DNA of 64,000 nt from Psychrilyobacter atlanticus DSM 19335 (GTDB lineage Bacteria; Fusobacteriota; Fusobacteriia; Fusobacteriales; Fusobacteriaceae), in assembly GCF_000426625.1 (NCBI RefSeq), contig NZ_KE384547.1, positions 666,986 through 730,985 of the forward strand. Direction: 5' to 3'. Made by a program: the position numbers and the translations under genes. Numbering within the stretch: position 1 is the first letter of the stretch; each line of letters starts with the position of its first letter. The notes below the pieces were generated by a model. That model saw only the letters and a list, made by a program, of their open reading frames with translations. It made no database searches and was not told the DNA's origin. Of this stretch, positions 1 through 64,000 are shown one piece after another.

Positions 1-25
1 TTATAAAATAACTTATTATAAGGAT

Positions 26-343
26 ATGAAAAAATTAAAAACTGAAGATTTATTGGTGGGAAAGGCAATGAGAGAAAATTACCTTGATTCTGTTGTAGAG
101 TTAAATAAAATTTCAAAGGATGCCAATAAGATGAAGGTAGAATTTTATTATAGGGTTAAAATAAAGAACAGGGAAGGGAAAGAAGGAGAAAAAGAATATG
201 ATGAATTTAAGCTAGGAGAAAAACTTATTACTGTAAAAAAAATAAGTGCAGAAAAATATCTGAAGGAGTTGGAAGAAAAAACAAATAAAAAAGAGAAAGA
301 AGGAACGGTAGAGATGAAAAATAAGGCAGAGAAAAAAGGATAG
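26..343 (+). CDS. Hypothetical lysine/glutamate-rich small protein (105 aa)
   Basis: I do not recognise this protein. It is short, soluble-looking and dominated by Lys and Glu, especially in its last third, which is probably a charged helix or coiled coil. There is no signal peptide, membrane segment or cysteine. The ATG follows a TAAGG-type ribosome site at the left edge of the window, and a terminator hairpin follows the stop. It could be the last gene of an operon that begins outside the window. Coding is supported by the start context and terminator, not by homology. Confidence 0.65.
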   Translation: MKKLKTEDLLVGKAMRENYLDSVVELNKISKDANKMKVEFYYRVKIKNREGKEGEKEYDEFKLGEKLITVKKISAEKYLKELEEKTNKKEKEGTVEMKNKAEKKG

Positions 344-351
344 TTAATAAA

Positions 352-377
352 AAAACTCAAGATTATCCTTGAGTTTT
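352..377. terminator. Bidirectional intrinsic terminator
   Basis: A 10-bp stem (AAAACTCAAG paired with CTTGAGTTTT, 6-nt loop) has a T-run on both strands. It lies between the convergent genes at 26-343 (+) and 363-935 (-) and contains the stop codon of the minus-strand gene. Confidence 0.85.
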
Positions 378-935
378 TTTTATTTCCTCCATATCCTTCC
401 AAGTCAGCCACTTGGGACTGCCCTTTTTCTTATCACTATTTCTGATTAAAAAATTAGGATCATAGGTAGGGTTTACTTTGATTCCTCCATCCCAATCGTA
501 AGTTTTCCCACGAATTTCAGAAATCTTTAATGTATCATCTCTCAGTAAAAATCGGCTGACCTCTTGTCCAAGGGTAATGATTACTTTAGGATTTAAAAGG
601 GCAATCTGCATATCTAAAACATCTGCATAGATCTTTTTCTCTTCCTCAGAAAGATCCTTTAACCTTAAATTGCACTTTACAATATTGGTAAGATAAAATT
701 CCTCAGGTGACAGGTCGACCAATTCATATAGGTTTTTAAAGAATGCACCGCTGCTGTTAGGAGCTACCCTTAGGTTTTCATCCTCAAAAAGATTAGGGTC
801 ATCTCCTATAAATAAAAGGTTGGAATTTCTATTCCCCCCTCCTAATAATACTTTACTGTCTTTTTCACTTTTCTTAAAAATCTTACAGGTATTTATCTCA
901 AAATTGAGTTCTTCCCATAAATTATTAATTTTCAT
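363..935 (-). CDS. Uracil-DNA glycosylase family 4-like protein with degenerate motifs
   Basis: The 190-aa length and overall pattern match family 4 uracil-DNA glycosylases, which remove uracil from DNA and carry a 4Fe-4S cluster. Several hallmarks are altered. Of the four cluster cysteines only two remain (C17, C88). The other positions read Phe20 and Tyr103 when compared with the Thermotoga enzyme as I remember it. The usual GEGPG-type uracil motif is GDDPNLFED (residues 44-52). The HPS-type loop is DPN, with Asp159 in place of the conserved His. The fold seems kept, but iron-sulfur binding and standard glycosylase activity are doubtful. It is a divergent or repurposed UDG-fold protein, or an inactive one. 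The reading frame is intact. Confidence 0.75.
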   Translation of the reverse strand: MKINNLWEELNFEINTCKIFKKSEKDSKVLLGGGNRNSNLLFIGDDPNLFEDENLRVAPNSSGAFFKNLYELVDLSPEEFYLTNIVKCNLRLKDLSEEEKKIYADVLDMQIALLNPKVIITLGQEVSRFLLRDDTLKISEIRGKTYDWDGGIKVNPTYDPNFLIRNSDKKKGSPKWLTWKDMEEIKKTQG

Positions 936-994
936 ATTTACCTCCTATCTTTTCTTTTTTTGCCAAATAAAAAATATCGTAGACTAAGTTTAGA

Positions 995-1085
995 CTTTTT
1001 TTCTAGATTATAAAAATCGAAGTTTATAGTCGTTATACTTCAGCAGTACTGTTTCTACAATGACGATCGTGTCTTACTCACTAAG
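995..1085 (-). repeat. Partial copy of dispersed hairpin repeat (RA family, 3' half)
   Basis: This stretch is close to the reverse complement of 63585-63690. It shares the runs CGAAGTTTATAGTCGT and CTTCAGCAGTACTGTTTCTA plus a degenerate TCTAGA end. The two-hairpin 5' half of the family is absent here. It sits between the UDG-like gene and the WalJ-like gene. Confidence 0.75.
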
Positions 1086-1088
1086 AGA

Positions 1089-1865
1089 TTATTTTTTTAA
1101 TTTATATATAGGTGTAACAGTATTTTGTCTTACAATCTCAAGGTCGATATTTATATCATTTTTTATCAATTCAAATTCCACAGTATTATAAGCGAGGTCA
1201 TAGCAGTTACTGTCATTGCTCACATGAACTAAATAAACTTTTTCTAAGTCTTCATGGTATAGTTCAGTCAAAAATTTTGCAGTATCCTCATTGCAGAGGT
1301 GACCATTTCTTCCTTTTACACGTGACTTTAGATCCCAAGGGTAGTCACAATTCATAAGCATGTTATAATCGTAGTTACACTCAATGATAGCAATTTGAGA
1401 GCCTTTAAACTGCTCCCGAACAATATTGGTAATATGTCCTATGTCAGTAGCCAAAGTAAGTTTTTTTCCCATATATTCTACTGAAAAGCCAATAGTTCTC
1501 TCAGCGTCATGCATAACATCAAATGGAGTTATTGCTACAGTCTCTAAATAAAATTTTCCCTCTATAAAATTTAGATTAGAAGGGTCTATCTTTCCTAATT
1601 TATGCTTACAGGCATCGTAGCTTTCCTCGGTTATATAGATAGGCAGATTATATTTCCTGGATATAATCCCGGCTCCTAAAACATGATCTCCATGTTCATG
1701 GGTTATGAGGAGAGCCTGAATATCATTGATATCTTCTTCTATAACTTCTAATTTTTCTTTTATTTTTTTCCCGCTAAATCCAGCATCGATTAAAATTTTA
1801 ACATTGTTTATCTCGATAAAAATAGAGTTTCCAGAACTTCCGCTCCCTAGTATTGATACTTTCAT
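1089..1865 (-). CDS. WalJ/YycJ-like MBL-fold metallohydrolase
   Basis: This is a 258-aa metallo-beta-lactamase-fold hydrolase. The metal motif THEHGDH is at residues 55-61, and the start matches the YycJ/WalJ pattern (SILGSGSSGNS at residues 4-14). In Firmicutes the family is linked to cell-wall and DNA-repair phenotypes, and 5'-3' exonuclease activity has been proposed. No WalRK two-component genes are adjacent, so only the family assignment is firm. Further metal ligands are plausible at the DIGH and HVSND segments. It appears monocistronic, starting from an ATG with no strong upstream ribosome site. Confidence 0.85.
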   Translation of the reverse strand: MKVSILGSGSSGNSIFIEINNVKILIDAGFSGKKIKEKLEVIEEDINDIQALLITHEHGDHVLGAGIISRKYNLPIYITEESYDACKHKLGKIDPSNLNFIEGKFYLETVAITPFDVMHDAERTIGFSVEYMGKKLTLATDIGHITNIVREQFKGSQIAIIECNYDYNMLMNCDYPWDLKSRVKGRNGHLCNEDTAKFLTELYHEDLEKVYLVHVSNDSNCYDLAYNTVEFELIKNDINIDLEIVRQNTVTPIYKLKK

Positions 1866-1966
1866 AAATTTCCTTTCAAATTAAATTATTCAATAATTGT
1901 TTTAGTCTTTTTAAAATTGACAGTTTTATATTCCTTATATTATATCATAAATTTGAAATAAAAAAA

Positions 1967-1983
1967 GGCGACTTGTAGTCGCC
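1967..1983 (-). terminator. Terminator of the 68-aa gene
   Basis: The stem GGCGACT/AGTCGCC is followed, reading the minus strand, by a long T-run. It lies about 30 bp beyond the stop of the gene at 2011-2217. Confidence 0.8.
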
Positions 1984-2010
1984 GAAAATCTATAAAATTA
2001 TTTCTATAAA

Positions 2011-2217
2011 TTATCTGTAATTTAAGATAGTGTTGGAATTAAATGATCTTTCTAAAGATAAAAATGTTTTATCCAAGTCATTGGTATTTATTTTTATAAT
2101 CTTATCATTCAACTCGAATAATATTGTGTATGTATTGTTAACCTTAGTAATACCACATACAATAGAGATAGTATCAAACTCAAATACCCATTTATTCTTC
2201 CTTGATGAAACTTTCAT
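2011..2217 (-). CDS. Hypothetical small protein (68 aa)
   Basis: I do not recognise this protein. It is a small beta-rich polypeptide with no signal peptide or membrane segment. A strong ribosome site (AGGAGGAG) lies just upstream of the ATG on the minus strand and a clear terminator lies downstream, so it is probably expressed on its own. The pattern of short alternating hydrophobic strands could suit a small regulatory or DNA/RNA-binding domain, but nothing specific is visible. Confidence 0.65.
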   Translation of the reverse strand: MKVSSRKNKWVFEFDTISIVCGITKVNNTYTILFELNDKIIKINTNDLDKTFLSLERSFNSNTILNYR

Positions 2218-2328
2218 AAAAACTCCTCCTAGTTATCTTTATTTATATATAACTATTATAACTTCATAATCTTAATTTGTCAATAAAAACTATCTGTATT
2301 TTAAGATAAGGTTTAGAGTAAAAAAAAA

Positions 2329-2347
2329 AGGAGGGCTTCACCCTCCT
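2329..2347 (-). terminator. Terminator downstream of flavodoxin gene
   Basis: The stem AGGAGGG/CCCTCCT is followed on the minus strand by nine or more T residues. It lies directly after the flavodoxin stop codon and ends the tcdA-flavodoxin unit. Confidence 0.85.
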
Positions 2348-2358
2348 AAATTAATTTT

Positions 2359-2859
2359 TTAGTTAAATTCTTTTTTAATAACTTCAAGCCAGTCATAGAT
2401 CCTGTCAGGAGTCATGTCATCTTGATTTTCTTCGTCTAAAACTAACCCCATAAATTTACCTTCAATGATAGCTTCACATTCTTCAAAATGATATCCATCT
2501 GTAGAAGTTAATCCAATAATCTTCCCGCCATTTTTAATGATGATCTTATATAAAATCTCTAAAGCTCCTACAAAGGATTCTCCAAATGTAGTCTGGCTTC
2601 CTAAACCTACGAGAGCTAAAGTTTTACCACTAAGATCAATTTTTTTAAAATTTTCTATAACAGCTTCCCAGTGAGCTTCTAATTCACCAAATCCGTAACT
2701 AGGTGTAACTAAGATTAGATTTTCAAATTCTTTTATTTTTTCAATCCCGTTGGCTACATCAAATATTTCAACCTCATCTCTCAGATTAAAATCAAATTCA
2801 TCAACTACACCAGTAGTTCTTCCACCGGTAGTTCCATAAAATAATCCTATTTTTTTCAT
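2359..2859 (-). CDS. Flavodoxin (long-chain type)
   Basis: This 166-aa FMN-binding electron carrier has the phosphate-binding loop GTTGGRT (residues 9-15), two further FMN loops around TPSYGFGE and GLGSQTTFGE, and the C-terminal strand-helix typical of long-chain flavodoxins. It would carry low-potential electrons in the cytoplasm, for example to a radical-SAM enzyme, pyruvate:flavodoxin oxidoreductase or hydrogenase; the partner is not shown here. It lies 16 bp downstream of tcdA on the same strand and is followed by a terminator, so the two are probably co-transcribed. Confidence 0.92.
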   Translation of the reverse strand: MKKIGLFYGTTGGRTTGVVDEFDFNLRDEVEIFDVANGIEKIKEFENLILVTPSYGFGELEAHWEAVIENFKKIDLSGKTLALVGLGSQTTFGESFVGALEILYKIIIKNGGKIIGLTSTDGYHFEECEAIIEGKFMGLVLDEENQDDMTPDRIYDWLEVIKKEFN

Positions 2860-2875
2860 CTATATCAACTCCTAT

Positions 2876-3583
2876 TTAACTTTTTATTAGATCTTTAATT
2901 ACTTCTCCGGCTATAACAAGCCCTGCTACTGAAGGGACAAAGGAGACACTTCCTACATTGACAGCTTTTTCCCTAGAACCATCTAGGTTTTTAGGTTTTA
3001 TAGCAATCTCTGTAGAAAAAACTGTTTTAACTTTTTTTATCCTTCTTTTTTTTAGCTCCTGTCTTATAGTACGAGCCAAAGGACATACACTGGTTTTGCT
3101 GATGTCTGCAATCTGTATAGTTGTAGGATCCAATTTATTTCCAAATCCCATGGAGGAGATTATAGGGATATTTCTATCTTTACTAATCTCAATTAAAGCT
3201 AATTTAGCAGAAACAGTATCTATGGCATCTACAATATAATCATATTTTATATGATCAAATAAAGTTTTGGCATTTTCAGGTGTAACCCTTAGATTATGGA
3301 TATTAACTACAGCATTAGGGTTTATATCCAAGATACGATCTTTAAATAACTTTGTTTTTTCTTCTCCGATAGAGCTGTGTGTAGCTATAATTTGTCTGTT
3401 TAAATTAGTGATATCCACAGTATCAAAGTCAACTAAAGTTATAGTTCCGATACCTGCACGACTCAGTGATTCTATAGTGAATCCTCCTACGCCACCTAAT
3501 CCGAAGACAATTACCGAAGAATTTATTAATTTGTGTGTGTTTTCCTCTCCAATAAGGAGGGACTGTCTACTAAATTGTTTCAT
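2876..3583 (-). CDS. tcdA: tRNA threonylcarbamoyladenosine dehydratase TcdA
   Basis: This 235-aa E1-like ThiF/MoeB-fold protein has the nucleotide-binding loop GLGGVGG (residues 28-34) and the adenylation segment around DFDTVDITNLNRQ (52-64). Length and motifs fit TcdA (CsdL), which converts t6A37 of tRNA to the cyclic ct6A form using ATP, rather than ThiF or MoeB. The segment CPLARTIRQELKKR is typical of the tcdA branch as I recall it. It is the first gene of a two-gene unit with flavodoxin. I see no csdA/csdE sulfur-transfer genes nearby. Confidence 0.9.
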   Translation of the reverse strand: MKQFSRQSLLIGEENTHKLINSSVIVFGLGGVGGFTIESLSRAGIGTITLVDFDTVDITNLNRQIIATHSSIGEEKTKLFKDRILDINPNAVVNIHNLRVTPENAKTLFDHIKYDYIVDAIDTVSAKLALIEISKDRNIPIISSMGFGNKLDPTTIQIADISKTSVCPLARTIRQELKKRRIKKVKTVFSTEIAIKPKNLDGSREKAVNVGSVSFVPSVAGLVIAGEVIKDLIKS

Positions 3584-3934
3584 TTATATTTCTCCTTTTA
3601 AAACCTTTTTTACTTTAGATGTAAAAATAAGGTATTTAGATTATAAATAATTATATAATATTTGATTTTTTTAATCAAGAATTTTAAAAAATAGACAATG
3701 TGACGTTAAATTCAATTAATAAAAATTAAAATTTTCTAGGTAATAAAAAAACCATACTTTTCAGTATGGTTTTTTATTTTGGTCTCACCATATTACAATA
3801 ATTTTACTAGGGAAGAAAAATATTGTGTGAGCCAAACAAGAAATAAGATTATTACTAGGGAAAGAATATTTATTTCTTAAAGGTATTATATTAAAATTTT
3901 TTAATAATTGCAACTTAAATTTATTTATTTTTAT
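3584..3934. other. Intergenic region with terminator and a short direct repeat
   Basis: No gene is visible. The stretch holds the citG-side terminator at 3745-3776, the tcdA upstream region, and two copies of TTACTAGGGAA (3804-3814 and 3852-3862) in AT-rich DNA. Related ACTAGGGAA strings occur in the leader at about 44782 and elsewhere, so the repeat may be incidental. Confidence 0.5.
3745..3776. terminator. Terminator downstream of citG
   Basis: The stem AAAAAACCATAC/GTATGGTTTTTT has T-runs on both strands. It lies beyond the citG stop on the minus strand, so it probably ends the citCXG transcript. Confidence 0.8.
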
Positions 3935-4783
3935 TTAAGAAAAAAAAGATTCTTTTAATTTACTGATAAAAACGGTTAAAGCCAATAGATCTGCGCATCC
4001 TCCGGGACTAATACCATTTTTTTCATTGTGATAATTTAAATTATTAATTTCATAAATATTATCTGAATTATTAAATCCACCCAAATTTATTAAAATTTCA
4101 GAGTTTTTTTGTAAATTTAAAAGGGTATCGTAGTCATGCCTGTGAAGTATGGTAGTATCTTTACATTGGCTCATAATTCCTAAAAGTGCCTGAACTAAAC
4201 GATTATTTTGTCCCAATTCTTTGGTAGAATCATAGAGATCTAAGGCATAGTTAAAGACTATTGGAAATCCCATCTCTGCTTCTCCACGAACCCCGCTAAT
4301 GCCATACTCTAAAAAAATTTTTTCTCCATGAGTAAGGCTGGTTTTAGTACTGAGGTTTTTAAGCTCACTTTCTACTATACCAGCGGTCATACTTTTTATC
4401 AGCTTAGAGATTTCATTAAAATCTCTACCATCATATAAAATTTTGCTGCTGGCAGTTATCCCTAAACCCAAAACAAAGATCATCCCCTTATGGGTATTAA
4501 CACCATTAGTTTTAGCAAACATAGCCTTCTCAGCTTTTTCACCAATTTTTCTGGCATGGGCAAAAATTTTGTTAATAGGGTCGTTAGAATATCCGGCATA
4601 AGCCATCTCTAAAAAATATCTGTTTAGGGCAGTAGTACTATCTATAAAGGTAAAATAATCCATATCTGTATGACTTCCAGAAGATACAGGGGAAACTAAA
4701 CCAAAGGAGGGAAAGCAGGAAACTTCGTAGATCATAGCTTCAGTGGCAAATTCACCTAATTTAAATATTATGTCGTTATACAT
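3935..4783 (-). CDS. citG: Triphosphoribosyl-dephospho-CoA synthase (CitG)
   Basis: CitG makes 2'-(5''-triphosphoribosyl)-3'-dephospho-CoA, the precursor of the citrate lyase prosthetic group, from dephospho-CoA and ATP. The 282-aa protein shows the family motifs HTDMDYFTFIDS (residues 38-49) and NTHKG (96-100), and a Gly-rich C-terminal segment (SPGGCADLLA). It is third in the order citC-citX-citG on the minus strand. A gap of about 130 bp with small hairpins separates it from citX. The lyase subunit genes citD, citE and citF are not in this window. Confidence 0.92.
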   Translation of the reverse strand: MYNDIIFKLGEFATEAMIYEVSCFPSFGLVSPVSSGSHTDMDYFTFIDSTTALNRYFLEMAYAGYSNDPINKIFAHARKIGEKAEKAMFAKTNGVNTHKGMIFVLGLGITASSKILYDGRDFNEISKLIKSMTAGIVESELKNLSTKTSLTHGEKIFLEYGISGVRGEAEMGFPIVFNYALDLYDSTKELGQNNRLVQALLGIMSQCKDTTILHRHDYDTLLNLQKNSEILINLGGFNNSDNIYEINNLNYHNEKNGISPGGCADLLALTVFISKLKESFFS

Positions 4784-4906
4784 TTTTAACTCCTTTTATT
4801 ATGGCTAATTGGATGTAACATCATGTTTGTTTTTTATTATCTAGCAAATTATAAATTTATTGAATAAATAATAGGCTATAAAGAGCTAGATTGTGCCTGT
4901 TTGGAT

Positions 4907-4921
4907 GCAACGTCACGTTGC
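4907..4921. repeat. Small hairpin repeat, GGATGCAACGT type
   Basis: The palindrome GCAACGT-C-ACGTTGC is preceded by TTGGAT and followed by a T-run in plus orientation. It contains the citX stop codon. A near copy lies at 36403-36417 beside yqeH and a decayed copy at 4814-4828. It could be a terminator-like element or a small dispersed palindrome. Confidence 0.6.
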
Positions 4922-5446
4922 TTTTTTATTGTGTTTATCTGTATAATTTAAAGCTAAATTTTTATAATCTGAAACTTTAATTTCTATATATTTCAAAATA
5001 TCCTCTAAACTATGTTTTCGACTTCTTACACAATTATGGGCAGGAGCGGAACAAATAAAGCACTTTCTCGGAGGAAATCCGAGATCAGTCCGACTCAAAG
5101 TATGGTTATTCAGATCTAATATATCGATATCTACCAATCTTCCCAAAGGATGATTAGTTTCTATATCTACTGTCATTTTTTTTAACTGAGAAGGAGAAGT
5201 GTCGATACTTAAAAGGTAAACATTCCCTTCAAAGGAATCGATTTTTTTTATATTAATGGGAGAAACCCTGGATAAGATTGTCTCATACATTACTTCTATA
5301 ATATACTTAGTTGTTTTATTATTTTTATCTATTCCTGGGTAGTTAGCTCGGATTACAAGGAGGGGTAGATTAAACTTTTTAATTAATTCCTCTTGCAAAT
5401 AAGCCCGATTTTCTCTAGCATCTAAAATATCCATTGGATTTATCAT
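4913..5446 (-). CDS. citX: Apo-citrate lyase phosphoribosyl-dephospho-CoA transferase (CitX)
   Basis: CitX transfers the triphosphoribosyl-dephospho-CoA made by CitG onto the acyl carrier subunit CitD. The 177-aa protein has the diagnostic segment GFPPRKCFIC (residues 123-132), followed by a further Cys (C139) and RSRKHS. It begins 5 bp after citC, so the two are translated from one message. Its stop codon lies inside a small hairpin. Family assignment is clear. The acceptor would be CitD or a related acyl carrier protein encoded elsewhere. Confidence 0.92.
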   Translation of the reverse strand: MINPMDILDARENRAYLQEELIKKFNLPLLVIRANYPGIDKNNKTTKYIIEVMYETILSRVSPINIKKIDSFEGNVYLLSIDTSPSQLKKMTVDIETNHPLGRLVDIDILDLNNHTLSRTDLGFPPRKCFICSAPAHNCVRSRKHSLEDILKYIEIKVSDYKNLALNYTDKHNKKAT

Positions 5447-5451
5447 AATAG

Positions 5452-6507
5452 TTAATGGGGAGTATTAGAATTTATAATTTTCTTAATTACTTCCTTACCC
5501 TCCTCTGATCTTAAATAATTTAGTGTTATCGTTGGAATAAATTCCGAAAGCTTATCCAAAGCTTCTCTGCCCTCTTTTTTTATAAGATTTCGTACTTTAG
5601 AAGCACTTATATAATTTTCAGGTGTAGCTATCCACTTTCTGGGGATAACCTCTACTTCTACACCATGATTTTCTAGTACACTTACTAATGCTTCATTATA
5701 ATTTTTTGTGACAGGACAATAGGGCTCCTCTCCAAGCATCCTTTTAGTTATATTAAATTGTTTACAAAAATATTTTGAAAAAACAGTAGCATCTAATTTT
5801 GTATATGCACTTAAAACTTTGGTTTCTTCCCTTAAGAAATATGCCGGGAAAGTAGCAGAGGAGATTATATATTTTCCGCCAGGAATAACTGTGACATTTT
5901 TTAAATCTGCCACTCCATTTTTTACCATGTGGTATCTGTCTACAAATGGGAAAAGTGATTTATCCTCTTCAACTATAAAGACAAGAACTTGTTCTGATTT
6001 TAAGCTGGCTTCTTCAATGAGATATCGATGTCCCAGAGTGAAGGGGTTACAATTCATAACAAGTGCTGTTTTAGGAATAGAACTATCTACACCATATAAT
6101 TTTTTCATAGTAGCCAAACTTTTATGGATATCATTAAATCCATATTCTAATAATGAAACCTCTTCTACACTGGCTATGACCTTATAACCAAAGGACTTAA
6201 AGGTAGTTTCATAGATGGGTTTTGTAAAGATAAATGAATGGAAGATCCCCTCTTGAAAGAGTCTATCCTGGATAGCTGTAATGAGAAGATTAGTAATTCC
6301 TTCCCCTTGGACCGAATGATTTACAGCAAATCCTTTTAAAACATCTTTAGCTTTTGAACAGGTAGCAATAATTTTATTGTTATCTCTGATAACAACGGTA
6401 TAATCGATATCTTTTTCGTAATCTAATTGAAATGTAGATAGAAAAGACCTAATTTCACTTACTTCTTCTATATTTGTTAGATGTAATTTTTCAACATTAT
6501 AATTCAT
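5452..6507 (-). CDS. citC: [Citrate (pro-3S)-lyase] ligase (CitC)
   Basis: CitC acetylates the thiol of the citrate lyase prosthetic group using acetate and ATP, which switches the lyase on. The 351-aa protein has an N-terminal GNAT-like domain (about residues 1-125) and a nucleotidyltransferase domain that begins at MNCNPFTLGH (151-160), the T/HxGH-type ATP site. It is the first gene of citC-citX-citG, with an AT-rich upstream region shared with the divergent EAL gene. Citrate fermentation fits known Ilyobacter/Propionigenium-type metabolism, but a citrate transporter and the lyase are not visible here. Confidence 0.92.
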   Translation of the reverse strand: MNYNVEKLHLTNIEEVSEIRSFLSTFQLDYEKDIDYTVVIRDNNKIIATCSKAKDVLKGFAVNHSVQGEGITNLLITAIQDRLFQEGIFHSFIFTKPIYETTFKSFGYKVIASVEEVSLLEYGFNDIHKSLATMKKLYGVDSSIPKTALVMNCNPFTLGHRYLIEEASLKSEQVLVFIVEEDKSLFPFVDRYHMVKNGVADLKNVTVIPGGKYIISSATFPAYFLREETKVLSAYTKLDATVFSKYFCKQFNITKRMLGEEPYCPVTKNYNEALVSVLENHGVEVEVIPRKWIATPENYISASKVRNLIKKEGREALDKLSEFIPTITLNYLRSEEGKEVIKKIINSNTPH

Positions 6508-6755
6508 AATAAAAAACCCCTTTTATTTTATAATTAAATATACCATAGAACAAAAAAAGTGTAAATAAAGGAATATTTGTGTAAAAATAGAATGAAAAAA
6601 TTGAAAAACAAATTAATTTCTTTTAATAAATGGAATTTTAATTTGCAAAACTTACAAATAAAATATATATTTAATAGTAAGAAAAAAATACAGGTGTAAT
6701 AACCAATGGCCGTAAACATGATTATTTAATAAATAATTTAAATCGAGGAGAATAA

Positions 6756-8678
6756 ATGAAGGTTAAGCAGAATGTGAAAATATTTATACTACTGACAATA
6801 GGGATATTTATCTATGGGTACTTAGGGTATTCATATTTGAGAGATAAGGAGCTACAGGAAATAAATTCTAACCTTTATAGAGCAGCAAAAAATATACCGT
6901 ATTATTTAGGAAATGATTATACATTTAAAAATATGGATAAAAACTCCCATACCGATGAAGAAGCATTAAAAACGACAGAGATTTTGAATGAGATGTCAAG
7001 AGCAAATAAGGTTGACTACCTATATACTATAGTAGATGAAAAAGGCATGCCTACTTATACAGCAGTTGGAGGAGACGTTGAGGAATATATCGACAAAGTA
7101 AGAGATAAGGATTCAACGGAACTTTACTGGATAAATTTTCAAGATTTGGAAGATGATTCTATAAAGGAAACTATCGATGTATTGAAAAACAAAAGTATTC
7201 ATTATATAGATAGTACAGATAAAGGTGGAGGATTTAGATCTGTATATCTTGTGTTAGAATCTAAAGACGGAAGAAAATATATTGCCGGTGCAGATATAAA
7301 GATGAAAAATTTAAATTTAAGAATTTTAGAAAAATTTACCTATATAATATTAAATGGTGTTTTAATAATACTGCTAGTTCTTTTATTGATCTCTACTACA
7401 AGGAGAATACTCAGCCAAAAAGAAAAAATTACCGAAGAACTCTATATAAAATCTAATTTTGATAATCTTACAGGGGTATTAAAAAGAGAAAAAGGTATGG
7501 AAAAATTGAATGAATTAATAAATTATAATAACGCCAATAAAATCAATAAAAAGATATATTTTGGATTGTTTGATATAGTTGATTTAACTTATATTAATAA
7601 TGAATTTGGTATGGAAATAGGGGATAAGGCAATAATTTCTTTGGTTTCTATATTGAAAGAAACATTTAGAAGTAGTGATAAAATTATAAGATTAAATGGA
7701 GATCAATTTTTAGTGGTTATTGAAGGGTCAGTTGATTCGGGAGAAATAATAAAATTAGAAAAAAGGTTTTTAGAAAATATAGAAAAATTCAATGAAATTA
7801 AGGGGAATGAATATAAAATATTTATTTGTAAAGTTTTTAAGGAATATAAGAGAGATCTATCGATAAAAACTGCTATGAAGACTTTATTTGATCAGCTTGA
7901 TTTTGAAAAAAAACATGGAGATGGTGCATTTTATCTTTTAGGGAATGATATAAAAAAAGGAATAGAAAAAAAAGAGTTTAAAATATATTATCAACCTAAA
8001 GTGAATTTAAATACTAAAAAGGTTGAGTTTGAAGCACTTATGAGGTGGGATCACCCTGAAAAAGGTAATATATCTCCAGGGATATTTATACCAATAGCTG
8101 AAAAATCCTCCTTGATTATAGATTTGACTTATTTTCTAATAGAGCAGGTAAAAAAAGATATAGTGAGATTAAAAACTTCTGTATCATTAAATATATCTCC
8201 AATACATTTTAATAAAAAATATTTTTCAGAGGAGATTATAACTAAGCATGGGACTTTAAAAGGTATTAATTTTGAACTTACCGAAGGAGCATTTATAGAC
8301 GATATCGATAAATCTATTGAAAAGATGGAAAATTTAAAAAAAATAGGGATCAATTTTTTTATAGATGATTTTGGTACAGGGTATTCTTCCCTTTCTTACC
8401 TGTCGAAGCTGCCGATAACTACCTTAAAAATTGACCGTTCATTTGTAATAAATATGTTTGAATGTACTGAAAATATGAAGATTATAAAAACTATCATAGA
8501 ATTAGGTAAGAGCTTAGGTTTAGAAGTGATAGTGGAAGGAACAGAGACTATAGAAGAGATAAATATGTTAAAGGAGATGGGAGTAGAAATTTTTCAAGGG
8601 TATTATTATGGTAAACCAGAAGAATTAGATGAAGTAATAAAAAAATTAGATAAAGATGAGTATACTAAAAAAATCTAA
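6756..8678 (+). CDS. Membrane c-di-GMP phosphodiesterase: degenerate GGDEF plus EAL
   Basis: This 640-aa protein has a TM segment at about residues 8-27, a roughly 160-residue extracytoplasmic sensor, a second TM (about 192-212), then GGDEF and EAL domains. The GGDEF signature reads NGDQF (about residue 314), so diguanylate cyclase activity is unlikely, although GTP could still be sensed. The EAL domain keeps EALMRW, NIS, ELTE, DDFGTGYSS, KIDRSF and VEGTET, so hydrolysis of c-di-GMP to pGpG is expected. It has its own ribosome site (CGAGGAG) and terminator. It stands just upstream of the hybrid kinase operon, whose last gene encodes a cyclase with an intact site, so both directions of c-di-GMP turnover are present. 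Confidence 0.92.
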   Translation: MKVKQNVKIFILLTIGIFIYGYLGYSYLRDKELQEINSNLYRAAKNIPYYLGNDYTFKNMDKNSHTDEEALKTTEILNEMSRANKVDYLYTIVDEKGMPTYTAVGGDVEEYIDKVRDKDSTELYWINFQDLEDDSIKETIDVLKNKSIHYIDSTDKGGGFRSVYLVLESKDGRKYIAGADIKMKNLNLRILEKFTYIILNGVLIILLVLLLISTTRRILSQKEKITEELYIKSNFDNLTGVLKREKGMEKLNELINYNNANKINKKIYFGLFDIVDLTYINNEFGMEIGDKAIISLVSILKETFRSSDKIIRLNGDQFLVVIEGSVDSGEIIKLEKRFLENIEKFNEIKGNEYKIFICKVFKEYKRDLSIKTAMKTLFDQLDFEKKHGDGAFYLLGNDIKKGIEKKEFKIYYQPKVNLNTKKVEFEALMRWDHPEKGNISPGIFIPIAEKSSLIIDLTYFLIEQVKKDIVRLKTSVSLNISPIHFNKKYFSEEIITKHGTLKGINFELTEGAFIDDIDKSIEKMENLKKIGINFFIDDFGTGYSSLSYLSKLPITTLKIDRSFVINMFECTENMKIIKTIIELGKSLGLEVIVEGTETIEEINMLKEMGVEIFQGYYYGKPEELDEVIKKLDKDEYTKKI

Positions 8679-8683
8679 AATAA

Positions 8684-8709
8684 AAAAAATGGGGAACCCC
8701 CATTTTTTT
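8684..8709 (+). terminator. Terminator after the EAL gene
   Basis: The stem AAAAAATGGGG/CCCCATTTTTT begins within about 10 bp of the stop codon and is followed by T residues. It separates the EAL gene from the hybrid kinase operon. Confidence 0.88.
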
Positions 8710-8764
8710 ATTTTAATAACTAGAGAGAGATATATATATAATAAAAATTAGGAGGAAATTTCAA

Positions 8765-11700
8765 GTGGAAAAACATAGATCTGTAAAAAGAAAAAGTTTT
8801 ATATGGGCCTTTAGTATAATATTTTTTGTAGGAACGATAATGATCGCACACTCATATAAGAATAGTAGAGACTTAGAATTTGAAGGAGGAATAGTTAGAT
8901 TAGAGGGGGATGCCAGTATAAATACTCTAAAGATCCAACAAAAAATTTATCAAATGACAGAGATAAATCGTGAATTTTCTGATATTTTAATGTCAATCAG
9001 AAATAATGATGAGATTTACAATAAAAGAGAAAAATTTGAAAAAAATATAGAACAAAGTATACTTAAACAACCTAATATAATTGGTTATAATATCGTAATG
9101 GAGCCCAATGCATTTGATGGAAGAGATTCAGATTATATCAACAATGATAAGTATGCTGAAAACGGGCAGTATATTTCATATCTTATAAAAGAAGCGGGAA
9201 AAGTTGATATCAATAATATCAATAATATTTTGAATTATGATTTTTATTTGGAAGCAAAAAAAGCAGGGGTGACAATTATCTCACAACCCTATAAATTTAT
9301 CGAAAATGGTGAAGAAAAATTGGTATTTACAATAGCGAAGCCTCTATATGAAAAAAATAAATTTCTAGGAGTTGTAGGGATAGATGTTTCAATGCAATAT
9401 TTTGAAAAGTTGATATCTGGATTTGTTAATCCAAATGAGAGTATTGCATTAGTTGATGATAAAGGGAATATGATCTTTAATAATTTTAATTCTAGTTTAA
9501 ACGGGAATAACATTTATAAAATTGGATTAGAGATAACTCCTATTATTGATGAACTAAAGTTAAAAAAATTAATTTCAAGGGAAAATAAAGATAGGTATGA
9601 GGTGGTTTCAAAGATAGAGATCCCTCAGGTGAGAACCAATTGGTATATATATTTTTTTACTGATTTAAAAGTATTGACAAATAAAACTGTGAAAACAACA
9701 TATAGAAGTATCGCAGTTGGAATAATAATATTGATTGTAACATTGGGGTTATTATGGATTGCAATTAATAAAATTACTTCACCGATCATTGATTTTGTAA
9801 AAAAAATGAGAGATTTCGATTTAAATAAATTAGATGTAAATTTGGATATTGAAAAGAATTCATCCACTGAATTCGTTGAGTTATCAACTGGGTATGCCTC
9901 GCTCATCAATAAGTTGAAAGAAAATTTAGATGAAAGAAAACGCAGAGATTGGATCCGGAAAGGACAGATGGATATCAATCACATCTCTCAGACAACTCAT
10001 GATTTACAAAATTTACTCAGCCAGTTAATTTCTTTTATTACTAAAAAGATCGATGGACAGGTAGGAGTATTATATTTACTGAATGAAAAATCTGATGAAA
10101 AACAATATGAATTAGCTGCAAGTTACGCATTTAAAAAGAGAAAAGGATTACCTGATGATTTTAAATTTGGAGAAGGTTTAGTAGGACAGGCAGCTTTAGA
10201 AAAAGAGATAATAGTAGTTTCAGACCTTCCAAAAGATTATATATCAATAAACTCAGGGGTAGGGAGCACTTCTCCTGCTAATATTATAGTTATACCGTGT
10301 AACTATCAAAATAAAGTTGTAGCAGTGTTAGAAATAGCTTCGACATTGGAATTTTCCGATCTTGTAATTGAATTTTTAGAATTAGCTCAAATAAGTATAG
10401 GAATTGCTATTAATAATATTTTAAATTTTGAAACTGTAGAAAAGTTATTAGCGGCTGCAAATGAATATGCTGAAAAACTCCAGGTACAGCAAGAAGAACT
10501 AAGGGTTACAAATGAGGAATTAGAAACACAATCAGTTGTATTAAAAGACTCTCAGGCAGAGTTAGAAAGTCAGCAGGAAGAATTAAGGGTTATAAATGAA
10601 GAGTTAGAAGAGAATACAGAGATGCTTGAGATACAAAAAAAAGAGCTGGAAAATAAAAATAATGAACTTAATATTAGTCAGAAAGAGTTAGAAAAAAAAG
10701 CCAAAGACTTGGTTTTATCAAATAAATATAAATCTGAATTCCTTGCGAATATGAGCCATGAGCTTAGAACACCTTTAAATAGTATATTGATACTTTCGGA
10801 ACTATTAGGTGAAAAAAATTCAAATTTAACTGAAAAACAGAGGGAATTTGCAAAAACTATTAATACGTCAGGAAGTGATCTGTTAAAATTAATCAATGAT
10901 ATTTTAGATCTGTCCAAGGTTGAAGCCGGAAAAATGGAAGTTAATATCTCAAAGATGGATATTGAAGATTTTAAAAGTGAAATGTTTGGAATGTTCGAAC
11001 AGATATCCATTAGAAAGAACCTTGAATTTTTAATTAATGTTTCAAAAGAATTACCTGGAAATGTAATGACTGATGAAGTTAAAGTTAAACAAATTATTAA
11101 AAATTTAATATCTAATGCTTTTAAATTTACAAAACAAGGAAGTGTTAATTTAAATATCAGGGAATGTGATAATAAAATTAAATTTGAAATAAATGATACT
11201 GGAATTGGAATTTCAGATGATAAAATTAAAAGTATTTTCGATGCTTTCCAGCAAGAGGATGGGACTATAAGCAGAGAATTTGGAGGGACAGGATTGGGAC
11301 TTTCAATTTCTATGGAATATGCCGAGTTATTAGGTGGAACATTAGAGGTTGAAAGTACTAAAGATATCGGGAGTAAATTTACTTTAACTTTACCTGTGAC
11401 ATATGATACTTTTCATTTTGAAAAAGAAAAAACAAATGTTGTAAAGAAGGTATCTGATGAATTGATAGAAGAGCTGAATAAGGAAGTGGGAGAAAAACTA
11501 TTTAAAAAACCTTTTGAGATTCCATATGTATTAGACGACAGACATGATATCGATAATAACGATAAAGTATTATTAATTATTGATGATGACCCAAATTTTG
11601 CAAAGGTCATAATGGATATTAGCAGGGCAAAAAACTTTAAAGTGATTGTTGCTGAAACTGGAGAAGTGGGATTATATCTTGCTGATTATTATATGCCTAC

Positions 11701-12706
11701 AGGAGTTATATTGGATATAGGACTCCCCAAAATTGACGGATTAGAAGTACTGGAGAGGTTGAAGAATAATAAAAGAACAATGAATATTCCGGTTAATATT
11801 ATTAGTGGCGGAGATTATGAAAAAAGTATGTTTGAAAAAGATGTAGAGTTTTTAAAAAAACCTGTAAGTAAAACTCAAATTGAAAATATATTAGAAGGGG
11901 CAGAATTAAATGGATATAAAATCGATAAGATATTAGTGGTTGAAGATGATAAGATACAGAATGATGCACTTACAGAACTAATAAAACATGACTATAAAGA
12001 TATTGAAATCTTGTCTAGTACATCGGGAGAAGATGCATTAGAAATTCTGACTGAAAATAATATAGATCTATTGATATTGGATTTAGGATTATTAGATTAT
12101 AATGATTTTGAATTTATAGAAAGGCTGAAAGAAGATAGTAATTTTTCAAACATTCCAATAATAGTTTACACTGGTAAAGAAATTTGTATGGATGAAGAAA
12201 AAAAATTAAGAAATAAAGTAGAAAATATTATTATTAAAGGAGATAAATCGAGTCAGAGATTATTAGATGAGATTAAACTATTTGTTCATAATGTAAAAAA
12301 ACATAAAAATGTTGTTACAAGTAATGACTATGAAATATTTAAAGATAAAAAAATATTAGTTGTAGATGATGATATGCGGAATGTATTCGCATTATCTAGT
12401 ATTCTAGAGATGAATGGAATTGATGTAGAAATAGCTAATGATGGAATTGAAGCACTGGAAAAATTAAAGGATATGGAAAAAATAGATTTAGTTTTAATGG
12501 ATATTATGATGCCGGTTATGGATGGATATGAAGCGATGAGAGAGATAAGAAAAATGAATGAATTTAAAGATCTATCTATTATTGCTTTGACAGCAAAAGC
12601 TATGAAAGGTGATAGAGATTCATGCCTTGAAGCTGGAGCCAATGAATATCTTTCTAAACCAATTGATAAAAATAAATTATTGTCTTTACTCAGGGTTTGG
12701 TTATAA
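8765..12706 (+). CDS. Hybrid sensor histidine kinase with dCache, HAMP, GAF, coiled coil and three receiver domains
   Basis: This 1313-aa protein starts at GTG after a TAGGAGG site. In order: TM (about residues 10-28), dCache-like sensor (about 30-310), TM (about 318-338), HAMP, GAF (about 410-560), a long heptad coil (about 563-655) with two copies of a QQEELRV-NEELE unit, HisKA with His665 in SHELRTP, HATPase (about 775-885) with DTGIGIS and GGTGLGLS, then three REC domains (about 940-1055, 1062-1180, 1197-1313). The phosphoacceptor Asp is visible in LDIGLP, LDLGLL and MDIMMP. It heads an operon with CheR, CheB and a REC-GGDEF gene at 1-3 bp spacing or overlap. That context suggests a methylation-adapted multi-step phosphorelay. 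The ligand is unknown. Confidence 0.95.
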   Translation: MEKHRSVKRKSFIWAFSIIFFVGTIMIAHSYKNSRDLEFEGGIVRLEGDASINTLKIQQKIYQMTEINREFSDILMSIRNNDEIYNKREKFEKNIEQSILKQPNIIGYNIVMEPNAFDGRDSDYINNDKYAENGQYISYLIKEAGKVDINNINNILNYDFYLEAKKAGVTIISQPYKFIENGEEKLVFTIAKPLYEKNKFLGVVGIDVSMQYFEKLISGFVNPNESIALVDDKGNMIFNNFNSSLNGNNIYKIGLEITPIIDELKLKKLISRENKDRYEVVSKIEIPQVRTNWYIYFFTDLKVLTNKTVKTTYRSIAVGIIILIVTLGLLWIAINKITSPIIDFVKKMRDFDLNKLDVNLDIEKNSSTEFVELSTGYASLINKLKENLDERKRRDWIRKGQMDINHISQTTHDLQNLLSQLISFITKKIDGQVGVLYLLNEKSDEKQYELAASYAFKKRKGLPDDFKFGEGLVGQAALEKEIIVVSDLPKDYISINSGVGSTSPANIIVIPCNYQNKVVAVLEIASTLEFSDLVIEFLELAQISIGIAINNILNFETVEKLLAAANEYAEKLQVQQEELRVTNEELETQSVVLKDSQAELESQQEELRVINEELEENTEMLEIQKKELENKNNELNISQKELEKKAKDLVLSNKYKSEFLANMSHELRTPLNSILILSELLGEKNSNLTEKQREFAKTINTSGSDLLKLINDILDLSKVEAGKMEVNISKMDIEDFKSEMFGMFEQISIRKNLEFLINVSKELPGNVMTDEVKVKQIIKNLISNAFKFTKQGSVNLNIRECDNKIKFEINDTGIGISDDKIKSIFDAFQQEDGTISREFGGTGLGLSISMEYAELLGGTLEVESTKDIGSKFTLTLPVTYDTFHFEKEKTNVVKKVSDELIEELNKEVGEKLFKKPFEIPYVLDDRHDIDNNDKVLLIIDDDPNFAKVIMDISRAKNFKVIVAETGEVGLYLADYYMPTGVILDIGLPKIDGLEVLERLKNNKRTMNIPVNIISGGDYEKSMFEKDVEFLKKPVSKTQIENILEGAELNGYKIDKILVVEDDKIQNDALTELIKHDYKDIEILSSTSGEDALEILTENNIDLLILDLGLLDYNDFEFIERLKEDSNFSNIPIIVYTGKEICMDEEKKLRNKVENIIIKGDKSSQRLLDEIKLFVHNVKKHKNVVTSNDYEIFKDKKILVVDDDMRNVFALSSILEMNGIDVEIANDGIEALEKLKDMEKIDLVLMDIMMPVMDGYEAMREIRKMNEFKDLSIIALTAKAMKGDRDSCLEAGANEYLSKPIDKNKLLSLLRVWL

Positions 12707-12709
12707 ATT

Positions 12710-13549
12710 ATGAATGAAAAAGAATTGTTAGAAATAGAAAATATAGAGTTACAATTATTAATTGAAGCAATTTATTTAAAGTATGGTTATGATTTTAAAA
12801 ACTATACAAAGAGTCATTTAAAAAGAAGGATCTTAAGAAGAGTTAAGTTAGATAATTTAAAAACTATAACTCAATTAACAGAAAAAATGCTTTACGATAG
12901 AGAGGTATTGAAACAAATATTATTGGATCTATCTATAAATGTAACCGAGATGTTTAGGTTTCCTAAATTTTTTAAAGATTTGAGGGAAGATGTAATCCCT
13001 CTTCTAAAAACATATCCATCTATAAATATATGGCATGCCGGTTGTTCTACCGGCGAAGAAGTTATCTCTATGGCAATTTTATTAAAAGAAGAAGGACTAT
13101 TAAATAGGGTAAACATATATGCAACAGATATAAATAAAAAGGTATTGGATATAGCAAAAGAGGGGATTTATTCAATAGAAGACGTAAAAAAATGGACAAA
13201 AAACTATCAGGAAGCAGGAGGGAAAAAATCTTTTTCAGACTATTATGTTGCAAAATATGATCATGCTATATTTGATCAAGATCTATTGAAAAATGTAACA
13301 TTTTTAGAACATAATCTGGTGATCGATAAAAGTTTTATCGATGCTAATTTAGTTATCTGTAGAAATGTATTGATATACTTTAATAAAGAATTACAAAATC
13401 AGGTTCTAGAGCTGTTTGAAGAAAGTTTGATACCAGGAGGGATGATTGGTATCGGATCTAAAGAAAACTTAAAATTTACCAGTGTAAATGAAAAATTTGA
13501 AAGTATTACTGCCACTACAAAAATTTACAAAAAGAAGATAGGGTGTTAA
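12710..13549 (+). CDS. cheR: CheR-type protein-glutamate methyltransferase
   Basis: CheR uses S-adenosylmethionine to methylate glutamates in receptor helices. The 279-aa protein shows an N-terminal helical domain, the NVTEMFR motif, the SAM site WHAGCSTGEEV, ATDIN, and the NVLIYF motif. It starts 3 bp after the hybrid kinase stop with no strong ribosome site, which suggests translational coupling. No chemoreceptor, cheA or cheW lies in the window, so the neighbouring kinase coil is the most likely substrate. That is an inference from context. Confidence 0.92.
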   Translation: MNEKELLEIENIELQLLIEAIYLKYGYDFKNYTKSHLKRRILRRVKLDNLKTITQLTEKMLYDREVLKQILLDLSINVTEMFRFPKFFKDLREDVIPLLKTYPSINIWHAGCSTGEEVISMAILLKEEGLLNRVNIYATDINKKVLDIAKEGIYSIEDVKKWTKNYQEAGGKKSFSDYYVAKYDHAIFDQDLLKNVTFLEHNLVIDKSFIDANLVICRNVLIYFNKELQNQVLELFEESLIPGGMIGIGSKENLKFTSVNEKFESITATTKIYKKKIGC

Positions 13550-13550
13550 T

Positions 13551-14123
13551 ATGAAATATAAAGCTATCGTAATAGGAACTTCTGCAGGCGGGGTAGAAGC
13601 GTTGAAAATTGTACTAAAAGATATAGAGCCGACCATAGAATTACCTATAATTATTGTGATCCATATTAAGGAAAGAACAGATGGATTTTCAAAGATATAT
13701 GAAGGTTTGAATAGACTGACAATAAAAGAGGCTGAGGATAAAGAGGATATAAAAAATGGTGTTATTTATTTTGCTCCTTCAAATTACCACTTGTCCATTG
13801 AAGACGATTATACTTTTTCTTTATCAGTAGAAGAAAAAGTTAATTATTCAAGGCCATCTATCGACATACTTTTTGAATCTGCAGCAGAGGTATATACAGA
13901 TAATCTCTTGGGAATAATATTGACTGGAGCTAATTCAGATGGTGCTTTAGGACTTGAAAAAATCAAAAAATTAGGCGGGGAATGTATTGTACAAGATCCT
14001 AAAGAAGCCTATTTTGATATTATGCCACGATCGGCGTTAAAATATATTTCGACATGTAAACTTATGAGCTTAAATTCGATTAATAGATACATAAAAAAAT
14101 TAGGAGGAAACAACTGTGAGTAA
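13551..14123 (+). CDS. cheB: CheB-type protein-glutamate methylesterase, catalytic domain only
   Basis: CheB removes the methyl groups added by CheR and can deamidate glutamine. The 190-aa protein consists of the catalytic domain alone, without the N-terminal receiver domain of enteric CheB. Triad residues are visible as Ser in GTSAGG, His in VIHI and Asp in LTGANSDGA. It starts 1 bp after cheR and overlaps the next gene by 8 bp. Without its own receiver it is probably controlled by binding to the kinase or to a partner receiver. Confidence 0.93.
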   Translation: MKYKAIVIGTSAGGVEALKIVLKDIEPTIELPIIIVIHIKERTDGFSKIYEGLNRLTIKEAEDKEDIKNGVIYFAPSNYHLSIEDDYTFSLSVEEKVNYSRPSIDILFESAAEVYTDNLLGIILTGANSDGALGLEKIKKLGGECIVQDPKEAYFDIMPRSALKYISTCKLMSLNSINRYIKKLGGNNCE

Positions 14124-15090
14124 CTATAGCACTAATATACTTATTGTAGATGATACTAGGGCAAACCTAATTTCATTGGAAGCGATCTTAGAAGGTGAAA
14201 ATTTAAATATACTGACTGCTTCTAATGGAAATGATGCTCTAAAAATATTATTAAAAAGAAAAATTGATATTGTTCTTTTAGATGTTCAGATGCCTGGAAT
14301 GAATGGATTTGAGGTTGCTGAATTGATGAGAGCTAATAATAAAACAAAGGATATTCCAATTATTTTTATTACAGCTATCAATAAAGAGGAAGAATATATT
14401 TTTAAAGGCTATGAATTAGGAGCAGTTGATTATCTATATAAACCAATAAGTAATGAAATTTTAAAAAGCAAAGTAAAGGTATTTGTTAAACTCAATGAAC
14501 AGACGAAAATAATTGAAGAAAAAACAAGAGCACTAGAGGAAAAGATAGCTCAACTGGAATTAGTAGAAAAAAAACTTAATCATCTTGTGAGAATTGATGA
14601 ATTGACAGGTGTTTTTAATAGAAGAGCCTTTGAGGAGATGTTTAACTTAGAGTGGGCTAGAACCATTAGAAGCAATGGATCTTTTTCAGCATTGATGATT
14701 GACATAGATAATTTTAAAAACTTTAATGACACCTATGGTCACCTTAAAGGAGATGAGTGTCTAAAAGATGTTGCTAAAATAATTGAAAAAACACTGAGAA
14801 GAATAACTGATGAAGTTGCACGATTAGGTGGGGAGGAATTTATAGTATTGCTGCCGGAAACTGATTCTGAAGGTGCGGAGTTAATTGCAGAGGAAATAAG
14901 AAAAAATGTAGAAGGGTTACAGATACTCAATGAAGGGGTAGATACCTCTAGATTTGTAACTATCAGTATAGGAGTTTCTAGTGTTATCCCTACGAGATTT
15001 ATTGAAAAAAAAGAATTTATAGATTGCGCGGATAAAGCATTATATATTGCTAAAAAGAATGGTAAAAATATGACCTATGTATATAAATAA
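14116..15090 (+). CDS. Response regulator diguanylate cyclase (REC-GGDEF)
   Basis: This 324-aa protein has an N-terminal receiver (Asp in LLDVQMPG; Lys in YKPI), a coiled linker (about residues 125-160) and a GGDEF domain. The active site is GGEEF, and an inhibitory RxxD site (RITD) lies exactly five residues upstream, so product feedback is expected. The start is GTG with AGGAGG 8 bp before it, inside the end of cheB. It is the output gene of the hybrid kinase operon and would convert phosphorylation into c-di-GMP synthesis. Confidence 0.95.
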   Translation: MSNYSTNILIVDDTRANLISLEAILEGENLNILTASNGNDALKILLKRKIDIVLLDVQMPGMNGFEVAELMRANNKTKDIPIIFITAINKEEEYIFKGYELGAVDYLYKPISNEILKSKVKVFVKLNEQTKIIEEKTRALEEKIAQLELVEKKLNHLVRIDELTGVFNRRAFEEMFNLEWARTIRSNGSFSALMIDIDNFKNFNDTYGHLKGDECLKDVAKIIEKTLRRITDEVARLGGEEFIVLLPETDSEGAELIAEEIRKNVEGLQILNEGVDTSRFVTISIGVSSVIPTRFIEKKEFIDCADKALYIAKKNGKNMTYVYK

Positions 15091-15173
15091 AAAGTAATAT
15101 AGTATTCAGTATTTTTTATTTATATAGATTAGAATAATCTGTATATTTAGATATCTTGAATTAAAAAAAATCC

Positions 15174-15202
15174 TTGTAGAAAAGTATAAAAAATGATAAA
15201 AT
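15174..15202 (+). promoter_or_regulatory. Promoter for the 37-codon ORF / FAD protein gene
   Basis: TTGTAG (15174-15179) and TAAAAT (15197-15202) are separated by 17 bp. The -10 box is preceded by TGA, an extended -10. It lies about 40 bp before the small ORF. Confidence 0.65.
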
Positions 15203-15244
15203 ATTCACTGCTTAAAAAATAAGATAAGTTTAGGAGAAAAATAA

Positions 15245-15358
15245 ATGAAGAACAAAGTATTGGATTTAAACTATATAGGTTTAGATAATCTCATGTTAAA
15301 ATATGAGATAGATACTTGCAACTTTGAAAACATAAAACATAATCTAAGTGTATACTAA
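15245..15358 (+). CDS. Possible leader peptide or small protein (37 aa)
   Basis: ATG at 15245 has a good ribosome site (TAGGAG, 8 bp upstream) and opens a 37-codon frame that ends exactly inside the left arm of a strong terminator hairpin. The peptide is acidic-to-neutral, with one Cys and no membrane segment. I do not recognise it. Promoter, ribosome site, short frame and terminator just before the next gene's ribosome site is the geometry of a translated attenuator leader. It could equally be a free-standing small protein gene with its own terminator. No run of a single amino acid codon is seen. Confidence 0.5.
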   Translation: MKNKVLDLNYIGLDNLMLKYEIDTCNFENIKHNLSVY

Positions 15359-15385
15359 TATAAATGTATATACTTAGATTTTTTT
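15341..15385 (+). terminator. Terminator or attenuator before the FAD protein gene
   Basis: A 15-bp stem (15341-15355 with 15366-15380, one G-T pair) is followed by TTTTTTT. It includes the last codons and stop of the 37-codon ORF, and it ends 7-8 bp before the AGGAGG of the next gene. That is unusually close for a plain terminator and fits attenuation. Confidence 0.8.
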
Positions 15386-15404
15386 AATTTTTAGGAGGTA
15401 TAAA

Positions 15405-16802
15405 ATGAAATATGATATTATATTTGCTGGTGGTGGACAAGCTAGTGTCTTTGGAGCATACGAAGCTATCAATAAAAATCCAAACCTTAAGATAATGGTG
15501 ATCGATAAGGGTCAAATGTTGGATAAAAGAGTATGTCCTAAAGAGAAGCTAGGTAGATGTGTAAAATGTCCTACTTGTGCGATCATTTATGGTGTGAGTG
15601 GAGCAGGAGCTTATTCGGATTCAAAATTTAATATGGATTATAGAGTAGGAGGAGACGTACATACTATAACGAGTAAAACTTTAGTAAATGAGACTATTCA
15701 GTATGTTGCGGATATCTACAAAGATTTTGGATTTGATGATGAACCTACAGGGTTAGTTTATAATGATGAGATGGAATTAATAAAGAGAAGATGTATTGAA
15801 AACGATATTCAATTAGTAGATACTCCTACTATGCATTTGGGAACCGATGGTTCTAGAGAATTATACTCTAAATTAATAAATACTCTTTTAGAAAAAGGTG
15901 TAGAATTCAGCTCAAATTCAGATTTTAAAGATTTAATAATTGAAGATGGAGAGATAAAAGGTGCAATTGTTGAGACTAAAGAAGGGGAAAAGACTTTTTA
16001 TAGTGATAAAATCATAACAGCTCTAGGTAGAAGTGGAGCTAAACAAATGATGAAAATGTGCCAAAAACATGGGATAGGATATAGTGCAGGATCGGTAGAT
16101 ATCGGTGTAAGGGTAGAGATCCCTGATGTAGTAATGAAAACTGTCAACAAAAACTTCTATGAAGCAAAGATGGTATTTTATACAAAAAAATATAATGACA
16201 AGATGAGAACTTTCTGTAGTAATCCTAGCGGGTTTATAGCTGTAGAAAAACATAGTGATAATATTATGTTAGCTAATGGTCATGCATACAAAAATAAAAA
16301 ATCAACTAATACAAACTTAGCATTGTTATGTACTAAATCATTTACAGAGCCATTTAATCAACCATTTGAATATGCAGCTTCTATCGCTAAGATGTCAACT
16401 ATGCTGACAGGTGGGAAAGTATTATGTCAGTCATACGGAGATCTGAAAGCAGGTAGAAGGTCTACAGAGGAGAGAATGTCTAGATTGAATATAGAACCTA
16501 CAACGGAAGATTACGTAGCAGGAGATATTTCACTGGCTTGTCCAAAGAGAATTTTAGATAATATAATGGAATTTGTAGAGGTACATGATAAGGTAACTCC
16601 TGGGTTTGCATCTAACGATCTATTATTATATTTTCCAGAGATCAAGTTTAGAAGTACAAGGATGACTATCGATTCAAATATGGAAACTACTGTAAAGGGT
16701 CTTTACTCAGTAGGAGATAGCTCAGGTTATGGAAGTGGATTAAATATTGCAGCAGTAATGGGAATATTAGCAGTAAGAGATATTTTAGGAAAGATAAAAT
16801 AA
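15405..16802 (+). CDS. FAD-dependent dehydrogenase-like protein (COG2509-type)
   Basis: This 465-aa flavoprotein has an N-terminal dinucleotide site (GGGQAS near residue 10), a Cys-rich segment CPKEKLGRCVKCPTC (about residues 45-60) that resembles a metal or disulfide site, and a C-terminal FAD motif around GLYSVGDSSGYGSGLN. It belongs to a widespread uncharacterised NAD(P)/FAD-dependent dehydrogenase group. The substrate is unknown. The ribosome site AGGAGG is strong. It lies downstream of a possible attenuator and ends in its own terminator, so it may be conditionally expressed. Confidence 0.85.
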   Translation: MKYDIIFAGGGQASVFGAYEAINKNPNLKIMVIDKGQMLDKRVCPKEKLGRCVKCPTCAIIYGVSGAGAYSDSKFNMDYRVGGDVHTITSKTLVNETIQYVADIYKDFGFDDEPTGLVYNDEMELIKRRCIENDIQLVDTPTMHLGTDGSRELYSKLINTLLEKGVEFSSNSDFKDLIIEDGEIKGAIVETKEGEKTFYSDKIITALGRSGAKQMMKMCQKHGIGYSAGSVDIGVRVEIPDVVMKTVNKNFYEAKMVFYTKKYNDKMRTFCSNPSGFIAVEKHSDNIMLANGHAYKNKKSTNTNLALLCTKSFTEPFNQPFEYAASIAKMSTMLTGGKVLCQSYGDLKAGRRSTEERMSRLNIEPTTEDYVAGDISLACPKRILDNIMEFVEVHDKVTPGFASNDLLLYFPEIKFRSTRMTIDSNMETTVKGLYSVGDSSGYGSGLNIAAVMGILAVRDILGKIK

Positions 16803-16831
16803 TATATATAGATAAATAACCAACCAACCAA

Positions 16832-16876
16832 CCTCCTACAATCTAAAGTAATTTAGTTTTGTAGGAGGGTTTTTTA
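16832..16876 (+). terminator. Terminator after the FAD protein gene
   Basis: The stem CCTCCTACAA/TTGTAGGAGG has a 17-nt loop and is followed by GTTTTTTA. Confidence 0.85.
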
Positions 16877-16896
16877 TTGATAAAAAATAAGGTTTT

Positions 16897-16927
16897 TTAG
16901 GAAACACTATAAAAAATGTGCTAAAAT
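16897..16927 (+). promoter_or_regulatory. Probable dnaE promoter
   Basis: An extended -10, TG-C-TAAAAT (16919-16927), lies about 80 bp before dnaE. The -35 region (TTAGGA near 16897) is poor. The extended -10 form matches other promoters in this window. Confidence 0.5.
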
Positions 16928-17009
16928 AAGATTATAAAAGATAGTGAATAATAGTAATTTAATAAATAGTAAAAAATCATGACTACTAACAGCAAAATGG
17001 GAGGGAACT

Positions 17010-20000
17010 ATGAAAAACAAATTTGTACATTTACACCTACATACAGAATATAGCCTCCTAGATGGAGTGGGAAAGATCGATGAGTATCTAGATCGTGCTC
17101 TGGAACTAAAGATGGATAGTGTGGCAATTACCGATCATGGAAATATGTTTGGTGCCATAGAATTTTATAAGAAAGCACGAAAAAGAGGGATAAAGCCAAT
17201 CCTTGGAATGGAAGCTTATATAAGTTTGGGTTCAATGAAGGAAAAGGAAAAAACAACCTATCACCTGGTACTTTTAGCTAAAAATGAAATAGGTTATAAA
17301 AATCTTATGAAACTATCTTCCATAGGATATTTGGATGGATTCTACTATAAACCCAGGATAGATAAAACTGTTTTAAAAAAATATAGTGAAGGACTCATAG
17401 GATTATCAGCCTGTATGCAGGGGGAGATAGCCCGTGGTATTAGAGATGAGAAAACTGCTGAGGAGTTAGGGAGTGTCATAGATTCCTATATAGATATATT
17501 TGGAAAGAAAGATTTCTATATAGAGTTACAGGATAATGGAATCCCAGAACAATATCCAATTAACGATAAATTATATAAATTAGCAAGGGAACATGATCTA
17601 CAAGTAGTGGGAACAAATGATGTTCACTACGCCCATTATGGGCAGCACGGGTTACAGGATGTCCTAATCTGTATACAAACAGGAAGCAAGATAGATGATG
17701 AGAAGAGGATGAGAATCCATACCAATGAATTGTTTATGAAAAGTAGGGAACAGTTGGTAGAAAAATTGGGGAAATATGAAGGTGCTTTAGAAAATACAGT
17801 AAAGATAGCAGAAAAATGTAACCTAGAGATTGAGTTTGGTAAATTTAAATTTCCTGAATATGAAGTCGGAGAAGAATTCAAAGATGTTCATGAGTATCTA
17901 AGAAAATTGGTCTATGATGGTTTGGACAAAAGATATCCAAACGGCATAGAGGAAAAGGCTATAGAAAGAGTAGAATACGAATTAGGAATTATAAGTAAGA
18001 TGGGGTATGAAGAATATTTTGTTGTTGTTTGGGATTTTATAGATTATGCTAAAAGACAGAATATACCTATAGGTCCTGGAAGGGGATCGGCCGCTGGTAG
18101 TATGGTCGCTTATACCCTTGGGATAACAGAGTTAGATCCCATAAAGTATAACCTTATATTTGAAAGATTTCTGAATCCGGAACGGATCTCTATGCCGGAT
18201 ATAGATATAGATATTTGCCAGGAAAGACGGCATGAACTTATAGAATATGTAGGAAAAAAATATGGCAGAGATAGAGTAGCTCAGATAATTACCTTTGGAA
18301 CAATGAAGGCTAGAGCTGCCATAAGGGATGTGGGAAGAGCTTTAAATATACCTCTTTATAAGGTCGATAAATTGGCCAAATTAATCCCGCAGTTTTATAC
18401 AATAGACAGAGCTATCCGCGATATAGGCGAATTTAAAAGGGCCTATGACACAGATGATGAGGCTAAAAAAATAATAGACATATCTAGAGGGTTGGAAAAT
18501 AAGGTGAGACATGCTTCTGTTCATGCTGCAGGAGTAGTGATAACTAAAAATCCACTGACCAATGATGTGCCATTATATTCGGATTCCAAAGGGGAGCAGG
18601 TCTGCACTCAATATCAGATGAAGGAATTAGAGGATTTAGGTCTATTAAAAATGGACTTCTTGGGACTACGAAATCTAACTATACTTCAAAGAACTATAGA
18701 TTATATAGAGGATGGAGTAGGTGTGAAAATAGAACTGAGTGATGTTCCACTAGATGCTCCACTGGTATATGATGCACTCCAAAGGGGAGATACCCTAGGA
18801 GTGTTCCAATTGGAATCTAGAGGTGTAAGAAAGTTATTAAAAAAATTAAAACCCAATAGTTTTGATGATGTCATTGCAGTTTTAGCTCTGTATCGGCCGG
18901 GACCTTTGGGGTCTGGGATGGTAGATGACTATATAGGTGTAAAAAATGGATTGAAAGATGCTGTATATCCCCATGAAAGTCTGGAAGAGGTGTTAAAGGA
19001 AACATATGGAGTAATATTGTACCAGGAACAGGTAATGAAAATAGCTTCTATTATGGCAAATTATTCTTTAGGGGAAGCAGATCTACTTCGTCGTGCTATG
19101 GGAAAAAAGATAGCAGAACTTATGGAAGAAAATAGATTAATATTTATTGAAAGATCAATAAAAAATGGCTATGAAAAAAAGATAGCAGAAAATGTATTCT
19201 ATCTTATAGATAAGTTTGCGGGATATGGGTTCAATAAGTCTCATTCGGCAGCTTATGGACTTATAGCTTATTGGACGGCATACTTTAAGGAGTACTATCC
19301 AAAGTATTACTATGCAGCTCTTATGACCTCTGAACGGGGTAATAATGATAAGCTGGCTATCTATATAGATGATGCTAAAAGTCATGGGATAGATGTAGGT
19401 TTACCCGATATAAATAAAGTTAGTAATAAATTTATAGTGGATGGGGAGCAGATTAGGTTTGGAATGTCCGCTATAAAGAACCTAGGTGAAGGAATAATAG
19501 ATAAACTCAGTAAAGATATAGATGAGTTTGGAATGTATAAAACTTTTGAAGATTTTGTTATTCGGACTAAGAAGATAGGGATGAATAAAAAAGCCTTGGA
19601 AGCTCTAGTATTATCAGGGACATTGGATAGTCTTCCAGGAAATAGAAGGGAAAAATATAGTTGCATCGAAAAGTCTTTGGTCTATGCTGCTCGTGTAGCT
19701 AAGGAAGATGAGATCCAGCAGATGAACTTATTTGGAGAAGCTCGTGCCACTATAGAGAGTTTTACCATGGGAACAATGGAAGAATATAAGATAGAAAATA
19801 TCTTAAAAGGTGAGAAAGAATACCTTGGATTTTATTTTACTGGGCATCCATTGGATAAATATAATGAACTGTTAAATGTATATGAACTGGATAAATTAGT
19901 GGAATTAAAAGTCGATAGACCACATCATGTACGGACTTGTGGGATAATCAGCGGGATAAAAAAAATAATAACTAAAAAAAATAAACAGATGATGGCTGTA

Positions 20001-20426
20001 TTTACTCTGGAAGATCACTTTGGAACCGTTAGTTGTACTGTATTTCCCAATGAGTTTGACAGATTATCTAACTATCTTGTAGAGGGAAATGCTGTATACT
20101 TAGAGGGGAGTGTACAATTAGACTTTTTTGGTGGAAACGAAGAAAAAAAGATAGTTATCAGAGAATTGAAATATTTAGAAGATATAGTGGAAGTACCTAG
20201 TTTTAAGGTGTATATACTAGTAGATGAAGAGACCAAGATAAAACTGCCTAAATTAAAAAAGATATTATTGGATCACAAAGGAAAGCATAGGGTCTACATT
20301 GCACTTAGAGAAAAAGATGGAAACAGAGTGGTTGAGTTGGGAGAAAAATATAAAGTAGAACCGAGTTCAGATTTTATCCATCAGGTAGGAGAACTCTTAG
20401 GAATAGATAAAATGAAGATTAAATAA
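17010..20426 (+). CDS. dnaE: DNA polymerase III alpha subunit (DnaE)
   Basis: This 1138-aa replicative polymerase has an N-terminal PHP domain (HLHTEYSLLDG, then DHGNMFG), the C-family polymerase core with GPGRGSAAGSMVAY and the catalytic aspartates in PDIDIDICQERR, the FNKSHSAAYG segment, a tandem HhH region and a C-terminal OB-fold. This is the DnaE form without an integral DnaQ exonuclease, not the Gram-positive PolC. Start ATG follows GGGAGGG. It is the only replication gene here and is transcribed between two promoters of the extended -10 type. Confidence 0.97.
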   Translation: MKNKFVHLHLHTEYSLLDGVGKIDEYLDRALELKMDSVAITDHGNMFGAIEFYKKARKRGIKPILGMEAYISLGSMKEKEKTTYHLVLLAKNEIGYKNLMKLSSIGYLDGFYYKPRIDKTVLKKYSEGLIGLSACMQGEIARGIRDEKTAEELGSVIDSYIDIFGKKDFYIELQDNGIPEQYPINDKLYKLAREHDLQVVGTNDVHYAHYGQHGLQDVLICIQTGSKIDDEKRMRIHTNELFMKSREQLVEKLGKYEGALENTVKIAEKCNLEIEFGKFKFPEYEVGEEFKDVHEYLRKLVYDGLDKRYPNGIEEKAIERVEYELGIISKMGYEEYFVVVWDFIDYAKRQNIPIGPGRGSAAGSMVAYTLGITELDPIKYNLIFERFLNPERISMPDIDIDICQERRHELIEYVGKKYGRDRVAQIITFGTMKARAAIRDVGRALNIPLYKVDKLAKLIPQFYTIDRAIRDIGEFKRAYDTDDEAKKIIDISRGLENKVRHASVHAAGVVITKNPLTNDVPLYSDSKGEQVCTQYQMKELEDLGLLKMDFLGLRNLTILQRTIDYIEDGVGVKIELSDVPLDAPLVYDALQRGDTLGVFQLESRGVRKLLKKLKPNSFDDVIAVLALYRPGPLGSGMVDDYIGVKNGLKDAVYPHESLEEVLKETYGVILYQEQVMKIASIMANYSLGEADLLRRAMGKKIAELMEENRLIFIERSIKNGYEKKIAENVFYLIDKFAGYGFNKSHSAAYGLIAYWTAYFKEYYPKYYYAALMTSERGNNDKLAIYIDDAKSHGIDVGLPDINKVSNKFIVDGEQIRFGMSAIKNLGEGIIDKLSKDIDEFGMYKTFEDFVIRTKKIGMNKKALEALVLSGTLDSLPGNRREKYSCIEKSLVYAARVAKEDEIQQMNLFGEARATIESFTMGTMEEYKIENILKGEKEYLGFYFTGHPLDKYNELLNVYELDKLVELKVDRPHHVRTCGIISGIKKIITKKNKQMMAVFTLEDHFGTVSCTVFPNEFDRLSNYLVEGNAVYLEGSVQLDFFGGNEEKKIVIRELKYLEDIVEVPSFKVYILVDEETKIKLPKLKKILLDHKGKHRVYIALREKDGNRVVELGEKYKVEPSSDFIHQVGELLGIDKMKIK

Positions 20427-20443
20427 CAGGTGTATTTTAGTTC

Positions 20444-20472
20444 TTGAAAGAAGATATTATATGTGTTAAAAT
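20444..20472 (+). promoter_or_regulatory. Promoter for the accB-like/accC genes
   Basis: TTGAAA (20444-20449), a 17-bp spacer and TAAAAT (20467-20472), with TGT immediately before the -10, just downstream of dnaE. Confidence 0.7.
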
Positions 20473-20506
20473 TTAGAGCGACTAAATGAGATTATGGGGA
20501 GGCAAG

Positions 20507-20929
20507 ATGAAAAACGATATGAATACTATCAATGAGATAATAAAAGTAATAGGTGAGTCACAACTTACAGAGATATCTATAGAGGAAAAAGATTTTAAAC
20601 TTCTTATAAAGAAGCCTAAGTTAGTATTAGAAGGAAGTATAGAAGAGGTAGAAGAAATAGAAGAGGCAGCAGCAGAAGTAGCTGTAACAGAACAAGTGAA
20701 AGAGATAATATCTGAAAGTGTAGGAAGATTTTACTATATAAATAAAGATGAAAAACCTATGATGACAGTAGGGATGGCTGTAAAAAAAGGTCAAAAAGTT
20801 GGTTATGTAGAAGCAATAGGAATTAAAACAGATATAAAAAGTGAATTTGATGGTGAAATAAAAGAAATTTTAGTAAAAAATGGAGAGGTTGCCGAATACG
20901 GAAAAGTATTGGTTAAAATAGGAGAATAA
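20507..20929 (+). CDS. AccB-like biotin/lipoyl-domain protein lacking the biotinyl lysine
   Basis: This protein resembles acetyl-CoA carboxylase BCCP: a short N-terminal helix, an acidic Glu/Ala-rich linker (about residues 40-65) and a C-terminal biotinyl-type domain with the usual VGxFY start, KKGQKV turn and DGEIKEILVKNGE. The hallmark EAMKM reads EAIGI, so Gly105 (codon 20819-20821) replaces the biotin-carrying lysine. The next Lys is two residues further on, off the hairpin tip. It cannot carry carboxybiotin in the standard way and recalls plant BADC proteins, which bind but do not replace BCCP. It sits 15 bp before accC. I place the start at ATG 20507 behind GGGGAGG; an ATG at 20486 is in frame but has no ribosome site. 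Confidence 0.85.
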   Translation: MKNDMNTINEIIKVIGESQLTEISIEEKDFKLLIKKPKLVLEGSIEEVEEIEEAAAEVAVTEQVKEIISESVGRFYYINKDEKPMMTVGMAVKKGQKVGYVEAIGIKTDIKSEFDGEIKEILVKNGEVAEYGKVLVKIGE

Positions 20930-20944
20930 TTAGGAGGAAAAAAG

Positions 20945-22300
20945 ATGTTTAAGAAGATATTAATCGCTAACCGTGGAGAGATAGCAGTTAGAATAATAAG
21001 AGCAGCAAAAGAATTAGAGATAAAGACAGTTGCTGTATACTCTGCAGCAGATAAGGAAAGTTTACATGTAACCTTAGCTGATGAAGCTATTTGTATAGGA
21101 CCTGCAATGAGTACTGAATCATACTTAAAAATACCAAATATAATTGCAGCAGCAGAAGCTACAGGAGCAGAAGCTATTCATCCAGGTTATGGATTCTTAG
21201 CTGAAAATGCTGATTTTGCAAAAATCTGTAAAAGACATGGGATAGTATTTATAGGGCCTAGTCCAGAGTGTATCAACAATATGGGAGATAAAGCTACAGC
21301 TCGTGCAACGGCAGTAGAAAATGGAGTGCCTCTAACTAATGGAACTGGAATAATCCATAAGATGGAAGATGCTAGAAAGGTAGTTCATGAGAAGATAGGT
21401 TACCCGGTAATGATAAAAGCCACTGCCGGTGGTGGTGGAAAAGGTATGAGAATAGCTAGAGATGATGAAGAGTTTGCAGTAAACTTTAGAGCAGCTCAGA
21501 ATGAAGCCGATGCAGCATTTGGAAATCCAGATTGTTATGTAGAAAAATATGTAGAAAACCCAAGACATATAGAGTTTCAGATTGTAGGAGATAAATTTGG
21601 AAATGTAGTTCATTTAGGAGAAAGAGACTGTTCTATTCAAAGAAGACATCAAAAATTAGTTGAGGAGGCACCATCTGCTACTTTACCAGAAGATGTAAGG
21701 GTAAAGATGGGAGAAGCAGCTGTAAAATTAGCTAAAGCTATAAACTATGACTCTGTCGGAACTTTAGAATTTTTAGTGGATGTAAATAATGACTTCTTCT
21801 TTATGGAGATGAATACAAGAGTACAAGTTGAGCATACTATTACGGAAGCTATTACTGGTTTTGATATAATTAAAGCTCAAATAATCGTGGCATCAGGTCA
21901 TGAGTTACATGTGAAACAATCAGACATAGAACTTCATGGACATTCTATTGAATGTAGAATAAATGCAGAGGATCCAGAAAATGGATTTATGCCTTCAGCA
22001 GGAACATTGGAGAAATACATTGTTCCAGGTGGAATAGGAGTTAGAGTAGATTCTCATTCATACCAAGGGTATAGCATACCACCATACTACGATTCTATGA
22101 TTGGAAAATTAATAGTTCATGGTGTAGATAGAGAGGAAGCTATCATCAGAATGAAGAGAGCACTTGAAGAATATAAGATAGAAGGAGTAGAAACTACTAT
22201 TAAATTTCATGAAAAAGTATTAGAAAATGAAGAGTTTAAAAGTGGAAATTATTCAACTAACTTTATAGAGAAAAATTTTCCTGAATATTTAAAAGGATAA
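20945..22300 (+). CDS. accC: Biotin carboxylase (AccC)
   Basis: AccC carboxylates biotin on BCCP using ATP and bicarbonate, the first half-reaction of acetyl-CoA carboxylase. The 451-aa length is standard. Visible motifs are FKKILIANRGEIAVRI at the N-terminus, the ATP loop GGGGKGMR, HLGERDCSIQRRHQK, and EMNTRVQVEH in the active site. The ribosome site AGGAGG precedes the ATG. It is co-transcribed with the AccB-like gene, which lacks the biotin lysine. A true BCCP and the accA/accD subunits must be encoded elsewhere. Confidence 0.96.
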   Translation: MFKKILIANRGEIAVRIIRAAKELEIKTVAVYSAADKESLHVTLADEAICIGPAMSTESYLKIPNIIAAAEATGAEAIHPGYGFLAENADFAKICKRHGIVFIGPSPECINNMGDKATARATAVENGVPLTNGTGIIHKMEDARKVVHEKIGYPVMIKATAGGGGKGMRIARDDEEFAVNFRAAQNEADAAFGNPDCYVEKYVENPRHIEFQIVGDKFGNVVHLGERDCSIQRRHQKLVEEAPSATLPEDVRVKMGEAAVKLAKAINYDSVGTLEFLVDVNNDFFFMEMNTRVQVEHTITEAITGFDIIKAQIIVASGHELHVKQSDIELHGHSIECRINAEDPENGFMPSAGTLEKYIVPGGIGVRVDSHSYQGYSIPPYYDSMIGKLIVHGVDREEAIIRMKRALEEYKIEGVETTIKFHEKVLENEEFKSGNYSTNFIEKNFPEYLKG

Positions 22301-22306
22301 AAATTT

Positions 22307-22331
22307 AAAAGGAGGATATAGTCCTCCTTTT
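22307..22331 (+). terminator. Terminator after accC
   Basis: The stem AAAAGGAGGA/TCCTCCTTTT with a 5-nt loop and T-run begins 6 bp after the accC stop. Confidence 0.88.
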
Positions 22332-22405
22332 TCCTTGAAATAATGAAATTAAAATTTAATTTAGTATATATTAATAAAAAATATAGGAAATGATAAAAAA
22401 AATGA

Positions 22406-22411
22406 TATACT
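22406..22411 (+). promoter_or_regulatory. -10 box for the asp23 operon
   Basis: TATACT preceded by TGA (extended -10) lies about 48 bp before the asp23-like start. No good -35 box is visible at 17 bp. Confidence 0.5.
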
Positions 22412-22458
22412 ATAAGTGTAACTGTTTATAAGTGAAAGATAATTTTGGAGGTGGACAG

Positions 22459-22824
22459 ATGTCTGAATTAGGAAACATTAAAATAGCTGATGACGTAGTA
22501 AAGGTAATAGCAGCAAAAGCAACAATAGAAGTGGATGGAATCTACAAGATGACAAGTGGAGTAACTGATGAAGTGAACAAGATCTTAGGTATCAATAAGA
22601 TGACTAAGGGAGTAAAGGTTGAAGTAGGAGAAAAAGAGTGTAGTGTAGATGTGCATATAGTTGTAGAGTATGGTTTTCCAATCCCAGTAGTAGCTACTAA
22701 TGTACAGGAAAATATAATTAAAAATATTACAGAATTGACTGGTCTTAAAGTTGTAGAAGTAAATGTCTATATTCAAGATGTTAAGGTGAAAGAAATTTCA
22801 AAAGAAGAAGTAATATTAGACTAG
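22459..22824 (+). CDS. Asp23/Gls24 family envelope stress protein
   Basis: This 121-aa protein of the alkaline-shock Asp23/Gls24 family has the typical start (LGNIKIADDVVKVIAAKATIE region) and the alternating strand pattern through VDVHIVVEYG. In Firmicutes Asp23 is tethered to the membrane by AmaP and affects cell-wall stress. The start at 22459 has TGGAGG 7-8 bp upstream; an in-frame ATG at 22432 has no ribosome site. It is followed by amaP and a DUF2273 gene, the canonical set, and then nusB. Confidence 0.9.
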   Translation: MSELGNIKIADDVVKVIAAKATIEVDGIYKMTSGVTDEVNKILGINKMTKGVKVEVGEKECSVDVHIVVEYGFPIPVVATNVQENIIKNITELTGLKVVEVNVYIQDVKVKEISKEEVILD

Positions 22825-22850
22825 AGGCGTTATACGCCTCTTATATTTTT
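22823..22850 (+). terminator. Hairpin between asp23 and amaP
   Basis: The stem AGAGGCG/CGCCTCT spans the asp23 stop and is followed by a broken T-tract. It is probably a partial terminator or processing site that lowers amaP expression relative to asp23. Confidence 0.55.
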
Positions 22851-22875
22851 AAGGTTTAAATTTGGGGGAATGGAT

Positions 22876-23394
22876 ATGTTTATGAAATTTATTTTTGGAA
22901 TAGCTTGGATAGGAATATTCATCTTAGCTGTACTTGGGATATATATAGGGATGTTTCCGGCATACTTAGAGATATTGGATTTTAACAGCCTAATAACCAG
23001 AGGTGCTGTAGCAGGAGTATCACTTGTTTATCTACTACTATTTGTAGAAAAATTGATAAATCTTTTTGAAAGACCAAAAGAATTAAGGATGAAAACTCCT
23101 AATGGAATGTTGAAAATATCTTCAAATTCTGTAAATAATATAGTAAAAGAAGTGGTAGGAGAGCATCCAAAAGTTAGAAATTTAAAAGTAAAAAATAAAA
23201 CTAATGGAAAAAAATTGAAAATTTTTGTATCTATTGATATAATGTCTAGTCAGTCCCTTTCGGATGACCTTAATTTAATCCAGCAAGATATTAAAGATCG
23301 GATTGAAAGTTATTTAGATTTGAGTATAACAGAAGTTGAACTTAGAGTAACTAAGTTAATTAAAGATAAATCTAATAATGGAAGAGGTGATTAA
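22876..23394 (+). CDS. amaP: Alkaline shock response membrane anchor protein AmaP
   Basis: AmaP recruits Asp23-family proteins to the cytoplasmic membrane. The protein (172 aa from this start) has two N-terminal TM segments (about residues 4-26 and 43-62) and a cytoplasmic alpha/beta domain that itself resembles Asp23. I prefer ATG 22876, 7 bp after GGGGG, over ATG 22870, which is only 1 bp from it. It lies between the asp23-like gene and the DUF2273 gene. Confidence 0.85.
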   Translation: MFMKFIFGIAWIGIFILAVLGIYIGMFPAYLEILDFNSLITRGAVAGVSLVYLLLFVEKLINLFERPKELRMKTPNGMLKISSNSVNNIVKEVVGEHPKVRNLKVKNKTNGKKLKIFVSIDIMSSQSLSDDLNLIQQDIKDRIESYLDLSITEVELRVTKLIKDKSNNGRGD

Positions 23395-23396
23395 TT

Positions 23397-23609
23397 ATGT
23401 TAGAGGAATTGATAGAAAAATTAGCAATAAATAGTAAAAAGTATATAGGTGGACTGATGGGATTTGCTTTTGGTTATATCTTTATAACCCACGGTATAAT
23501 ACCTATGATAGTAGTTATGTTGACAACTTTATTGGGGTCTATCTTTGGAGATAAAGAAAATATTAAAAAGCTAAAAAAAATATTGATTAATAGATTAAAA
23601 GAAGAATAG
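23397..23609 (+). CDS. DUF2273 small membrane protein
   Basis: This 70-aa protein has two closely spaced hydrophobic segments (about residues 18-33 and 35-50) and a basic C-terminal tail. It matches the small DUF2273 proteins that commonly accompany asp23 and amaP. Their function is not established; a structural role in the Asp23 membrane complex is likely. It begins 2 bp after amaP and ends 12 bp before nusB. Confidence 0.82.
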   Translation: MLEELIEKLAINSKKYIGGLMGFAFGYIFITHGIIPMIVVMLTTLLGSIFGDKENIKKLKKILINRLKEE

Positions 23610-23621
23610 GAAGGGAAAATT

Positions 23622-24071
23622 ATGAGTAGAAAGATCGCAAGAGAAGAGTTATTCAAGCTTTTATTTGAAGCTGACATGAACAAGGTAACACCATTAGAAA
23701 GACTGGAAGAATTTTTAGAAGATGGGAACAGAAGAGTAGAAATATCAGAAGATGAAGAGACTCCTAACAACGTTGAAGAACTTACTTTGACTAAAACAGA
23801 AGTGGAATTCATTAAAGAATTTGCAGCAGGAATAGACAAACACTATGGTACTATAAACCAAGAAATCGCTGAAAAGATGGATGAATGGTCATTAGAAACT
23901 GTAGGAAATGTAGAGAGATCATTACTTAGATTTGGTGTATATGAATTGATGTACGAAGAAACTGGTTTTGAAATTGTATTAAATGAGATTATTGAATTAG
24001 CTAAAATTTATGGAGATGCAACATCACATGAATTTGTAAACGGTGTATTGGCTAAGTTTGTAAAGAAATAG
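23622..24071 (+). CDS. nusB: Transcription antitermination protein NusB
   Basis: NusB binds boxA RNA with NusE (uS10) in rRNA antitermination. The 149-aa protein has the helical NusB pattern, with the SRKIAREELFKLLFEAD start, the ERSLLRFGVYEL core and the ending KIYGDATSHEFVNGVLAKF. It follows the asp23/amaP/DUF2273 genes, as in many Firmicutes, and is the last gene of this unit. A divergent acidic insert near residues 40-55 is unusual but does not break the fold. Confidence 0.95.
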   Translation: MSRKIAREELFKLLFEADMNKVTPLERLEEFLEDGNRRVEISEDEETPNNVEELTLTKTEVEFIKEFAAGIDKHYGTINQEIAEKMDEWSLETVGNVERSLLRFGVYELMYEETGFEIVLNEIIELAKIYGDATSHEFVNGVLAKFVKK

Positions 24072-24091
24072 TCTAAACTCTTCCTTTTTAT

Positions 24092-24135
24092 TGTTTCTCT
24101 TGATTAAGAGAAACGGAGGTTCAGAGTAAGTTAGC
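24092..24135 (+). repeat. Possible decayed copy of the RA hairpin
   Basis: GTTTCTCTTGATTAAGAGAAAC forms a hairpin (arms GTTTCTCTT and AAGAGAAAC) followed by GGAGGTTCAGAG. It resembles the second hairpin of the RA copy at 63517-63551 (TTTCTCAG, CTGAGAAACGGAACC). The match is short. Confidence 0.35.
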
Positions 24136-24186
24136 TTTCTTTTCCCTAGTTTTAGAGAAAAAATAAGAATAAAAGAGTTAAAATAA

Positions 24187-24223
24187 AAAGCAGAGATTAG
24201 ATAATTCTAATTTCTGCTTTTTT
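24187..24223. terminator. Bidirectional terminator between nusB and the aldo/keto reductase gene
   Basis: AAAAAGCAGAGATTAG pairs with CTAATTTCTGCTTTTT (one mismatch) with T-runs on both strands, between convergent genes. Confidence 0.85.
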
Positions 24224-24229
24224 ATTTTA

Positions 24230-25105
24230 TTATCTATTGCTTAATTTTTTTATTAGTCTTATATTTTCCTCTAAATTTTTAACCTTTGTAGTGCTGACTA
24301 GGATAGATTTTAGAGGTTCTTGTTTCATAACATACTCAAAAGCACTCTCTATAAGAGGTTTATTAGGAGATTTCAAGGTTTCAATTCTATCAAAGGTTTC
24401 CTTGTCATGAAATAAATCATTGAATTTTCTAATATCCATCTTGGCAAATTTATATCCTTTTTTCACTTTTTCTGACAGTAATCCTTGAGCTAGAGTACTG
24501 TAAGAGATGTATCCAATATCATTATTCTGACAAAAAGGAAGAATATCCTTTTCATCATTAGTTTGTAACATATTATACTGATTTTGAATGCTACTGATAT
24601 CGCATATATTGGAAGCCTGCTTCAGATCCTCCAGTTTAAAATTAGATACACCTACACCTTTTATTATATTTTGTTCTTTCAATTCGTTGAGAGTCTCAAA
24701 TACGGTCTCTAACGATGTTTTCTTGTCTAAGTGGTGAACTTGGTAGAGATCGAGATAGTCGGTCTTTAAACGCTTTAGAGTAGCTTCTATTTCAAACAAA
24801 ATTGAATCTCTGGATATATCATGAGTGACATGTCCCCATTCATTCCATCTAAGACCAAATTTACTGGCTATAACTAAATCTTTACGAATACTCTTTGTAA
24901 CATCTCCTAGGATCTCCTCTGATTTCCCAAATCCATAGATTGGTGCAGTATCGAAAAAGTTAATACCTAGTTCGATACTCTTTTCCAGAGTTTTAATAGC
25001 TTCCTCTTGGTTAACATCTTTCCATCCGTGTTTGGATAGAGCCCAACAACCAAAACCCAAAAGAGATATTTCTTTATCTATATTTTTAATCTTATTATAT
25101 TTCAT
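24230..25105 (-). CDS. Aldo/keto reductase
   Basis: This 291-aa NAD(P)H-dependent TIM-barrel oxidoreductase keeps the catalytic tetrad Asp/Tyr in FFDTAPIYG, Lys in VIASKFG, and His in YQVHHLD. The NADPH-binding C-terminal loop around STTKVKNLEENIRL is present. The substrate cannot be told from sequence; a small aldehyde or sugar is typical. It is transcribed alone on the minus strand, between the convergent nusB terminator and a large dispersed repeat. Confidence 0.92.
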   Translation of the reverse strand: MKYNKIKNIDKEISLLGFGCWALSKHGWKDVNQEEAIKTLEKSIELGINFFDTAPIYGFGKSEEILGDVTKSIRKDLVIASKFGLRWNEWGHVTHDISRDSILFEIEATLKRLKTDYLDLYQVHHLDKKTSLETVFETLNELKEQNIIKGVGVSNFKLEDLKQASNICDISSIQNQYNMLQTNDEKDILPFCQNNDIGYISYSTLAQGLLSEKVKKGYKFAKMDIRKFNDLFHDKETFDRIETLKSPNKPLIESAFEYVMKQEPLKSILVSTTKVKNLEENIRLIKKLSNR

Positions 25106-25272
25106 TTTTTACCTCTTTTTCTATTTTTTATCTTAAATTAAATTAGTCTATAGTAGGAGTAATTCATGGATTAATCCTTCCACAAGATTAAACTTTTTTT
25201 GTTACAGATTAAAAAAGATTATTAAAGCCTCTCAACGCAGACTAAAATCTGACTTATCCTTTGAATTCAATT

Positions 25273-25480
25273 CTTTTTCTAGATGTTATCTTAACTTCTC
25301 AGTAGATATATTGCGAGTTTCGTCGCGCCTACCATGCCCGTCAGGCACCCCACTAAGAAACGGGGATCCATGGTTTCACTTATATAACATCATTTAGAAA
25401 AAGTGAGCTTTTCTTTGGTTCGTTTCTTTTGCTCACCAAAATGAAATGAACTCGTATTAAAGGCGAAACCTTTAGAACCT
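25273..25480 (-). repeat. Dispersed hairpin repeat, RA family copy (minus orientation)
   Basis: This is a full copy in reverse orientation. It has hairpin 1 (AAAGG/CCTTT at 25459-25473), hairpin 2 (GTTCGTTTC..TTTTG with CAAAA..GAAATGAAC, 25418-25450), CCCC/GGGG and TGCC/GGCA stems, and the terminal TCTAGATGTTA. It fills most of the 419-bp gap between the aldo/keto reductase gene and the sensor kinase gene. No gene is seen in the gap. Confidence 0.85.
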
Positions 25481-25524
25481 TCGATTCATGATTATTAAAA
25501 TTATTTATATTCAATTGAGCTTTT

Positions 25525-27204
25525 TTAGATCTCTTTATATGCAGGGAGTTTAATAATAAAAGTCGTTCCCTGATCTTTTATAGAATCTACTCCTAAACTT
25601 CCTCTGTTAAGGTGGATAAATTCCTTTGTTATGATAAGTCCTAAACCGGTACCCTTTTCATTTTCTGTTCCTAGAGTTGTCAAATGCTGGTCTAGTTTAA
25701 ATAACTTAGACTGAATGTCTAAATTCATTCCTACCCCATTATCTTTAATAAATATATAGATAAACTGATTTTTTCGTTCACTATAGAGTTCAATCTTTCC
25801 AGAATTAGGAGTGAACTTTATGGCATTGGATAAAATATTACGAAAAACAGCATCTATCATGTTTTTATCAGCCCAAATAAAATGTTTATCTGAAATATTA
25901 TTTGAAAATTTAATATTCTTAGACTCTAAGTTTAATTTTAAAATTTGATATGCCGAAGCAGTGAGGTCATTTATCTTAACTTTCATAGGAGAGGGTATCA
26001 CATGTCCCCTCTGTATCTTAGACCACTCTAATAAATTGATTAAGAGTGCGTTTATTCCCTGTATAGAATCATTGATAGAATAGATTAATTTTTTCTTCTT
26101 TGCATCATCATAAGAATCATATTTTCTAGTTAAAATACTAAAAATCCCAGTAATTCCAGTAAATGGACTTTTTAGATCATGAGCCAATATAGATATAAAT
26201 TTATCTTTAGTTCTATTATTTTCTATTAATTTTTGATTTTGTAATTCTAATTTATTTTCATAAAATTTACGTTTATTTGTTTCCTTTAAAATAACCCATA
26301 TAGTAATGGAAAGCATGAAAAAAATAAACAAACTCAGCAGTCTATACCCGTCTAAAAAATGTTTTTTCATAGCAGTTATCTCAGTTTCAGGAACTTTAAC
26401 AACTAATCTCCAAGTAGAGCTTGTATTGTCACCAAAACCTAACTGAGGTAGAAGTTCCTTAAAATCTATGGTATCAAAGGTATATAAAATATCTTTATTG
26501 AGAACAGAACCGCTATTAGAATTAAGAGGTAGGAGATCTCCTTTTTTTAAGATATCTGTTTTTTTTGATTCATCGATTTTATTGTTATCATCCAATCCAA
26601 ACCAATAAAAATCTCCTTTAGATATTAAATTTATGGATCTATATTTCTCTAAAATATTATCAATATAAGTTTGTCTACCATAGAGAGAGATAGTTCCTAA
26701 AGAAACATTATCTTTTCCATAGATAGGTGCCATAATATTGACTATAAAATTATTTTTATAATCTCCTAATTTAGAAAACGTAATCTTTTTAGGATTTTTC
26801 ATCATCAATTCTTCAGGAAATTTTAAATATTCGTTGTTATAGTATTCCTCGATTATTACATGATTTCTATTGTTTTTTATATAACCTGCAAAATACTTAT
26901 TTTTAATTTTAAGGTAACTTTTTAAATAATCATGATTCTCCTTTAGATTAGACCTTCTATATAGAAGGGATCTCAGCTGGGGAGTTTCAGATAAAAATTG
27001 TACGTCATCTATATAGTCAATAAATTCTCTTTCGATATCTTTTTTTATTAAATCTAAAATCATTTTTTTCTCAGATTTCATTTTCACTATATTTTGAGAT
27101 ACGTTTAATTGATATAAGAAAGAGATAAACATAAATAGAGGGATCAGACTTCCTCCCAGTAAAAGCAGGTAAGATTTAAGTATTTTATTTTTTGGTTTAG
27201 TCAT
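25525..27204 (-). CDS. Membrane sensor histidine kinase
   Basis: This 559-aa protein has a TM at about residues 10-30, an extracytoplasmic Cache-like sensor of about 250 residues, a second TM (about 285-305), a short coil, HisKA with the phosphoacceptor in FISILAHDLKSPF, and HATPase_c with NILSNAIKFTPNSG, DNGVGM and GTGLGL. It has no receiver domain, and no response regulator gene is adjacent, so the partner is unknown. The HDLKSPF variant belongs to the HisKA group found with Cache sensors. It is a single gene on the minus strand. Confidence 0.92.
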   Translation of the reverse strand: MTKPKNKILKSYLLLLGGSLIPLFMFISFLYQLNVSQNIVKMKSEKKMILDLIKKDIEREFIDYIDDVQFLSETPQLRSLLYRRSNLKENHDYLKSYLKIKNKYFAGYIKNNRNHVIIEEYYNNEYLKFPEELMMKNPKKITFSKLGDYKNNFIVNIMAPIYGKDNVSLGTISLYGRQTYIDNILEKYRSINLISKGDFYWFGLDDNNKIDESKKTDILKKGDLLPLNSNSGSVLNKDILYTFDTIDFKELLPQLGFGDNTSSTWRLVVKVPETEITAMKKHFLDGYRLLSLFIFFMLSITIWVILKETNKRKFYENKLELQNQKLIENNRTKDKFISILAHDLKSPFTGITGIFSILTRKYDSYDDAKKKKLIYSINDSIQGINALLINLLEWSKIQRGHVIPSPMKVKINDLTASAYQILKLNLESKNIKFSNNISDKHFIWADKNMIDAVFRNILSNAIKFTPNSGKIELYSERKNQFIYIFIKDNGVGMNLDIQSKLFKLDQHLTTLGTENEKGTGLGLIITKEFIHLNRGSLGVDSIKDQGTTFIIKLPAYKEI

Positions 27205-27284
27205 CTTAGCTCCTCCTCTACATTGAATTTATACTATATTAGCACAATTAGTGCAAAAACTCAACGTTTTGACGAAGATAAAAT

Positions 27285-27629
27285 TTAATGATTATGATGT
27301 TCTAATCCCTGCAAAATTATATTTTTAACATGATTGTCATTTAGGGAATAGTATACTATTTTTCCATCTTTTCTATTTTTAAGAACTCTATTTTCCCTTA
27401 AAACCTTAAGCTGGTGGGAGATAGAAGAATGGGTCATATTTAGAGTGGTTGCAATATCACATACACACATCTCTCCCTCTAAAAGAATAGTAATAATCTT
27501 AAATCTTGTACCATCTCCTAAAATTTTAAAAAATTTAGCAGTCTGATCCAAAGAAGAAAGATCTTCTAGTGTTTGTTTTGCTTTATCTACCCTGGTTTCA
27601 TTGATTGAGACACATCTGCAAATATCCAT
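27285..27629 (-). CDS. ArsR/SmtB-family metal-responsive repressor
   Basis: This 114-aa winged-helix repressor has the ArsR core LGDGTRFKIITILLEGEMCVCDIA and the recognition helix SISHQLKVLRENRVL. Possible metal ligands occur at three places: an N-terminal CRC pair (residues 4-6), the CVC pair in the alpha3 helix, and a C-terminal His cluster (HVKN to HHNH) like the alpha5 zinc site. That is a CadC/SmtB-like layout. It is 2 bp downstream of a membrane protein gene and probably autoregulates that pair. The inverted repeat at 28158-28186 is a candidate operator. Confidence 0.9.
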   Translation of the reverse strand: MDICRCVSINETRVDKAKQTLEDLSSLDQTAKFFKILGDGTRFKIITILLEGEMCVCDIATTLNMTHSSISHQLKVLRENRVLKNRKDGKIVYYSLNDNHVKNIILQGLEHHNH

Positions 27630-27631
27630 AA

Positions 27632-28126
27632 TTAATCCTTTATAATTACAAATTTATCGGCAACTATTTCCTTGATAACAGATGTGAATTCTAACTTATT
27701 GTTCATAATAAGGGGGAGGATAATTTGTTTTTTATCGTGGGTGATGATATCCAAACAAGCTTCTAATTTTTTGCTTTTAGGAGCTACCATCTTACGAAGT
27801 TCAACTAATTTTACTTTGTCTAATTCTATAGTAAATTGTTTGTTAATTAATTTTTTATTGATTACGTCGATCTCTATTTTATAGGCACATGACATCTTTA
27901 AATTATATAGACCAAATAAAACCATCAAAAGAGCTAAAATATAACCTATTGGATTACCGCCATTGGTTTTAAGGACCCAAAGTTGGAATCCTCCAATCAG
28001 AGTTATAGGAATTCCTGTTCCTAACCAAACTATTTTTTTCATGAAATTTAATCCATATTTATACTTATCTTTTAATACTACATTTGTGTTGTTTAATTTT
28101 TTAATAAAATCATCATAAAATAACAT
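27632..28126 (-). CDS. Hypothetical membrane protein, 2 TM (164 aa)
   Basis: I do not recognise this protein. After a short N-terminal helix it has two TM segments (about residues 31-51 and 57-75), then a beta-rich soluble domain of about 85 residues that could be a pleckstrin-like (bPH2) fold. It is the first gene of a pair with the ArsR regulator, 2 bp apart. It is not an obvious P-type ATPase, CDF or ArsB pump, so the link to metals is through its regulator only. Confidence 0.75.
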   Translation of the reverse strand: MLFYDDFIKKLNNTNVVLKDKYKYGLNFMKKIVWLGTGIPITLIGGFQLWVLKTNGGNPIGYILALLMVLFGLYNLKMSCAYKIEIDVINKKLINKQFTIELDKVKLVELRKMVAPKSKKLEACLDIITHDKKQIILPLIMNNKLEFTSVIKEIVADKFVIIKD

Positions 28127-28157
28127 ATTTTTTCTCCTTATGTTTTTAGATATTAAT

Positions 28158-28186
28158 ATAGAGTGTAGAAGTTATCTACACTCTAT
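28158..28186. promoter_or_regulatory. Inverted repeat: operator candidate or operon terminator
   Basis: The arms ATAGAGTGTAGA and TCTACACTCTAT are a perfect 12-bp inverted repeat with a 5-bp spacer. It lies 32 bp upstream of the membrane protein-arsR pair and just after glpX. The T-tract on the minus strand is poor, so an operator role for the ArsR protein is at least as likely as termination. Confidence 0.55.
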
Positions 28187-28193
28187 AAAAAGT

Positions 28194-29210
28194 TTACTTT
28201 ATAAGTTTCTTTAACTCTTCATCTTTAAAATCTAAGTTATGAACTGAATTGATATATCTGATAGTTTTAGTCTTTCCTCTAATTAATAGAGTCTGAGTTC
28301 TAGCTATATTTTTCTTTCTAGTAACTCCTGTTAAAAGATCCCCGTCGGTAATCCCTGTAGCAGCAAAGATAACTTCGTCATCTTTAACTAAATCATCTAT
28401 AGTAAATACATCAGAAATATCTATTCCCATCTCTTCACATCTAGATTTTTCAAAGTTAGAAATCTTATCATTTTCCAAAGAGATTCCTTTTACTTCACTT
28501 CTTAATTTTAATTTAGCCTGCATATCTCCACCAAGAGCTTTGATAACTGCAGCAGAGATAACACCTTCAGGTGCTCCTCCGATTCCATATAACATATCTG
28601 CGTCAGAATCGATAATAGCAGTTAGTATAGAACCAGCTACATCTCCATCAGGGATAGCAAATATTCTAACACCCATTTTTTGAAGATCTTTGATGATCTT
28701 ATGATGTCTAGGCTTATCTAAGATAACCATAACTAATTCATCTAAAGATTTATTTAAAGCTTTAGCTACGTTATTTACGTTGTCTAAAAGCGGTAAATTA
28801 AGATCGATAGCTCCACGTGCATCAGGTCCTACAATTAACTTTTCCATATACATATCTGGTGCTTTTAAAAAACTGTCTTTATTTCCGATAGCCATAACTG
28901 CTAATGCATTTCCTTGACCTTGGGCAGTCATACGAGTTCCTTCTACAGGATCTACAGCGATATCTACAGCGATATCCATATCTTTTCTTAGGCCAACTTT
29001 TTCACCGATGTATAACATAGGGGCTTCATCAATTTCACCTTCACCAATAACTATTTCTCCATTGATATGGATCTTGTTCAACATAGTTCTCATAGCGTCA
29101 ACAGCTGCTTGGTCAGCTGCTTCCTTGTCACCTCTACCGACCCATTTGTGTGCTGCCAATGCTGCAGCCTCAGTTACCCTTGCAAATTCGATAGCTAGTT
29201 CTCTTTTCAT
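28194..29210 (-). CDS. glpX: Class II fructose-1,6-bisphosphatase (GlpX)
   Basis: GlpX hydrolyses fructose-1,6-bisphosphate to fructose-6-phosphate in gluconeogenesis. The 338-aa length is standard. Visible motifs are the N-terminal RVTEAAALAAHKWVGRGDKE, the metal site GEGEIDEAPML with DPVEGT, and GIGGAPEGV. Its ATG overlaps the stop of the DivIC/FtsB-like gene by one base. It is the last gene of the nine-gene minus-strand operon that begins at 34419. Confidence 0.95.
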   Translation of the reverse strand: MKRELAIEFARVTEAAALAAHKWVGRGDKEAADQAAVDAMRTMLNKIHINGEIVIGEGEIDEAPMLYIGEKVGLRKDMDIAVDIAVDPVEGTRMTAQGQGNALAVMAIGNKDSFLKAPDMYMEKLIVGPDARGAIDLNLPLLDNVNNVAKALNKSLDELVMVILDKPRHHKIIKDLQKMGVRIFAIPDGDVAGSILTAIIDSDADMLYGIGGAPEGVISAAVIKALGGDMQAKLKLRSEVKGISLENDKISNFEKSRCEEMGIDISDVFTIDDLVKDDEVIFAATGITDGDLLTGVTRKKNIARTQTLLIRGKTKTIRYINSVHNLDFKDEELKKLIK

Positions 29211-29500
29211 TAATCTTGTTCCTCCTCGTATATAACTCTATAGATAGTTTCGTTCTTTTTCTTCATGGCTAGTTTATCCCTTGCAAATTTTTCTATATAA
29301 TAAAGATTATTAAAATTATCTAATTGTAGACTTATGTCATCCATTTCACGGTGTAACTTTTCAGATTGAATAGTTGTAGCTTTTAATTCGTCCTGGAGAT
29401 GATCCAGTGTTCGATACCCACGATAAATTCTTGGGATATAGAGAAAGATTCCTAATATTCCAAGGACAATGAATATGAAAAACCCATTAATTCTTTTCAT
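29210..29500 (-). CDS. Septum formation initiator protein (FtsB/DivIC family)
   Basis: This 96-aa bitopic protein has an N-terminal TM (about residues 6-23), then a coiled coil (about 30-65) and the conserved tail around NLYYIEKFARDKLAMKKKNE. That is the FtsB/DivIC layout of the divisome, where it pairs with FtsL. Start and stop overlap both neighbours by one base. Its place beside mreC, lolA and the lipid-carrier translocase gives the operon a cell-envelope theme. Confidence 0.88.
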   Translation of the reverse strand: MKRINGFFIFIVLGILGIFLYIPRIYRGYRTLDHLQDELKATTIQSEKLHREMDDISLQLDNFNNLYYIEKFARDKLAMKKKNETIYRVIYEEEQD

Positions 29501-30333
29501 TATTTCTTACCTTCTAATTTTTTCATTAATTTAACTATATATATTCCTAAACCAAAAATTATAATATTTGTAATTCCGTTAGATAAAGTCAAAGTAAACC
29601 CAGGCCAAATTTCCACAAGGGAAGCTACAATAAGCCCGATTATAAAATACAAAGTATTATCTCTATGAGATTTTAAAAGTTTGTCTATGATTCTAGCAAA
29701 GCCAACAATACCTATGACAGCTCCGATACCTACTAAGGCAACAGGCAGTATCATCCTGTTATTTACAAAACCTAGGATATTATAATATTCACCCAGCATA
29801 ACCAGTAGGAGGGATCCAGAGATTCCAGGAATAACCATAGCTCCTCCAGCCAAAGCTCCAGCCAGGATTAATTTTACGCTATATCCTGCTGTCAACCGAT
29901 ATAAGCTGCTAGAAGTTTCACCATCACCATAGAAAGATTGAAGGATTGTAAAACCAATCATTAAAAGTAATCCAAATAAAAACCATAGTTTTCCATGGTT
30001 ATTTATTTTTTTATTATCTCGATGGGTCAAAACCAACGGTAGAGATGCCACTATCAGTCCTAAGAAGAAAAAGCTGGTGCTCTCTCTATAGTTTGTATAG
30101 AGAAAACCGATCACTTTTGCAAATACAAGTAGTCCAATGACAACTCCTATAAATATTTGTGATAAAAATTTAATAAATTCTATCTTTTTTTCTTTAGGAA
30201 CAGTGAAAAATTCTCCTACAGACTCTGTAAGTTTTTCATAGACCCCTAAAAGAAGAGCAACAGTTCCACCAGAGACTCCAGGAATAATGTTAGCTATTCC
30301 AATAAAAGCACCACTGATTATATTTTTAATCAC
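29500..30333 (-). CDS. popT: DUF368 polytopic membrane protein (undecaprenyl-phosphate translocase family)
   Basis: This is a polytopic protein with about eight TM segments and two repeats of the family signature: NIIPGVSGGT near the N-terminus and MVIPGISGS in the middle. DUF368 proteins (PopT) were reported to return undecaprenyl phosphate across the membrane for reuse in envelope synthesis. I place the start at GTG 30333, which overlaps the end of nrdR with GAGGGG 10 bp upstream; a TTG at 30351 is the in-frame alternative. It lies in an envelope-related operon. The gene name rests on family membership. Confidence 0.87.
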   Translation of the reverse strand: MIKNIISGAFIGIANIIPGVSGGTVALLLGVYEKLTESVGEFFTVPKEKKIEFIKFLSQIFIGVVIGLLVFAKVIGFLYTNYRESTSFFFLGLIVASLPLVLTHRDNKKINNHGKLWFLFGLLLMIGFTILQSFYGDGETSSSLYRLTAGYSVKLILAGALAGGAMVIPGISGSLLLVMLGEYYNILGFVNNRMILPVALVGIGAVIGIVGFARIIDKLLKSHRDNTLYFIIGLIVASLVEIWPGFTLTLSNGITNIIIFGLGIYIVKLMKKLEGKK

Positions 30334-30781
30334 TGTCAACCATCCCCTCAATTTCTTTGATAAAAGATTTTACATCTGAAAAATCTTTATATACAGAGGC
30401 GAATCGGATATATGCAATTTCATCTAATTTTTTTAGTTTCTCCATAACCAGTTCACCTAATTCAGTACTTTCTATCTCTAGGTGATTAGTTTTTCTGATA
30501 GTGTCTTCAACTTCTCCTACAAACCTTTCCAAAGCTTCTAGGTTGACATTTCTTTTAATGACAGCCCTTTCGAGTCCTTTTAATAGTTTGTCTTTATTGA
30601 AGACTTCCTTGATATTATTTTTTTTTATTACAAAAATAGGAATAGGCTCTATTTTTTCGTAAGTAGTAAATCTTTTACAGCAAACGACACATTCCCGTCT
30701 TCTTTTTATAGAGTTATCTGTGCTATAAGGTCTACTATCAATAACTTTAGTATCCATAGCTCCACAGTAAGGACATTCCAT
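30326..30781 (-). CDS. nrdR: Transcriptional repressor NrdR
   Basis: NrdR senses ATP/dATP and represses ribonucleotide reductase genes. The 151-aa protein has an N-terminal zinc ribbon with C3, C6, C31 and C34 and the conserved DSRPYSTDNSIKRRREC segment, followed by an ATP-cone domain (about residues 49-139). It is 4 bp downstream of the PTS IIA gene and overlaps the DUF368 gene. No nrd genes are in the window, so its targets lie elsewhere. Confidence 0.95.
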   Translation of the reverse strand: MECPYCGAMDTKVIDSRPYSTDNSIKRRRECVVCCKRFTTYEKIEPIPIFVIKKNNIKEVFNKDKLLKGLERAVIKRNVNLEALERFVGEVEDTIRKTNHLEIESTELGELVMEKLKKLDEIAYIRFASVYKDFSDVKSFIKEIEGMVDSD

Positions 30782-30784
30782 AGT

Positions 30785-31249
30785 TTACCCCTCTTCTGAA
30801 CTTATGATATTTAAAATTTCTTGTGGGTCCGTTGCACTTAGAAGTTTGTTTCTAAAATTTTCATCTCTGATTAATCTTGAAATCCTAGCTAAGATCTTAA
30901 GGTATACGATGCTGTCACTAAGTGGTGAAGCAAATACAAAAAACAGCTTAACATCTTGACCGTCTAAAGATTCAAAGTTAAGTCCATCATTACATCTTCC
31001 AAAGGCGATAGTTAATTTTTTAGCAAAATCAGTTTTAGCATGGGGAATTGCCACACCTTTTCCTATCCCGGTACTTCCTAATTTTTCTCTTTCAATAAGA
31101 GCTGATTCGATGACTTTAGGGTCGTCGATAGTATCTGAAGCTCCAAGTAGTTGAGATAACTCCGAAAGAGCTTCTTTTTTATTTTTAGCTTTTAAATCAA
31201 GGGAAATCATATCCAAAGTTATATAATCTGTTATTTTTGCAATGTTCAT
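30785..31249 (-). CDS. PTS EIIA component (fructose/nitrogen type)
   Basis: This 154-aa phosphocarrier domain of the EIIA-fructose/PtsN family has the phosphorylated His70 in GKGVAIPHAK and the downstream FFVFASP strand. It stands alone, without IIB or IIC, between recO and nrdR, so a regulatory PtsN-like role is more likely than sugar import. It could be phosphorylated by HPr or NPr. The ribosome site AGGAGG is strong. Confidence 0.88.
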   Translation of the reverse strand: MNIAKITDYITLDMISLDLKAKNKKEALSELSQLLGASDTIDDPKVIESALIEREKLGSTGIGKGVAIPHAKTDFAKKLTIAFGRCNDGLNFESLDGQDVKLFFVFASPLSDSIVYLKILARISRLIRDENFRNKLLSATDPQEILNIISSEEG

Positions 31250-31258
31250 GTGGTCCTC

Positions 31259-31948
31259 CTAAAAATATTTTTTAAAATTTATTTTTAAATTTAAATGGTA
31301 GTTCATATAATCTTCCAAGAGTAAAATTATATTTATAATATCATCTATACATGGATCTAGAGAGATTATATCATTTATTTTTTCATCGAATAAGTGTATA
31401 GTTATAATTTTTTGAATTTCAGTTAATTTATTAGAGGTCGGCATATTGTCTATTATGGAATTTTCTATATTAAAATATAAGCCGTCTTTTATATTGAACA
31501 TAATTCCTTCCTCTTTAATAAGGAGAGCTAAAAAATAACCTAAAAGGAGATAATCCTTGGTAGGTTTATTATTTTTGTCCAAAAACCGAAAGGAATTCAA
31601 AAGTAATTTGTATAAACCTGTTCGTGTTTCATTTTCAACTAAGATAGAGTTTAAAATTTCTAAGATATGAAAAGAAATGTTTAATTTTTCCAGATCTTTT
31701 CTGAGATTAAAAAAAGTTTCATTCAATTCAAAAGAACTCAAAATATAGTGTTCATCTTTCTTATAAAATATAAAGTTAGATATCCCGAATAGATCAGCTC
31801 CATTGAGATGTCTTTTTTTTGATTTTCTGATACCACTAATATTGATGTTGATCTTACCAAAATTTTTAGTAAATAATGTCAATGCTCGGTCAGCTTCAGA
31901 GTGATCCACTTTTTTTATCACTATGCCATCAGTTTTTAATAATTTCAT
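31259..31948 (-). CDS. recO: DNA repair protein RecO
   Basis: RecO acts with RecR/RecF to load RecA on SSB-coated DNA. The 229-aa protein has the N-terminal OB-fold with the typical start (TDGIVIKKVDHSEADRALTLFT region) and a helical C-terminal domain. The zinc-finger cysteines seen in many RecO proteins are absent, as in E. coli. Its start overlaps the lolA-like gene by 20 bp, which suggests translational coupling. Confidence 0.88.
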   Translation of the reverse strand: MKLLKTDGIVIKKVDHSEADRALTLFTKNFGKININISGIRKSKKRHLNGADLFGISNFIFYKKDEHYILSSFELNETFFNLRKDLEKLNISFHILEILNSILVENETRTGLYKLLLNSFRFLDKNNKPTKDYLLLGYFLALLIKEEGIMFNIKDGLYFNIENSIIDNMPTSNKLTEIQKIITIHLFDEKINDIISLDPCIDDIINIILLLEDYMNYHLNLKINFKKYF

Positions 31949-32504
31949 CGAGGGAAAAATCCTTTTTAGATATAGGTATATTTATTTTAATATCTTTAAT
32001 TATTAATTCTGAAATTTCAATATTTCTATCTAGTATTCTAACATGTGTTGGGAAATTAATCTCATTTATTTTTGAAAAAGATTCAAATTCTATAGTTATT
32101 CCATCATTATAGATGATTTTTTGGATTTGGTTATTAGATTTTATCACCTTAAAATCTACATCTCCCTCATATGATTTAAGATCCCGAATAAATTTTAAAG
32201 TATAATTTTCATCTTCGTTTATCTTTTGATCTATCGTCTGCTCTAAAAGTGGATAATAGATAGTTTTATTAGACCCATTATATAGATAAATTTCTCCCTT
32301 ATTTATAGAAGGAGAAATCATTTTTTTTATAAGTTTATCTGGTAGATCGGCTAAGATCTCATATTCCTTTGTTTTGGTTCGATTATTCAAATGGCTGGTT
32401 TCGGTAATTACAGCCTTAAAAGTATTGATTTTATTAAATTCATTTTTATCTTTAGCGAATAAACTCAAGCTAAATATAAAAAAATAAAGAATAAATTTTT
32501 TCAT
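31929..32504 (-). CDS. LolA-like outer-membrane lipoprotein carrier
   Basis: This 191-aa protein has a signal peptide (hydrophobic residues 3-16, cleavage near LFA/K) and a beta-rich LolA/LolB-like domain. LolA ferries lipoproteins through the periplasm, consistent with the small lipoproteins at 46163 and 47997. Sequence identity within the family is always low, so the call rests on signal peptide, size and strand pattern, and on its place next to mreC. Confidence 0.72.
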   Translation of the reverse strand: MKKFILYFFIFSLSLFAKDKNEFNKINTFKAVITETSHLNNRTKTKEYEILADLPDKLIKKMISPSINKGEIYLYNGSNKTIYYPLLEQTIDQKINEDENYTLKFIRDLKSYEGDVDFKVIKSNNQIQKIIYNDGITIEFESFSKINEINFPTHVRILDRNIEISELIIKDIKINIPISKKDFSLDEIIKN

Positions 32505-32508
32505 AGAC

Positions 32509-33306
32509 TCACCTCTCTTTTTTTATAACCATAACATCTTTGAGATTAAATATATTATATGGTAATTTTACTGTTATCTGTTTAAACATCTCGTCATTAT
32601 TGTCGATAGATGTAATCTCTCCTAAAAAAAGATTTTTTTTATAGATATCACTGATACCAGAGGTAAATATTTTATCGCCTACTTGGATATTTGAATCAGT
32701 AACAACATATTCTAGACTGAGTATCTCATTTCCCTGGCCACTTAAAATCGAGAGAGTGTCTCCATTTTCATTGGTAGCACTGGTGTAACTTTGGTTAGAA
32801 GTGATTAATTCCACAGTGGAGTGATCATCAAAGACTTCTTTGATCCTTCCAACTACACCGAGAGTAGAAGTAACCGCCATATTTTGTTTTATATTATCAT
32901 TTTTGCCTTTATCAATTGATATAGTTTCGTAGGGGTTTAGTGCATCGATATAGGAAATTTGTGCTACGATAATTTTATATTTGACTTTTTTCTTCATTTT
33001 AAGTAATTCTCTTAGATGCTGATTTTCCTTTAAAAGGTTTTTATTTTCAAAGGAAATATGTTTTTGTTTTTCTATGGTTAATTCTAAAATTTCATTTTTT
33101 TTAGAGATCTCTTTGATGTAAAAAAAAGTATTGAAATAATTTTGAATATTACTGGTAGTTTTATATACTTTTAATTTAAGGGGAAGCAGTAGGTTATTAG
33201 TTTTAGATATAAGAAAGTCAGACCGCGAAAAAGCGGCAGTTATTAAAATAACTATGATTAAAGATAACCACCACTTTTGTTTAGTCTTTTTTTGTTTAAA
33301 ATTCAT
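32509..33306 (-). CDS. mreC: Cell-shape protein MreC
   Basis: MreC is a bitopic membrane protein that links the MreB cytoskeleton to the elongation peptidoglycan machinery. The 265-aa protein has an N-terminal TM (about residues 12-30), a coiled coil (about 65-105) and two beta-barrel domains with typical segments (IDKGKNDNIKQNMAV, VVGRIKEV, VGDKIFTSGISDIY). MreB and MreD are not adjacent. It starts 1 bp from the end of the peptidase gene and ends 5 bp before the lolA-like gene. Confidence 0.93.
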   Translation of the reverse strand: MNFKQKKTKQKWWLSLIIVILITAAFSRSDFLISKTNNLLLPLKLKVYKTTSNIQNYFNTFFYIKEISKKNEILELTIEKQKHISFENKNLLKENQHLRELLKMKKKVKYKIIVAQISYIDALNPYETISIDKGKNDNIKQNMAVTSTLGVVGRIKEVFDDHSTVELITSNQSYTSATNENGDTLSILSGQGNEILSLEYVVTDSNIQVGDKIFTSGISDIYKKNLFLGEITSIDNNDEMFKQITVKLPYNIFNLKDVMVIKKER

Positions 33307-34419
33307 CTATATTTTATCTATAATAGAAAGTAATAATTTTGTACATCCTACCATATCTTCGATTTTAATAAATTCTTCTTTAGTATGTACCTTACTCATA
33401 CCTATACCTAGATTAACAGAAGGTATTCCCTTTCCATTGTAGATATTAGTGTCACTTCCACCACCAGATTTCATAGGTTTATATTCGATATTTATACCTT
33501 TACAAGCATCCTCTAAAATCTCTAAGATTTCACTACCTGCTTCGATTTTAAATCCGTCATACCCCTTTACGATTGCTTCTTTAAATTCTGCCCCAAACTC
33601 TTTCGCTGTCTCAGTGAAGATAGCTTTAGTTTCAGCTAATAGCTCATCTAAAACTTTACCATCAAAACTTCTAGCCTCATACATCATAGATACACTAGGC
33701 ATAACAATATTTACAGCTGCTCCTCCAGTTACTACACCAATATTAGAAGTAGTATTTTCATCTACCCTTCCTAATCTTAGTTTAGTGATGGCATGAGATG
33801 CCACTACCAATGCATTTATCCCATTTTCAGGTTCTAAACCTGCATGAGCTGGTTTACCAATAATCTCAATCTTTCCTTTTGCTGCAAATGGTGCCTGTAT
33901 AGTAACAGTTCCAGGTTTACCACCTGAGTCGATGATGATTCCAAAATCAGGAGCATATTTTTCTACATCCATTGCACGAGCACCGAAAAGACCAATCTCT
34001 TCTGCAATAGAAAATACAACAATAATTTCAGGATGGTCTAAGTTATTTTCCTTTAGTTGTTTAAGCATCTCTAAGATAGCTGCAATACCAGCTTTGTCGT
34101 CTCCCCCTAAAACAGAGGTACCATCTGATTTAATGATTCCATTTTCTATGATTGGAGTAATCTTATCACAAGGTAAAACAGTGTCCATATGAGCACTAAA
34201 TAATATTTTCTTCTTATTAGAACCTTTAGCTTTTAAGACACCAATGATATTACCGGCATTACCGTTACAACTTTCACCTGCGTTATCTTCAGTAACTTCA
34301 AGACCGATTTTCTCTAATTCAGCTTTTACACAATCAGCCATAGCTCTTTCTTTGAGAGATGGTGATGGGATTTTAACCATATCTAAAAAATTATCTACGA
34401 TTCTTTTTTCATTTATCAT
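33307..34419 (-). CDS. M20 family peptidase (PepT-like)
   Basis: This 370-aa di-zinc aminopeptidase or deacylase of the M20 family is close to peptidase T. Metal and catalytic residues are visible: H77 and D79 (SAHMDT), D107/D108 (LGGDDKAG), E140-E141 (IAEEIG), Asp in IIDSGG and the late His in SKVHTKEE. Substrates are probably tripeptides, but the exact specificity is uncertain. It is the first gene of the nine-gene operon, with a good promoter at 34466-34494. Confidence 0.9.
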   Translation of the reverse strand: MINEKRIVDNFLDMVKIPSPSLKERAMADCVKAELEKIGLEVTEDNAGESCNGNAGNIIGVLKAKGSNKKKILFSAHMDTVLPCDKITPIIENGIIKSDGTSVLGGDDKAGIAAILEMLKQLKENNLDHPEIIVVFSIAEEIGLFGARAMDVEKYAPDFGIIIDSGGKPGTVTIQAPFAAKGKIEIIGKPAHAGLEPENGINALVVASHAITKLRLGRVDENTTSNIGVVTGGAAVNIVMPSVSMMYEARSFDGKVLDELLAETKAIFTETAKEFGAEFKEAIVKGYDGFKIEAGSEILEILEDACKGINIEYKPMKSGGGSDTNIYNGKGIPSVNLGIGMSKVHTKEEFIKIEDMVGCTKLLLSIIDKI

Positions 34420-34465
34420 GTTTTCCCCCTGATATATTTAATTTTATTTTGTTTTATCTAAAGAA

Positions 34466-34494
34466 ATTATATAATAAAAATAAGGAATTTGCAA
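34466..34494 (-). promoter_or_regulatory. Promoter of the peptidase T-mreC-glpX operon
   Basis: On the minus strand TTGCAA (34494-34489) and TATAAT (34471-34466) are separated by 17 bp, about 47 bp before the ATG at 34419. Confidence 0.78.
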
Positions 34495-34637
34495 AGGATT
34501 ATGGTGTTTTAATAATTCTAATTTACTCATTTTAATAGAAAAATCATAAAAAAATAAACTGTTCGACATTGTGGATGGAAATATTAACTAAATAGAGGTA
34601 TACTTTTAAAGGAAATTAGTCACTAGGGAGGAATAAA

Positions 34638-36350
34638 ATGTTAAAAAAAATAAAATTATTACCGTTGATGATTATCTTGGGAGTGGTGCCCCTAATAGTA
34701 AGGTTAAAGGTTATACCAACTCCTATAGGAAGTTTAGATTATATGGCTTATCCATTGGGAGAGAATAACTTTGATTTTTTCTCCTACTATAAGGCTGTCT
34801 TGATTGTATCCCTTTCGACTATAGGACTCATACTTTTCTTTATAAAAGGTGAAATTATAAAAACAAAATACTATATCCCTTTAATATTTATGGGAATATT
34901 GGCTAATTTATCTACAGTATTTTCCCCCTTTACATCGATAGTTTTAAAAGGGGTCGGAGATAGGTATGAGGGGATCTTTGTATGGCTGTCATATCTAATA
35001 ATAACTTTTTTGACCATTAACTTGGCAAGAAATAAAAAAGATATAAAAATACTTGTAGGAGCAGCTTTTGCAGGGATTATAATAATTTCAATCATAGGCA
35101 GCTTTCAATTTTTTGGACTAGATTTGTTTAAAAGTGATTTTGGAAGACATCTAATTTTACCAAAAGGTCTATGGGGAATAGCTGATACTCTAAATTTTAA
35201 ATTTGATAAATATATTATTTATTCTACCTATTTTAACCCAAACTATGGTGGTTCATTGATGGTTATGTTTTTATTCTTTGCTGCAATGACTTTTTTGAGT
35301 GTAAGGGGAAAGTTATATAATATTTTATCTTATTTATTTTATATCTTGATCTATATAAATTGGCTGGGGTGTCGATCGAGAGCAGGATTTTTAGCAGGAC
35401 AATTTACATTGGTATTTTTTCTTTTCTTTTATAGGAAAAAAATCATTAAAAAATCAAAAAAAATTATCTTACTCATAATTACGTCTCTAATTATAGGTGT
35501 GATTATGAACAGTTTTTCAGAAAATTCCCTAGGAAAAAAGTTATATGATGCAGAACTATCAAAATATAACCCTATGAGGGAGATGGTTCTAAATACTCCC
35601 AATGATTTGCTGGTCACAACAGATAAGGCTTCATTGAATATCCTCACAAAAGATAAACAGTTAAGTTTTAAAGATGAGGAGGGCAGACTACTTCCTTTTG
35701 AATTTGTAGACAATAGATATAAATTCACTGATAATAGATATGAAAAATTTGAAATTGAGAAAAGAAAGGAAGATTACTATAATATTACTTATGATAAATT
35801 TAGCTATCCTTTAATTTTAAGAAATAATGGCTTTAAAACCGTTGGATTTCAGGGGAGACTCAGTGATATCTATATGGCTGACAGAGTTAAATGGATGGAT
35901 GGTTATGAGACAAAGGGGAGTTCAAGAATATATATATGGTCTAGAACTATTCCAAAATTAAAACAGACTGGATTTTTAGGAGGAGGACCTGATACTTATT
36001 CTTTAATCTTCCCTCAGGAAGATAATTTTGGAAAAAGAATAGCCTATGGAAATCCTAGTATGATTGTGGATAAACCTCATAATCTATATTTACAGATCCT
36101 TATCAATATGGGGTATCTATTTTTTATAGGGTTTGTAGTTTTTGTTGGATCTTATATAATTCAATCTATAAAAATTTATAGAAATAGAGAGTTTAATAGT
36201 TTTTATGAAGTTGTGGGCTTAGCTACAGCACTAGCTATAAGTGGTTATCTGGCTGCTGGTATGTTTAATGACAGTGCAGTATCGGTAGCACCATATTTTT
36301 GGTTTTTTATAGGGTTAGGTATAGCTGTAAATAAAAAGCTGGAAGGGTGA
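34638..36350 (+). CDS. O-antigen ligase / Wzy-type polymerase family membrane protein
   Basis: This 570-aa polytopic protein has about ten TM segments and the family's large extracytoplasmic loop (about residues 300-445). The segment GCRSRAGFLAGQF before the loop and GGGPDTYSLIFPQE after it fit the O-antigen ligase/Wzy_C domain. It could ligate or polymerise a surface glycan. No glycan biosynthesis genes are adjacent, so the substrate is unknown. The ribosome site GGGAGG is good; a TATACT -10 is at 34599-34604. Confidence 0.82.
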   Translation: MLKKIKLLPLMIILGVVPLIVRLKVIPTPIGSLDYMAYPLGENNFDFFSYYKAVLIVSLSTIGLILFFIKGEIIKTKYYIPLIFMGILANLSTVFSPFTSIVLKGVGDRYEGIFVWLSYLIITFLTINLARNKKDIKILVGAAFAGIIIISIIGSFQFFGLDLFKSDFGRHLILPKGLWGIADTLNFKFDKYIIYSTYFNPNYGGSLMVMFLFFAAMTFLSVRGKLYNILSYLFYILIYINWLGCRSRAGFLAGQFTLVFFLFFYRKKIIKKSKKIILLIITSLIIGVIMNSFSENSLGKKLYDAELSKYNPMREMVLNTPNDLLVTTDKASLNILTKDKQLSFKDEEGRLLPFEFVDNRYKFTDNRYEKFEIEKRKEDYYNITYDKFSYPLILRNNGFKTVGFQGRLSDIYMADRVKWMDGYETKGSSRIYIWSRTIPKLKQTGFLGGGPDTYSLIFPQEDNFGKRIAYGNPSMIVDKPHNLYLQILINMGYLFFIGFVVFVGSYIIQSIKIYRNREFNSFYEVVGLATALAISGYLAAGMFNDSAVSVAPYFWFFIGLGIAVNKKLEG

Positions 36351-36365
36351 CCCTTCCAGCTTTTT
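36333..36365. terminator. Bidirectional terminator after the O-antigen ligase-like gene
   Basis: The stem AAAAAGCTGGAAGGG/CCCTTCCAGCTTTTT (15 bp) encloses the stop codon in its 3-nt loop and has T-runs on both strands, between convergent genes. Confidence 0.92.
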
Positions 36366-36402
36366 ACCTATCTAGGAAATATATAATTATATTTATCTGG
36401 AT

Positions 36403-36417
36403 GCAACGTTACGTTGC
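36403..36417. repeat. Small hairpin repeat, GGATGCAACGT type
   Basis: GCAACGT-T-ACGTTGC with TGGAT before it and TTTTATTT after it is a near copy of the element at 4907-4921. It lies just downstream of yqeH on the minus strand. Confidence 0.6.
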
Positions 36418-36419
36418 TT

Positions 36420-37550
36420 TTATTTAACTGGTCTTTTCGGTTGAATAAATGCATCTCTTACAATTACTTCTGCAGCTTCCGGAAGGGTAATTTCTACTTT
36501 TAATGGTCCTCTCTTTACAGAGATCCATCCAAGTCCTTTAAATACAAGTTCCTCTTCTATATTTAGATCATAGATTTCAGTTTTTGTAGGTAAAGCATAG
36601 AACTCATCTTTACATTTCTCACATGGAGGAGTTATTAAAGTTCCTGTATGCTCAGTAATAAGTTTTTCTACTCTTTCTTCTTTTGTATCGTGGAAAGTTA
36701 CATTTTTATCAGCAAATATACTGAATATAGGCTTCATCTCATTGTCAGTTAGGACTTTAACCTTAACTAATCCACCGATTAAGATTATTTTATCAGCATT
36801 TACTTTAAATGTTTTTCTAGAAATCTCCTTAGAAGGAACGATGTCTAAATGACATTTCTCGCATACCAGGTCAGATATTCTTCCAGTAGGGATCAATCCA
36901 GGAGTATCGATTATTGTAATATTAGAATCAGGTATTACATTTTTAGTAGCTTTAAGTGTAGTACCAGGATATTTAGAGATAGTAGCTTTTTTCTCTCCTA
37001 ATAATCTATTTATGATACTTGATTTTCCAACATTTGTAGTACCCATTACCATAACTTTAGCACCATGTGGGCAGAAATGATTTATCTTTCTTATGATACC
37101 GTTGATACCATAGGTATTTTTAGCACTGACTATAGCTATATCTAGGGGAACAATCCCTTCCTCTGAAAGTCTTTCTTTTACCCAGTTAGCTACCTCACTG
37201 GCGTGTTTTCCTCCAGGAATTAGATCGATCTTATTGATGATTATAATAGAATCTTTTTCTCTTAAGATATCTAATATTTCGTCATCAAATGATCCTTCAA
37301 AGTCAATGATATCAAATACAGCTAAGACTATCTTAGCACTTTTAGCAGAACGCTGAACCTCTTTTCTATAATCTTCAGCAGTCATCTCCATAGGGATGAA
37401 ATCTCCGTAGTTAGTTAACTTAAAACATCTTTGGCAGGTTGCACTTTTCTTTCCTTTTAGCATCTCTTTAGGTACATAACCTTGTTTATTTTTATCTTCA
37501 CTTTGTAGTTCAATACCACAACCGTTACATTTTTTTATTATATTACTCAA
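36420..37550 (-). CDS. yqeH: Circularly permuted ribosome biogenesis GTPase YqeH
   Basis: YqeH helps assemble the 30S ribosomal subunit. The 376-aa protein has an N-terminal zinc finger (C8, C11, C39, C42). Its GTPase motifs are in permuted order: G4 NKID (106-109), G5 SAK, G1 GTTNVGKS (170-177), G2 TT, then G3 DTPG (215-218). The C-terminal RNA-binding domain contains an extra Cys cluster (CEKC). It is the last gene of the surE-prmA-yqeH stretch. Confidence 0.95.
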   Translation of the reverse strand: MSNIIKKCNGCGIELQSEDKNKQGYVPKEMLKGKKSATCQRCFKLTNYGDFIPMEMTAEDYRKEVQRSAKSAKIVLAVFDIIDFEGSFDDEILDILREKDSIIIINKIDLIPGGKHASEVANWVKERLSEEGIVPLDIAIVSAKNTYGINGIIRKINHFCPHGAKVMVMGTTNVGKSSIINRLLGEKKATISKYPGTTLKATKNVIPDSNITIIDTPGLIPTGRISDLVCEKCHLDIVPSKEISRKTFKVNADKIILIGGLVKVKVLTDNEMKPIFSIFADKNVTFHDTKEERVEKLITEHTGTLITPPCEKCKDEFYALPTKTEIYDLNIEEELVFKGLGWISVKRGPLKVEITLPEAAEVIVRDAFIQPKRPVK

Positions 37551-37571
37551 AATTTAAACCTCCATTTATCA

Positions 37572-38498
37572 TTACGCTTTGGCAGTAAAACTTACCCACT
37601 CTTTGTCTTTTGTCTCTGAAATAACTTCGTATCCCAATGAAATTATTCTTCTCTTTATCTCATCGGCTTTATCTTCGATAATTCCAGAAAGGATCATAAG
37701 ACCGCCTTTTTTTACAACTGTAGACATGTCGTTTAGTAGGAGTAAGATTACATCGGCTAAGATGTTAGCTACTACTACATCAAATTTCTTCTCTTCTACA
37801 ACTTTTACCAAATCACCTTTAAACAGTTTAATACTATCCATATCGACTTTATTTAACTCTAAATTTTCTTTCGCTACTTCTACAGCTAGAGGGTCGATAT
37901 CAACGCCCCACACCTCAGATGCCCCTAATTTATTAGCTGCAACCATCAGTATTCCAGAACCAGTACCAACATCTATAACAGAGTCACCTTCACAGATGTA
38001 TTCTTCCATCTGTTTGATACAAAGAGAAGTAGTCGGGTGAGAACCAGTACCAAAAGCCCTTCCAGGATCTAATTCGATTACAATCTCGTCTCCTTCGATT
38101 TCGTATTCACGCCAAGTAGGTTTTACCACAAATCTTTCACTTACTTTTTCAGGGTAAAGATATTTTTTCCAAGAATTTTGATAATCTTCTTCATCTAATT
38201 CATAAAAATCTAATGAATAGATAAGATCTTCACGTTCACCAAATTTTTCTTCAAAAGTTTCTGTAATAAGAGATTTTTTTTTCTCCACGTATAAATTTAT
38301 AGGGAAATATGCCGATACAGCATAGTCTCTCTGTAAAAATATCTTTTCATCTCTATAGTAATCCAATGAATCTCTTTCCATCGGTTCATCGATCTTAAGT
38401 CCTTGAACTCCAAATTCATAAAATAAATCGGTTATTTCTTTTTTTACATATTGAGGCTCATCGGCATCAAATATTAATCTAACTTCTATTAATTTCAT
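37572..38498 (-). CDS. prmA: Ribosomal protein L11 methyltransferase PrmA
   Basis: PrmA trimethylates ribosomal protein uL11 using S-adenosylmethionine. The 308-aa protein has an N-terminal substrate-recognition domain, then a Rossmann methyltransferase domain with DPGRAFGTGSHPTT, motif I VIDVGTGSGIL and VVANILADV. Its start overlaps surE by 20 bp. The family assignment is secure. Confidence 0.94.
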   Translation of the reverse strand: MKLIEVRLIFDADEPQYVKKEITDLFYEFGVQGLKIDEPMERDSLDYYRDEKIFLQRDYAVSAYFPINLYVEKKKSLITETFEEKFGEREDLIYSLDFYELDEEDYQNSWKKYLYPEKVSERFVVKPTWREYEIEGDEIVIELDPGRAFGTGSHPTTSLCIKQMEEYICEGDSVIDVGTGSGILMVAANKLGASEVWGVDIDPLAVEVAKENLELNKVDMDSIKLFKGDLVKVVEEKKFDVVVANILADVILLLLNDMSTVVKKGGLMILSGIIEDKADEIKRRIISLGYEVISETKDKEWVSFTAKA

Positions 38499-39267
38499 AT
38501 TTCTCCTTTTTACTGTTTTCTTTAAGTAGTACCTCTAACTCATTGTCGTATAAATTTAATTTTACAGGTGTGATAGATATATAGCCATTTTCAATAGCTT
38601 CTAAATCTGAGTTTTCCACATGGTCACCTTTTATAGGGTGTCCTCCTAACCAAAAATATTTATTTCCTTGGGTATCTTCCCTTTCTATTAATTTTTCTTG
38701 GAATTTTCTATTACTCTGTTTAGTATATTTAATTCCTTTAATTTCTTCCATGGGAAGGTTAGGAACATTTATGTTTAAAAGGGTTCCTATAGGGAATTTT
38801 AGATCTTTTATTGTTTTTAAATACTCTGCAACAAATACTCCTGCACTCTCGAAATATAGATCATTCCCATCTGCAATAAGGGAGAGAGCAATGGCATTTT
38901 TCCTCCAAAATGTACCTTCAGAGGCGGCAGCAAAAGTACCTGAATAGAATAGATCAGTACCTAGATTAGCCCCACGATTTATACCTGAGATTACAAAGTC
39001 AATATTTTTTTCATCGTATAGGTGGGTCAATGCCACCTTTATAGTGTCGGCAGGTTTTCCAGATACAGAGTGACCAAACAGATGATCATCCCTATAAACT
39101 TCCTTTACTCTCAAGGGTTGGTGGAGAGTAATTCCGTGTCCAGTACCACTTTGTTCCTCCAAAGGAGCAACTACATATGTTGTATGTCCAGCATCTTTAA
39201 GGTGATTAACTAAAATTTTGATCCCTTCAGCATAGATCCCATCATCATTTGAAATTAATATATTCAT
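38479..39267 (-). CDS. surE: 5'/3'-nucleotidase SurE
   Basis: SurE is a survival-protein nucleotidase acting on nucleoside monophosphates. The 262-aa protein has the metal site in ISNDDGIYAEGI (D8, D9), Ser in EQSGTGHGIT, the SGKPADTIKVAL segment and SGINRGANLG. It lies 10 bp after ymdB and overlaps prmA. The start ATG at 39267 is supported by a GGAG site. Confidence 0.95.
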   Translation of the reverse strand: MNILISNDDGIYAEGIKILVNHLKDAGHTTYVVAPLEEQSGTGHGITLHQPLRVKEVYRDDHLFGHSVSGKPADTIKVALTHLYDEKNIDFVISGINRGANLGTDLFYSGTFAAASEGTFWRKNAIALSLIADGNDLYFESAGVFVAEYLKTIKDLKFPIGTLLNINVPNLPMEEIKGIKYTKQSNRKFQEKLIEREDTQGNKYFWLGGHPIKGDHVENSDLEAIENGYISITPVKLNLYDNELEVLLKENSKKEKYEINRS

Positions 39268-39277
39268 AAATTACTCC

Positions 39278-40075
39278 TTATAAAAAGTCTGCAAAGTCTA
39301 ACTCTTCGATAGACAGGTCGACTCTCTTGATATCGCTGCATTTCCCATATTGATCTAATTCTACCTCAATACCATTGATTCTTACATTGTCATTACAGAT
39401 AGCGAACTTAGTTGGAAGAGAAGTCAAAAATCTAGGTAGAACAGAGTCTACAGTCATTCCTATTATCCCGTCATGAGATCCAGTCATCCCTACATCTGTA
39501 ATATAACCGGTACCGCCGTCTAAAACTCTACTGTCAGAAGTTTGGATATGGGTATGAGTTCCTAAAACTACTGAAACTTTACCGTCAAGGAACCTTCCCA
39601 TAGCCATCTTTTCAGATGTAGCTTCAGCATGGAAATCTACGACAATATTTGTTGTATGTTTTCTGATCTCGTCTAAGACTTCAGATATTCTTTGGAATGG
39701 ACAATCAATAGGCGGCATAAAGATTCTGCCTTGTAATGAAACAACACCTACTTTTTCTCCAGCAGGAGTTGTAAAAATATTCCAACCTACTCCAGATACG
39801 CCCTTTGGATAGTTCAGTGGTCTTAAAATTTTATGATCGGTTTTAAGATATTCTACCATCTCTTTTTTATCCCAAATATGGTTACCGGAAGTGATGGCAT
39901 CTACTCCGATTTCATAAAATTGTTTAGCAATTTTTTCAGTTAATCCAAATCCTGCAGCAGCATTTTCACCATTGACAACGATTAGATCATATTCATTTTT
40001 TTTTCTCTCTAGATAGTCAGTTAAGATATTTCTACCTGGTTTACCAACAACATCTCCTATTATTAAAACTTTCAT
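39278..40075 (-). CDS. ymdB: YmdB-family metallophosphoesterase
   Basis: This 265-aa phosphodiesterase of the TIGR00282/YmdB family has metal-binding motifs GDVVGKPG, NGENAAAGFG, SGNHIWDKKE, VDFHAEATSEK and GTHTHIQTSD. YmdB of Bacillus hydrolyses 2',3'- or 3',5'-cyclic nucleotides and influences biofilm and motility choice. It lies directly downstream of rny, a pairing also seen in Firmicutes. Confidence 0.93.
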   Translation of the reverse strand: MKVLIIGDVVGKPGRNILTDYLERKKNEYDLIVVNGENAAAGFGLTEKIAKQFYEIGVDAITSGNHIWDKKEMVEYLKTDHKILRPLNYPKGVSGVGWNIFTTPAGEKVGVVSLQGRIFMPPIDCPFQRISEVLDEIRKHTTNIVVDFHAEATSEKMAMGRFLDGKVSVVLGTHTHIQTSDSRVLDGGTGYITDVGMTGSHDGIIGMTVDSVLPRFLTSLPTKFAICNDNVRINGIEVELDQYGKCSDIKRVDLSIEELDFADFL

Positions 40076-40196
40076 TTAACCCCTCTTTTCTTTATATATA
40101 ATATTTTATTTCTATTGTTTTCTCAGATTATCTTTTGCTTTACAATGTATAATTATATCATATTTTCAATAAAATTTATACTGTAATTCTACCATA

Positions 40197-40228
40197 AAAA
40201 ATGAGCTGATCTGATCAGCTCATTTTTG
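40197..40228 (-). terminator. Terminator after rny
   Basis: AAAAATGAGCTGA pairs with TCAGCTCATTTTT; T-runs occur on both strands. It is near the rny stop on the minus strand, so ymdB expression depends on readthrough or its own promoter. Confidence 0.8.
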
Positions 40229-40241
40229 TCTTTTTTAAAAC

Positions 40242-41807
40242 TTACTTTGCATATTCTACAGATCTAGTCTCTCTAACTACAGTTACTTTGATCTGACCAG
40301 GATACTGCATAGTTTCTTCTATCTTTTTAGCTATGTCACGAGATAAGATAGTTGTCTTATCGTCACTTATGATTTCAGGGTTTATGATGATTCTCATCTC
40401 TCTACCAGCTTGGATAGCGTAAGATGAATCTACACCCTCAAAAGAACTCGCAATAGCTTCTAATTCTTCTAATCTTTTGATATATGTATTTAATGTTTCA
40501 CGTCTTGCTCCAGGTCTAGATGCTGATATAGCATCTGCTGCTTGGACTAAAACAGATTCGATACATTTAAATTCTACTTCATGATGATGTGATTCAGCAC
40601 CATTTGCTACTAGGTCTTTTTCTCCGAATTTTCTTAAGAATTCAGCTCCTAATAATCCATGAGAAGTTTCAGTTTCATGAGTTAATACCTTACCAATATC
40701 ATGGAATAAACCAGATCTTTTAGCTAATTTTACATCTGCTCCGATTTCGGCAGCTAATGTAGCAGCTAGATGACCTACTTCGATAGCATGAGTTAAAACA
40801 TTTTGTCCATAACTAGTTCTGAATTTCAGACTACCTAATACTTTAGTTACTTCAGGATGAACTCCTGTAATACCAAGTTCAAATAGTGCATGTTCTCCAG
40901 CTTCACGGATTCCTTTATCCACTTCTTTAGTCGCTTTTTTAATAGCTTCTTCAATTTTTGTAGGATGAATTCTTCCGTCATTTACTAATTTTTCCAGTGC
41001 GCTTCTAGCGATTTCTCTTTTTACACCATCAAAACATGATAAAACTACAGCTTCTGGGGTATCATCGATGATAACATCTACTCCAGTTAAAGATTCAATA
41101 GTTCTGATATTTCTACCTTCACGTCCTATGATTCTACCTTTCATCTCATCATTTGGCAATTGTACTACAGATACAGTAGCATCAGAAACGAATTCTGCTG
41201 AAGCTTTTCCAATAGCAGTAGATAGTATTCTTTGAGTCATTCTGTCTTTTTCTTCCTCTAATTTATGTTCAAAACTTCTGATCATAACAGCTGAGTCATG
41301 AGTAAGATCATCTTTTAACTTATCTAATAAGATGTTTTTAGCATCCTCTTTAGATAATTCAGAGATTTTCTCTAATTCTAACTCTTGTTTTTGTTTTAAT
41401 TCTTCAATCTCGCCTTCTTTAAGGTTTAATTTTTTTTCATAGTTATTTATTTCTACAGTTTTTGCTTCAATTCTGTCTAACTTACTGTCTAAAGATTCCT
41501 CTCTTTTAATAAGTCTATTTTCTTTTTGATTTATTTCATTTTTAGCTAATTTAACTTCTTTTTCAGCATCTTCTTTAATCTTATATGCTGTTTCTTTAGC
41601 TTTTATAGTTATCTCTTTAGCCTTTGATTCAGCATCAAAAGTAGCTCTTTTTTCGATTTTTTCAGCTTTAACTTTTGCTTGCTCAACACTGTTCTCAAGG
41701 TTGTTTAGATCTTCGATTTTTTTATCTACAACAGATTTTTTATAAAGTACAGAGGAAAAGATTCCTGCTGCAACTATAACTGCCGCTATCATAATAATTG
41801 TATTCAT
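40242..41807 (-). CDS. rny: Ribonuclease Y
   Basis: RNase Y is the membrane-tethered endoribonuclease that starts mRNA decay in many bacteria lacking RNase E. The 521-aa protein has an N-terminal TM (about residues 3-20), a long charged coiled coil (about 28-190), a KH domain ([15 protein letters not shown]) and an HD domain with HDIGK and a later HHHE. The ribosome site AGGGG precedes ATG 41807. It follows the STAS gene by 45 bp. Confidence 0.96.
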
Positions 41808-41852
41808 ATTGTAAATCCCCTCTTAAAAAAATATAATATTTTGGGATATTAA

Positions 41853-42197
41853 TTAAAATTTAGCTAAAGCCTCTTCTTCAGTAGCACAAATTTCAAATAT
41901 CTCATCTAACCCAACCATTTCAAAAATTGTTTTGATATGATCATTTAAGTTTGATAGTTTTATATCACCATCATGTCCTTTAACTTCTCTTAATTTCCCT
42001 CTTAAAATCCCCATAGCCAAACTATTGATGTGGCTTAACTCTTCACAGTTAATTATAAAGTTATAAGTTTCGTTTTCAACTAACTTAGCTAGTCTCTCTT
42101 TTAACTTAGGAGCTACCATAGCATCAAGTTCACCTGTGATTTTAATTACCTTTATTCCATTAATGTCCTTTTCGATTAATTCAAAATTAGAGTTCAT
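41853..42197 (-). CDS. STAS-domain anti-sigma factor antagonist
   Basis: This 114-aa STAS protein of the SpoIIAA/RsbV type has the KITGELDAMVAPKLKERL start. The switch helix reads HINSLAMGIL, where the phosphorylatable Ser of the usual DSSGLG is kept but Asp is Asn. In this system the unphosphorylated form releases a sigma factor or other partner from the kinase. It overlaps the kinase gene by one base. No sigma factor gene is nearby. Confidence 0.9.
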   Translation of the reverse strand: MNSNFELIEKDINGIKVIKITGELDAMVAPKLKERLAKLVENETYNFIINCEELSHINSLAMGILRGKLREVKGHDGDIKLSNLNDHIKTIFEMVGLDEIFEICATEEEALAKF

Positions 42198-42613
42198 TAT
42201 TTTGTTTCCTCCTCAACTTCTTTTAATATTTCAAACTTCGTTCCAACTTTCTTAGGTTTAATCTCTAAATTGTCTACAAGACCCCTAACTATATTTAATC
42301 CCATGCCCCCTTCAGACTTACTTTCTTTTAATCTGTTGAATCCAGCTCCAAAATCTTCTACAGTAATTTTTACGAAGTTACCTTCCTTTATCATAAAGAG
42401 AGAGATCTCCCCATTATGATAGTTGTATCCATGTTCGATTGCATTGGTCGCTAGTTCATCTATAACAGTCAGAAGTCTAAGAATATCTTTTTTAGATACA
42501 GATTCTGCAATTAAATATGTTTTTACAAGGGCTCTAATTAGAGAAAGATTTTTTAAAGAAGATGGAACAATTATTTTGATTCCTTCGCCTTGCAATATTT
42601 CACCCTCTTTCAT
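42197..42613 (-). CDS. RsbW-like serine kinase / anti-sigma factor
   Basis: This 138-aa GHKL-fold protein of the RsbW/SpoIIAB type has the N-box DELATNAIEHGY, G1 DFGAGF and G2 GGMGLNIVRGLVD. It would bind and phosphorylate the STAS protein encoded next to it and hold a target protein in check. It overlaps both neighbours: 14 bp with the lipoprotein gene and 1 bp with the STAS gene. A target sigma factor is not encoded here. The SpoIIE/PP2C phosphatase at 53530 is a candidate counter-enzyme. Confidence 0.9.
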   Translation of the reverse strand: MKEGEILQGEGIKIIVPSSLKNLSLIRALVKTYLIAESVSKKDILRLLTVIDELATNAIEHGYNYHNGEISLFMIKEGNFVKITVEDFGAGFNRLKESKSEGGMGLNIVRGLVDNLEIKPKKVGTKFEILKEVEEETK

Positions 42614-43118
42614 TAAAGTCTGTTATTTTCCATTGTCCATCTTTAAAATTAAATACAATATCTAGATAGAGGCTTTCATCGTAAAAATTAATAAGAGCTA
42701 AAATTTCAGCATAATTTTCATTAAACTTTGGATCTGTAGTATAGATGTTTCCGTTACTCAAATCCATCTTTTTTAGTTCGTTTAATTTTATTTTATTTTT
42801 TATTCCCCTGTCAGTGTATCGTTCAATAATAAAGATTTGATTTTTGGAAAAAGCTGTCTTTAATACGTTTATTAGTTTTTTGAGGTCCTTAACCCCTTGC
42901 TCTCTTTCCGATATTAAATTTTCATATTTATCTAATTTTTTAGGATCTAGAGTTGTACTCATTTGAGAAAATAAGCCCTTAGCTTCATCTAACTCCCAGT
43001 TATTAATTTTTTGCTCTAATAACTGCTCTTTTGGAGATAATGAACTATTTTTAAAAGGCATATTTGTGCACCCTAGTAGAAGTAATAAAATCAGAGTTAA
43101 ACTTAATTTTTTTAGCAT
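42600..43118 (-). CDS. Predicted lipoprotein in the STAS/kinase operon (172 aa)
   Basis: It has a clear lipoprotein signal: a basic start, hydrophobic LTLILLLLL and a lipobox LLGC with Cys16. The rest is helical and charged, ending in a beta-rich segment (LDIVFNFKDGQWKITDFNE) like NTF2-type folds. I do not recognise the family. It is the first gene of the unit with the kinase and STAS genes, and overlaps the kinase by 14 bp. A strong promoter precedes it. It may be an envelope sensor or target for that partner switch, which is inference. Confidence 0.82.
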   Translation of the reverse strand: MLKKLSLTLILLLLLGCTNMPFKNSSLSPKEQLLEQKINNWELDEAKGLFSQMSTTLDPKKLDKYENLISEREQGVKDLKKLINVLKTAFSKNQIFIIERYTDRGIKNKIKLNELKKMDLSNGNIYTTDPKFNENYAEILALINFYDESLYLDIVFNFKDGQWKITDFNERG

Positions 43119-43146
43119 CTTCTCCTCCTATAATATCATCATTACA

Positions 43147-43175
43147 ATGATAGCACACTAAAAATAAAATATCAA
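43147..43175 (-). promoter_or_regulatory. Promoter of the lipoprotein-kinase-STAS-rny unit
   Basis: On the minus strand TTGATA (43175-43170), a 17-bp spacer and TATCAT (43152-43147), with TGC before the -10 (extended type). It lies about 30 bp before the ATG at 43118. Confidence 0.75.
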
Positions 43176-43401
43176 CCAACTAGTGTGGTTTATAACCTTT
43201 TTTCATATGTTTTTTTTCAATATTAATTTAAAAGTTCTGATTTATAGCAAACTAGTATCAACTCTATCTTTTTCACCCCTAAAATAGGAGTCTCTCACAT
43301 TGAAATTAAATGTAGTTATAATTAATAATTCTTTCTAATAAAATTAAAATGTATGGTAGTTAGAGAAAAGAAATTAGTTTGAATTAAGGAGTGGTTACAG
43401 A

Positions 43402-44301
43402 TTATTTTTTTATTAATTTTAGTACCTCTTCCAAAATTTCTTCTTCACTCATCTCTTCTACATCGAACCAGATGACATCTGGGTCATTTTTAAACCATGT
43501 AAACTGCCTTTTTGCATATCTACGGGAATTTTGTTTGATTTGAAAGACGGCTTCTTCAAAAGTTATTTCACCTTTAAAATAATCTATAATTTCGCTATAC
43601 CCTATGACATTGATCTTTCTCAAATTTTCCCCATATATAGTATAGAGTTTCTTAACCTCCTCGATGAGTCCTCCTTCAACCATGAGATCAACTCTCAAGT
43701 TTATTCTTTCATATAGATTATTTCTGTCTCTTTCTAAACCTATCTTGATAAAATCAAAGTTATTTCTTTTGATATTTCTTTTACTGATCACAGAAAATTT
43801 TTCTCCTGTGAGATGGAATATTTCTACAGCTCGTCCTACTCTGCGTTTATTATTGGGATGGATATCTTTGGCTGCGCAAGGATCGATACGTTCCAACTCT
43901 TCATACAGTTCCTCAGCACTTTTACTGTCTAATTGCTCCCTAAGTGCAGGATCTGACTGGGGCAGTTCTGCCAAACCATTGGTTACCGAGTTTATATACA
44001 AACCAGTACCACCGACCAATATAGGTGTTTTTTTCTCATTTTCAAATTTTCCCAAGATCATATTTGCTCTTCTTTGAAACTCTCCTACATTATATTTATT
44101 TATAGGTTCTACTATGTCAATCATATGATGAAAAATTCCCTGTGCTTCTTCTGAATCGACCTTTGCTGTACCTATATCCATTCCAGTGTACACCTGAGCT
44201 GAATCAGCTGAGATTATCTCTGTATTTAATTTTTTTGCTAATTTTATAGATAAACTTGTTTTTCCTACAGCAGTAGGACCCAAGATAACAATACCTTTCA
44301 T
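43402..44301 (-). CDS. miaA: tRNA dimethylallyltransferase MiaA
   Basis: MiaA adds a dimethylallyl group to A37 of tRNAs that read UNN codons. The 299-aa protein has the P-loop GPTAVGKT (residues 8-15), DSAQVYTGMDIGTAK, the GGTGLYI segment, NNKRRVGRA and RYAKRQFTWF. It is separated from the lipoprotein operon by about 280 bp and is probably its own unit. The assignment is secure. Confidence 0.96.
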   Translation of the reverse strand: MKGIVILGPTAVGKTSLSIKLAKKLNTEIISADSAQVYTGMDIGTAKVDSEEAQGIFHHMIDIVEPINKYNVGEFQRRANMILGKFENEKKTPILVGGTGLYINSVTNGLAELPQSDPALREQLDSKSAEELYEELERIDPCAAKDIHPNNKRRVGRAVEIFHLTGEKFSVISKRNIKRNNFDFIKIGLERDRNNLYERINLRVDLMVEGGLIEEVKKLYTIYGENLRKINVIGYSEIIDYFKGEITFEEAVFQIKQNSRRYAKRQFTWFKNDPDVIWFDVEEMSEEEILEEVLKLIKK

Positions 44302-44670
44302 ATTATAATACCTCCATTTTTTCTTAGATTATACCATATAACTGGTGTAGATTTACACTGGGGAGGTTTTGAAAAAATTAAAACCATATAAGGGATTAAT
44401 TATCTTTATATAATGTTTCTTTAGATTTCATTATAATGTATGTTTTTTTCAAAATGATGTGTATTCTTATAATTTTTGTGTTGCTACTTTAAGATTAAAT
44501 TATATTTTCTCTTAGATTAATACTTTTTAATCTTACTTTTTGTTCGGAAAATAAAAAAACAAATGGGTTTTAGAACGTTTTTATTCAGAATTATGATATT
44601 AAAAATTATTAATTCTTAATTTTAATTTTTTAAAAGTCTTTATTATTATTGTTTCTGTTAAAGATATATT

Positions 44671-44692
44671 AGAACATTAATTCTCTTTTAAT
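44671..44692 (+). promoter_or_regulatory. Conserved block upstream of the first OMP promoter
   Basis: These 22 nt are identical to 46583-46604 upstream of the second outer-membrane protein gene, at nearly the same distance (20 and 19 bp) from TTGACT. In the second copy it forms GAACATTAA-7-TTAATGTTC. It is a candidate activator site or UP-like element. Confidence 0.55.
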
Positions 44693-44712
44693 CTATTGGA
44701 ATTGAAAGGCTA

Positions 44713-44741
44713 TTGACTATTGGAGATTACTGACCTAAACT
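44713..44741 (+). promoter_or_regulatory. Promoter of the first OMP cassette
   Basis: TTGACT (44713-44718), a 17-bp spacer and TAAACT (44736-44741). The same -35 and spacing occur at 46624-46652 before the paralogous gene. Confidence 0.75.
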
Positions 44742-44832
44742 GATAGTAAGAATTTACTGGGAGCACCGGTCGATCCGAAAACTAGGGAAGAAGTTTTAAA
44801 ACAAATTTTGATTTATTTTAGGGAGGAAATTC

Positions 44833-45792
44833 ATGAACAAGAAAATATTATTACTAGCAGGAATCTTAGCATTAGGAGCTACAACATTCGCAGCAGAGGG
44901 AACAAGAGACTTTTTAGATACATTTAAAGACGTAATGTCGCCAAATGAAAATATCACAGGTTACTGGAATCAAGAAATTAAAGGATATACTGATACTGAA
45001 GGTAAAGATGACAGACAAATGAGATTACAGAATGCAATTGGGTTAAACTTAACCGATAAAGTATCTGTGGCTTTAAGAACAAGAACATATATGGATTACC
45101 CAGGGAAAAACCAAAAATCAGACGATAACTTCAGATTTGACATGACTTATAACAATGGTAAAATTGGGGATACAGAATTAGGATTCAGCCAAAGGGTAAG
45201 AATGTATAAGGCAGGATCTAATGCAGGAACTTATTCATATAGACCAAATATTGACTTCTCAAGTTATATAGGTGCAGATTATGCAGATGCAAACATAGAA
45301 TATTTATACACAAGATATACTGAAGGAAGAGACATTAAAGAGGGAGATGTAGTAATTGCTCATAACTCTGATGATGTTCAAAGATTCGCATATGATATAG
45401 ATATGGGATGGACTTTAGGGTATGGTTTCTCTACAGAGGTGGAACTTTTCGGAACTGTAACTACTAGTAATGGAGATGCTACAGAATCAGCGTTATTCCT
45501 AGCTTTATACTATGACTATAACTTATATACATCAGTTGATGAAGCTACTACACTAGCTTTTCATACAGAAGTCAGTGTAACACCTGTTAAGTACAATCAT
45601 CAGGAAAATATGACACACACTGATTCAACTCTAGCAGATACAGAGACGTTCATAAAATTAAAGCATAATGTGTCAAATAACTTTAGTACGTATGGTACAG
45701 TTGGTTTATTAACATCGGATGACTTTAAAACTCATACATCTAACGTTGGAGCACAAGGTTATGTATCTTTAGGACTTTCTTACTCAATGTAA
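44833..45792 (+). CDS. Predicted outer-membrane beta-barrel protein (319 aa)
   Basis: It has a cleavable signal peptide (about residues 1-20, cleavage near TTFA/AE) that is almost the same as that of the 370-aa protein at 46746. The mature part alternates polar and hydrophobic residues with many aromatic girdle residues, and ends in GYVSLGLSYSM, a porin-like last strand. Function is unknown; a small-molecule porin is likely. The ribosome site GGGAGG is strong and the leader is long. It forms a cassette with the small lipoprotein gene at 46163. Confidence 0.82.
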   Translation: MNKKILLLAGILALGATTFAAEGTRDFLDTFKDVMSPNENITGYWNQEIKGYTDTEGKDDRQMRLQNAIGLNLTDKVSVALRTRTYMDYPGKNQKSDDNFRFDMTYNNGKIGDTELGFSQRVRMYKAGSNAGTYSYRPNIDFSSYIGADYADANIEYLYTRYTEGRDIKEGDVVIAHNSDDVQRFAYDIDMGWTLGYGFSTEVELFGTVTTSNGDATESALFLALYYDYNLYTSVDEATTLAFHTEVSVTPVKYNHQENMTHTDSTLADTETFIKLKHNVSNNFSTYGTVGLLTSDDFKTHTSNVGAQGYVSLGLSYSM

Positions 45793-45879
45793 TTTCATAG
45801 ACTATAGTGAATATTTTTCAAGAAAAATATAAATTATAATAAAGTTCATGAAAATGAAATTTTAAAATATAAATTATAA

Positions 45880-45909
45880 TTGGAGGGATTGAATAGTTAA
45901 TCCCTCCAA
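45880..45909 (+). terminator. Terminator after the first OMP gene
   Basis: The stem TTGGAGGGATT/AATCCCTCCAA is followed by a second small hairpin (AAAGTTTAAAACTTT). The paralogous cassette has a related hairpin (AAGGGATTGA/TCAATCCCTT) at 47890-47918. Confidence 0.78.
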
Positions 45910-46089
45910 TAAAGTTTAAAACTTTATTATTATTTAAAATAGAATTTAAAAGCTATCAATACAGTTTTCGAATTTAAAGATTAAAATTATTTTATATAAA
46001 TTAACTTTTTTAAAACAGCAGATATTATTTTTATAGGGAATATATGTTATTATTTTAAATAAGAGTGAAGTTTTTGACAGGTTTAATAG

Positions 46090-46107
46090 ATCTCCTAATC
46101 TACATTA
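46090..46107 (+). promoter_or_regulatory. Conserved leader block before the first small lipoprotein gene
   Basis: ATCTCCTAATCTACATTA is identical at 47941-47958 before the second lipoprotein gene. AGTGAAGTTTTTGAC also precedes it in both copies (46064-46078 and 47919-47933). The CTCCT can pair with the GGAGG ribosome site about 45 nt downstream. Confidence 0.55.
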
Positions 46108-46162
46108 GAAAAATATTAATAAATTTTTTCTGATAATCGTAGCCAACTATGGAGGGGATATT

Positions 46163-46396
46163 ATGAAAAAAATAAAATTTTTAATGATATTATTAATATC
46201 ATTAATTTTTATAAGTTGTGGCAATTTAGAGCCTTATAAAAAGATTGTTTCAGTAGAAGATAAAACAACAGAAAATATAAGGGTTACTACCTATGAAGAT
46301 GGATCTATCAGGGTAGAAGATTTAGATTTTATAAAAATAAAAGAAAGACAAGAGAGAGAAAATAAAAAAAGTGACAGACGAGAAAGAGGGCTTTAA
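46163..46396 (+). CDS. Small predicted lipoprotein (77 aa), first cassette
   Basis: The lipoprotein signal peptide ends at lipobox FISC (Cys19). The mature protein has a conserved core (YKKIVSVEDK, VTTYEDGS, VEDLDFIK) and a highly charged tail of Arg, Glu and Lys. It is a paralogue of the 75-aa protein at 47997, which keeps KKVVSVE, TTYEDGS and VENIDFL. Each follows an outer-membrane protein gene after a terminator. Function is unknown; a lipoprotein partner of the barrel or an envelope regulator is possible. The ribosome site is GGAGGGG. Confidence 0.85.
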   Translation: MKKIKFLMILLISLIFISCGNLEPYKKIVSVEDKTTENIRVTTYEDGSIRVEDLDFIKIKERQERENKKSDRRERGL

Positions 46397-46495
46397 AACT
46401 AGATAGGTAGAGGGTCAAAGACTTCACTCTTTAGATTATATATCTATAATGGTGTTTGATACTTAAAAAAATATAAGAGTTATAACAAATAGATA

Positions 46496-46545
46496 AAAAC
46501 CTTCAACATTAAAGATTATTAATTTTTAATGTTGAAGGTTTTTTA
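46496..46545 (+). terminator. Terminator after the first small lipoprotein gene
   Basis: AAAACCTTCAACATTAAA pairs with TTTAATGTTGAAGGTTTT across an 11-nt loop, followed by T residues. Confidence 0.85.
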
Positions 46546-46582
46546 TTTACTGTTTTTTATTATTTATGCTGAATACATATCA

Positions 46583-46607
46583 GAACATTAATTCTCTTTT
46601 AATGTTC
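46583..46607 (+). promoter_or_regulatory. Inverted-repeat block upstream of the second OMP promoter
   Basis: GAACATTAA and TTAATGTTC are perfect 9-bp arms with a 7-bp centre. The first 22 nt of the block match 44671-44692. It is a candidate operator or activator site for the OMP genes. Confidence 0.55.
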
Positions 46608-46623
46608 GTAAAAATAGTAGCTA

Positions 46624-46652
46624 TTGACTATTAATAATTACTAAACTACACT
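46624..46652 (+). promoter_or_regulatory. Promoter of the second OMP cassette
   Basis: TTGACT (46624-46629), a 17-bp spacer and TACACT (46647-46652), matching the first cassette in -35 box and spacing. Confidence 0.75.
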
Positions 46653-46745
46653 GATACCAGGATAAACAGAAACATTTTCAACCAGAAAAAATTTAAAAGG
46701 AACGTTAAGAAAACAAATTTGAAATTATTTTAGGAGGAAAAGAAC

Positions 46746-47858
46746 ATGAATAAAAAATTATTATTACTAGCAGGAATCCTAGCTTTAGGAGCTACAACAT
46801 TTGCAGCACATACACCAGTAGAAGGAGAAACTCCAACTTTATCAGCAGGAAAAGCTGCAGAAGTTATCTCGATTACGGATTCAAGTGCAATTCAAGGGTT
46901 ACTAGCTACTAGACAAACTGGAGAAGCTGGATTCAGTGGTTCATATGCTGGTGAAGTAAAAGTAAGATCTTGGATGGGAGCTGGAAGATCTGCAAAAAGT
47001 TCTGATGGTAACTATGCAAAATCACCTAACAAGATAGAGTGGACAGTGGCAAAAGGTAAATTAAACATGGGGAAATTAGGATTTACCTATGATGTAGATA
47101 GAGATTATAACTTTAATAAGAACTGGGATAAAACAAGCGAAGGTTGGGATACTGCTTTTGGATTTGATTATCAAGGTGGAACATTTGATATGATGGGTAA
47201 AGAGTGGACATTCGTACCAAGTGTGGCATTTGGTTATGACACTAAGGAAAACTTTACTTCTAAAGCATCAACAATAAATGATTCGACTGGTAAAGCTATA
47301 GATACTACAGATCGTGAAACAAAGAGAAGATGGGATTTCAATCCAAAGATTTCAACTACATATTATGGATTTGCTATGGATATCAGTCCTATCGTAGCCT
47401 ATGATGATGTAAGTGAAACTGTAGCGTTTGAGTTAGACATATCTAACTACAGAGCTTTGGGAACTGAAGGTTTATGGTCAATGTATGGAGATGTCTATTT
47501 AGATTTCGCAGGAACTAAGAAGAATGGTTCTTATGCTAACTCTATATTCAATGGGAATATTGATGAAGACAATAAATTTGCATTATCAATTGAGCAATAT
47601 GTAGCTTATGAAAGAGAAATTGCAGCTAATACATACTTCATTACTGAATTTGGATTAGAAGCTTATTCATTATTACAAAGTGAAGCAAATGATGTAGCTT
47701 TATATGCTGCACCAGAAGTTCAATATAGAGCTAAATTAGGATCTGTTAATGTGACTCCATATGCAAAATATGTTACTTATTCATCAACAGGTGGATATGA
47801 AGGGTCAGTTTATAAAGAAGAAGTATCTGCAGGAGTTAAGTTCAGTACATCATTCTAA
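46746..47858 (+). CDS. Predicted outer-membrane beta-barrel protein (370 aa)
   Basis: Residues 1-20 form a signal peptide that differs from the first cassette's protein by one residue (KKLL for KKIL). The mature chain is rich in Tyr, Trp, Gly and alternating strands and ends in VSAGVKFSTSF with a terminal Phe, the usual BAM recognition signal. Beyond the signal peptide the two barrels have little obvious similarity, so they share leader and secretion signal more than body. A porin or FomA-like role is likely but unproven. The ribosome site is AGGAGG. Confidence 0.85.
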   Translation: MNKKLLLLAGILALGATTFAAHTPVEGETPTLSAGKAAEVISITDSSAIQGLLATRQTGEAGFSGSYAGEVKVRSWMGAGRSAKSSDGNYAKSPNKIEWTVAKGKLNMGKLGFTYDVDRDYNFNKNWDKTSEGWDTAFGFDYQGGTFDMMGKEWTFVPSVAFGYDTKENFTSKASTINDSTGKAIDTTDRETKRRWDFNPKISTTYYGFAMDISPIVAYDDVSETVAFELDISNYRALGTEGLWSMYGDVYLDFAGTKKNGSYANSIFNGNIDEDNKFALSIEQYVAYEREIAANTYFITEFGLEAYSLLQSEANDVALYAAPEVQYRAKLGSVNVTPYAKYVTYSSTGGYEGSVYKEEVSAGVKFSTSF

Positions 47859-47889
47859 TAAAATATTAGATATATTTATATAATATAGT

Positions 47890-47918
47890 AAAAGGGATTG
47901 AGTAATCAATCCCTTTTT
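47890..47918 (+). terminator. Terminator after the second OMP gene
   Basis: The stem AAAAGGGATTGA/TCAATCCCTTTTT has a 4-nt loop. The conserved lipoprotein leader begins immediately after it. Confidence 0.82.
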
Positions 47919-47996
47919 AGTGAAGTTTTTGACCCTGTAAATCTCCTAATCTACATTAATTTTTTTAATAATTGTAGCTACAAAGGAGGTTATATC

Positions 47997-48224
47997 ATGA
48001 AAGTATTTAAATATTTAATAATATTATTGATGTCGGTAATTTTTATCGGATGCAGTAACTTTCAGCCTGCTAAAAAAGTTGTTTCTGTAGAATATAAAGA
48101 GAATAATAAAATTATGGTTACCACCTATGAAGATGGCTCTACCAAGGTTGAAAATATTGACTTTTTAAGATATCAAAGAGAACAGGAAAAACGGAGAGAT
48201 GACAGAAGAGATAGAGAAAGATAG
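47997..48224 (+). CDS. Small predicted lipoprotein (75 aa), second cassette
   Basis: The start is ATG 47997, 7 bp after AGGAGG; an ATG at 47898 opens the same frame but would put 33 unrelated residues before the signal peptide. The lipobox is FIGC (Cys19). The mature part shares KKVVSVE, VTTYEDGS and the Arg/Glu/Asp tail with the 77-aa paralogue at 46163. It follows the second outer-membrane protein gene and a terminator. Function is unknown. Confidence 0.87.
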   Translation: MKVFKYLIILLMSVIFIGCSNFQPAKKVVSVEYKENNKIMVTTYEDGSTKVENIDFLRYQREQEKRRDDRRDRER

Positions 48225-48255
48225 TTGTTCAGGGTTGAAAACTTCATTAAAGAGT

Positions 48256-48290
48256 AAAAAAAGATCTGAGAAAAACTCTCAGATCTTTTT
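48256..48290. terminator. Bidirectional terminator between the lipoprotein gene and obgE
   Basis: The stem AAAAAGATCTGAGA/TCTCAGATCTTTTT has T-runs on both strands and lies between convergent genes. Confidence 0.9.
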
Positions 48291-48306
48291 AATATTTAAT
48301 TTATAA

Positions 48307-49590
48307 TTAAACAATATAGTCAAATTCTACATTTTCAATTCTTACTGTATCCCATTCTTCGATTCCAGCTTTGATTAATTGATTTTCTAATCCTAAGTTT
48401 TTAAGAACATGTACGAAACTTACTATAGCTTCATCGTCATTAAAGACATAGGTATTAAGTACATTTTCAACAATCTTACCAGTAACGACGAAGGTACCTT
48501 CTTCATCTATTTCTACATGCCAGTCAGGTTTCTCGTCTTCGATAGCTTTTAGGATATCTAATACGTCTGTTTCTTCTTCTAAATCTTCTCTAGGAATTTC
48601 TTCTAATAACGACCAAGTTTTGTTTACAACTTCTTTTAGTCCGTCATTAAGAATTACAGATATAGGGAATACTTCGATCCCTTTCGCAGCCATATGTATT
48701 TTGAAGTTTTCATAGCTTTCCATATCATATAAAAGGTCCATCTTGTTAGCTAAAACTATTTGCTTTTTACCTGCAAGTCTTTTACTGAATTTTTCTAATT
48801 CGTTATTGATCTTTCCAAAATCTTCTTCAGGAGTTCTACCTTCCATACCAGATACATCTACTACATGGTAGATCATCTTACATCTTTCGATATGCTTTAG
48901 GAACTTGTCTCCTAGTCCTACACCTTCATGGGCTCCTTCGATAAGTCCAGGAATGTCAGCCATTAAGAATGATCTATTGTCTCCTACTCTTACAACACCT
49001 AATTTAGGAGCTAGAGTAGTAAAGTGATAGTTTGCAACTTTTGATTTAGCAGCGGAAACTTTATTGATGAAGCTTGATTTACCTACACTTGGGTATCCAA
49101 CTAAGGCTACGTCAGCTAATAATTTTAATTCTAATCTTACTCTAAGTTCCTTACCTTTACGACCTTTTCCAGCCATTTTAGGAGCTCTTCTTACTGCATT
49201 TTTAAAGTGGATGTTTCCTCCTCCACCTTTTCCACCACAAAATAAAACTCTTTCTTCACCGTTTTCATTTAGGTCAAGTAATAAAGCTCCACTTTCAAAG
49301 TCTCTTACCATGGTACCTACAGGTACTCTGATGATTAAGTCAGCTCCTGTTTTACCATGCATTCTTTTTTTAGCACCATTGGTACCACTCTCTGCAACAA
49401 ATGCTCTCTTATATCTGAAATCTACTAAGGTGTTGATGTTGTTATCGGCTACGAATACGATACTTCCACCGTTTCCACCGTCTCCACCATCAGGACCACC
49501 AAATTGTACATATTTTTCTCTTCTGAATGTTGCTGCACCATCTCCACCTTTACCGGCTTTGACGGTGATTATCGCCTCATCTATAAACAT
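48307..49590 (-). CDS. obgE: GTPase Obg/CgtA
   Basis: Obg is an essential GTPase linked to 50S assembly and stress signalling. The 427-aa protein has the Gly-rich Obg fold (GGPDGGDGGNGGS, GKGGGGNIHFK), the G domain with GYPSVGKSS, ADIPGLIEGA, NKMD and SVILNDG, and a C-terminal OCT domain. It normally follows rpmA directly; here a DUF559 gene cassette separates the two. Its ribosome site AGGAGG is intact. Confidence 0.96.
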   Translation of the reverse strand: MFIDEAIITVKAGKGGDGAATFRREKYVQFGGPDGGDGGNGGSIVFVADNNINTLVDFRYKRAFVAESGTNGAKKRMHGKTGADLIIRVPVGTMVRDFESGALLLDLNENGEERVLFCGGKGGGGNIHFKNAVRRAPKMAGKGRKGKELRVRLELKLLADVALVGYPSVGKSSFINKVSAAKSKVANYHFTTLAPKLGVVRVGDNRSFLMADIPGLIEGAHEGVGLGDKFLKHIERCKMIYHVVDVSGMEGRTPEEDFGKINNELEKFSKRLAGKKQIVLANKMDLLYDMESYENFKIHMAAKGIEVFPISVILNDGLKEVVNKTWSLLEEIPREDLEEETDVLDILKAIEDEKPDWHVEIDEEGTFVVTGKIVENVLNTYVFNDDEAIVSFVHVLKNLGLENQLIKAGIEEWDTVRIENVEFDYIV

Positions 49591-49629
49591 AAATATTTTC
49601 CTCCTATTTCTAACTCATTCCTTGTTGTC

Positions 49630-49654
49630 GTTTGCTCTTTACAAAAGAGTAAAC
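49630..49654. repeat. Left hairpin terminal repeat of the DUF559 cassette
   Basis: The stem GTTTGCTCTTT/AAAGAGTAAAC has a 3-nt loop and one G-T pair. It lies 12 bp past the DUF559 stop and is the inverted partner of 50062-50086. Confidence 0.8.
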
Positions 49655-49666
49655 TATAGTTAATAC

Positions 49667-50032
49667 CTACTGTTTTTTATTAGAAATTATAATTTCTAAT
49701 TTTTTAAAAACTATGTCAATATTGCCTATAACTTCTTCATTTTTAAATCTAATAACTAAAATATTAAGACTTTGCATAAATTCATCTCTAATTTTGTCAT
49801 ATTCTTTATGAGGTTTATTAAAGTGAATTTGACCATCTAACTCGATAACTAACCTTAATCTTGGACAATAAAAATCAACGATATATTCGCCTATTCCATA
49901 TTGTCTAAAAAATTTAAATCCTTTAAATCGTTTAGCTCTTAAAAATTGCCATAGGATTTTTTCGGTTTTGGTAGAAGTTTTTCTTAATAATTTTCTTCTT
50001 ATTTTAGTTGTTTTTTTATTTAAAATCTTCAT
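49667..50032 (-). CDS. DUF559 (Vsr-like) endonuclease-domain protein
   Basis: This 121-aa protein of the DUF559 family is related in fold to Vsr-type and PD-(D/E)xK nucleases. Conserved features are the N-terminal basic/RRKLLRK segment, TEKILWQFLRAKRF with its Glu, FFRQYGIGEYIVDFYCP (Asp in IVDF) and LVIELDGQIHF (Glu/Asp/His). The putative active-site residues are intact. Its target is unknown. It is the only gene inside a hairpin-bounded cassette inserted in the ribosomal protein-obgE operon. Confidence 0.88.
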   Translation of the reverse strand: MKILNKKTTKIRRKLLRKTSTKTEKILWQFLRAKRFKGFKFFRQYGIGEYIVDFYCPRLRLVIELDGQIHFNKPHKEYDKIRDEFMQSLNILVIRFKNEEVIGNIDIVFKKLEIIISNKKQ

Positions 50033-50061
50033 AAAAGCACCTCTAATATATCTATACTATA

Positions 50062-50086
50062 GGTTGCTCTTTTTTAAAGAGTAACC
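50062..50086. repeat. Right hairpin terminal repeat of the DUF559 cassette
   Basis: The stem GGTTGCTCTTT/AAAGAGTAACC has a TTT loop and one G-T pair. Compared with the left hairpin, the outer pair T-A is replaced by G-C, so pairing is kept. It lies 30 bp upstream of the DUF559 start. Confidence 0.8.
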
Positions 50087-50128
50087 GCTAAAAGGGGAAG
50101 AGTTTATAAATTTTCCTATATAATAAAT

Positions 50129-50152
50129 AAATCCCAGCAAATGCTGGGATTT
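50129..50152 (-). terminator. Terminator after rpmA
   Basis: The stem AAATCCCAGCA/TGCTGGGATTT is followed by an AT-rich tract on the minus strand, 12 bp past the rpmA stop. It suggests that obgE may need readthrough or its own promoter. Confidence 0.7.
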
Positions 50153-50163
50153 ATCTGAAAAGC

Positions 50164-50457
50164 TTATACTAAACTTTTTCTTTCAGAGTAGATAGAAACT
50201 TGTTTCTTAGTTTTACCTAATCTTTCAAATTTAACATATCCATCAACTAAAGCAAATAAAGTATGATCTTTACCTTGCCCCATGTTAGTTCCAGCATGGA
50301 ATTTGTTTCCTCTTTGTCTAACAACGATGTTTCCAGCTACTACTTTCTCACCATCATATTTTTTAACACCTAAGTAATTAGGATTAGAGTCTCTTCCGTT
50401 CTTTACAGAACCTTGTCCTTTTTTCTTAGCAAATAATTGTATTTCAATTCTAAACAT
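50164..50457 (-). CDS. rpmA: Ribosomal protein bL27 with cleavable N-terminus
   Basis: This 97-aa bL27 is part of the 50S subunit near the peptidyl transferase centre. The N-terminus is [17 protein letters not shown], the extended form known from Firmicutes that must be cut after the Phe (residue 9) by the Prp protease to expose the functional tail. The prp gene lies immediately upstream and overlaps by one base. The rest ([41 protein letters not shown]) is typical. Confidence 0.96.
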
Positions 50458-50846
50458 TAATTAGCCTCCTCTTCGAAAATCTTCATATATTTGGGATATT
50501 GCTCTTTTAGTTGGTCTAGCATTACTACCATACTTCCTAAGATTGCATTAATTTCCCTTTTGTTTTTAAAAACAATTTGATTATAACTATGAATAGTCAT
50601 ATCCAATTTTTCCAACTTTTCTTCATCTGGATTGATAAGATCTAGCCTTAAAAATCCTGTTTCATTATTAGTTGAATAAGTAGCAGGGATATTTAGATAT
50701 TCTAAGATACCAGCTGCTCCTTGTTGTAAAATCGCACTGATTGCAGCACACAAGATATCACTACCGTGTTCGCCGTATTCAGCATGATTCCATCCATAAA
50801 ATTCTACAATTTCTTCATCCTGTCTAATGAGAGTTATCTCTGTCAT
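50457..50846 (-). CDS. prp: Ribosomal-processing cysteine protease Prp
   Basis: Prp removes the N-terminal extension of bL27. The 129-aa protein has catalytic His21 ([11 protein letters not shown]) and Cys33 ([11 protein letters not shown]). It lies between rplU and rpmA with one-base overlaps on both sides, the conserved position. The C-terminal part is less conserved and longer than in staphylococci. The presence of both the protease and the bL27 extension makes the call firm. Confidence 0.94.
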
Positions 50847-51157
50847 TATCCTTGGATAGAAGTAATTTTGATTTCAGTGAATAATTGTCTGTGACCTTTT
50901 CTTCTATGAGTTGACTTTTTAGGTTTGTATTTGAAGTTAATAACTTTTTTAGCTCTACCTTGTGATAATACTTCTACTAACACTTTTGCGTTTTCTACAA
51001 CAGGAGTTCCTACTTTCATTTCTCCGTTGTTAGATACTAATAAAACTTCTGTCATTTCAACAGTTTCGTTAACTTCAGCATTTAATTTCTCTACTCTTAA
51101 TATTTCACCTTCTGCAACTTTGTACTGTTTTCCACCGGTTTTGATTATTGCGTACAT
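50846..51157 (-). CDS. rplU: Ribosomal protein bL21
   Basis: This 103-aa bL21 of the 50S subunit starts with [17 protein letters not shown] and ends with the [15 protein letters not shown] motif. It is first in the rplU-prp-rpmA unit. A structured leader and a strong promoter precede it, so autogenous control by bL21 is plausible. Confidence 0.96.
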
Positions 51158-51226
51158 TGTAACACCTCCATAAATTTAATCGCCAGGCACAGGTTGCTGA
51201 TAACCCCACCTACGCGTAACTAGACC
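51158..51226 (-). promoter_or_regulatory. Structured leader upstream of rplU
   Basis: Between promoter and rplU the minus strand reads a GC-richer stretch with GGTT-6-AACC and an outer AGG/CCT pairing (about 51182-51212), in otherwise AT-rich DNA. The placement and look fit a ribosomal-protein L21-type leader. I could not check it against a covariance model. Confidence 0.5.
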
Positions 51227-51255
51227 ATAATATCATATCTATCATAATATGTCAA
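51227..51255 (-). promoter_or_regulatory. Promoter of the rplU operon
   Basis: On the minus strand TTGACA (51255-51250), a 17-bp spacer and TATTAT (51232-51227), with TGA before the -10. It is the best consensus promoter seen in the window. Confidence 0.85.
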
Positions 51256-51578
51256 TCGCTTTTTTGACATAGAAGCAAAGTTAAAAAGCTCCTCTAGTGA
51301 CTTAGGAATCAGTTTAGGGGGATCTATTAAAGTTGTTGAAACAAAAGTTTTAAATGCTGATAAAGTCAGCTAGGAATATAGTGGAATTGATGGATGGATA
51401 TCTCCCTTTAAAATTGTGAAATAACTATTATAATATGGTATATTATATTAAAAGATAATTAAAGAAATCGGTAATTAATATTGAGAAAATATCAAAAATT
51501 ATTATTGTTAAGATATACGGTTTTTAATGAATTTTTTTAGTATTTATAAGTGATTAAAAATCCATTAGGGGGGAGAAG
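51256..51578. other. Intergenic region between divergent rplU and hydrogenase-like operons
   Basis: No gene is visible. It is AT-rich, with several TATAAT-like strings near 51430-51455 that could serve the plus-strand hydrogenase-like genes. No clear -35 box or hairpin was found. Confidence 0.45.
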
Positions 51579-51827
51579 ATGATTTTAAAGGTTTGTGTAG
51601 GGAGTGCCTGTCACATAAAGGGTTCTTATGATGTTATAAAAATAATTACAAAAATTATAGAGGAAGAGGGATTGGGAAAAGAAGTAGAGTTAAAAGCTTG
51701 TTTTTGCTTGAATAATTGTACAGAAGGAGTTTCTGTTATTGTAGACGGCGAAGAAAAAATCTATTCATTTTCCAAAGAAAATGCAGAGAAAAAATTTAAA
51801 GATATCATAGAGGAGAGAGTATTATGA
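51579..51827 (+). CDS. Thioredoxin-like 2Fe-2S ferredoxin (82 aa)
   Basis: This small NuoE/HydC-like protein has a 2Fe-2S site formed by C6, C11 and, further on, C43 and C47; C41 is extra. Such proteins pass electrons to [FeFe]-hydrogenase-type or NADH-linked modules. It starts behind AGGGGGGAG and overlaps the next gene by four bases. With the HydS-like protein and the phosphatase it forms a three-gene unit. Confidence 0.9.
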   Translation: MILKVCVGSACHIKGSYDVIKIITKIIEEEGLGKEVELKACFCLNNCTEGVSVIVDGEEKIYSFSKENAEKKFKDIIEERVL

Positions 51828-53530
51828 AAATAATGAATTTTTCAGAAGCAAATTGTAGTAATTGTTATAAATGTGTTCGAACATGCCGGGTAAAAGCCAT
51901 AAAGATAGAGGATGACCAGGCTCATATAGTTTCAGATCATTGTATTGTCTGCGGACATTGTTTTTCCAGTTGTCCTCAAAATGCCAGGAATATCCATTCA
52001 GATCTCGATTATGTGAAAAAAATACTTAGGAGTGAAGAAAAAGTAAATATCTCCATAGCTCCATCTTTTAGGGGGTTTTATGAAAAATCTAATGAATTTA
52101 TATGGGGATTGAAAAAATTAGGATTTAATCTTATAGAGGAAACAGCAGTAGGGGCTGACATCACCTCAAAATTGTATGAAAAATATATATCAACCAGTGA
52201 CCAGGGGATCTACATAACTACTTGCTGTCCGTCGGTGGTTCTTCTAATAGAAAAATACTATCCTGCATTGATACCATATCTAATGCCTTTTACATCTCCT
52301 ATGATCTCCCACGGGTATCTGCTAAAAAAAGAGAATCCAAAGGAAAAAACAGTTTTTTTGGGACCATGTATAGCTAAGAAATGTGAATCATTATCTGAAA
52401 AACATATAGGGGCGATAGATGCAGTATTAACCTTTGATGAGGTCTCCCAGTGGTTAAAGGATGAAGGGATAGATTATCAGAATCAAGAATCTATTGAAGT
52501 AGACAAGTTTGGAAGTAATTTCGGTAGTAGTTATCCTGTAGTAGGGGGTATCTTAGAAGGTATTAGAGAGAGTATTGAAGAAAAGGGAATGACCCAATTA
52601 AGGGTAGATGGATTAGACGAGTGTATCGAACTTTTTGATGAATTATCCAGAGGAACTATCACGGGGACTTGTGTAGAAGTAAGCGTCTGTAAACAAAGTT
52701 GTCTTGGAGGTCCTGGAGGGTCAAATGCTTGTTCAACCACTTTTTCCAGAGTACAGACCCTGAAAAAATATTTAAATGAAAATGATAAAAAAGCAGAAAA
52801 GAATAAACATATCTGTGAGATAGATTTTAGTGCTACTTTCCATAATAAAAAATTTGAGGAAAAGATGCCTACTGAAGAGGAAATAATAGAAATTTTAGGA
52901 ACTTTGGAAAAATATAGCAAAGAAGATGAATTGAACTGCGGTGGATGTGGATATGATACCTGTCGTCAAAAAGCTATATCTATATATAGAGGGATGTCTC
53001 ATAAGGAGATGTGTATTCACTATATGAAAAAATGTGCTGATAAAGTTACCAATGAAATATTTGAAAATTCACCCAATGCTATCCTTATATTAAACAATGA
53101 ATATGAGATAATAGAAAGTAATATGGCTTTTAGCAGGTATTTTGGAATATCTCCAAAAGAAGTTAAAAAGAGATCTATAGAGGAATTTATATCTAGGGAA
53201 AAATTAGATAAGGTATCTTCAGAAGGGGAAAATATTATTTGGAAAAAACAATCATTTCTGAACGGTGAACTTTATATGAGGATGAGTATTATATCTATGA
53301 ATTCTAAAGAAGGGATATTAATAGTGCTTACTGACATAACCAGTGATGAGCTGAGGAAGGAAGAGATAAGAGGGTTGAAAGAAAAAACTTTTGAGATAAC
53401 CCAGACAGTGGTGGAAAAACAAATGAGGATAGCTCAGGAAATAGCCAGTTTATTGGGAGAAACAACAGCAGAATCCAAGGTGGCCTTCAATAAATTAAAG
53501 GATGTATTCAACAAAGAGGAGAGTCTTTAA
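51824..53530 (+). CDS. Sensory [FeFe]-hydrogenase-like protein with PAS domain (HydS type)
   Basis: This 568-aa protein has two 4Fe-4S ferredoxin motifs (C11/14/17/21 and C40/43/46/50) and an H-cluster domain with TTCCPS (132-137), GPCIAKKCE (C182, K186) and CKQSCLGGPGG (C289, C293). Then come a further 4Fe-4S motif CGGCGYDTC (C372-C380, C397), a PAS domain (about 408-515) and a C-terminal coil. This is the group C arrangement thought to sense H2 rather than make it in bulk. It overlaps the phosphatase gene by one base, so the signal probably passes to that enzyme. Confidence 0.9.
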   Translation: MKIMNFSEANCSNCYKCVRTCRVKAIKIEDDQAHIVSDHCIVCGHCFSSCPQNARNIHSDLDYVKKILRSEEKVNISIAPSFRGFYEKSNEFIWGLKKLGFNLIEETAVGADITSKLYEKYISTSDQGIYITTCCPSVVLLIEKYYPALIPYLMPFTSPMISHGYLLKKENPKEKTVFLGPCIAKKCESLSEKHIGAIDAVLTFDEVSQWLKDEGIDYQNQESIEVDKFGSNFGSSYPVVGGILEGIRESIEEKGMTQLRVDGLDECIELFDELSRGTITGTCVEVSVCKQSCLGGPGGSNACSTTFSRVQTLKKYLNENDKKAEKNKHICEIDFSATFHNKKFEEKMPTEEEIIEILGTLEKYSKEDELNCGGCGYDTCRQKAISIYRGMSHKEMCIHYMKKCADKVTNEIFENSPNAILILNNEYEIIESNMAFSRYFGISPKEVKKRSIEEFISREKLDKVSSEGENIIWKKQSFLNGELYMRMSIISMNSKEGILIVLTDITSDELRKEEIRGLKEKTFEITQTVVEKQMRIAQEIASLLGETTAESKVAFNKLKDVFNKEESL

Positions 53531-54681
53531 TGGAATATTATATAGATGCTTCATATAAAAGTATAAATAAATTTGGTGAGGAACTCTGTGGAGATAAGGT
53601 GGAAACTGCAAAAACAGAGGATGGTTGTCTATTGGTACTTTCAGACGGCCTTGGAAGCGGGGTTAAGGCAAATATTTTAGCTACTCTGACTTCAAAGATA
53701 GCTATTACCATGTTAAAAGGTGGTTCTAGTATAGAGGAAACTTTGGAAACGATAATAAATACCCTCCCTGAGTGTAAGGTGAGAAAACTTGCATACTCTA
53801 CTTTTACAATTATAAAATTAAATAATAACGGGGATTGCTATATGGTTGAATATGAAAATCCTCCTACATTTTTTTATAGAAATGGCTGTGATGTGTCTAT
53901 AGATAGAAAGGAAAGGATCATAAAGGGTAAAACAATTTTTGAAAGTCATTTCAAATTTTGTCCCGATGATTTATTGACTGTTGTCAGTGACGGAGCGGTT
54001 CATGCCGGGGTAGGAGAGTATCTTAATTTAGGTTGGCAGTGGGAAAATATAAATGATTTTTTGAGGGATATATCCAAGCAAAAATATGCAACCGATATAA
54101 CTAATAGTTTGTTGGATGTCTGTAAAACTCTATATAACGATAAACCGGGAGATGACACAACAGTTTTATCAATTAAATTTCAGCCTGTGAAATATTTAAA
54201 TTTATTTACAGGACCTCCTAAAAACATAGAAGATGATGAAAAATTTGTAAAGAGGGTGGAGGAGTGTCAAGGAATTGTAGTTCTCAGTGGGGGGACTACA
54301 GCTAATATAATATCCAAAGCTTGGAAAGAAGAGGTTAAGATCGATTTGGATGGCTATGAAAATAATCTACCACCGGTAGGTTATATGAGAGGAGTAGGTT
54401 TAGTAACAGAAGGATTGCTGACCCTGAATAAAACTGTAGAATATATAAAAGAATATATCTATGAAGGAAAAGAAGTAACCAGCAACGATGGAGCAGGAAT
54501 CCTGGGAAGGTTACTTCTATTTGATGCAAGTCACATAAAAATAGTGGCAGGAACAGCTGTTAATCCTGCTCATCAAAATCCAGATTTCCCCATTGATTTT
54601 AATATTAAATTAAAAGTGGTTACAGAACTAGAAATAATCTTAAAAGAGTTTGGAAAATCGGTTACCTTGGAGTATGTGTAA
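53530..54681 (+). CDS. SpoIIE-type PP2C serine phosphatase
   Basis: This 383-aa PP2C-fold phosphatase of the SpoIIE/RsbU type has metal motifs LSDGLGSG, VVSDGAV and GDDTTVL. A C-terminal domain of about 160 residues follows, with a Gly/Thr segment VVLSGGTTANI. Such phosphatases dephosphorylate STAS proteins in partner-switching systems. It is translationally coupled to the HydS-like protein. The STAS/kinase pair at 41853-42613 is a possible target; that link is inferred. Confidence 0.9.
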   Translation: MEYYIDASYKSINKFGEELCGDKVETAKTEDGCLLVLSDGLGSGVKANILATLTSKIAITMLKGGSSIEETLETIINTLPECKVRKLAYSTFTIIKLNNNGDCYMVEYENPPTFFYRNGCDVSIDRKERIIKGKTIFESHFKFCPDDLLTVVSDGAVHAGVGEYLNLGWQWENINDFLRDISKQKYATDITNSLLDVCKTLYNDKPGDDTTVLSIKFQPVKYLNLFTGPPKNIEDDEKFVKRVEECQGIVVLSGGTTANIISKAWKEEVKIDLDGYENNLPPVGYMRGVGLVTEGLLTLNKTVEYIKEYIYEGKEVTSNDGAGILGRLLLFDASHIKIVAGTAVNPAHQNPDFPIDFNIKLKVVTELEIILKEFGKSVTLEYV

Positions 54682-54844
54682 AATTGAAAAAAAACTCCTT
54701 TCATGATAAAATTGAATCTATTAATCATAGATAGTAATTAAAATGAAAACTTTAATCGTGGATTACTCAGAAAAGTATGATTTAACTAAAAAAAAGATTT
54801 TATCTATGCATCTCGGAGAGATCCGAATTCTCATAGATTAAAAT

Positions 54845-55047
54845 TTCTAAAGAGTCCCTCTTTAATACGGGTTCATTTCTTTTTATCTGAAAAAGAAATG
54901 AACCAAAGAAAAGCAGACTTTTTCTAAATAATGTTATAGAGTGAGACCATGGGTCCCCGTTTCTTATAGGGGTGCCTGATGGGCATGATGGGTACGACGA
55001 AACTCGTAAAAAAGATACTGTGAAGTTAGGTAACATCTAGAAAAAGG
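54845..55047 (+). repeat. Dispersed hairpin repeat, RA family copy (reference copy)
   Basis: This is a complete copy. Hairpin 1 is AAAGAG-TCC-CTCTTT (54849-54863). Hairpin 2 is GGTTCATTTCTTTTT with AAAAAGAAATGAACC (54870-54904, perfect 15 bp). Next come AAAGAAAAGCAGA, a CCCC/GGGG stem and TGCC/GGCA stem, ACGA/TCGT, and the end TAACATCTAGAAAAAGG. It fills the gap between the phosphatase gene and the yqhQ-like gene. A 78-codon minus-strand frame through it is not conserved in other copies. Confidence 0.88.
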
Positions 55048-55109
55048 CATTAAATTTAAAAGTAATATTTAAATTTGTGTTAAGTAATATCAGGAGGAAT
55101 AATATAATT

Positions 55110-56018
55110 ATGGATAGAAAAAAGATTTCGGTAGGTGGACAGGCTGTAATAGAAGGGGTTATGATGAAAGGACCTAAAGCGTTAGCTACAGCTGTGAGAA
55201 GACCAACAGGGGAAATAGTTTATAAAACAACAAAATTAAAACCATCTATGAATTTTTTGACTAAGATTCCGTTTATCAGGGGAGGAGCTATTCTGTTTGA
55301 AACTCTGATTTTGGGAACCAAAGAACTGTCGTTTTCTGCCAATGAGGCAGGAGAAGAGGAGGAAAAATTAGGAGACAAGGAATTGATGATGACTGTAGTA
55401 GCGGCTCTGGCTTTAGGAGTGGGGTTATTTATGGTTCTACCTTCGATTTTAAGTAGTTTTATGTTTAAAGATAATAGGATGAATGCAAATATTTTTGAGG
55501 GGATACTCAGAATATTATTTTTTCTTGTATATATAAAGGCAATATCTTTTTCTAAGGAGATCAAGAGAGTATTTGAATATCACGGAGCTGAGCATAAATG
55601 TATCTATGCCTTTGAAAATGGTGAGGATTTAGTCAAGGAAAGTGCGGTGAAATATACAACTCTACACCCTAGATGTGGGACGAGTTTTTTACTTATAGTG
55701 ATGTTAATAAGTATAATTGTATTTTCAAGTCTGGATTTTATCATCCCTCAGCCTGATAATATGTGGATGAAGGTTGGATTAAAAGCTGTCTTAAGAATCG
55801 TATTTATGCCATTGGTAGCAGGATTAGCCTATGAATTCCAAAGATACAGCAGTAAGCACCTAGAAAATCCATTGTATAAGATGATTGCGGTGCCAGGACT
55901 TAGTCTGCAAAAGATAACAACTAAAGAACCAGATTTAGAGCAATTAGAAGTAAGTATGGTAGCCTTGAGGATAGCTTTAGGGATGGAAGTAGATAACGCA
56001 ACAGAAGTTTTTGAATAA
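55110..56018 (+). CDS. YqhQ-like membrane protein (DUF1385)
   Basis: This DUF1385 protein (302 aa from ATG 55110, with CAGGAGGA upstream) has the N-terminal motif GGQAVIEGVMMKGP, several TM segments (about residues 90-115, 125-145, 190-215, 220-250) and the conserved YHGAEHKCIYAFENGEDL and HPRCGTSF segments. The His/Cys residues suggest a metal site. Function is unknown; in Firmicutes it is often near rpmE or prfA. An in-frame ATG at 55077 would add 11 residues without a ribosome site. Confidence 0.88.
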   Translation: MDRKKISVGGQAVIEGVMMKGPKALATAVRRPTGEIVYKTTKLKPSMNFLTKIPFIRGGAILFETLILGTKELSFSANEAGEEEEKLGDKELMMTVVAALALGVGLFMVLPSILSSFMFKDNRMNANIFEGILRILFFLVYIKAISFSKEIKRVFEYHGAEHKCIYAFENGEDLVKESAVKYTTLHPRCGTSFLLIVMLISIIVFSSLDFIIPQPDNMWMKVGLKAVLRIVFMPLVAGLAYEFQRYSSKHLENPLYKMIAVPGLSLQKITTKEPDLEQLEVSMVALRIALGMEVDNATEVFE

Positions 56019-56181
56019 CAATTTATATGGGAGGAGGTTGCTGTAAAGGCAATTTCTTCTTTTTTTGCAATTATATAGAAAAAAACTTTTAAAAGTCCGA
56101 TAAACTTAGTATAATGAAGAGTAAAAAATCATGAAAAATTGAAAAATAAAAGCGAAAGAGAATAAGGAGTTGGAATATAAT

Positions 56182-57504
56182 ATGAAAAAGATAGAGGAAG
56201 TAATAGTAATAGGGGCAGGGTTAGCAGGAAGTGAAGCTGCATATCAATTGGCTAAAAGAGGGGTAAAAGTAAAATTATATGAAATGAGACCAGTAAAAAA
56301 TACAGAAGTTCATACTGGAGATAAATTTGGAGAATTAGTTTGTAGTAACTCATTTGGTTCAAATTTATTATCTAATGCATCTGGATTAATGAAGGAAGAA
56401 CTTCGTATGATGGGATCACTTTTAGTAGAGATAGCGGACAAAACTCGTGTGCCGGCAGGGCAGGCATTGGCAGTAGGTCGTGAAGAATTTGCAGAGATGA
56501 TAACTGAAAGATTAGAAGCAGAGGAAAATATAGAAATAATCAGAGAGGAATTAACAAAAATTCCAGAGGATAGATATGTAATCATAGCCAGTGGGCCTCT
56601 GTCATCGGAAGGAATAACAGACGAGATTTTAAAATTAACAAAGGGAACTAACTTATATTTCTATGATGCCGTGGCTCCTATAGTAACTTTGGAATCTATA
56701 GATCAAGATAAAGTTTACTACCAATCTAGATATGATAAGGGAGATGGAGAATACATAAACTGTGGGATGACTGTAGAAGAATATGAGAACTTCTACCATG
56801 AACTGATAAATGCTGAAAGATCACCACTTAAAACTTTTGAAGAAGAAAAAGTTTTTGAAGCATGTATGCCAGTGGAAAAAATGGCCAGCAGGGGAGAAAA
56901 AACATTATTATTTGGGCCATTAAAACCAAAGGGATTAACAAATCCCCACAAAACAATAAAAGACTATGCAGTAGTTCAGCTGAGACAAGATGATAAAGAT
57001 GGGAAATTATATAATTTAGTAGGATTTCAAACTAATTTGAAGTGGGGAGAACAAAAAAGAGTATTCCAAATGATTCCAGGGTTAGAAAATGCTGATTTCA
57101 TAAGGTATGGTGTGATGCATAGAAACACATTTATAGATTCTACAAAATTATTAAATAAAGGTTTGAATTTAAAAACTAATGAAAAAATCTTCTTTGCTGG
57201 ACAAATAACAGGAGGGGAGGGGTATGTAGCAGCTATGGCAACAGGGATGATGTCAGCTATAAACTTATATCACCATATGTTAGGAGAAGAGGAATTTGTA
57301 TTGGAAGATCTGACTTCTACAGGGTCGATAATTAACTATATCACAGAGGAAGGAAAGAAAGAATTTCAACCTATGGGACCAAATTTTGGAATTGTAAGAG
57401 CATTGGAAGGTCCAAGAGTAAGGGATAAGAGGGATAGAAATACAGCCCTAGGAGAAAGATCGGTAGAGTATATGAAGGAAAAGATAAAGGAAATAAAATA
57501 CTAA
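56182..57504 (+). CDS. trmFO: Methylenetetrahydrofolate-tRNA-(uracil-5-)-methyltransferase TrmFO
   Basis: TrmFO makes m5U54 in tRNA using methylenetetrahydrofolate and FAD. The 440-aa protein has the FAD loop GAGLAGSEAA at residues 11-20, YEMRPVK, CSNSF, and the C-terminal GQITGGEGYVAAMATG. I choose ATG 56182, 12 bp after AAGGAG; the TTG at 56170 lies right on the ribosome site. A TATAAT box is at 56110-56115. The assignment is secure. Confidence 0.96.
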   Translation: MKKIEEVIVIGAGLAGSEAAYQLAKRGVKVKLYEMRPVKNTEVHTGDKFGELVCSNSFGSNLLSNASGLMKEELRMMGSLLVEIADKTRVPAGQALAVGREEFAEMITERLEAEENIEIIREELTKIPEDRYVIIASGPLSSEGITDEILKLTKGTNLYFYDAVAPIVTLESIDQDKVYYQSRYDKGDGEYINCGMTVEEYENFYHELINAERSPLKTFEEEKVFEACMPVEKMASRGEKTLLFGPLKPKGLTNPHKTIKDYAVVQLRQDDKDGKLYNLVGFQTNLKWGEQKRVFQMIPGLENADFIRYGVMHRNTFIDSTKLLNKGLNLKTNEKIFFAGQITGGEGYVAAMATGMMSAINLYHHMLGEEEFVLEDLTSTGSIINYITEEGKKEFQPMGPNFGIVRALEGPRVRDKRDRNTALGERSVEYMKEKIKEIKY

Positions 57505-57515
57505 AATAAAAAAGC

Positions 57516-57805
57516 TAGTCACGAATTACACAAATGTACACGAAGATAGGTTAGGGGATAAAAAATCAAGAAAAAATAAAAACAATTGGACACAGAGATA
57601 CACAGAAGAAAAAAGAGAGAATACACAGAGAAAGAATAAGATTTTTGGTTAGCGAAAATTAGCGTCATTAGCGGTAAAAAAGGTTTGAAAAATCTGAGTA
57701 AGTCTGCGTAATCTGCGACAAAGATTATAAGGTTCTAATCTTTGTCAAAAAAATAAAAAACTCCTGTGCTGTAGCAGTAAAGGGTATTCTTCGTGTAATT
57801 CGTGA
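57516..57805. repeat. Word-like inverted repeat cluster (RB type), first copy
   Basis: The 358-bp gap between trmFO and xer holds no gene. It is made of short repeated words: GTCACGAATTACAC near 57527, GACACAGAGATACACAGA near 57592, TTAGCGAAAATTAGCGT near 57647, TCTGCGTAATCTGCGAC near 57702 and CTTCGTGTAATTCGTGAC at 57788-57805. The last is the reverse complement of GTCACGAATTACACGAAG, so the block is bounded by inverted words. Confidence 0.75.
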
Positions 57806-57862
57806 CAAAAAAAGGTTTTTATGGAGAGGTTTAGAAAAAGGTCAAAAGGGGGTGTTGTAATT

Positions 57863-58729
57863 TTGGAAAAATTGATAAAAGAATTTATCTACTATGAACA
57901 GTTTGGGCAGCAAAAAAGTGAAAATACCATAAAATCCTATAAGAAAGATTTAGAACAGTTTATAGAATTTATTGTAGGGCATGAACTCCTTGAAAATATA
58001 GGTGAAGTAGAGGAGCTGAATTTAAGAGGTTTTATACTCTATTTAGGATCTATCAATATAACTAAGAGATCAATAAGCAGAAAGTTATCTACTTTAAGAA
58101 CTTTTTTTAAATATTTAAAAGAAAATAAAGTTATAGATAAAAACCCGATAATACTTTTGAATAATCCATCCTTTATAAATAAATTCCCGACTCTTTTAAA
58201 AAAAGATGAATTGGAAAAATTGAGATCGGTTATTGATACTACTAAAACTAATGGAATCAGAGACAGGCTTATTATAGAATTACTTTATTCTAGTGGGATA
58301 AGAGCAGGGGAACTGCTGTCATTGGGAGAAAATATAGTGGATCTGGAAGAACGAGAGATAAAGATAGTGGGAAACAGCAGTCGGACTGTATTTTTTAGCC
58401 AAACAGCAGAGAAGTATTTAAAAGATTATTTAATTGCTAAAAAAGAGAAATATGGTGATAAATATAACCCTGATATTATCTTCGTGAATGGAAGTGGAAC
58501 AAGGTTAAGTGACAGGTCTCTCCGTAGGATAATAGACAGGTACGCCAAAAAAGCAGGGTTAGAAAAAGAGATAAGTCCCCATACATTTAGGCATACATTT
58601 GGAGTGTATCTCCTGGAAAAAGGGATGAATATTCATTTTTTACAGGAACTTATGGGACATATCAGCCCGGAGAGTACAAGGATATATGAGGAGCATATGA
58701 TAGTAGTTCGAAGGGGAATTAATAATTAA
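57863..58729 (+). CDS. Tyrosine recombinase XerC/XerD family (CodV-like)
   Basis: This 288-aa tyrosine recombinase, from TTG 57863 behind AAGGGGG, has an N-terminal SAM-like domain and a catalytic domain with Arg in SGIRAGELLSL, HTFRHTFG (HxxR), LMGH and Tyr in TRIYEEH. The hairpin that usually holds the catalytic Lys (GKGNK-R) reads VGNSSR, two residues shorter and without that Lys. It lies before hslV, as codV lies before clpQ in Bacillus, so a chromosomal XerC-like role is likelier than a phage integrase. An ATG at 57821 extends the frame into repeat DNA. Confidence 0.85.
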   Translation: MEKLIKEFIYYEQFGQQKSENTIKSYKKDLEQFIEFIVGHELLENIGEVEELNLRGFILYLGSINITKRSISRKLSTLRTFFKYLKENKVIDKNPIILLNNPSFINKFPTLLKKDELEKLRSVIDTTKTNGIRDRLIIELLYSSGIRAGELLSLGENIVDLEEREIKIVGNSSRTVFFSQTAEKYLKDYLIAKKEKYGDKYNPDIIFVNGSGTRLSDRSLRRIIDRYAKKAGLEKEISPHTFRHTFGVYLLEKGMNIHFLQELMGHISPESTRIYEEHMIVVRRGINN

Positions 58730-58750
58730 TATATATAGTCAGTGAAAGAA

Positions 58751-59055
58751 ACTCCTAAAGAGTCCCTCTTTAATACGGCTCTGTTTCTTTTTATCTGAAA
58801 AAGAAATAGAGGAAAGAAAAGCAGAAATTTTGAAAATGGCTTTTAAGTAGAGATAGAATAGCTACGAGCTTTCGAGTTACAGTCCTCACTTTGTTGCGTA
58901 CTCGCAAGGGGCATCCCCAAGACTTCTAGAGATTATTACATAATCTAAGAATCTTGAGAAAACTTAATTTGTATATCGCTCTTAGTAGAATATTTATTGT
59001 AAAAGTAATGTCACCTTCAAAATTAAAAAAAGTAGGACGACTATAAACTTCGAAA
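58751..59055 (+). repeat. Dispersed hairpin repeat, RA family copy with variant 3' half
   Basis: Hairpin 1 AAAGAG-TCC-CTCTTT and hairpin 2 CTCTGTTTCTTTTT/AAAAAGAAATAGAG (58779-58811) are followed by GCAGAAATTTTGAAAATGGC, shared with 63894-63913. The end has CGACTATAAACTTCG, also seen near 1 kb and 63.6 kb. An extra GGGGCATCCCC segment lies inside. It fills much of the 554-bp gene-free gap before hslV. Confidence 0.82.
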
Positions 59056-59114
59056 TTTAAAGTCAAAAGAAAAATTAGAGTTTAGTTTGTGTCAAAAGTG
59101 GAAGATGTTAATCA

Positions 59115-59250
59115 AGAATAAAGTATTATCCGTGTAAATTAAAGAATTTTCTGTGTATCTCGTGAGAGATTCGCGTTCTATAGATTGGTGGTAAAGAGAA
59201 AAGGTTCTCTTAGTGAACTCTTTATCTCTTTTCTTAGTGATGAAAAGGTA
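59115..59250. repeat. Word-like repeats (RB type) before hslV
   Basis: Words related to the RB blocks occur here: ATCCGTGTAAATTAAAG, TTCTGTGTATCTCGTGAGAG, CGCGTTCTATAG, TTCTCTTAGTGAACTC and TTTCTTAGTGATG. They are degenerate and I see no gene. Confidence 0.5.
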
Positions 59251-59283
59251 AAATGAAAAAATATTTTGGAAGGAGGAGTTTAA

Positions 59284-59817
59284 TTGAAATTTAGAGCAAC
59301 TACAATATTAGCGGTAAAAGACGGAGATAAAGTAGCCATTGCCGGAGACGGACAGGTAACCTTTGGAGATACCGTATTTAAAAATAAAGCGAAAAAAATA
59401 AGAAAATTTTATAATGATTCAATATTAGCAGGATTTGCAGGAGCCGCAGCAGATGCTTTTGCATTATTCGATAAATTTGAAAATAAATTGGATGAATACG
59501 GTGGAAATTTAAAAAAAGCTTCAGTAGAATTGGCCAAGGAGTGGAGGTCAGATAAGGCTTTACGTGAATTGGATGCAATGCTGATAGTAGCAGATAAAAA
59601 AAATCTTCTGATTTTATCGGGAACAGGAGATGTATTGGAAACAGATGATAATATTGCAGCTATTGGTTCTGGAGGAACCTATGCTTATTCAGCAGCCAAA
59701 GCATTGAAAAGGCACACACAACTAGAACCTCATGAAATAGTCTGTGAAAGTCTTCAAATAGCAGGGGAGATATGTATCTATACTAATACAAATATAAGTG
59801 TGGAAAAATTATATTAA
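59284..59817 (+). CDS. hslV: HslV/ClpQ peptidase subunit
   Basis: HslV is the threonine peptidase of the HslUV protease. The 177-aa protein starts at TTG 59284 behind GGAGGAG and reads MKFRATTILAV, so removal of a short propeptide would expose the catalytic Thr, as in ClpQ of Bacillus. Other motifs are SGDGQVTFG-like AGDGQVTFG, GFAGAAADAF, WRSDKALR and GSGGTYA. The hslU/clpY ATPase gene normally follows directly but is absent; the next gene is cmk after a repeat. Confidence 0.94.
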   Translation: MKFRATTILAVKDGDKVAIAGDGQVTFGDTVFKNKAKKIRKFYNDSILAGFAGAAADAFALFDKFENKLDEYGGNLKKASVELAKEWRSDKALRELDAMLIVADKKNLLILSGTGDVLETDDNIAAIGSGGTYAYSAAKALKRHTQLEPHEIVCESLQIAGEICIYTNTNISVEKLY

Positions 59818-59819
59818 AA

Positions 59820-60000
59820 AAATTACCCTTATCCGCCCTATGGGCACCTTCTCCCTTGACATCGTAAAAATCATATTTACTAAATATAATTTTTTCGTAC
59901 TCGTCAATCGGGCGAAGGGGATGTTGCTTTGGTTTCTCCCTATGAGGGGGAAAACTCAAAGGAAGGGGGAGAACTATGTTAATTTATATAAAGTTTTAAA
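59820..60000. repeat. GC-richer palindromic repeat between hslV and cmk
   Basis: ACCCTTATCCGCCCTATGGG and CACCTTCTCCC are followed about 65 nt later by GGGCGAAGGGG and TTTCTCCCTATGAGGGGGAA. The two halves fold back imperfectly (CCTTCTCCCTTGAC against GTCAATCGGGCGAAGG). Base composition and wording differ from the host DNA and from the RA and RB repeats. A 72-codon frame across it is not convincing. Confidence 0.65.
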
Positions 60001-60012
60001 AGGAGTGAGACA

Positions 60013-60666
60013 GTGAGTTTTATAGTAGCAGTAGATGGTCCGGCGGGTTCTGGAAAGAGTACAATATCAAAGATGGTAGCAGAAAAATATAGATTAACTT
60101 ATTTAGATACAGGGGCTATGTATAGAATGATAGCTTTTACATCTATAAGGGATGGAGTAGATCTAGATGATATAGCAGAGGTAGTAAACTTATTGGATAA
60201 AGTAAATATCGATATGAAAGATGGTAAGTTTTATGTGGACGGACATGATGTGAGTTTAGAAATAAGAACTCCAGAGGTCACTGCAATAGTATCTAAAGTA
60301 GCTGCTATAAGAGAGGTAAGGGTAAAATTAGTAGATCTTCAAAGAAAAATATCAGAAGGAAAGGATGTTATCTTAGATGGAAGAGACATAGGGACTGTGG
60401 TATTTACAAATGCAGATCTTAAAATATTTTTAGTGGCATCACCAGAGGAAAGAGCCAAGAGAAGAGTTTTGGATTTTAAAAACAAAGGAATAGATGAAAA
60501 TTTTGAAGACGTTTTAAGTGAGATCATTAGACGGGATGAATTTGATTCTAATAGAAAGGAAAGTCCATTAAAGAAAGCTGAAGATGCTGTAGAGATAGAT
60601 ACAAGCTTTATGAATATAGATGAAGTGGTAGGAGCTATATCGGAATTGGTAGAAAAGAAAAAATAA
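60013..60666 (+). CDS. cmk: Cytidylate kinase
   Basis: CMP/dCMP kinase supplies CDP and dCDP. The 217-aa protein starts at GTG 60013 with AGGAG upstream and has the P-loop GPAGSGKST (residues 9-17), YLDTGAMYR, DGRDIGTVVF and RRDEFDSNRKESPL. ispH and rpsA, which often follow cmk, are absent; repeat DNA follows instead. Confidence 0.95.
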   Translation: MSFIVAVDGPAGSGKSTISKMVAEKYRLTYLDTGAMYRMIAFTSIRDGVDLDDIAEVVNLLDKVNIDMKDGKFYVDGHDVSLEIRTPEVTAIVSKVAAIREVRVKLVDLQRKISEGKDVILDGRDIGTVVFTNADLKIFLVASPEERAKRRVLDFKNKGIDENFEDVLSEIIRRDEFDSNRKESPLKKAEDAVEIDTSFMNIDEVVGAISELVEKKK

Positions 60667-60703
60667 TTGACAATGGAAAAATGAAAACAAGAGAAGAGAT
60701 AAA

Positions 60704-60960
60704 AAAACTAGTCACGAATTACACGAAGAAACATTAGTTGAAAGTAGCTAGTTGAAAATTAAAAGATTTAGTCGCAGATTACGCAGAGAGAAGCAGATTA
60801 AAAATAATAAAAGATCTTGGACACGGAGATACACAGAGGGAAAAGAGAGTTACACGGAGGAAACAAGAATTTCTTAGTGATCTCTTTAGATACTTTGGTG
60901 ATAGCCCTAGCGACTACTTGGTGAGCTTCGTGTAAGGTATTTAATCTTAAAAATTTGTAT
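60704..60960. repeat. Word-like inverted repeat cluster (RB type), second copy, left part
   Basis: GTCACGAATTACACGAAG near 60712, AGTCGCAGATTACGCAGAG near 60770, GGACACGGAGATACACAGAG near 60817, and TTCTTAGTGATC and GAGCTTCGTGTAAGG near 60872-60940. These repeat the words of 57516-57805. The cluster lies in an 848-bp stretch after cmk in which no gene is seen. Confidence 0.75.
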
Positions 60961-60980
60961 AATCGGTATCAAAGAGAAAG

Positions 60981-61280
60981 TTCTAAAGAGTCCCTCTTTA
61001 ATACGGGTTCATTTCAGATATGCGAATATTTTATTTTTCTCTAATAACATTAGAAAAAAATAAAAATGCAGCAAAAGAAACAGAGGAAAAAAATTAACAC
61101 TTCCTCGTTAGGCTTCCCTTAAGTGGGAAGCAGAAGCTATAACCATTTGATGTTATAGCGGTAAGTCAAAGGTAATATCCGTCTTTTTTCAGCTACAGTC
61201 CTCATTTCACTGTGGAACTTATCCTGTTGTACGACTGAGTAAAATATATACTGAGAAGTAGAGTAACATCTAGAAAAAGG
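60981..61280 (+). repeat. Dispersed hairpin repeat, RA family copy, nested between RB blocks
   Basis: It starts GTTCTAAAGAGTCCCTCTTT with TAATACGGGTTCATTTC, but hairpin 2 is interrupted by about 70 nt of AT-rich DNA before GAAACAGAGG. It then has AGCTACAGTCCTCA, GTACGACTGAG and the end TAACATCTAGAAAAAGG. RB-type words lie on both sides. Confidence 0.82.
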
Positions 61281-61329
61281 AATAACTTCAAAATTAAACA
61301 AGATTATAACCAAGAAAAACTAAGACTTC

Positions 61330-61495
61330 AGTGCTGCAGCAAGAGAGTATATTCTTCGTGTAATTCGTGACAAAAAGAAGGTTTTATTAAAAGATTATCT
61401 GTTATTTCTTAGTGAGCTTTGTGTAAGGGGTTTAAAGATCTATAGAATCTGTGTTAATCAGAATTAGATTTGTGTAATCTGCGTCAAAAGAGAAA
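61330..61495. repeat. Word-like inverted repeat cluster (RB type), second copy, right part
   Basis: CTTCGTGTAATTCGTGAC near 61356 and TGTGTAATCTGCGTC near 61471 are the reverse-complement partners of the left-part words at 60712 and 60770. CAGTGCTGCAGCAAG and TTCTTAGTGAGC also match other RB blocks. The cluster runs into the apparent N-terminus of the next reading frame. Confidence 0.75.
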
Positions 61496-61514
61496 GAAAT
61501 TGATTTGTGGAGGG

Positions 61515-62531
61515 GTGAGTGGGATAAATAAAAAGATTGTATATGGAATAGGAATAATATCTATCCTGATAATAGCTGTATTATTTAAATGGCATAGCGG
61601 GAATAAGTATGAAAAACAGATAAAGTTACAGGAAGATATGGCTTTAGAAAAAATAATAAAGGAAGTGAATGATTATTCTATTATAAGTGGAAAATCTATT
61701 GAAGAGGATGGAATAAAATATACATTCGATCTGAAAAAAGGAGTAAACTTAGACATAGAGAGCGGTGCCTTACAGATGAAGGAAGTTTCAAAAGGGGATC
61801 AAAAGGAGATCATTTATAGTGATTCTAAGGGAAATGAAAAATTGATCCTGGAGATAAATTATTTTACTCCTCCTAAATTAGCCATATTAATAGATGATGT
61901 AGGGATGAATACAAAGACTACAACTTATTTTAAAAAAATAGATAAGCCTTTGAGTTTTGCGACTATCCCATATCTGCCTAAGACCAACCAGGCAACTAAA
62001 ATATTAAAGGATGCAGGATTTGAAGTTATCCTGCATATGCCTATGGAAGGGTCCAATGACATTTTGAATAGAAGGACTGTGGGACTTATAAAACCATCTA
62101 TGACTGAAAAAGAAATCTATGATAAATTTGATGGTGCAATAGAGAATCTAGGAGCAGTGAAGGGATTTAATAATCATATGGGATCTAGGTTTACAAATGA
62201 CCCGGAAAAAATGAGATCACTTTTGTCATATGTAAAGAAGAAAGAGATGTTTTTTATAGATTCTAATACCAACAGCAAGAGAGAGGGGTATAAGATAGCT
62301 AAGGAATTGGATATTCCTACTTACTATACATCTTATTTTATAGATAATTCCCATAAGAAGGAAGACATTATGGAAGCTATAAAGGTATCTGTAAGATTAG
62401 CAGTGGAAAGAGATAAAGTATTAGTGATTGGTCACTATAGAAAGGAAACGGCAGAAGCTATATATGAAATGTTGGATTATATAGAAGATGAAGGTGTAGA
62501 ATTAGTGTCGATCAGTGAAGTATTAGAATAA
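61515..62531 (+). CDS. Divergent polysaccharide deacetylase family protein
   Basis: The protein has an N-terminal TM (about residues 7-24), a short extracytoplasmic linker and a C-terminal divergent polysaccharide deacetylase domain (YibQ-like, DUF610): LAILIDDVGMN, HMPMEGS, NNHMGSRFT, FIDSNTN and VIGHYRKET. It probably acts on a cell-wall or surface glycan. The start is unsure: GTG 61515 sits on GGAGG, while an upstream TTG at 61470 would translate repeat DNA (residues CNLRQK). I use the GTG. Confidence 0.8.
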   Translation: MSGINKKIVYGIGIISILIIAVLFKWHSGNKYEKQIKLQEDMALEKIIKEVNDYSIISGKSIEEDGIKYTFDLKKGVNLDIESGALQMKEVSKGDQKEIIYSDSKGNEKLILEINYFTPPKLAILIDDVGMNTKTTTYFKKIDKPLSFATIPYLPKTNQATKILKDAGFEVILHMPMEGSNDILNRRTVGLIKPSMTEKEIYDKFDGAIENLGAVKGFNNHMGSRFTNDPEKMRSLLSYVKKKEMFFIDSNTNSKREGYKIAKELDIPTYYTSYFIDNSHKKEDIMEAIKVSVRLAVERDKVLVIGHYRKETAEAIYEMLDYIEDEGVELVSISEVLE

Positions 62532-62561
62532 AAAAGGTAACGAAAGGAATTTGGAGGAGAG

Positions 62562-63449
62562 ATGAAAAAGAGAGAGAGTAGTGTAAAGGGTTATACCATG
62601 GTGTTTGCTTCTACAATGTTTTTTTATATAATGACTTTATTTGTAAAGTTGATAACAAAGGATGGTAGGATACCCAGCACAGAGGTAACATTTTTTAGAT
62701 TTTTAATCGGATTTATAATGGTAAATATCGGTCTTATGAAAACAGGATATAAAATTAAAATGGTAAATAAAAAAGCGGTATTGGGTAGAGGTTTTTTTAC
62801 AGCCTTAGCAATATTATTATTTTTCATGGTGATAGAATATTCTACTACAACCAAGGCAAACATATATAATTTGACATACCCTATATTTGTCACGATATTT
62901 GGACCTCTTTTATTAAAAGATGAAAGGTGGACAGTAAAAAACATTATAGGAGTAGGCATAGCTTTTGTAGGAATATTCCTGATATCCGGATTGGCTCTGG
63001 GAGTTGTCAGCTGGGTAGATGGATTGGGATTATTTATGGGATTTGTAGCAGCAATTGGGATAATAGCCCTAAGAAAAGCTCGGATAACAGATAGTTCTAG
63101 TACGATTTTATTTTACCTGATGAGTATAGGGATGATTATGACCTTGATTCCATTTGGACATCAATTTAAGGTGCCGACTTCTAGAGAAGGGATGCTTTTA
63201 TTGGGAATGGGAGTATTTTCATACCTAGGACAATATACTGTAACCAATGGATTTAAATATGTGAAAGCATTGGAGGGTAGTTTGATATCTTCTAGTAGAA
63301 TATTTGTAGCTGCCATATGTGGAATCTTATTTTTAGGAGAACCATTCAGTACTGCTATAGTTGGCGGAGGAAGTCTGATATTTATAGGAATAGTATTGGT
63401 TAGTGTAAAGGGAAAAGAGAAAAAACAGTTAAAAATAAAAAAATTATAA
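62562..63449 (+). CDS. DMT-superfamily (EamA) transporter
   Basis: This 295-aa protein has about ten TM segments in two EamA repeats, with typical segments EVTFFRFLIGF, NIYNLTYPIFVTIFGPLLLKDE in the first half and ALEGSLISSSRIFVAAICGILFLGEP in the second. It exports or imports small metabolites; the substrate is unknown. It starts 31 bp after the deacetylase gene, with TGGAGGAGAG upstream, so the two are probably co-transcribed. Confidence 0.92.
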   Translation: MKKRESSVKGYTMVFASTMFFYIMTLFVKLITKDGRIPSTEVTFFRFLIGFIMVNIGLMKTGYKIKMVNKKAVLGRGFFTALAILLFFMVIEYSTTTKANIYNLTYPIFVTIFGPLLLKDERWTVKNIIGVGIAFVGIFLISGLALGVVSWVDGLGLFMGFVAAIGIIALRKARITDSSSTILFYLMSIGMIMTLIPFGHQFKVPTSREGMLLLGMGVFSYLGQYTVTNGFKYVKALEGSLISSSRIFVAAICGILFLGEPFSTAIVGGGSLIFIGIVLVSVKGKEKKQLKIKKL

Positions 63450-63491
63450 TTGAAGTGTGTACTGTTAGTTAAGAATAGAAATTAAAGTCAA

Positions 63492-63688
63492 GTTCTAAGG
63501 GTTCCGCCCTTAACTGGGTTCATTTCTCAGCTTGATCTGAGAAACGGAACCAAAGAGGATCAAGAAGATTTATAAAGGTCTTAATGAGTAAGTCACAATC
63601 GTTATTGTAGAAACAGTACTGCTGAAGTGGAACGACTATAAACTTCGGTTTTGAAAATCTAAATATCTAGGATAACATCTAGAAAAAG
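63492..63688 (+). repeat. Dispersed hairpin repeat, RA family copy
   Basis: Hairpin 1 is AAGGG-TTCCG-CCCTT (63497-63511). Hairpin 2 is GGTTC-AT-TTCTCAG with CTGAGAA-ACG-GAACC (63517-63551). The 3' half with CAGTACTGCTGAAG and CGACTATAAACTTCGG matches the minus-strand copy near 1 kb. It ends TAACATCTAGAAAAAG. Confidence 0.85.
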
Positions 63689-63739
63689 AAATTAAGTTTA
63701 AAAGGAAAATCAGATTCCTATGATAGAGCAGGATTTTTT

Positions 63740-63824
63740 TAATTAGTGTAAATTGATGGCAAAAAAAGAGTGTGACATTTTTCTTAGTGTGCTCTCTAGA
63801 TTTTCCTTTGTGAGCTTAGTGTAA
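63740..63824. repeat. Word-like repeats (RB type) between two RA copies
   Basis: TTCTTAGTGTGCTCTCTAGA and GTGAGCTTAGTGTAAG resemble the words near 60872-60940 and 61409. There is no gene here. Confidence 0.55.
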
Positions 63825-64000
63825 GTTCTAAGGGTGTCACCCTTAACGGACTCTATTTACTTTTTATCTGAAAAAGAAATAGAGGAAAGAAAAGCAGAAA
63901 TTTTGAAAATGGCTTTTAAGTAGAATATAGAATAGCTGCGAGCTTTTGAGCTACAGTCCTCACTTCGTTGTGGAACTTAATTTGTATATCGCTCTTGGTA
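63825..64000 (+). repeat. Dispersed hairpin repeat, RA family copy, cut by the window end
   Basis: Hairpin 1 is AAGGG-TGTCA-CCCTT (63830-63844). Hairpin 2 is CTCTATTT-A-CTTTTT with AAAAAGAAATAGAG (63851-63884). GCAGAAATTTTGAAAATGGC and AACTTAATTTGTATATCGCT match the copy at 58751. The 3' end lies outside the window. Confidence 0.85.

Follow-up and report, generated by a model that had tools for sequence, protein, structure and literature searches.

The intergenic sequence at 54845-55052 of a 64,000-nucleotide stretch of the Psychrilyobacter atlanticus genome (the window; positions 666986-730985 of contig C2, in a genome of 3.54 Mb and three contigs, here called G000) recurs at several other places, and the question is what kind of element it is. 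A sequence-only reading had described a dispersed non-coding family, RA, with two hairpins whose stems change but stay paired. It offered a non-autonomous mobile element, an mRNA-stability module or a small RNA as explanations, and proposed a covariance model of all genomic copies, a test of the pairing and a comparison of empty sites in relatives. When the window was checked, copies were present at every place that had been listed, but they proved not to be uniform, being mosaics of bodies A, B and D with differing heads:

54845-55052, plus strand: RA copy, full length, body A; full-length copies elsewhere in the genome are 81-88% identical.
58753-59024, plus strand: RA copy, body B, closed by AATTTTGAA (58826-58834) and TTCAAAATT (59016-59024).
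60981-61280, plus strand: RA copy with a long-loop head and an A-type 3' end (TAACATCTAGAAAAAGG at 61264-61280).
63493-63689, plus strand: RA copy, body D (to 63646) with an A-type 3' end (63673-63689).
63826-64000, plus strand: RA copy, body B, extending beyond the end of the window.
25273-25477, minus strand: RA copy, body A, with GTGAGC/GCTCAC as its stem S2.
996-1086, minus strand: body-D fragment, best match 63579-63661 (89%).

Blastn with 54845-55052 as query matched 51 places in the same genome, 12 of them 174-208 nt long at 81-100% identity. The proposed covariance model, built for the head of the element, returned 57 matches, of which 54 were distinct and the other three antisense self-matches. 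RA is a family of about 54 heads plus fragments genome-wide; none is coding, and the covariation is significant. No RA sequence matched an Rfam family at gathering score, and the sole Rfam match, a T-box at 4669-4908 of locus L094, lies outside the head of that locus (4336-4375). A long autonomous version was also looked for and rejected, as the 3' ends lay near heads or were orphan fragments and none was seen to span a gene.

The head consists of hairpin 1 followed by hairpin 2, here termed S1. Its parts, and the body behind it, lie as follows in the copy at 54845-55052:

54848-54864, plus strand: hairpin 1 (TAAAGAG..CTCTTTA), with 95% of cells paired and compensatory changes in 3 of 6 pairs.
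54870-54884 and 54890-54904, plus strand: the two arms of pseudoknot stem S1 (GGTTCATTTCTTTTT / AAAAAGAAATGAACC).
54886-54889, plus strand: 5' strand of pseudoknot stem S2, TCTG, inside the S1 loop, with its partner at 54914-54917.
54905-54912, plus strand: third-strand linker L3 (AAAGAAAA), complementary in parallel to TTTCTTTT, the tract of S1.
54914-54917, plus strand: 3' strand of pseudoknot stem S2, CAGA.
54918-55046, plus strand: body A, closed by CTTTTTCTA (54918-54926) and TAGAAAAAG (55038-55046).

Both hairpins behaved as the sequence-only reading had supposed with respect to pairing. The compensated pairs of hairpin 1 were U-A/C-G, A-U/G-C and A-U/G-C, and the exchange of hairpin 2 arms from GGTTC/GAACC to CTCT/AGAG left that stem paired. 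About 6 outer base pairs of S1 vary with compensation, and its inner base pairs form a pyrimidine/purine tract. Hairpin 2 is a real stem, but it is more than the hairpin first described: its loop is complementary to the bases directly behind the A-rich linker, which makes the head an H-type pseudoknot, a feature that had been overlooked. The S2 pairs differ between copies, being TCTG/CAGA in the copy at 54845, GTGAGC/GCTCAC at 25273-25477, CTTGATC/GATCAAG at 63493, and CTTGAC/GTCAAG or TTCTTGAA/TTCAAGAA in others. In an alignment of 20 heads the covariation score was 0.284, compared with 0.136 for shuffled and at most 0.128 for slid versions, and it exceeded all 500 shuffles and every slid version; compensated pairs were present in each of hairpin 1, S1 and the pseudoknot. 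This test of pairing came out in favor of the fold, and the earlier view of a dispersed non-coding family in which selection acts on a folded nucleic acid and not on a protein is supported. Beyond the pseudoknot, the first reading had missed a covarying third strand, modular bodies with closing stems of their own, and the occurrence of the element across phyla.

Parallel complementarity is the signature of a triple helix, and it is the relation found between the linker L3 and S1. L3 complements the pyrimidine tract of S1 in parallel and so reads as a mirror image of its purine tract, and tract and linker change together: TTTCTTT/AAAGAAA, TTTCTCA/AAAGAGG (the head at 63493-63689), TTTTTCT/AAAAAGT, CTTTTCT/GAAAAGG and CTTTTTT/GAAAAAT. 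Among seven distinct tract pairs, C was answered by G in 9 of 10 cells in the parallel register vs 4 of 10 in the antiparallel register, a result matched by 21 of 20000 shuffles. At the eighth position, in a wider set, T was answered by A in 80 of 87 and C by G in 7 of 8. The code can be stated as T to A and C to G, in parallel, across a 6-nt spacer, and this constant spacer doubles as the 3' arm of the outer stem, which covaries.

The code was used to predict the linker for an asymmetric tract not used before, TTTTTCT, in a second sample of 398 genomes. The prediction was upheld, with 7 matches in five genomes for the third-strand version vs 1 for a duplex-type control, although these counts are small and give a p of 0.07 on their own. 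Six of the seven matches had the full element anatomy, with 8-9 positions conforming to the rule and the pseudoknot in most; one example reads TTTTTCTTT-GGCGACC-AAAGAAAAA..AAAAAGAAA-GGTCGCC.

As judged from the letters, the same code would fit either a purine-motif triplex on the sense strand or a pyrimidine-motif triplex on the complementary strand. The class II purine-motif triplex is described as not forming in RNA, and pyrimidine-motif intrastrand triplexes as possible in RNA or DNA (PMC4666352). On the sense strand, a purine-motif triplex would be sterically awkward, with the outer 6 bp of S1 bridged by almost no linker. The complementary strand would suit a crossing of the deep groove like that of telomerase-type pseudoknots, but the joint across S2, only 0-1 nt, would be tight. 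Because there is a steric difficulty on either strand, the folding strand is not singled out.

Behind the head lies one of three interchangeable bodies, each closed by a long-range stem of its own: CTTTTTCTA/TAGAAAAAG for A, AATTTTGAA/TTCAAAATT for B and GTTTATA/TATAAAC for D. The head is outside these closing inverted stems. RA copies are mosaics of such parts. In two further members of the genus, G002 and G007, one orthologous site that carries body A in G000 was found with body D and with no repeat, respectively. The copy at 58753-59024 is interrupted by a nested repeat of about 60 nt, and a body-D 3' fragment then runs to about 59055. The nested repeat, the hairpin CAAGGGGCATCCCCAAGACTTCTAGAGATTATTACATAATCTAAGAATCTTGAG, lies in body B at about 58899-58962 of the window, occurs between S1 and S2 of another copy (L014), and has many matches of its own within the genus. 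Several deltaproteobacterial loci (L106, L132, L155, L159 and others) have in common an element of about 200 nt that ends in CAATGGG, and its body includes a GGGATGCC hairpin and AAACTCG, strings also present in Psychrilyobacter body A. A deep homology of these bodies with body A is possible on this resemblance.

Within the genus, the number of heads was 52 in G000 (strict filter), at least 100 in G002 and 15 in G007, and a search of a fourth member, G006 (98% complete), found none. In more distantly related genera of its family and order, four genomes had 1-23 diverged heads, and plasmid CP102408.1 of Fusobacteria bacterium ZRK30 also had a match. A pattern of S1 and the linker only was found in more than 119 stretches among the matches listed; by record title these came from Proteobacteria, Zetaproteobacteria, Deltaproteobacteria, Bacteroidota, Clostridia, Gastranaerophilales, Thermotoga, Aquificaceae, Latescibacterota, Omnitrophota and Peregrinibacteria. 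When outer stem and loop were left free, the pattern matched in 38 of 40 such genomes, mostly in multiple copies, with about 0 matches for a reversed-pattern control. Distribution was patchy across the genomes sampled: for the phylum to which Luteimonas marina belongs, 55 of 398 genomes had the module, and for the phylum of Mucilaginibacter gilvus 4 of 148 did. Among 2.9 million viral contigs just 2 carried it, and blast gave no match in phages. This sampling was pattern-based and is biased towards one tract sequence.

Pseudoknot and outer stem were then assessed as features that the search patterns had left unconstrained. For 104 distinct combinations of loop and downstream sequence, the longest helix between the two had a mean of 4.81 bp vs 3.57 +/- 0.08 when partners were shuffled, and helices of at least 4 bp were formed by 90% vs 46%. 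With a looser pattern (160 distinct copies), the pseudoknot gave 4.36 vs 3.06 +/- 0.07 shuffled, and of the 6 outer S1 pairs 4.19 were formed vs 3.38 +/- 0.05; these cross-phyla figures are somewhat inflated by kinship within genomes, and many phyla contribute to them. Taken at the level of sequence, the results suggest that selection keeps the fold and not the letters, with outer stem, pseudoknot and third strand coupled through sequence change. As the folding signature is found in many unrelated phyla, a widespread and unrecognised family is suggested.

Two side observations concern these copies. Translation of the repeat yields spurious ORFs, such as ..KRNEPKK.. and ..QKKRTKEK.., which may contaminate protein databases as hypothetical proteins. 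Heads also occur often as inverted pairs, which are convergent and about 330-550 bp apart in Luteimonas and Chitiniphilus (L091, L109, L110), and divergent and 60-95 bp apart in the genus Psychrilyobacter (G000 C3:1122375-1122607 and C3:1126407-1126637).

The comparison of empty sites was possible within the genus. G007 is about 92% identical to G000 over many kb, yet it lacks copies at conserved sites. The region 25121-25521, with the copy at 25273-25477, measures 401 bp in G000 vs 30 bp in G007; from 63449 on, 915 bp that include the copies at 63493 and 63826 face 0 bp in G007; and at C2:795681 the lengths are 269 bp vs 13 bp. Between xerC and hslV the gap is 0-4 bp in G002 and G006 and about 500 bp, with an RA copy inside, in G000. 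Since orthologous sites in close relatives lack copies, the elements turn over, which lends support to the mobility that had been proposed. Presence and absence could reflect loss from G007 instead of gain in G000, although xerC and hslV are directly adjacent in both G002 and G006. No exact or clear target-site duplication was seen at the insert junctions; the inserts hold other repeats too, and the ends of the element are placed approximately, not to the base.

The RA copies are surrounded by intergenic sequences of another dispersed kind (CACGAATTACACGAA, CGCAGATTACGCAGA, GGACACGGAGATACACAGAGG), at 57483-57534, 57571-57613, 57691-57722, 60676-60727 and 60768-60844, and in G007 and G004 the gap between xerC and hslV is filled by this kind alone. 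Strings of this type occur in many phyla. Elsewhere in the window, two neighbouring genes have 5' ends (44832-44895 and 46745-46808) that are 91% identical and signal-peptide-like, and 189-nt repeats lie at 46146 and 47980 (74%).

Searches around the copies turned up no recurrent neighbour protein family, the recurrent ORFs being mostly translations of the repeat itself, and neither an autonomous partner nor a transposition event was found. Reverse transcriptases were rejected as mobilisers, as RVT_1 occurs in the headless G006 and as single genes in G000 and G007 and does not track the copies. Integron attC sites were considered and set aside because the genes flanking RA are core genes (xerC, hslV, cmk, DUF1385).

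The explanation that we prefer, and to which we give about an even chance, is that RA is a non-autonomous, non-coding mobile repeat, part of a bacteria-wide family, that is recognised through a folded single strand. The sequence comparisons establish what it builds on: hairpin 1, S1 and S2 are paired, the linker matches as a third strand, the module occurs across phyla, copies are present or absent at orthologous sites, and the element is dispersed in many copies without a coding region. The 5' module would be the S1 hairpin, with its loop pairing downstream as S2 and its A-rich linker matching the S1 purine tract. This fold would form in single-stranded nucleic acid, most likely in DNA that replication leaves exposed, and a trans-acting enzyme, in this genus not of the Y1/IS200/RAYT type, would recognise the fold and move the element. 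The body may be variable cargo or a second recognition fold.

We consider it unlikely that RA acts instead at the RNA level, as a transcribed structured RNA with a regulatory role (a 3' UTR stability module or a small RNA). Such an RNA would fold either as a pseudoknot whose linker is A-rich or, if read from the other strand, as a telomerase-like major-groove U.A-U triple helix, and the covariation of pseudoknot and triplex would also suit an RNA read on the opposite strand, pyrimidine-type triplexes being able to form in RNA (PMC4666352). The copies do occur in both orientations, as first described, but that statement misleads: at tandem-gene sites of this genome 29 of 33 copies are oriented with the flanking genes and 4 against (binomial p 1e-5). 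This local bias tracks the direction of replication as well, with a replichore orientation of 38:5 overall and 11:2 at non-tandem sites (replichores called from the regional GC skew of sampled regions). Across phyla the bias is absent, tandem sites dividing 20 vs 20, so a function tied to the direction of transcription was rejected as a general rule, and the positive support for the mRNA-stability or small-RNA option is limited to the orientation bias in this genome. Copies are moreover gained or lost between close relatives at conserved sites, and no conserved gene lies next to them. RNA folding z values of -3.3 (the copy at 54845-55052) and -2.8 agree with a structured RNA, but the DNA values of -4.8 (the same copy) and -5.4 are low on both strands, so folding does not single out an RNA sense strand.

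It also seems improbable to us that RA is passive non-B DNA, which would persist and spread at structure-prone sites with no dedicated enzyme, through slippage during replication, gene conversion and illegitimate recombination. PIT/BoxC/TM_ECO repeats, which share the order pyrimidine, purine, purine, have been tied to local instability (PMC4666352), and RA is itself mosaic and recombining, as at the site where G000 has body A and G002 has body D but G007 has no copy. Such processes, however, leave the paired pseudoknot, outer stem and third strand unexplained across phyla, and likewise the conserved closing stems of the bodies.

Very improbable are REP-like elements mobilised by an IS200/IS605-type Y1 transposase (RAYT), since the dispersed, structured and often inverted pairs (L091, L109, L110), the excess of convergent over divergent sites across phyla (24 vs 10) and the replication-linked orientation in this genome are set against the lack of Y1_Tnp (PF01797) in the copy-rich G000, G002 and G007 (about 54, at least 100 and 15 heads) and its occurrence, within the genus, only in the headless G006, as a gene broken by stops. 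For this genus a Y1/RAYT reading is largely refuted, unless a transposase was once present and has been lost.

Bacterial intrastrand triplex repeats were described decades ago, and whether the triplex physically forms in cells is disputed. They include the closest described kind, PIT/BoxC/TM_ECO, from which RA is possibly a separate class. As described by Holder et al. (2015), these repeats occur in many bacteria and consist in class II of a pyrimidine tract, loop, purine tract, spacer and a second purine tract that mirrors the first; they are linked to local instability and have no known function (PMC4666352). RA appears to share the class II arrangement, with a pyrimidine, a purine and a third, purine tract in reverse-Hoogsteen register. 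BoxC, however, is G/C-rich with a 3-nt spacer, whereas RA is A/T-rich, with a spacer of 6 nt that also serves as the 3' arm of an outer stem that covaries. Nor does RA follow the BoxC/TM_ECO consensus CCCTCNCCC..GGGNGAGGG N3 GGGNGAGGG, its tracts being TTTCTTT, TTTTTCT, CTTTTCT and the like with a 6-nt spacer. RA further has a loop pseudoknot, a covarying outer stem, a hairpin and a structured body, none of which belongs to PIT/BoxC as described; the word "pseudoknot" is absent from the text of that paper (PMC4666352). The generic ITxF triplex database, which lists A/T-rich candidates generically, may include many RA-type sequences.

GTAG/CGTC REPs and REPINs, which go with RAYT, are simple palindromes of 20-40 bp, most of them tagged GTAG or CGTC (PMC3733652, PMC3116915). 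Like RA they are small structured extragenic repeats, often in inverted pairs, in several phyla. Unlike them, RA has a pseudoknot and third-strand module with a body, the copy-rich members of its genus have no Y1 transposase, and its alignments show no constant GTAG or CGTC tag flanking S1. In pseudoknots of the telomerase-RNA type, a U-rich loop serves as Hoogsteen third strand on a U-A stem. The complementary strand of RA would likewise form a pseudoknot in which a U-A stem is matched by a U-rich loop, but the joining loop across S2 is 0-1 nt, which would be tight, and reverse transcriptases do not track the copies. MITEs and repeats of the bcr/BOX/ERIC type are gene-less, dispersed, intergenic and 100-300 bp long, with RNA or DNA secondary structure. 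RA is also gene-less, dispersed, intergenic and structured. It differs in that neither terminal inverted repeats common to all copies nor a clean target-site duplication were seen, the closing inverted stems of bodies A, B and D leaving the head outside, and in that its module spans many phyla. A search of the open literature with the motif string returned unrelated papers only, and none turned up that deals with repeats in this genus.

The mobile-repeat explanation can be carried one step further, which we do tentatively. RA and its relatives would then form a class of mobile DNA without genes that has gone unrecognised although it extends over most bacterial phyla, and that is recognised by a triple-helix pseudoknot whose three strands are matched by selection and which can be coupled to interchangeable structured bodies.

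Covariation of three strands across phyla is evolutionary evidence for selection on a triplex-like fold, and the third-strand code is exact enough for testing by compensatory mutation. One structural family now takes in many intergenic repeats that had no explanation and were often taken for spurious ORFs, and the RA family points to a trans-acting factor yet to be discovered.
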